This document shows positions 1-20,176 of a DNA stretch of 20,176 bases, piece after piece; position 1 is the stretch's first letter; each line of letters begins with the position of its first letter. The translations under genes and the position numbers were made by a program. Under the pieces are notes generated by a model. The model ran no database searches and had not been told where the DNA came from. It worked only from the letters and a program-made list of their open reading frames with translations. The DNA lies in the IMG/VR virus record IMGVR_UViG_3300032241_001846, positions 1-20,176 of that record; one strand, written 5' to 3'. Source of the DNA: a virus.

Positions 1-110
1 CAGTTGCCCAACAACTGACTGGTTTGAACGAACCAACTGGCCAAATCCTGATTGATCACATCAAACAATAAGGTATCATTGGTCAGTTTCCAGGTCAATA
101 GTATTTTCAT
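1..110 (-). CDS. Probable partial hypothetical protein (N-terminus)
   Basis: An open minus-strand frame starts at the ATG at 110 and stays open for 36 codons to the window edge. The protein begins MKILLTWKLTND and is otherwise unrecognised. It agrees in strand with every other gene here, follows a terminator, and has a promoter-like sequence just upstream. Against it, there is no Shine-Dalgarno sequence and the predicted -10 element is so close that the mRNA would be essentially leaderless. A competing plus-strand frame (positions 3-71, ending in TAA) also reads like the end of a protein. The short visible length prevents a firm choice. Confidence 0.4.
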   Translation of the reverse strand, partial: MKILLTWKLTNDTLLFDVINQDLASWFVQTSQLLGN

Positions 111-115
111 ATCTT

Positions 116-145
116 AGTATAACATACTTAGTCTAGCAAAGTCAA
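116..145 (-). promoter_or_regulatory. Putative sigma70-type promoter
   Basis: The minus strand reads TTGACT (140-145), an 18-base spacer and TATACT (116-121), with an extended -10 TG one base upstream of the hexamer. It would fire toward the left edge. The -35 overlaps the U-tract of the preceding terminator. Predicted initiation falls at or within a few bases of the ATG at 110, so a leaderless mRNA would result; this lowers confidence. Confidence 0.4.
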
Positions 146-170
146 AAAAACAGGCCCCGAAAGGCCTGTT
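144..170 (-). terminator. Rho-independent terminator after the AAA+ ATPase gene
   Basis: Perfect 8-bp stem AACAGGCC / GGCCTGTT (149-156 with 163-170) and a 6-base loop. On the minus strand it is followed directly by a run of T residues (144-150). This is the classical intrinsic terminator layout for leftward transcription. It lies 61 bases beyond the stop codon of the ATPase gene. On the plus strand the hairpin is not followed by a T run. Confidence 0.85.
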
Positions 171-176
171 GTCAAG

Positions 177-229
177 TGGGTAGTTTGCACTACCCAGGAG
201 CTACCAATACTTACCAAGCCGTCGGCTTG
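177..229 (-). other. Two extra hairpins in the 3' untranslated region
   Basis: Between the ATPase stop codon and its terminator lie two further perfect inverted repeats. CAAGCC/GGCTTG (215-220 with 224-229) has a 3-base loop right after the stop codon. TGGGTAGT/ACTACCCA (177-184 with 189-196) has a 4-base loop. With the terminator this makes three consecutive hairpins in about 85 bases. Neither of these two has a T run, so they may stabilise the mRNA 3' end or bind a factor. The structure is seen; the role is inferred. Confidence 0.55.
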
Positions 230-230
230 A

Positions 231-1280
231 TTAAGAATTTTTCATACAAGTTGTAGCAGCCAAAGCCTTCCAATTATCAGCTGATACTTTGGTCAGGTCT
301 GCAATTTTGAGTGCCATACGCAGGCTGATTTCACGCAGGCGATTTTGGTTGGTTTCCATAAAGCTGATAACTTCGTCAGCCTGTTCAGTAGTAAAATCGT
401 AATCGGCAAACAGCTCACCTTTGAGGTAAATCTGCTTGATACGCAAGAAACGATCACGCAAGGTGTTAAGGGTCAAGTCAATGAAGTGGCAACGACTCTG
501 TAAGGCTTCCAAGTGATCTTGCAACTTCTTGCTCTTGAGATTTTGGAACTGCAGGTTGGTAATAAAGATGCACGAACCTTTGAAGTCAAACATATCAGGA
601 ACGCCTTCGCGTCGCAACATGGCTGAGTCACTGTTCCAATAGATTCTACGCTTCTTACCCGAATCTAGTGCGGCCTTGAGAATGTTCAAACTAAGGTCAT
701 CTTGGAACACCGAGTCACAGTCGTCAAACACGATCACATTGTTCTTGTCAGAGTGTTTGTATAGAGTGCAGTACAGGCCAATCGGAGTCATTGCACCCTT
801 GATCACTTCATACTTGACACGGCGACCCGACAACTTGTCAAACAAGCCACTATGTTCTAACTGTTTTTCTACACCAAACGATTTACCTACACCAGGAGGA
901 CCAACTACAATCATGGCACGGACATCGCCGGCGATGGTGGCCTTAGTCATTTGATCAAGAATGTCAAAGCGTTCGCCGATACGAGCCATGACTTCTTCGT
1001 CAGTTTCAACTGGTGCCTTGTTATGAACATGCACCTGTGGGTGAGCGATGGGTGCTACGAACTCGCCTGCAGGAACCGACTCGGCGGTAAATTCTACATC
1101 TTCAATTGAATCTACATTGATACGGACTACTTCTGGTAAGTCTGGGCCAAAATAGCCATCTGATTTTACAGTCACATAGCCTCCTTTGGCTCCTGTTTGG
1201 AAACCTTTAACCAAGTTAAAGATCATTCCGTTTACGGGTTGATTACGGTATGTTCCGTTTTTAATTAAAATTGTAGACAT
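231..1280 (-). CDS. AAA+ family ATPase
   Basis: A 349-residue protein with a P-loop ATPase core in its middle. Walker A GPPGVGKS is at residues 127-134, Walker B VIVFDD at 182-187, and a sensor-1-like strand FITNL ends near 243, followed by a helical lid region (about 265-335). This is the arrangement of MoxR/ClpX-like AAA+ remodelling ATPases; similar single-domain ATPases occur in T4-like marine phages, but the substrate is unknown. The first 90 residues form a separate beta-rich N-terminal region that may bind the substrate. The start is well supported by AAGGAG five bases upstream of the ATG. It has its own consensus promoter (1311-1339) and its own terminator (144-170), so it is probably a monocistronic early or middle gene. 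It is not the sliding-clamp loader gp44, since the clamp-loader motifs are not evident. Confidence 0.88.
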   Translation of the reverse strand: MSTILIKNGTYRNQPVNGMIFNLVKGFQTGAKGGYVTVKSDGYFGPDLPEVVRINVDSIEDVEFTAESVPAGEFVAPIAHPQVHVHNKAPVETDEEVMARIGERFDILDQMTKATIAGDVRAMIVVGPPGVGKSFGVEKQLEHSGLFDKLSGRRVKYEVIKGAMTPIGLYCTLYKHSDKNNVIVFDDCDSVFQDDLSLNILKAALDSGKKRRIYWNSDSAMLRREGVPDMFDFKGSCIFITNLQFQNLKSKKLQDHLEALQSRCHFIDLTLNTLRDRFLRIKQIYLKGELFADYDFTTEQADEVISFMETNQNRLREISLRMALKIADLTKVSADNWKALAATTCMKNS

Positions 1281-1310
1281 CTTAGCTCCTTCTTTATTAA
1301 CAATACAACT

Positions 1311-1339
1311 ATTATAACAAATTGGGTATTTCTGGTCAA
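1311..1339 (-). promoter_or_regulatory. Sigma70-type promoter for the AAA+ ATPase gene
   Basis: The minus strand reads TTGACC (1334-1339), 17 bases, then TATAAT (1311-1316), with TG one base upstream of the -10 (extended -10). Predicted initiation is near 1304, giving a leader of about 24 bases that contains AAGGAG. It is nearly identical to the promoter at 1635-1663. Consensus quality suggests recognition by the unmodified host RNA polymerase, so early transcription. Confidence 0.72.
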
Positions 1340-1343
1340 CCGC

Positions 1344-1589
1344 TTATTTTTTGACCATTTCTTCTAGTTTTTGTTTGTATTTGAGTTGAGCTACACGGAT
1401 ATCGTATAAGATGCTACCAATAAAATACATTGCGCCTGCCATCAAACAAACAACACCGCCATTGACAACTGCTTCTTTGCCATACATGCTTTCAAGATAA
1501 TCTAAACTTAATCTTGTAAGAATTGCCACGGTGCTTGCACCTACGATAAAACCTGCTACTTCTAATGCTGCTTTTACTTTAATATTCAT
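1344..1589 (-). CDS. Small two-helix membrane protein, unknown function
   Basis: An 81-residue protein with two hydrophobic segments (about residues 8-27 and 41-63), a short charged connector between them and a lysine-rich cytoplasmic-looking tail (KYKQKLEEMVKK). I do not recognise a family. The start is supported by AAAGGAA upstream and by a dedicated promoter (1635-1663). Small membrane proteins expressed early are often host-takeover, superinfection-exclusion or lysis-timing factors; a holin with two transmembrane segments is possible. No endolysin is adjacent, so this remains inference. No terminator separates it from the ATPase gene, so read-through is likely. Confidence 0.75.
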   Translation of the reverse strand: MNIKVKAALEVAGFIVGASTVAILTRLSLDYLESMYGKEAVVNGGVVCLMAGAMYFIGSILYDIRVAQLKYKQKLEEMVKK

Positions 1590-1634
1590 ATATTTCCTTT
1601 TCCGAAGTTATCGATAATTTACTACTATACTAAT

Positions 1635-1663
1635 ATTATAGCAAATGGGTAATTAATGGTCAA
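1635..1663 (-). promoter_or_regulatory. Sigma70-type promoter for the small membrane protein gene
   Basis: The minus strand reads TTGACC (1658-1663), 17 bases, then TATAAT (1635-1640). The hexamers are identical to those of the promoter at 1311-1339 and the spacers share a CAAAT-GGGTA block. It lies directly after the terminator at 1670-1696, so it restarts transcription for the two downstream genes. The predicted leader is about 39 bases and contains AAAGGAA next to the start. Confidence 0.72.
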
Positions 1664-1669
1664 CCATAA

Positions 1670-1696
1670 AAAAACCCGCCATTTAGACGGGTTTTT
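1670..1696 (-). terminator. Rho-independent terminator ending the gp32-uvsX operon
   Basis: Perfect 9-bp stem AAAAACCCG / CGGGTTTTT (1670-1678 with 1688-1696) with a 9-base loop. It sits 22 bases beyond the stop codon of the virion-like gene. T-rich sides on both strands make it potentially bidirectional. No promoter or other terminator is evident between here and gp32, except the late promoter at 2462. Confidence 0.9.
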
Positions 1697-1717
1697 GTGG
1701 GGTTAGCATGTACTAAC

Positions 1718-2440
1718 TTAAGCCACGTTTCCTAGACTTACATTAAATGCACAGGACAGGGTGCTGCCTGTGGGAACAAGCCAAGTCCATTGCCCTTGAG
1801 ACACTGGATTAGGTGGAACCTGGGCTACGCCGTCGATTTCTACACTACTGCGGCTATCTGGAGTACCTTCGCTGTTGCTGGGTGTGCCGGTGTAGCAGGT
1901 AAAAAAGTCTGTTGCATCACCTGGTTTGGGAAGCCCATGCACCGTAGCTATTGTGTCTGATACAGTTTGGCTCTGCGAAATCTGTAGTGTTTTGGTGTCG
2001 GTGCTGAGAGCTGTTACTGTTGTACCGGAGGCAATGCCTTCGCCACTAACAGCACAACCCAATCCAACGTCGGATATGGAACCGAGGAATACATTGCCCA
2101 AAGTTAACGTAGTTCCGCTGATGCTTGAATTGGAGGCTGCAACTTTTATGTTGGGATTTTCCATATAGTTACTGTAGGTATTTTGAACTGCGATACCATT
2201 GCCACCGGTTACTGTGATACTCATTGGATAGGCTCCAGCAAAATCAACTGGAAACAATCCAGAATCCGCCGAGAACAGTACCGGAGCATCATTGATATTA
2301 ACACTAGGTTCAGGTAACGGTTGGTCTACGGTGCTAACTGCTCCGTTAAAAACTGTAACCCCGTTGATATTTGCCACTAGGGATACAGCCGTATTACCAT
2401 ACGCATATCCGTAAAAATTGATTGTTCTGTTTGTAGCCAT
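1718..2440 (-). CDS. Virion-like beta-rich protein (putative fibre/decoration protein)
   Basis: A 240-residue protein rich in Ser, Thr, Gly, Val and Asn with few charged residues, as in phage tail-fibre, adhesin or decoration proteins. It begins MATNRTINFYGYAYG. An internal module at about residues 95-170 carries the pattern G-x-x-VSGEGI-x-SGT-x-VT followed by a TLQISQ strand, a beta module seen repeatedly in phage and bacterial surface proteins. The remainder has no enzymatic motif. The start has AGGAGA eight bases upstream. A GATAAATA late-promoter-like element lies directly upstream, overlapping the stop codon of the glycosyltransferase gene. That fits a structural gene expressed late while the upstream operon is expressed earlier. 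The function is inferred from composition and context only. Confidence 0.8.
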   Translation of the reverse strand: MATNRTINFYGYAYGNTAVSLVANINGVTVFNGAVSTVDQPLPEPSVNINDAPVLFSADSGLFPVDFAGAYPMSITVTGGNGIAVQNTYSNYMENPNIKVAASNSSISGTTLTLGNVFLGSISDVGLGCAVSGEGIASGTTVTALSTDTKTLQISQSQTVSDTIATVHGLPKPGDATDFFTCYTGTPSNSEGTPDSRSSVEIDGVAQVPPNPVSQGQWTWLVPTGSTLSCAFNVSLGNVA

Positions 2441-2460
2441 TGTGAGAATCTCCTGTGCAG

Positions 2461-3138
2461 TTATTTATCAGTTTGAGCACAGTATTCTGTTAATATGCGT
2501 TCTTGATGCCATTCTGCAGTATGAGCACCTACAGCATAGTCTTTAAAGCAAGGTGTACCTAGCGTATAATGCAACAGTTTGGCCGTAGGGTTTGATCCAA
2601 ATTCATCCGGTAACCAATTCCATTCCAGGGGCAAAGCACCAATTTTATCATCGCTAATCCAGGTAAATCTATGCAGGTAACTACCAGGTTTTTGAGCAAC
2701 AAATTCAGGAGTCAACACACGATGTTCTTCTGCTTCGCAGTTCCAAAGTATTACACTGCTCCAGTTTTTCCTAGGAAAATTTTCATTAGTATTACCCAGA
2801 TACTTTACAGTACAGCGAGTTTGATAGTTGTGCTTGACCACTTGTACAGATTTGGAAGAGTCCAACAAGTTCCAAAGATTTGCAATATCGTCTCGCAAGA
2901 GCATATCGCCGTCAAGGTAAATGGCCTGTCCACTGTAGTTCATCAGATGTGGCACTAGGAATCTACTATAAACAAACGTATTGCTGGCGTCGGTGTGAGT
3001 TTCTGTATAGTCGGACAGTAAATTAAGTGCCAAGGGTACAATGGCTACAGGCTGGCTGGCATGTCTAATAATACTGTTTACACAGGTATGATAGGCTATG
3101 GCTTCCTTGGGATCGTAGCCAACAAAGACCGTGATCAT
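2461..3138 (-). CDS. Glycosyltransferase (GT8-like, GT-A fold)
   Basis: A 225-residue protein beginning MITVFVGYDPKEAIAYHTC, typical of GT-A fold glycosyltransferases related to family 8. The metal- and nucleotide-sugar-binding DxD motif is present as LDGDM (DGD at residues 76-78), preceded by the conserved YSRFLVPHLM helix (57-66). A C-terminal HYTLGTPC segment (about 190) and AEWHQE follow. It is expected to transfer a sugar from a nucleotide sugar to an unknown acceptor in the host cytoplasm. Its start overlaps the stop of the nucleotidyltransferase-cupin gene by ATGA, so the two are probably translationally coupled. Together with that gene and the methyltransferase it forms a compact glycan-type cassette (2461-4630). 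Sugar donor and acceptor cannot be read. Confidence 0.85.
   Translation of the reverse strand: MITVFVGYDPKEAIAYHTCVNSIIRHASQPVAIVPLALNLLSDYTETHTDASNTFVYSRFLVPHLMNYSGQAIYLDGDMLLRDDIANLWNLLDSSKSVQVVKHNYQTRCTVKYLGNTNENFPRKNWSSVILWNCEAEEHRVLTPEFVAQKPGSYLHRFTWISDDKIGALPLEWNWLPDEFGSNPTAKLLHYTLGTPCFKDYAVGAHTAEWHQERILTEYCAQTDK
2462..2469 (-). promoter_or_regulatory. T4-type late promoter candidate upstream of the virion-like gene
   Basis: The minus strand carries GATAAATA, seven of eight matches to the T4 late consensus TATAAATA and a fit to the relaxed NATAAATA form used for T4-like cyanophages. The TAA stop codon of the glycosyltransferase gene lies inside it. Initiation would fall about 15 bases before the ATG at 2440, leaving AGGAGA within the leader. 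Placement immediately before the only structural-looking gene of this operon supports it; there is no experimental support. Confidence 0.5.
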
Positions 3139-3875
3139 TTGCGTTCGATATCTTCTTCTACACAGTTAGGACCATACTGTATTTCTACAATTCTGCATGG
3201 TCGGTCAAATGGATTGTATAGTCTATGCCACTCATTGGTGGGAATATGATAACTATCGTGTATGTCCAAAGACGTTTGCCGTTGATGTTCACCCTCAACC
3301 ACACAACGACCTTCTGACACTTGCCAGTATTCTGCACGACTCGTGTGTCGTTGCATACTGAGAGTCTGTCCTGGCATGACTGTGAGTTCTTTGACTTTGG
3401 TACCGGGCACTTCGTGTAACACACGATAGTAACCCCATGGACGTTCAGTCTTGGGTGCTTTCCATTCTTCCAAAATCCAACTGCTGGAATTGGACTTGTT
3501 GGATCCGCCAACACCGAACACAAACTCTATTCCAGGCACTGACATTTCAGGAATGTTGTCTTGGGTACGATCGCCACCATTGGCAAATATGATTCGACTG
3601 TCTGGATAGTGTGCTTGAACCTGCTGTAGCAAATGGCAGGCAGTACCGTCCTCGTCGTCAAAAGTGTAGACTTCATCTACACTATTCAAGTTGTTTAAGA
3701 CACACAAGCGTTCCTGCCAGGGCATAAAGGCGCGGCCTTTTTTGCGAGTCAACCATTCATCGCTGTTGATGCCCACAATCAGCATGTCGCCCAACAAGCG
3801 AGCTTCTTTTATCAGTTTAATATGTCCAGAATGGATTGGATCAAATCCACCACTTACCACTACAATAGTTTTCAT
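3135..3875 (-). CDS. Nucleotidyltransferase-cupin fusion (cytidylyltransferase + phosphomannose-isomerase-type cupin)
   Basis: A 246-residue two-domain protein. The N-terminal half (about 1-135) is a cytidylyltransferase-like domain of the HxGH superfamily: GGFDPIHSGH at residues 9-18 with His15 and His18, and NGGDR at 99-103. The C-terminal part (about 141-241) is a cupin of the type II phosphomannose isomerase kind (as in the C-terminus of ManC): RPWGYY at 145-150, a QRH...E stretch at 175-182, NEWHRL around 217 and EIQYG at 231-235. The protein probably activates a sugar or polyol phosphate as a CDP or related nucleotide derivative and may isomerise a sugar phosphate, supplying the glycosyltransferase whose gene overlaps its stop codon. 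It starts in an ATGA overlap with the methyltransferase stop. The exact substrate is unknown. I recall comparable fusions in phages, so the fusion is probably not unique. Confidence 0.87.
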   Translation of the reverse strand: MKTIVVVSGGFDPIHSGHIKLIKEARLLGDMLIVGINSDEWLTRKKGRAFMPWQERLCVLNNLNSVDEVYTFDDEDGTACHLLQQVQAHYPDSRIIFANGGDRTQDNIPEMSVPGIEFVFGVGGSNKSNSSSWILEEWKAPKTERPWGYYRVLHEVPGTKVKELTVMPGQTLSMQRHTSRAEYWQVSEGRCVVEGEHQRQTSLDIHDSYHIPTNEWHRLYNPFDRPCRIVEIQYGPNCVEEDIERK

Positions 3876-4630
3876 TGGTGCCCCATGTGTGTTAATGCCT
3901 TGTTTAACCAGATCAAGGTCAGTTCATTTTGACGAACTTCGCCATGTCGTTCTACACAAGCACGAGCTGACCCGGGCAACAGGTCTAGATCAGCCAGGTC
4001 ATACCAGGTGGTAGTCCTGGGATCCAGCGGACCTTTGGCACTCTTATAGACCACTGCATTCAACCAAGGATCGTTGGCTTCCTTAAGGAAAAATCCACTT
4101 TTACAATCCCAACCCGATACGGCCAGCATGTGGATTAAACTTACTATGGTAAAATGATGATACACTCCGGTAGCTTGTGTAAAGTGCTGATGCCCTCGGT
4201 ATATGTTGGTAGTCTGTGGTACAGTTATACACAGCATGGCATCATCGGCTGCTGCTTCCCACCAGCGGGCCAGGGTGGCCACTGGATTTATACAGTACTG
4301 AAATGCATCATGGCACCACATGACATCGTATCGTTTGCCATCCAACAGTTCCAAAGGTTGTTCAAAGTCCTGGCTATGAAATACAACATTGGGCAAGCGA
4401 TCGGCCAAACTCAATGCTGGTAATATGTCTAGTCCTTTGCATTGTATATTGAGTGGTTGTGGTGTATCATCTCTGGTGGTCCTTGTTGCCCACCATTCTA
4501 AATCAGCACCAGTACCGCATCCAAGATCTACCAAGGTACTGATACTGCCCATAAAGTCGTCGTACTCGTACAGCATATCTAGCACACGTTTGCTGTGGGC
4601 ATGACTCTGTTGTGTTGTTGCAAATGTCAT
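3872..4630 (-). CDS. Class I SAM-dependent methyltransferase
   Basis: A 252-residue Rossmann-fold methyltransferase. Motif I VDLGCGTG lies at residues 34-41, and the acidic ribose-binding position follows the second strand (CKGLDIL, about 64-70). A motif IV-like stretch reads YDVMWCHDAFQY (about 103-114), the position where Ubi/Coq-type methyltransferases place their catalytic or substrate loop. There is no DPPY or NPPY, so it is not a typical DNA adenine methyltransferase; a small molecule, sugar or lipid-like acceptor is more likely. ATGA overlaps join it on both sides to the UvsY-like gene and to the nucleotidyltransferase-cupin gene. This suggests it methylates an intermediate of the same glycan pathway. 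Confidence 0.85.
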   Translation of the reverse strand: MTFATTQQSHAHSKRVLDMLYEYDDFMGSISTLVDLGCGTGADLEWWATRTTRDDTPQPLNIQCKGLDILPALSLADRLPNVVFHSQDFEQPLELLDGKRYDVMWCHDAFQYCINPVATLARWWEAAADDAMLCITVPQTTNIYRGHQHFTQATGVYHHFTIVSLIHMLAVSGWDCKSGFFLKEANDPWLNAVVYKSAKGPLDPRTTTWYDLADLDLLPGSARACVERHGEVRQNELTLIWLNKALTHMGHQ

Positions 4631-5079
4631 ATCTGTATGTCTTCCATTCCGGCTGCTCTTAATCTCACAATGTGTCCCAACATAAAATTTTTGCTCTCAT
4701 AGGCTTTGATTATACCCAGGAACTTGTTTCTCAGCAAGGCCACTTCATTGATAATGGTTTCAAAATCAATCACTTCATCCTCACCGTCTACATATTTTTC
4801 AGCATCTCGGCTGGTAAGAGCACGAGCATATCCTTCTAGATACTTTTGAAAGTGTTTGCGTCGTATCTTACGTAACTGTATATTGAGATAGTTTAACACG
4901 GCTTCGATTTCTTGTAGTTGGTTAAAGCGGTGCTCAGTGATTCCAGGCAAGTTACTGATGTTTTTTTCAACCAGTCCACCAATGCCGCAATCAAGTCTGG
5001 CACACTCTAATTCGTTTTCGTAGTGTGCAATAAAATCTGGAATGTTTCCTAAATCGGCGATAACTTTGCTATACCACAT
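4627..5079 (-). CDS. Hypothetical protein, possible UvsY-like recombination mediator
   Basis: A 150-residue, mostly helical and highly charged protein. The central RKIRRKHFQKYLEGY (about residues 72-86) is strongly basic. The C-terminal segment AYESKNFMLGHIVRLRAAG (about 126-144) resembles in spacing the C-terminal helix of T4 UvsY (IKSRGFAIKHIQDMR). Length (T4 UvsY is 137 residues) and location in the uvsX-gp32 operon fit a mediator that loads UvsX onto gp32-coated single-stranded DNA. The identity rests on a weak motif plus context, so I give no gene symbol. The start has AAGGA eight bases upstream and overlaps the end of the radical SAM gene by 11 bases; its stop overlaps the methyltransferase start. 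Confidence 0.75.
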   Translation of the reverse strand: MWYSKVIADLGNIPDFIAHYENELECARLDCGIGGLVEKNISNLPGITEHRFNQLQEIEAVLNYLNIQLRKIRRKHFQKYLEGYARALTSRDAEKYVDGEDEVIDFETIINEVALLRNKFLGIIKAYESKNFMLGHIVRLRAAGMEDIQI

Positions 5080-6346
5080 TATTTAATTCCTTCTCTAGCC
5101 AGGAAAATGTTTCATGCCAGTTGAGATCACGACGGCGATCAATTTCATCCAAAAACACCGCCAGTTGTTTAATTTTTTTACTGTCGTAGGTTGATGAGTT
5201 TATTTGCAACTGTATTCCTTGCATGTATTTTTTGGCTTCTCTTTGTTGCCATGTATGATCTGGCATGTTGTTTAAAATCTTATCAAAATCCGAATCAAAA
5301 AATCCAGGGCCAAAAATTTCTGGGTGTAAAAAATCATAGGTCATGACTGTAGTTGAAAAATAATGCCCAATTTCTCTATCTTGTCTTAATGGATTTATGT
5401 ATTGTAACAGTTCTGGCACAGTTTTAATAGTTAATCCGGACAAGGTTTGATTGATGTTTAAAGTTATCCAAGGTTGTTTAACTAGATATTCAAAGTTATT
5501 GCGCCACTGGTCAAGATCCAATCCAAATCTCACGTACTCTTGCTCGGGTCCAAAACAGTCAATGCTGACAGTAAGATCAAATCGTTTAATTCGTCCTTGT
5601 ATTACCAATTGATGTATGCGATCGATAATGCTGATCAAACGATTTTGAGGAGTTTTAAGATTAGTAATAACATTAAATTCCAACTCTGGATTGGTGTGTG
5701 TTTCTAAAAATTCTAAACAACGATCAAACTGTTCTTGATAAAATGGTTCACCGCCCAATACATGAAATCTGCGTAGGGTGTTGTAATTTGCATCCATCCA
5801 TTGCCAAAATTTTTCAGACAATGCATCAAAGTCTTTGGCTTTTTCTGCTCGATTATCAATGACTACACCTTGTTTTTCAAAGCGACCAAAGCGAATGTTT
5901 TCTTGTTGTATGCGACTGCTAAAACCATCCCAACAATATATGCAACTCATGTTACAGGTATTGTCAAGATATACTTCAACGATAGTTGGGGTCACGTGTA
6001 TAGCAGTGGGGTCATCTGTTAGTTCGGGTGGAATTTGATCAGGGATAGCAAGGTGAAACATACGATCGCTAGAACCGCCTGCTGTTTCAATATTTTTACA
6101 ATATTCGCATCCGCCAGTGGGCCACTGACCCTCTAACATTAAAGTTCTATCTGCTAATTTTTTTGGTGTATTATGAAACGTATCAAATGTATCAGCTGAA
6201 ACAGTATCGCCGTCGACCCTGTGGCAAGAACTGGTAACACCATTATATAGTCTAATGGTATTCCAGTTCCATTTTAATTTGCAAGAAGTTTCTGTCCGGA
6301 TTGGAAAATAACGATTAATAGTTGTCGTCCTCGTAATCTTCGTCAT
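5069..6346 (-). CDS. Radical SAM protein with N-terminal twitch-type cysteine cluster (1 of 4)
   Basis: 425 residues from the chosen ATG. The radical SAM signature CNMSCIYC (Cys131, 135, 138) should bind the 4Fe-4S cluster that cleaves S-adenosylmethionine, and LGGEP (197-201) is the SAM-contacting motif. Upstream, Cys22, Cys41 and the pair Cys80-x2-Cys83 form an N-terminal cluster of the twitch/SPASM kind, expected to hold an auxiliary iron-sulfur cluster. The start is uncertain. The open frame extends to 6439, but its first part is the out-of-frame reading of an acidic tandem repeat (RMTKRMTK). I chose the last in-repeat ATG (6346), which has GAGG upstream. Homologue-like sequence begins only at NRYFPIRT, so an ATT start at 6319, overlapping the TAA stop of the preceding gene, is a serious alternative. 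The substrate is unknown. Confidence 0.88.
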   Translation of the reverse strand: MTKITRTTTINRYFPIRTETSCKLKWNWNTIRLYNGVTSSCHRVDGDTVSADTFDTFHNTPKKLADRTLMLEGQWPTGGCEYCKNIETAGGSSDRMFHLAIPDQIPPELTDDPTAIHVTPTIVEVYLDNTCNMSCIYCWDGFSSRIQQENIRFGRFEKQGVVIDNRAEKAKDFDALSEKFWQWMDANYNTLRRFHVLGGEPFYQEQFDRCLEFLETHTNPELEFNVITNLKTPQNRLISIIDRIHQLVIQGRIKRFDLTVSIDCFGPEQEYVRFGLDLDQWRNNFEYLVKQPWITLNINQTLSGLTIKTVPELLQYINPLRQDREIGHYFSTTVMTYDFLHPEIFGPGFFDSDFDKILNNMPDHTWQQREAKKYMQGIQLQINSSTYDSKKIKQLAVFLDEIDRRRDLNWHETFSWLEKELNNVV

Positions 6347-6572
6347 CCTCTTCGTCATCCTCTTCGTCATCCTCTTCCGCGTGATCTTTGAGATAGTGGG
6401 CCAGAGCACCTTTGACGTCCGAGTCGCCCTTGAATGCATCTTTGATATCGTCAGCCGAAATGTCGTTATCGATCAATACCGAAACTATGGCTTCGGCTGC
6501 TTCGTCTCGATCTATCTTGTTTACATAACGTTTAAGTTCGGCCCAAATTTCATTTGCTAATTCTACTGACAT
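6315..6572 (-). CDS. Small acidic protein with Asp/Glu-rich tail, downstream of uvsX
   Basis: An 85-residue protein. A helical N-terminal domain (about residues 1-64, starting MSVELANEIWAELKRYV) is followed by a tail of almost pure Glu and Asp (EEDDEEDDEEDD). The frame is open up to 6653, but the start at 6572 is clear: GGAGG lies seven bases upstream within the end of uvsX and the ATG follows the uvsX stop by two bases. The tail is encoded by a 12-bp tandem repeat. Acidic tails like this mimic DNA or compete for basic patches, as the acidic C-terminus of single-stranded DNA-binding proteins does. A modulator of recombination or of gp32-UvsX exchange is therefore plausible but unproven. I know of no assigned function. 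Confidence 0.85.
   Translation of the reverse strand: MSVELANEIWAELKRYVNKIDRDEAAEAIVSVLIDNDISADDIKDAFKGDSDVKGALAHYLKDHAEEDDEEDDEEDDEDYEDDNY
6339..6374 (-). repeat. Three 12-bp tandem repeats encoding the acidic tail
   Basis: The plus strand reads TTCGTCATCCTC three times without mismatch (6339-6350, 6351-6362, 6363-6374). In the acidic gene each unit encodes Glu-Asp-Asp-Glu. In the +1 frame used by the radical SAM gene it encodes Arg-Met-Thr-Lys and supplies a candidate ATG per unit. Repeat number may vary by slippage without breaking either frame. Confidence 0.9.
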
Positions 6573-6574
6573 CG

Positions 6575-7633
6575 TTATTCCTCCGTGGCTGTTTCTTCTG
6601 TACTTACCGTTTCTTTCTGATTGGCAAAGTCTAGCATGACCTTGTCTAAGCACCCATCCTCGTTAGATTCCCAAGCCTTGCGGAACTGTTTGATAATTTC
6701 ACCATCGCTGGTTACAAACATCAAACGATTGCCATCTTTTTTAAGTAGACCTTTTTTCTCAGCTAGATCAGTTAGACCACTGTAGGGATTCATACCTGTT
6801 TCGTATGGAATCTTGACCTGTACACCTTCAAACGGTTTGGCATAGCGTGTTTTCATTACCTTACAACCAGCACGGATACCCATGACTTCTGAGATCTTGT
6901 TGCCGTCTTCGTCTTCTTTCAGCTTCATTTTTTTCATAGCAACCACAATACTTGATGCATAGATAAAGCCTTGCCCTCCGGAGATTTTATCATCGGGATC
7001 AAACATGTCTTGACTTGCGTAGGTGTGGTTAGTACATACTAGGCCTACATTGTAACTACCAAACATGTTTACACAGTTACGAACCAAAGCTGTAAGTGCT
7101 TTGGGCTTACGACCTAAGTCGCCTTTCATTTCACCTGCATCAAATTGATTAACATCTGTTGGAGTCAATAACATACCCAGACTGTCGATGATAAACATGA
7201 CCTTAGGACGTTCGCCCTCAGGCAGAGCCTTGTAGTCGCTCATAAAGGTCGAGATGGTCTTTGCTACATCATCAATCATGGCCATGCTCAACTTGAGCAA
7301 TTTGTTTTCGCTTGTATCGACACCCAATGCCTTGAGCCAATCTTCGTCCAAGGCATTTTCACTGTCGATTAATATGACAAAAATGCCTTGTTCTTGTGCG
7401 TTGCGAGCAATGTTGCCTGAGCAGATATAGCTTTTACCTGCGCCTGACTCGCCGGCAAATACAGTAACCTTGCCTAGGGGAATACCCTTGTTAAAGTCGC
7501 CTGAGATTAGATAGTTCAAGGCAAAGTTGCCTGTGCTGATCCAATCGGTTGGATCGTTAAATCCAATGCTTAATCCGTCAATGCTTTTGGTAATGTCCTT
7601 GCGGAACTTTGATACGTCAAATGGTTTTGCCAT
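6575..7633 (-). CDS. uvsX: UvsX, RecA-like recombinase
   Basis: A 352-residue RecA/RadA-family ATPase. Walker A GESGAGKS is at residues 61-68 and Walker B VMFIID at 145-150. The catalytic Glu equivalent lies in the IDSENAL segment (90-96), and the DNA-binding loop region follows around 195-225 (NHTYASQDMFDPDDKISGGQG). As in T4, it should form filaments on single-stranded DNA and drive strand exchange for recombination-dependent replication and repair, working with gp32 and a UvsY-type mediator; gp32 lies upstream in this operon and a UvsY-like candidate downstream. Length is slightly below T4 UvsX (about 390). The start has AAGGAA six bases upstream, formed by the last codons of the preceding radical SAM gene. 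The C-terminus is acidic and Thr-rich (STEETATEE). Confidence 0.96.
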   Translation of the reverse strand: MAKPFDVSKFRKDITKSIDGLSIGFNDPTDWISTGNFALNYLISGDFNKGIPLGKVTVFAGESGAGKSYICSGNIARNAQEQGIFVILIDSENALDEDWLKALGVDTSENKLLKLSMAMIDDVAKTISTFMSDYKALPEGERPKVMFIIDSLGMLLTPTDVNQFDAGEMKGDLGRKPKALTALVRNCVNMFGSYNVGLVCTNHTYASQDMFDPDDKISGGQGFIYASSIVVAMKKMKLKEDEDGNKISEVMGIRAGCKVMKTRYAKPFEGVQVKIPYETGMNPYSGLTDLAEKKGLLKKDGNRLMFVTSDGEIIKQFRKAWESNEDGCLDKVMLDFANQKETVSTEETATEE

Positions 7634-7635
7634 GA

Positions 7636-8790
7636 TTACTTTCCTTCTTTAAGTTTGTATAATTCTGTAAAAATCTTACTGCTGTCTACTCCACGTCTTT
7701 GATCCATCGCGGCCAACTGTGCAAATGATCCAGACACGTTTTTCTCAATTGGTTCCTGTATATAATGCAACATGTTTCTGTAACTGTCTTCCAACAAGTA
7801 TCCTGGTTGTTCGGCAATACGCAACTCCAATTTGACTTTTAACAAGTTTAACACATGATCTGGTAAATGTCTAATGTTTAGGTGGTCTGGGTTTATTAAT
7901 GCGCCAATTATGAAACTGTTGTTATGAAACCCCAGTTCCTTTAGGTAATCCACACAGCCAAACACTGTATTGTGATTCAGCAGGAACCATAACATGTTGA
8001 AACTGATCTTATGATCCAGTTGTCTGATGGTGTTTAGGTTATCCAAAAAATCTGACCAGCGGCCGCCAAATCGTATGTATTCAAATTCTTTTTCCGTGGT
8101 CTCAACACTTACTGTCCAATGAACATTTTTAAAACCGCATACAGCATCAAACACACCAGTATCAACCTTGCTAAGATTAGTGTTTATCCTGAGATTAACA
8201 TCGGGATTTAATTTTGCCAATAGTTCAAGATTCTGCTTCATCAGTAAAGGCTCACCACCGGCCAGATACACATGTTTTAATTTGTGAGCATGTTGATAGA
8301 TATAATTTTTAAAATCTTCTTGTTGTTGTTCTGTAGGGTTTGATATAACTGTACCTAATTCGTCGGCCCATCGACTGCTGAATTCTGGACTACAATATAC
8401 ACAGGCTAGATTACAGGTGTTGGTCCAACGTACATCAATGGTTTGTAGATCATGCTGTCCTGGTTGATATAGATCTACCGGAGTTCGTTTAAATTCTTTG
8501 ATGTAGAAAATCCTATCACTGATGATGTCAAACCCGGGTTTGCCATGCTCAAGATCATAGCATGTATGACATCCTGCTGCCGGTGCACCAGCAACAATAT
8601 TTTGCTGTTTGGTCATGTTGGTTGCACCCAGCAAGATCTGTTCGATAGGACGATCTTTAATATTGCCCAAAGCACCAGTGTCAAAATCACTACGGATGCA
8701 ATTTTTTACTGATCCATCTGAGTTGTACATGAGTCCTGTCCAGGGCATGGGGCAAAAGTATGGATTGGTTAAAATATCCTTGGGTGTCAT
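7636..8790 (-). CDS. Radical SAM protein with N-terminal twitch-type cysteine cluster (2 of 4)
   Basis: A 384-residue protein. N-terminal cysteines Cys13 (in YFCPMPW), Cys31, Cys74 and Cys77 form the auxiliary-cluster region. The radical SAM motif CNLACVYC (Cys126, 130, 133) and AGGEP (177-181) follow, with a partial TIM-barrel C-terminal to them. The layout matches what NCBI calls twitch-domain-containing radical SAM proteins, in which the auxiliary module precedes the catalytic domain rather than following it as in SPASM maturases. The family acts on peptides or sugars in other systems; the substrate here is unknown. It lies two bases upstream of uvsX and overlaps the dehydrogenase stop by ATGA, so it is firmly inside the recombination operon. 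Confidence 0.93.
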   Translation of the reverse strand: MTPKDILTNPYFCPMPWTGLMYNSDGSVKNCIRSDFDTGALGNIKDRPIEQILLGATNMTKQQNIVAGAPAAGCHTCYDLEHGKPGFDIISDRIFYIKEFKRTPVDLYQPGQHDLQTIDVRWTNTCNLACVYCSPEFSSRWADELGTVISNPTEQQQEDFKNYIYQHAHKLKHVYLAGGEPLLMKQNLELLAKLNPDVNLRINTNLSKVDTGVFDAVCGFKNVHWTVSVETTEKEFEYIRFGGRWSDFLDNLNTIRQLDHKISFNMLWFLLNHNTVFGCVDYLKELGFHNNSFIIGALINPDHLNIRHLPDHVLNLLKVKLELRIAEQPGYLLEDSYRNMLHYIQEPIEKNVSGSFAQLAAMDQRRGVDSSKIFTELYKLKEGK

Positions 8791-9320
8791 TGTGGGCCTA
8801 GACTGATGTCAGGAATATTCAATTGGTTTTTTGTGGCCATATCCAACAGGTCCAACATGGTCCTGGTCCAGTTATTGACATCAGCTGCTGGTGGTACAGT
8901 TTTTTCCGTACTGGTTGCTATATTGCCAGGTCGTACCAGGGTGATTTTTATGCCAAGACGACGATTGCGTAGTTGGCTTACCGCTTGCTCTAATGCAACT
9001 TTTTGTATTCTATATTGATCCAGACTGGCATCAAATGCCACAGGATCTTGGGTCATCATAGTGCTGATCACTATAATATGTTTATTGGTTCCGGACCAAC
9101 GTCGAGCCATTTCAAACAGGAGTTCAGTTTGTGCATACCCAGCCTGAGCATTATTGACAAACACATCACACGTCTCAATTTGATCACAAATTTTGGGTGT
9201 GTTACGAATGTTATTACCGTCACGTTGGCTAAGTCCTACAACTTCGTGTCCGTCCAAGATGTATTCTTCAGCCAGAGCTTGCCCTATGCCTGCTGTGTGC
9301 CCTGTGATGGCTATTTTCAT
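8787..9320 (-). CDS. Short-chain dehydrogenase/reductase (SDR)
   Basis: A 177-residue Rossmann oxidoreductase, shorter than the usual 250. The cofactor-binding glycine motif TGHTAGIG is at residues 6-13, the NNAQAG motif (variant of NNAG) at 56-61, a catalytic Ser at 86 (VIST) and the YxxxK pair as Tyr103 and Lys107 (YRIQK). RPGNIAT (about 129-135) is the conserved PG loop. All catalytic positions are therefore kept despite the reduced length, and it should be an active NAD(P)-dependent oxidoreductase. Position between two radical SAM genes, overlapping each by ATGA, suggests it reduces or oxidises an intermediate of the same pathway, for example a sugar. The substrate is unknown. Confidence 0.88.
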   Translation of the reverse strand: MKIAITGHTAGIGQALAEEYILDGHEVVGLSQRDGNNIRNTPKICDQIETCDVFVNNAQAGYAQTELLFEMARRWSGTNKHIIVISTMMTQDPVAFDASLDQYRIQKVALEQAVSQLRNRRLGIKITLVRPGNIATSTEKTVPPAADVNNWTRTMLDLLDMATKNQLNIPDISLGPQ

Positions 9321-10228
9321 ATCATACCTCTTAGTTGTTTTTGTTTGCTTATGTATGCCTGCCTGGTCTCAATATTGGTATTATCAACACTCAGCTCATA
9401 AGGATGTTTCAAGTAAGCATAACCGTGATCAATACCATGCTCTTGGGCAAATGCTTGTATGTTTGGCAGGTCAGCAACATTCAATATACTGACCGTGGTC
9501 CATAAATTTAACTTTACTGGCATAGTCTTGTACCGCATCAGGTTGTCATAAAAAGTTTCCCAGGCAATAGGCCAACGCATGTATTCGTGTACTGTGCCGA
9601 TCCCATCACAACTGACTGTGACCGTAACTTCAATACCACGATTGGCAATTTTAGTAAGTTCTTCTAGCACAATATTACAGTTAGTATTGAGTCTAAGTGT
9701 TCTGAGATTGGGTGGCAAGTTGGCCAATATGCGTTTATAATTTTTACTGTAGCTGGGCTCGCCGCCATTGATATCCAAGTGTCTGATGCGTTCTTGGGGT
9801 AACTTCCAGTAAGCTTCACTGTTGTTGACCACAGGAAATTTATCACTGACTAGAGCACCTATTCGAGTACTGCAATCAGGACTACAAGTTTGGCAAGCAG
9901 CATTACACACATTGTCTAGTACACCACCAACTTGTAGATAATCAGAATTGGATTCCAATGCGTCTAATGCAATAGCATGTATTCTAATACTGCTAGGACT
10001 TTCGACCTCAATTTCCTGACAGCGTATACACTCGGCGGGCCACTGGTCTTGAGCAAACTGTTCACGTATATCTTTTAACCAGGTACTGGCGTCCATCTCT
10101 TCCAAAGATCCAAATTTTGCAGGAGCAACCATGTGGCCACATCGACTCACTGTTCCGTCAGGATTAAAACGCACAAAGTGATCAAGTCTAGGACATTGCA
10201 TAGGTTGGTTGTAATATTTGTTGTGCAT
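9317..10228 (-). CDS. Radical SAM protein with N-terminal twitch-type cysteine cluster (3 of 4)
   Basis: 303 residues from the ATG at 10228, the shortest of the four paralogues. N-terminal cysteines 12, 30, 67 and 70 are followed by the radical SAM motif CNAACQTC (Cys108, 112, 115) and NGGEP in the strand after it. In the first motif the aromatic residue usually just before the last cysteine is Thr, which is unusual. The frame is open upstream to a TTG at 10234. No start has a good ribosome-binding site, and an ATG at 10201, giving MQCPRLDHF, is an alternative. The gene overlaps the end of the sulfotransferase-like gene in another frame and overlaps the SDR start by ATGA. It has probably lost part of the C-terminal barrel seen in the longer paralogues. 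Confidence 0.88.
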   Translation of the reverse strand: MHNKYYNQPMQCPRLDHFVRFNPDGTVSRCGHMVAPAKFGSLEEMDASTWLKDIREQFAQDQWPAECIRCQEIEVESPSSIRIHAIALDALESNSDYLQVGGVLDNVCNAACQTCSPDCSTRIGALVSDKFPVVNNSEAYWKLPQERIRHLDINGGEPSYSKNYKRILANLPPNLRTLRLNTNCNIVLEELTKIANRGIEVTVTVSCDGIGTVHEYMRWPIAWETFYDNLMRYKTMPVKLNLWTTVSILNVADLPNIQAFAQEHGIDHGYAYLKHPYELSVDNTNIETRQAYISKQKQLRGMI

Positions 10229-10850
10229 GCCCAATCACATAACTGTAGGCATCTGGGTCTGTTGTGTTTATGTGTTGTAACAACTGTTGGAATGTCATGG
10301 ACTGCCCGATACAGTTGAATATTGCCATGTCGATACGCTGAAACATTTCGTTGTTTTTTATAAAATTAATTTCGTTAATCAGCTCGGCAGTGGGTTCTAT
10401 TACTCCATCTGGTTTTAAATCAAGGCCATCAGCAACAGAATCAATATCATTCATGGATAAAAAATTCAACCGTGTGTCCGCAGAAAGATATCTTGCCAGA
10501 TTTAACAGCCATGAAAATTGTGGACAATAGTGGCGATCTAAATGTAGATAGTTTAGAGCAAACCATTTGACTGTAGATTGATCAAGGGTAGGATGATCTC
10601 GCATGGTGTGCTGTATAAAGGTATTAATTCCAGATATCAGTCTGTCGGAAGGATTTCTAATTATGACGTCAATCGAGTCAAGTTTGTATATCTGCTGATT
10701 AATAAGGATACGACGGTTGTTTTTGATGCGAGATGATAAAAGACTGCTGTGTCCGTTTTTAAAAATAGGATAAACATATCGCTGTGAGGGTATAATTTCT
10801 ATTACCTCACAGCGATCTGCAAAAACTACACGATCTAAATGCGAAAGCAT
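10188..10850 (-). CDS. Sulfotransferase-like protein
   Basis: A 220-residue protein that resembles carbohydrate-type sulfotransferases. VYPIFKNGHSSL (residues 26-37) fits the 5'-phosphosulfate-binding loop, where the usual PKTGSTSL is replaced by a variant with Lys31 and Ser35-Ser36. DVIIRNPSDRLISG (61-74) fits the 3'-phosphate-binding motif, with Arg65 and Ser73. If active it would use PAPS to sulfate a sugar or other hydroxyl, consistent with glycosyltransferases and the SDR in the same region. The assignment rests on these two motifs only; the rest is not recognisable. It starts three bases after the gp32 stop, and its last 41 bases overlap the next radical SAM gene in another frame. A shared fold without catalysis is possible. 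Confidence 0.68.
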   Translation of the reverse strand: MLSHLDRVVFADRCEVIEIIPSQRYVYPIFKNGHSSLLSSRIKNNRRILINQQIYKLDSIDVIIRNPSDRLISGINTFIQHTMRDHPTLDQSTVKWFALNYLHLDRHYCPQFSWLLNLARYLSADTRLNFLSMNDIDSVADGLDLKPDGVIEPTAELINEINFIKNNEMFQRIDMAIFNCIGQSMTFQQLLQHINTTDPDAYSYVIGHAQQILQPTYAMS

Positions 10851-10853
10851 TGA

Positions 10854-11834
10854 TTACTGTTTCTGACGTGCCCGAATCATGGCCAAGATATCCTGAGCAT
10901 TACCACTGGCAGCAGGTTTGGCTTCCACCGGTGCTGATGCTACCGCTGGCTCATCATCAAAATCACTGGTGACAGCAGGTGCGGCTTGTACCGCAGGTGC
11001 TGGAGTATCTTCGTCTACAGCAACAGATGTTGTTGTACCGGCCGGAGCCGTAACACCAGCTGGACGGAAATACTGTCCCCAACGTTCTGTGTCGTAGCTT
11101 TGACCATCAACCGAAGCTTCAAACATCTCTTTGATCACCTTGAGTTCTACTTCGCCTGGTTTCTTAGGCAAGAATGTTGAAAGATCAAACAGGCCGTGTT
11201 CAGCAATGGCCGCTTGTTCAACTTCTGTCAACGCTGTTTCTTTGCGAGCCCACTTGCTTCCGTTGTAGTCAGCAAATCCGCCTTTGGAGCCTTTGCTGAT
11301 GCGGAAGTCCAGACCACGCAAATAGTCAGTTGGCAATTCTTCCAACTCTGGATCCATCAGGGCACCTTTGATAGTGGTAAAGATCTGAGGACCAATGATA
11401 AAACGACGGATTGGGTTAGCCGGAGCCTTGTCGTCATTCAAAGGATTTTCACGTACAAAGCCTTGGAAAATGTAACTACGTTTTTTCCAATACTTACGAC
11501 CCATTTCTTCTAAGGATTTATCCTTGAACCAAGTGCGAACTTCTGTGAGTACAGGACAAGTTTCGCCCCACATTTCTACACATGGTACTTGTACGTAGAC
11601 TTGTTTGGATTCCATTTCACCTTTGACGCCATTGAATGGCAAACGAATCATAGCTCGCTCTTGCCAAAAGAATGTGTTTTTGGTATTACCATCTGGAAGG
11701 AAACGCAGTGTGGCGCTTTGGCCTTCTTCCATGTTCCAGTGTGGGTAAATTGCGGAGTCACCGCCTGTTGAGTTACCGCCTTGTTTTGATTCGCTTGCGG
11801 CCAATCGTGCGCGAATTTCTGCTAAAGATGCCAT
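10854..11834 (-). CDS. 32: gp32, single-stranded DNA-binding protein
   Basis: A 326-residue T4 gp32-type protein, close to T4 length (301). The short basic N-terminal segment (MASLAEIRARLAASES) corresponds to the cooperativity domain. The core follows with RFLPDGN (44-50), an OB-fold region with YWKKRSYIFQGFV (about 115-127) and NPIRRFIIGPQIF (about 140-152), as in gp32 of T4-like cyanophages. The C-terminal tail is Ala/Pro-rich and ends basic (RARQKQ) instead of carrying the strongly acidic T4 tail. The zinc site looks incomplete: Cys85 and the CPV at Cys93 are present, but the second Cys of CPVC is Leu. The protein coats single-stranded DNA and organises UvsX and the replisome. It has a strong promoter and a repeat-bearing leader, suggesting translational autoregulation. 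Confidence 0.94.
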   Translation of the reverse strand: MASLAEIRARLAASESKQGGNSTGGDSAIYPHWNMEEGQSATLRFLPDGNTKNTFFWQERAMIRLPFNGVKGEMESKQVYVQVPCVEMWGETCPVLTEVRTWFKDKSLEEMGRKYWKKRSYIFQGFVRENPLNDDKAPANPIRRFIIGPQIFTTIKGALMDPELEELPTDYLRGLDFRISKGSKGGFADYNGSKWARKETALTEVEQAAIAEHGLFDLSTFLPKKPGEVELKVIKEMFEASVDGQSYDTERWGQYFRPAGVTAPAGTTTSVAVDEDTPAPAVQAAPAVTSDFDDEPAVASAPVEAKPAASGNAQDILAMIRARQKQ

Positions 11835-11839
11835 AATGT

Positions 11840-11896
11840 GTTGCCTTTCTAAGTTTTATGGTTGTTGCCTATCTAAATTTTAGATTCTAGTTGCCT
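11840..11896 (-). promoter_or_regulatory. gp32 mRNA leader with three AGGCAAC repeats (candidate autoregulatory operator)
   Basis: The minus-strand leader contains AGGCAAC three times (11840-11846, 11864-11870, 11890-11896), spaced 24 and 26 bases. The two copies nearest the gene are embedded in a longer near-repeat, roughly TAAAA-TTAGA-AGGCAAC. Only the proximal AGG is placed correctly (nine bases) to act as the ribosome-binding site for the ATG at 11834. A small palindrome, ATCTAAATTTTAGAT, lies at 11871-11885. T4 gp32 represses its own translation by binding an A/U-rich unstructured leader with short repeats, so this array is a candidate operator; that role is inferred. Confidence 0.6.
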
Positions 11897-11928
11897 GTGA
11901 TACTAAAGATAAATGTATTCACTTGTGT

Positions 11929-11957
11929 AGTGTACACGCTTTAATCCTTAGCGTCAA
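11929..11957 (-). promoter_or_regulatory. Sigma70-type promoter for the gp32-uvsX operon
   Basis: The minus strand reads TTGACG (11952-11957), exactly 17 bases, then TACACT (11929-11934). Predicted initiation near 11922 gives a leader of about 88 bases before the gp32 ATG, which contains the AGGCAAC repeats. The hexamers match the host consensus at five and four of six positions. It lies in the only sizeable gap upstream of gp32 (11835-11980), which is otherwise non-coding. Confidence 0.65.
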
Positions 11958-11961
11958 TACA

Positions 11962-11969
11962 TATTTATG
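11962..11969 (-). promoter_or_regulatory. T4-type late promoter candidate upstream of gp32
   Basis: The minus strand carries CATAAATA, one mismatch from the T4 late consensus TATAAATA and a match to the relaxed NATAAATA form. It is immediately upstream of the -35 of the sigma70-type promoter, so gp32 may be transcribed both early and late, as in T4. The motif is short and A/T-rich, so chance occurrence cannot be excluded. Confidence 0.38.
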
Positions 11970-11980
11970 ATCAGTTTGTT

Positions 11981-12811
11981 CTATTTAGAAATTTTAGAAA
12001 CTATATCCCAGATACTGTTATCAACAGTGATTCCGGCATAGTTATGCCACCAGTCACGTCCAAACGCACTATCGGTACAAAAACAGGTACCGCAGATTTT
12101 GGGTTCCTTACCGATAGTGTAATCGGTTTGGAACTGTGTCAGCCCAATATCTTGTTTTAACACTGCCGTTTGGAATGTGGCCAACAGTTCCCATTCACTC
12201 ATAAGATATCGAGGAGTGCCATCAGGATTTAGGTCGCCGCCGAAGTGGGTTATGTGTTGTTGATGCCAATTGATAAAATCACAGCCAACTTGTTGTTCTA
12301 CATAGGATCTCAACTGGATTAAATCTTGAGCCCGCATGGTCTTAAAAGGTGGATGACTAACACATACTTGTTGTTCGGCAAACACGCCAGGTGTTACCTT
12401 TAGAAGAGTTGATACATATTCATTTTGTTGATCTTGTGTAGAGCCACCGCGTGTAATTGTGTAAGGCACAGCATTGTGTGGCACAGGTGCATTAAATTCA
12501 ATATCACCATCGGTAAAAAACCATGTGTCAAAGGGTAGGACCTGATCAAGATACAGTTTAACTATCTGTTGCCGGATCCAGCCTTCGTGTTGAAATGCCT
12601 GTGCTTGGGATAGCTGTGAAACAGGTATAATGTTAGCCGGTGCATATAGATCGGCACAATCTGACAGGTATTCAGGCCACGCATTAGCATCGATGTCATC
12701 TGCTACGACTGTAACAGGCACCTGTGGATGATGCCTAAAATAGGATTGTATTGTGAGAGCCGTTAGCAAAAAATGACCTGGATAGGTCAATACCACCAAC
12801 GGCTGACTCAT
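11981..12811 (-). CDS. DUF6492-like putative glycosyltransferase
   Basis: 276 residues from the ATG at 12811. The frame is open to 12928, but the first 39 codons are the out-of-frame end of the preceding gene and homologue-like sequence begins at MSQPLVVLTYPGHF. The start forms a TAATG overlap with the upstream stop. GWIRQQIVKL (77-86) followed by WFFTDGDIEF (97-106, DGD at 101-103) resembles the conserved core of DUF6492 proteins and the DxD motif of GT-A glycosyltransferases. It probably transfers a sugar to an unknown acceptor. It is the second candidate glycosyltransferase in the window and is the last gene of the packaging block, just before the gp32 promoter. No terminator follows, so read-through into gp32 is likely. 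Confidence 0.75.
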   Translation of the reverse strand: MSQPLVVLTYPGHFLLTALTIQSYFRHHPQVPVTVVADDIDANAWPEYLSDCADLYAPANIIPVSQLSQAQAFQHEGWIRQQIVKLYLDQVLPFDTWFFTDGDIEFNAPVPHNAVPYTITRGGSTQDQQNEYVSTLLKVTPGVFAEQQVCVSHPPFKTMRAQDLIQLRSYVEQQVGCDFINWHQQHITHFGGDLNPDGTPRYLMSEWELLATFQTAVLKQDIGLTQFQTDYTIGKEPKICGTCFCTDSAFGRDWWHNYAGITVDNSIWDIVSKISK

Positions 12812-14853
12812 TAACCGCGTTTCATTCCAGAAAGTTCTTTGAGGCGATCCAAGAAACTTAGATCCTTGGATACTGGTTTCATTTTGCCCGAATGTCCGTA
12901 CTGGCCTTGTAGTGGAGAAGTATCGCACTCATCAGTTTCGTCTTCCATAGCAGCCGGAGTTGGTTCTAAACTGTAGCCTTCGTCGGTTTCGTCTGGACTG
13001 ATTGCGTCGCCAATAGAACTACCTATCTGTGCACCTGTTACAGCACCAGCAGGGCCACCTGCTAATCCGCCGGCTACTGCACCTAATGCTCCGCCAACTA
13101 GACCTTCTTCTACATCACCGGTCATGTAATCGGGTGCCGGGTTTATTTCTGCTGGAACGCCTGCACTCCTGAGAATGCCACTGAGTGGATCTTGGTATTC
13201 ATCAGCATAGTCACCGGCGCTTTCACGCTCTAATCCAAAATCTTCATCTGGATTACCATTCATGATGCCGCCGCCACGTAGATGACTTTCGAGATTCTGT
13301 GCTACCCATTCACGTGGATCACCTTTGCGGGCCTTTTGTACAGGATAGGGCATGTCGCCGGTATCACAGTAGTAGTCAAACAAGGCATCGTATAGGTGTT
13401 CGTCTAGATCGCCACCTTGTTCAAAATTGCGTACTTCATGTTTGAAACGATCCAAGATATGTTCCAATGCTTCCTTGCTTTCGTCCATCATGCGGCTTTC
13501 GGTTAGGCTATTATTGGTGCCTTGTACACCACCTGTGGGTTCGTTGCCCACTGAGGTATTGGCAAATTCAGCATCGGTTGCTGCATCTGGATTCATTTCG
13601 GCTGTGGGATCAATCTGTAGTTGTTCAATAACCGCACGCACATCTGGATTATCACTCAGCATAGACATGCGGTCATAGATAACTTGACGTGCATCAGCAT
13701 TGGCATCTTGTTCAGCTAAGGCTTCTAATCGATCAAACAGTTCGTCGTCGCCTAACAAGTCATATAACTGTTCAGTGGCGTTGGTAGCATCTGCACCCAC
13801 TGGCAATTCTTTGCTCATCAGTTCTACTAACTGTGTTTGTTTTTCTGGAGTGTCTGGTGTTTGCCAGGTTCCTTCTGTCAGGCGTTCTGCCCAGGCTTCA
13901 AATATGTTGGCTTCTTTCATGTCGGTTCCTTGTTGTTGTATACGAGCCAACAGCGGAAGTGCCGACTCAATTCTGTTATCGATTGTTTGTTTCACAAACA
14001 AGCTCTTTAAACTTTCAATTACTACTTCCTCATCCGTGATGTCTGCAGGTGACCAGGATTCAAAGTACGTGGTATATCCACGTGTGGTGCTAAGGCTTTT
14101 TAAACGACCTTGTAGATTTTCATAGTAAGCATTGGTTTGCTCGACCAGGGTAGCTGCATCGCCTTCAAATAACTGTCCTGCATTGGCTCTGCGGAAACGT
14201 GCCAACACATTGATTTCTTCTACCATGGTCACAATGTGTTGACCACGAGCATCGTACGGCTTGCCACCTGACTTAACATGTTCCAACATGGCACGTCCTC
14301 CAGCCAATTTCTTAAATGGTAACTTGTAACGTTCGCCTTCGGCTGTTTCAATAAACAGGCTTTCAATATAACGATGCCGGGCTTCGCCTTCGCCTATGTT
14401 CTTGTGATGACGGATCATGAGTCTGGCTTGGGCAACTTCGCCCATCCAACTGGTTGTTCTATTACCAGTCCAGGATTCAAATAGGCCTTCTTTGATGGCG
14501 GCCTGACCTTGCATGCTGTAACGCAAGCGATTTAAATTCTTAATGCCAAAGCTGAGAAAATTGCGTGTGGAGAAGTTTTTTAACTGTTCCAAGAATTGGA
14601 ACCAGTCGGTCTTGTCAGATCCTTCCATGGTACGGCCCACATTGTCTGTACAATAGACCTGCAGTTCGCCTTCGTCGTTGAGCATGATTACTACTGTGCC
14701 GTAATCCTTGCCACTTTCTGCACGGAAATCTATGCTAAAAATTTCAGCATCTTCTGGGTCAGCAGGCATGCCTTTACTGTCCAGCATTTCTGGATCAAAA
14801 TCTCTACTGACTAAGAGATCAAAAAGTTTAAGTGCAGGTGTTTGTTGAGCCAT
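12811..14853 (-). CDS. Large phage protein of unknown function with glycine-zipper segment
   Basis: A 680-residue protein beginning MAQQTPALKLFDLLV. The N-terminal part (1-220) looks like an ordered mixed alpha/beta domain, with conserved-looking stretches such as YGTVVIMLNDEGELQVYC. The middle (220-420) is helical and acidic. A helical segment with EALEHILDRFKHEV and DALFDYYCDTGDMPY follows at about 455-505. Near residues 583-616 there is a glycine-zipper stretch (GALGAVAGGLAGGPAG), a pattern found in membrane-inserting or pore-forming segments. The C-terminus is short and basic. No enzyme motif is visible. Similar proteins seem to occur in uncultured marine myophages without a function. Its place directly after the terminase gene suggests a virion or DNA-ejection role, which is inference. 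No clear ribosome-binding site precedes the ATG, ten bases after the terminase stop. Confidence 0.85.
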   Translation of the reverse strand: MAQQTPALKLFDLLVSRDFDPEMLDSKGMPADPEDAEIFSIDFRAESGKDYGTVVIMLNDEGELQVYCTDNVGRTMEGSDKTDWFQFLEQLKNFSTRNFLSFGIKNLNRLRYSMQGQAAIKEGLFESWTGNRTTSWMGEVAQARLMIRHHKNIGEGEARHRYIESLFIETAEGERYKLPFKKLAGGRAMLEHVKSGGKPYDARGQHIVTMVEEINVLARFRRANAGQLFEGDAATLVEQTNAYYENLQGRLKSLSTTRGYTTYFESWSPADITDEEVVIESLKSLFVKQTIDNRIESALPLLARIQQQGTDMKEANIFEAWAERLTEGTWQTPDTPEKQTQLVELMSKELPVGADATNATEQLYDLLGDDELFDRLEALAEQDANADARQVIYDRMSMLSDNPDVRAVIEQLQIDPTAEMNPDAATDAEFANTSVGNEPTGGVQGTNNSLTESRMMDESKEALEHILDRFKHEVRNFEQGGDLDEHLYDALFDYYCDTGDMPYPVQKARKGDPREWVAQNLESHLRGGGIMNGNPDEDFGLERESAGDYADEYQDPLSGILRSAGVPAEINPAPDYMTGDVEEGLVGGALGAVAGGLAGGPAGAVTGAQIGSSIGDAISPDETDEGYSLEPTPAAMEDETDECDTSPLQGQYGHSGKMKPVSKDLSFLDRLKELSGMKRG

Positions 14854-14863
14854 GGTCTAGTAT

Positions 14864-16429
14864 TTAGCGTCTTACACTGATGAATGGCATAGGTGCACTG
14901 ATCATATCGCTGTGGTCTCGTAGTTGTTTGTCAATAACAGCATCAAATGTCTGTAGTTGCTGTAGCATACGCACTGCCAACAAGGAAGCCATAACTAGAT
15001 CGTCGGTTTCGCCTGGTTTGGCCGCATAGCTTACACCGTGTGCCACAAAGGTTTTGAGTTCTGATACCAAAGTGGCACTGCGTATTTTCATTTTACCCGA
15101 TTCTATTAGGGTTTTAAACTTGTTACAAGCGGCCAGCTTGGGCTTGTTTGAAGTGTTGAATCCTTTGCGATATCTACGACTGCCACCACCACCGGGCTCG
15201 CTAAGGAAATAGCCCGGAATGTTATCTTCACCATATTCGTCAATACTGATCAACGCTGCTTCACCAATGGTATTGTTTTCTATGCTGTAGTAGATACCTT
15301 CTGGGTCTTTGGTTTTTTCGTTGATGTGTTTACAAATGTCGGCTAGAATGCGTACTTGTTCTGGTATTGTGGTTTTGTTATGCCGCCATTCAGCTATCTG
15401 TTCGGTGGTGTTGGCTTCAAATACCTGTATGGCAGCTGGGTCGCCGCCGGTTCCTAGACTAGGATCTAAGGCTACCACATATATGCGACCAGCTCTAGGG
15501 TGTTGATACCAACGCACTTGTCCAGTTTTATACAAGGGCTCGTGTCCACGTAGATCCAACAGCTTGGCCGGAGCAATCAATGTTTCGTCATTGATAATGA
15601 ATTCACAACCCATCTCTCGACGAAAACGATCATCGCCCAACTGGGCCCGTTGTTCTTCGGCCCATTTTTCATCGCGGTCTGGATGTTCGTTCCAATAGCT
15701 ACGATAGGCTTTGAATCCGTTGATGCCTACTTCTGTAGGATTGCCGTAGCTGTCTTCACATTTGTTGGCCCCTTTCCACAACAATGCAAACTGATCTTCA
15801 TCCGAATTTGGTGTTGAAGTAATAATTGCCTTACCACCTGTGGCCAAAGTAGGGCTGATAGAGGTCCAAAACTCTTTGGCAATACCCGGACGAACAAACG
15901 CAAACTCGTCACAGTATAGGAGTGATATACTCATACCGCGTCCGGTGTTTTCTGTTGTTGTGGTTGAAACTATACGTGATCCGTTTTCAAAGTCCAGGTT
16001 ACCTTTGTTGTAACTGGTAACACCTGCACGGATATGGTCTGGGCATAGCTCATAGGCATAGCGGATACGTTGCATGATCTCCTGCGAACCAGTGTACTTG
16101 TGTGCGGCGATCAGGATGGTCGAATCCGGATGGAACATGGCCACCCATAACAAGTAGCCAGCAGCACTGGTTGATTTACCGGTTTGTCGCGGCATCATAC
16201 TGATACTGTAACGATTTTGATGATAGGTATCTATCAGGCGTTTTTGATATTCAAACGGATGATACAACATTTTTCCTTTAACAGGATGCTGTATGTAGAA
16301 GAAATTGTCCAGGAAATATTGCGGACCTGTCACAGGATCCGCACATTTCATGAATTCTTCTAACTGTTTATCAGTCCAGTGTTGTCGACGGTAAGGTGCC
16401 TTGACTAGAGTAGATTCATCTTTGATCAT
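14864..16429 (-). CDS. 17: Terminase large subunit gp17 (packaging ATPase-nuclease)
   Basis: A 521-residue T4 gp17-type terminase. ATPase domain: Walker A MPRQTGKS at 79-86, Walker B LLYCDE at 170-175 with the catalytic Glu175, and the coupling motif STP at 205-207. Nuclease domain of RNase H fold: VVALDPSLG with Asp322, YSIENN with Glu384, and the C-terminal TDD pair (Asp476-477). It cuts concatemeric DNA and pumps it into the prohead through the portal. It is shorter than T4 gp17 (610), mainly at the ends, as in related environmental phages. The start overlaps the stop of the upstream radical SAM gene by ATGA. No small terminase (gp16) is visible next to it. Confidence 0.96.
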   Translation of the reverse strand: MIKDESTLVKAPYRRQHWTDKQLEEFMKCADPVTGPQYFLDNFFYIQHPVKGKMLYHPFEYQKRLIDTYHQNRYSISMMPRQTGKSTSAAGYLLWVAMFHPDSTILIAAHKYTGSQEIMQRIRYAYELCPDHIRAGVTSYNKGNLDFENGSRIVSTTTTENTGRGMSISLLYCDEFAFVRPGIAKEFWTSISPTLATGGKAIITSTPNSDEDQFALLWKGANKCEDSYGNPTEVGINGFKAYRSYWNEHPDRDEKWAEEQRAQLGDDRFRREMGCEFIINDETLIAPAKLLDLRGHEPLYKTGQVRWYQHPRAGRIYVVALDPSLGTGGDPAAIQVFEANTTEQIAEWRHNKTTIPEQVRILADICKHINEKTKDPEGIYYSIENNTIGEAALISIDEYGEDNIPGYFLSEPGGGGSRRYRKGFNTSNKPKLAACNKFKTLIESGKMKIRSATLVSELKTFVAHGVSYAAKPGETDDLVMASLLAVRMLQQLQTFDAVIDKQLRDHSDMISAPMPFISVRR

Positions 16430-17562
16430 AGTAGGGTTCCAAATTCAGGCCACAAGCGCACAAACTCACCTTGCTTGTCGGGATGTAAAGTTTCTATATG
16501 TTCAACAAACTTTTGTAGCTTTGCTAACTCAGTTGGATCAGTTGTAGTTTTGGAACGATATTGTGTCAATGCATGCTCAAACAGTGCTTGTTCATCATCA
16601 ACCACTTCAAATTGTTCAAACACTTGTTCAATCTCGGTCGCAGCTAGACTGGCAATTTCACACCCATAATTTCTAGCATTTAATTCAGCTGGTGTTCCAA
16701 GATTTTGCCAGGTAATGCTAAGTCCGCGTTCTTGTGCAAAATTTTTAAAATGTACCAAGCGAGTAGCATTGTACAAATTGTAAACGGCATGTATGCCGCC
16801 CCAGTGTCCGTTGTTATGCATTAGGTCTTGCACCAAATCAAGATTACGCAACATCAAGTTCCAAGAAGCACCGTGTCTGACATATTCAAACTCGTCGCCG
16901 GTGTTGTCAAAACTAATACTCCATCCAACTTTACTGCGTGTTTTTAATTTTTGAAAGATTTCACTGCGTTCTAAATCCACGTTGAGATTTGTAATTACTG
17001 TGACTACTGCATCAGGGGGTATCACGTCTAACAGGCGAGCATTTTCTTTTAACAAAAATGGTTCGCCGCCAACTAAGGCCACTTCCTTGACTTGATCGTA
17101 GTGTTGACCAATGAATTCGCACACATCCTCGTAGTAGTGGCGAGTTTCAATGTTAATGAATTTTCCTTCAAGGTCACCCCATTTTGAACTCTGTGCCGAA
17201 TTGCAATAATTACAACTTTGATTACAGGTGATGTTCCACCTAACGTCAATCAGGGCAGGATATTCATAGTCTAGTCCAGCCGTGGTGCAATCAAAATCTG
17301 GATTCACTTCATTGTGCCAACGACGTTCACTATCGCCATTGTTACTTTCTCGTTTGACACAGCCACTACAATACTCGTGAGCCTGACCAGCCCGTATGCT
17401 GGCCCGTATTTCTTTGAGCTTTTCACCGTTTAGGATATCAGTAATTGAAAGCGTGTTGAGATTGCCTAGCATGTTAGGATTGCCGGCACAACAAGTTTTA
17501 ATATCACCACGAGGATTGATGTGCAAACCCCGCCAGGGGGCTGCACAATAGAAATTGCTCAT
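16426..17562 (-). CDS. Radical SAM protein with N-terminal twitch-type cysteine cluster (4 of 4)
   Basis: A 378-residue protein starting MSNFYCAAPWRGLH. The N-terminal auxiliary cluster consists of Cys6, Cys24-Cys25, Cys65 and Cys68. The radical SAM signature CNQSCNYC (Cys113, 117, 120) is followed by VGGEP (164-168). It is closest in layout to the paralogue at 7636-8790 (shared PW-x-GL and DVRW-x-x-TCN patterns) but sits in the packaging block, overlapping the terminase start by ATGA. No Shine-Dalgarno sequence precedes the ATG. Instead the start codon lies in one arm of a 7-bp inverted repeat, which may limit translation. The substrate is unknown. Confidence 0.92.
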   Translation of the reverse strand: MSNFYCAAPWRGLHINPRGDIKTCCAGNPNMLGNLNTLSITDILNGEKLKEIRASIRAGQAHEYCSGCVKRESNNGDSERRWHNEVNPDFDCTTAGLDYEYPALIDVRWNITCNQSCNYCNSAQSSKWGDLEGKFINIETRHYYEDVCEFIGQHYDQVKEVALVGGEPFLLKENARLLDVIPPDAVVTVITNLNVDLERSEIFQKLKTRSKVGWSISFDNTGDEFEYVRHGASWNLMLRNLDLVQDLMHNNGHWGGIHAVYNLYNATRLVHFKNFAQERGLSITWQNLGTPAELNARNYGCEIASLAATEIEQVFEQFEVVDDEQALFEHALTQYRSKTTTDPTELAKLQKFVEHIETLHPDKQGEFVRLWPEFGTLL

Positions 17563-17578
17563 ACTGTAATTATGAGCA
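17556..17578 (-). promoter_or_regulatory. Hairpin covering the start codon of a radical SAM gene
   Basis: On the minus strand TGCTCAT and ATGAGCA (17572-17578 with 17556-17562) form a perfect 7-bp stem with a 9-base loop. The ATG of the 378-residue gene is part of the 3' arm, and no Shine-Dalgarno sequence is visible. The structure would occlude the start in free mRNA, so expression may depend on ribosomes arriving from the upstream gene. Confidence 0.4.
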
Positions 17579-17584
17579 GATGGA

Positions 17585-18298
17585 TTACTGGCCTAAATTA
17601 AAACGCATTCCTGTAGCTTGCTCGATAGCGGCCATTGGTACTTGATATTTAGGTAAGTCTTGTACAGGCAATGCTGTATTAGGCATCAACCATGCTTCAA
17701 CTTTCTTGCTGTTCTTTTCAATAACAATCTTATATAGGCGTGTCGGAATACCTAGGCCGTTGCCGATTACCGGATGTCCTTGATCGTAAATACCACCAGA
17801 GATGATGTAGAAATCTGTACCAGGAGCCATGGCCCACTGACGCTCAAATGTTTCTAACTGCTTCCAGATACCGCGGTTATTGTTGGCCACTTGTGGAACC
17901 ATGTTTGACAGGTTAAAACTTTCCGTCATGATAGCATCATTTTGTGTGTTGTTACCTGCTGGAGCCATGTGCCCACGATCGTGTGTTTTACCAACCACGG
18001 CATAGTCGGCTAAACTTGCAGAGCAACGTGGATCAACACTTGCGTCTGGGTGGAAGTTGTCCTTGCGTTTTGCTGGACCTGTCATTGCGGCCACCGTTAG
18101 GTGTTCAAATACCGCTACTGGAGCCTTGACGCTACAGCGATGGATCACAGCATAGTTCATGTGGCAAATCTCTTGATCGCCAGGTTGTGCTTGATACTGT
18201 GGTGTGCCGTTAACAGTAAACTGTGGGCACTGTTTGTTGATTTGTGCGAACGCAAAAAGTGGTGCACAGAGTACAAGTGCTAATAAAATCTTTTTCAT
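17585..18298 (-). CDS. Exported DNA/RNA non-specific endonuclease (NUC1/EndoG family)
   Basis: A 237-residue nuclease of the beta-beta-alpha metal type. THDRGHMAP (residues 105-113) carries the catalytic DRGH motif with His110. The downstream NRGIWKQLE (141-149) holds the metal-binding Asn and conserved Glu region, and DFYIISGGIY follows. A signal peptide is clear: MKK, hydrophobic stretch 4-17, AFA cleavage site before Gln19. Several cysteines in the mature part could form periplasmic disulfides. It should degrade DNA or RNA in the periplasm or outside the cell, away from the phage's own cytoplasmic DNA. The start is supported by AAGGAA six bases upstream. The neighbours are the paralogous small genes on one side and a radical SAM gene on the other. 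It could have been captured from a bacterial host. Confidence 0.92.
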   Translation of the reverse strand: MKKILLALVLCAPLFAFAQINKQCPQFTVNGTPQYQAQPGDQEICHMNYAVIHRCSVKAPVAVFEHLTVAAMTGPAKRKDNFHPDASVDPRCSASLADYAVVGKTHDRGHMAPAGNNTQNDAIMTESFNLSNMVPQVANNNRGIWKQLETFERQWAMAPGTDFYIISGGIYDQGHPVIGNGLGIPTRLYKIVIEKNSKKVEAWLMPNTALPVQDLPKYQVPMAAIEQATGMRFNLGQ

Positions 18299-18336
18299 GT
18301 AAATTCCTTTTTTTATAATGTACTGCTATTTACTAC

Positions 18337-18735
18337 TTATCTGGGATAACCTGCAAATCCTGTCACAGGACTACGCTTATCCACGTCTGGCATTTCTTCA
18401 CTGTCTAGCCCGGCAATTTGAACGGCATCGCTGGCACTCATGCCCATTTCTCTAAGCGCATCATCAATATATTCTCCAGTGTGCGGATCGTAGCTGACAA
18501 TGATCATATTTTCGCCAAAAGTTTTGTCTTGTTCAAACGGTGGAACACCATCTTGTTTGCGTTGGGCGGCTCCTTTGGCACCGGCTATAGCCACACCAAA
18601 ACGATACTGTAAGTATGGGTCTTGATTCGCCAATTTAGGAATCTTCCATGCGCCAGGTAAGGCCAGTGCAACGTCGTAAGTTATAGACCCTGTGCGGCCA
18701 TCAATGTCTTCCGTAACGAATTCACGTGCTCTCAT
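18337..18735 (-). CDS. Small paralogous phage protein with MRAREF N-terminus and SPVxGFxGYPR C-terminus (A)
   Basis: A 132-residue protein starting MRAREFVTE and ending SPVTGFAGYPR. The middle contains DPYLQYRFGVAIAGAKG (about residues 39-55), shared in pattern with its neighbour (SPYMQWRFGIAMAGA). Thus paralogues A and B keep the same three blocks with different sequence between them. No catalytic motif is visible. MRAREFVTE resembles the N-terminal capsid-targeting peptides of T4 internal proteins (MKTYQEFIAE), which are cut by the prohead protease after an I/L-x-E motif; this is an inference. The start overlaps the stop of gene B by ATGA. The downstream 38-base gap before the nuclease gene is A/T-rich and holds no convincing promoter. 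Confidence 0.82.
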   Translation of the reverse strand: MRAREFVTEDIDGRTGSITYDVALALPGAWKIPKLANQDPYLQYRFGVAIAGAKGAAQRKQDGVPPFEQDKTFGENMIIVSYDPHTGEYIDDALREMGMSASDAVQIAGLDSEEMPDVDKRSPVTGFAGYPR

Positions 18736-19130
18736 CTAGGGTAGCCTTTGAATCCTTTGACTGGACTGACTTTTTGTACATGTTCTGGTTCTCTAGAGCG
18801 ATTATCTGTCAACTTGTTGACTGCACCTGCTCCAACAAATTTAGCTGCGGCATTAATAATTTCTAAATCAGCATCGCTATAAGTGGCCAGCAATGGATCG
18901 CCAGCAAATGCACCAGCTGGTGGTGTAGGGAAATCCGGAGCTCCGGCCATGGCAATACCAAATCGCCATTGCATGTAAGGGCTACCGCTTTGTTTATTCT
19001 GACTGATGTCAGGCATACTGATAGCACCTTTGATGGCAGAATATTGTGATTTTTTTAACTTTTTTGGATCGGCATGAATATCAGCAGCATTGCCAAAACG
19101 TGCTTCAACAACAAATTCTCTAGCTCTCAT
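18732..19130 (-). CDS. Small paralogous phage protein with MRAREF N-terminus and SPVxGFxGYPR C-terminus (B)
   Basis: A 132-residue protein of the same length as its neighbour A. It starts MRAREFVVEARFG and ends SPVKGFKGYPR, with SPYMQWRFGIAMAGAPDF in the middle (about 50-67). The shared codons of A and B differ at many silent positions, so the duplication is old and the blocks are under selection. The stretch between the RFG block and the tail differs from A. The start forms a TAATG overlap with the stop of the Ntn-hydrolase-like gene, so translation is probably coupled. The function is unknown; a packaged or scaffold-associated internal protein is one possibility. Confidence 0.82.
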   Translation of the reverse strand: MRAREFVVEARFGNAADIHADPKKLKKSQYSAIKGAISMPDISQNKQSGSPYMQWRFGIAMAGAPDFPTPPAGAFAGDPLLATYSDADLEIINAAAKFVGAGAVNKLTDNRSREPEHVQKVSPVKGFKGYPR

Positions 19131-20005
19131 TAGATATCTTTCATATTCATCTGACCAAATGGCGGATCACCTCGGGTGTTCTGCCATAACGCACGATTAC
19201 TTAATATCTCAACCCACACATTGGTGTTAGGACGATTCAAGTTCCAAAAATCAAATTCCACGTGACTGCTTACTGGACGGCAATACAGTGTACGTTCTTT
19301 AGGAACACATAATTGCTGACTGGTTGTACGCATTTTCTTTCGCTCTGTGCTGGTACGCATTATATTTAGCTGTGGATCATTGATGTAAACTTGACACATG
19401 CCATCCACTAGATCTTCTGGATCTTGCGCAGATTCTACTACTGCTTCGGCTAATAGTAATCTGGTTTCACTACTAATTCTACTAAGTGTTTCGCTTTTGT
19501 TTGTGGGTTTGCGTTGATATCCTGCATCTGACAACCATATGCCGTGATTGGTCCTTGCTACCATTTTATTTTTTGGAATTCGTTTGGCTACAAATTTGTA
19601 AGGTTTGCGACCATCCCAGTCACTGGCTTCGATCAAGATCATTGTGTCCTGGTCAAACACCATGGTGCAACCGCCCATTTTGTGACGAACGATTGTTCGA
19701 GCTGCATCCATGACATTGTTTTGTAGCAGTGCTTCGGCAATGTGTCTACCGTCTGGACTGGTCTTGGCTGTGCCAGCATCTACTTCTGCTTCGTCATCAT
19801 ACACATCAAGGCTTGTGTTTAGTATACTGATACCGCGGCTGTTGACGCCTTCTTTATAACCAGTGATTTCGTCGTGCATCATCATGCGGCCAAGGCCGTG
19901 CTCGTTTGATTCAATAAAACTTAATGTAGGAGTATAGTTGCGGTCTCTGTTCTTAGCACCGGCCCAACCTATTCCATCAAACCATTTGGCCACGATCACA
20001 CACAT
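19130..20005 (-). CDS. Putative Ntn-hydrolase (C45/choloylglycine-hydrolase-like)
   Basis: A 291-residue protein beginning MCVIVAKWF. Removal of Met1 would expose Cys2 as an N-terminal nucleophile, the hallmark of the cysteine Ntn-hydrolases. Supporting family-like features are the AKNRDRNY segment (17-24), where an Arg/Asp pair follows the first strand, GVNSRGISILN (53-63), which matches the G-x-N-x-x-G-L-x pattern, and ARTNHG (150-155), equivalent to the TNH motif of acyltransferase/peptidase C45 and NAAA-like enzymes. It may hydrolyse or transfer an amide bond on a peptide or acyl-amino compound. It sits between two genes ending in the SPVxGFxGY(P)R tag and is joined to both by TAATG overlaps. 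The C-terminal 80 residues are unrecognised. Family assignment is moderate; the substrate is unknown. Confidence 0.78.
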   Translation of the reverse strand: MCVIVAKWFDGIGWAGAKNRDRNYTPTLSFIESNEHGLGRMMMHDEITGYKEGVNSRGISILNTSLDVYDDEAEVDAGTAKTSPDGRHIAEALLQNNVMDAARTIVRHKMGGCTMVFDQDTMILIEASDWDGRKPYKFVAKRIPKNKMVARTNHGIWLSDAGYQRKPTNKSETLSRISSETRLLLAEAVVESAQDPEDLVDGMCQVYINDPQLNIMRTSTERKKMRTTSQQLCVPKERTLYCRPVSSHVEFDFWNLNRPNTNVWVEILSNRALWQNTRGDPPFGQMNMKDI

Positions 20006-20176
20006 TAGCGATATCCTTTGAATCCTGTTACCGGACTGGTATGATTAGTGTCATCAGGTTCATGACTACCGGTGCTGATATAATCTTTAGGCTTCATGCC
20101 CAATTTTTTCATTATGGCCTTAAGTTTGTCGCGCTCGGGTTGGGTATAGCCGCTGAATATGGGCATGTTGCCAAAG
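20005..20176 (-). CDS. Partial gene, C-terminus carrying the SPVxGFxGYR tag
   Basis: A minus-strand frame enters at the right edge and runs 56 codons to TAA at 20005-20007. The visible end reads IMKKLGMKPKDYI (central region) and finishes SPVTGFKGYR, the same tail as the two paralogues at 18337-19130 but without the Pro. The rest differs, and the N-terminus lies outside the window, so whether it starts with MRAREF is not known. The stop codon overlaps the start of the Ntn-hydrolase-like gene (TAATG). Confidence 0.8.
   Translation of the reverse strand, partial: FGNMPIFSGYTQPERDKLKAIMKKLGMKPKDYISTGSHEPDDTNHTSPVTGFKGYR

Follow-up and report, generated by a model that had tools for sequence, protein, structure and literature searches.

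The window, that is, the whole 20,176-nucleotide stretch of IMG/VR virus record IMGVR_UViG_3300032241_001846 that was analysed, ends in a cassette of minus-strand genes encoding, in 5′ to 3′ order, copy C of a small protein, a protein of 291 aa, copy B and copy A. Neighboring genes of the cassette are joined by stop–start overlaps of 1 to 4 bases; the stop codon of copy B overlaps the start codon of copy A as ATGA. On the 3′ side of copy A, the minus strand carries an endonuclease gene, then a radical SAM gene and then the gene for the terminase large subunit. The cassette lies between phage tail/head completion genes and the terminase, and in several contigs it is adjoined by other genes bearing the N-terminal motif described below, here called the head.

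Copy A (18337..18735, minus strand, stop codon included) and copy B (18732..19130, minus strand) are each 132 aa long. An earlier note on this DNA had described them as adjacent proteins with a common N-terminal head, centre and C-terminal tail, and both open reading frames and all three blocks (MRAREFVxE, PYxQ[YW]RFG[VI]A and SPVxGFxGYPR) are indeed present. In copy A, the head MRAREFVTE occupies positions 18709..18735, the central block DPYLQYRFGVA 18589..18621 and the tail SPVTGFAGYPR 18340..18372. The corresponding segments of copy B are MRAREFVVE at 19104..19130, SPYMQWRFGIA at 18951..18983 and SPVKGFKGYPR at 18735..18767, all of them likewise on the minus strand. In both heads a scissile bond is predicted after E9, based on the conservation of the head and on the P1′ residues of the homologues. 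Within the central block of copy A, Y41 and R45 are nearly invariant among 89 aligned homologues. Copy C (20005..20176, minus strand) is represented by its C-terminal part, as its frame continues past the window edge; the true start lies outside the window, and the ATG at 20166 is an internal codon. This edge-cut protein had been said to have the same tail, and it ends in SPVTGFKGYR (20008..20037, minus strand). Relatives hold a 126-aa head-bearing paralogue at this place, which identifies it as the C paralogue of the cassette.

The 291-aa gene between copies C and B (19130..20005, minus strand) is found at the same place in four relatives. It has no head and starts with MCVIVAK. The product weakly resembles the C45/AAT N-terminal-nucleophile acyltransferases (NCBIfam C45_proenzyme, E = 2e-6, below the cut-off; Pfam AAT, E = 0.03), a class of autoproteolytic acyltransferases, and it begins with MC. 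An enzyme that depends on a free Cys at its N-terminus would be unable to bear a head. It also follows from this gene that genomic company by itself proves nothing.

Copies A and B align end to end with 38–39% identity (E = 8e-10). The earlier claim that the sequence between the blocks differs was thus too strong, and by this alignment the two are ordinary diverged full-length paralogues with especially conserved ends. Scans of IMG/VR returned 59 relatives of copy B and 136 of copy A, on contigs of up to 524 kb. The family comprises sub-types A, B, C and D, and most of the large contigs checked carry two or three copies close together. Neither the 50,697 phage records searched nor the GTDB genome contigs yielded a relative. 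Neither copy had a whole-protein match in Pfam, PHROGs or NCBIfam, the sole match to either copy being phrog_21826 (E = 0.025 over 23 residues). Searches of the PDB by sequence and by fold gave no convincing relative, and the BFVD search gave one match, the uncultured-phage protein A0A6J5KNQ7. Comparison of the family core profile with the T4 region holding ipI, ipII and ipIII showed no homology (best E = 1.8).

Conservation of the head was assessed in relatives found with a core-only profile, so that complete ORFs were not selected for possessing it. The head, as [MVL]RAxEF[ILVM]xE, was present in 236 of 241 complete IMG/VR relatives. Among the five exceptions, one appears to be truncated at the 5′ end, one starts MKIREILREG, one MKISDIINED and two MKTFLEYLAEAE. 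After the initial Met, the heads of copies A and B are identical at seven of eight positions, a level reached in none of 200,000 shuffles. As the earlier note had observed, silent sites have diverged: the two heads differ at A3 (GCA/GCT), R4 (CGT/AGA) and F6 (TTC/TTT). The head-bearing relatives likewise encode A3 with GCA (103), GCC (70), GCT (54) or GCG (9). Since synonymous codons vary at invariant head residues, selection acts on the peptide, and a nucleotide signal or gene conversion could be ruled out as the origin of the head. In AlphaFold models of both copies the head is poorly ordered, with pLDDT values of 53 and 47 for residues 1–10.

The tail behaves differently from the head in that it is limited to one paralogue family, whereas the head is modular across many. 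The description of a modular family therefore holds for the head and fails for the tail. FxG[YF] occurs near the C-terminus in 222 of the 241 complete relatives, and the tail was seen only in this family. The proposal that it serves in docking or sorting is unsupported. Among the first three contigs scanned in full, C-termini resembling the tail in ORFs outside the family proved to be chance ORFs, and the tail was rejected as a general tag. Enrichment of a looser N-x-S-P motif near C-termini was only marginal (p = 0.024). Two prohead-related proteins carry an N-x-S-P of loose similarity close to their C-terminus, a weak likeness. The gp68-like core protein encoded just upstream of gp21 (contigs G001, G004, G005, G008 and others) often ends in NTKSP or NAKSP and a short basic stretch, which loosely recalls NKTSPVKGF in the tail of the family. 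A tag that is cut off is the less likely reading of the tail; it more probably belongs to the mature protein or provides a contact surface.

Occurrence of the head outside the family was examined with the strict pattern M[RK]x(1-4)[ED][FY][ILV]xE in eight contigs (130–344 kb) scanned whole or nearly so. The pattern begins 27 of 1811 ORFs, counted from the first ATG, compared with 3 of 7901 internal Met. Leaving out the family, these values were 11 of 1794 gene starts and 3 of 7862 internal Met (p = 1.9e-6). IMG/VR was also scanned at the DNA level with an exact pattern for MRAxEF[IL]xEA. Among the matches listed, all 80 loci examined were N-terminal: each was in frame with a start, and 49 in-frame open codons or fewer lay upstream. 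A control with the same codons in permuted order gave no match in IMG/VR. Removal of the first 12 residues left the 80 listed loci in 23 clusters, with the 132-aa family accounting for 40 of the 80.

Carriers of the head among the listed loci include a protein with an ART-PolyVal domain (E = 1.6e-28), DUF6267 and DUF6321 proteins and HTH proteins. In the large contigs, phrog_14802 ('virion structural protein'), DUF6321 proteins and GNAT acetyltransferases are among the carriers. In a homology search for DUF6321-type proteins, 44 of 61 ORFs closed at the 5′ end bore a wider form of the head, on many different N-terminal modules. Head-bearing ART-PolyVal and GNAT enzymes are encoded at L425:12536-13330, L166:17254-18591 and L156:13394-15382. 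These enzymes are candidate injected effectors that modify host proteins.

The resemblance of the head to T4 capsid-targeting peptides, pointed out in the earlier note, is borne out by its gp21-like end, by its reuse on unrelated proteins and by the relatives starting MKTFLEYLAEAE, which is close to the T4 peptide. In T4, an N-terminal peptide of 10–19 residues takes internal proteins into the prohead and is removed by gp21 after L/I-x-E; the first ten residues of IPIII suffice for targeting (PMC9026906). As read from the T4 record, IPII and IPIII start MKTYQEFIAE|A and gp24 starts MAKINELLRE|S, while gp23 has FLTE|A at residue 65. In the present family, Glu9 is found in all 236 head-bearing relatives. 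The residue two positions before it is I in 137, V in 64, L in 31 and M in 4 of these; directly after Glu9, 161 have G, A, S or T. Copies A and B have V before x-E, compared with L/I in the T4 motif, and 68 of the 236 relatives have V or M. With respect to positions 4 and 7 of the IPIII targeting peptide, the Phe aligns but Tyr4 has no counterpart in MRAxEF; divergent MKTFLEYLAE members have Phe4.

T4 IPI, IPII, IPIII and Alt are likewise unrelated proteins with a short N-terminal peptide that ends in E-F-I-x-E plus a small residue. Moreover, the phages described here have a gp21-type protease, and some of the head carriers are ART-class enzymes, like Alt. There are also differences. The head here is MRAxEF[IV]xE, of nine residues, compared with the ten of MKTYQEFIAE; V is common before x-E and Tyr4 is missing. 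In addition, the mature proteins bear no relation to the internal proteins of T4, the carrier families are many more, and packaging is in the present case a prediction.

A gp21-like prohead protease had been named in the earlier note as a thing to look for. The 20-kb window does not reach the head operon; Peptidase_S77 (gp21) and gp23 were found in 8 of 10 large related contigs, which hold the operon in T4 order, portal-67-68-21-22-23. In these phages, YLKE|NASSG or LLAE|SS lies around residue 40 of gp23, which would be cleaved there. Of 17 further head-bearing contigs, 14 showed no gp21, and these also showed no gp23 above the cut-off. Where present on these further contigs, the terminase is of the same type (63–82% identity). 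An alternative head module was sought on the contigs without gp21 and was rejected, as neither an S78 protease nor an HK97-type capsid was found there. The missing gp21 and gp23 on the 14 contigs are probably due to incompleteness, these contigs being fragments.

The three proteins are probably paralogous internal head proteins of a T4-type phage, with the head as a packaging and maturation tag similar to the capsid-targeting sequence. The sequences show that the head is conserved and is reused on unrelated proteins, that it ends in a gp21-like site, and that relatives encode gp21, gp22 and gp23. From these findings we infer targeting, cleavage, packaging and ejection of the head-bearing proteins. 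The first nine residues would act like the T4 capsid-targeting sequence, taking the protein into the prohead core during head assembly. The gp21-type protease of the phage would then cut after Glu9, and the mature protein would stay inside the capsid and later be ejected with the DNA.

We lean slightly towards a wider version of this reading. A large group of jumbo phages, T4-type and uncultured, would use a single recombinable nine-residue start, MRAxEF[IVL]xE, as the general packaging address of dozens of proteins unrelated to one another. Injected cargo, including ADP-ribosyltransferases and acetyltransferases, could then be read from gene starts, and the 132-aa paralogues would be the most abundant, hitherto unknown cargo. 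In T4, only a few proteins are known to have the capsid-targeting peptide. Should this principle extend to many abundant phages that are uncultured, with a simple consensus that can be searched for, metagenomes would allow culture-free prediction of virion cargo and of injected effectors. The head might also serve as a short tag with which proteins could be loaded into the heads of other phages, and the question of what large phages inject would become a list of named candidates.

A short unstructured N-terminal peptide on unrelated proteins would fit any sorting signal, and some of the carriers are enzymes (GNAT, ART-PolyVal). The head might thus be an uncut address for another site or partner in the infected cell, such as the replication compartment, a membrane site or a chaperone. 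This is unlikely, given that the Glu, followed by a small residue, fits a prohead-protease site, that the phages are T4-type by gp20–gp23, and that the divergent relatives approach T4's own targeting peptide. Less probable again is that the head serves the own function or turnover of each protein, as a degron, an inhibitory propeptide or an oligomer contact, and has spread by swapping of a handy start. Although the DUF6321 proteins clearly show domain shuffling, one peptide on 23 unrelated clusters is hard to square with private functions, and the gp21-like site would be left unexplained. That there is nothing special here, only paralogues with ends kept by descent or gene conversion, agrees with the three window proteins being full-length paralogues but is very improbable, being already contradicted by the head on non-homologous proteins (p = 1.9e-6) and by its varying silent sites, which fit neither conversion nor a nucleotide signal.

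With packaging and maturation kept as the preferred role of the head, several known systems can be compared. By terminase, the nearest cultured relatives are the Arenbergviridae, Pseudomonas phage PA5oct and its relatives (51.7% identity). They have the same head operon and a similar N-terminal segment of gp23; nevertheless, the 132-aa family was not found in them, and head-like starts are few and degenerate. With so few and such degenerate starts to count, PA5oct was rejected as a direct proteomic test of the head. PA5oct gp282, a phrog_14802 relative marked ESI-MS/MS, starts MKSFRDYYDASKR and has lost the Glu, so that its presence in the virion is no test of the head: it is company, not proof.

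In two papers on giant phages of the SPN3US/phiKZ type, ejection proteins are described as packaged, with propeptides cut by a prohead protease during head assembly (PMC7411985, PMC10052503). The head would resemble these propeptides in that respect, but they belong to a different phage lineage, with a different protease. Injected ART and GNAT proteins have also been discussed (PMC7824862). The likeness to polyvalent proteins injected with phage DNA consists of one clear ART-PolyVal head carrier, other carriers being GNAT enzymes. The carriers here are small or mid-sized and marked by the head, in contrast to very large multidomain proteins.

Other genes of the window were also noted. The product of the endonuclease gene next to the cassette (17585-18298, minus strand) is a non-specific DNA/RNA endonuclease (Endonuclease_NS, E = 1e-36) and begins with a signal-peptide-like sequence; the gene adjoins the cassette in contig G001 as well. 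There are three radical SAM genes (5069-6439, 7636-8790 and, on the minus strand, 16426-17562), two of them with SPASM matches. A fourth radical SAM candidate at 9317-10234 has a CxxxCxxC-like motif and no Pfam match. At 2461-3875 on the minus strand, a glycosyltransferase family 8 gene lies beside a fused cytidylyltransferase and mannose-6-phosphate isomerase/cupin gene, together forming a small sugar-modification set.
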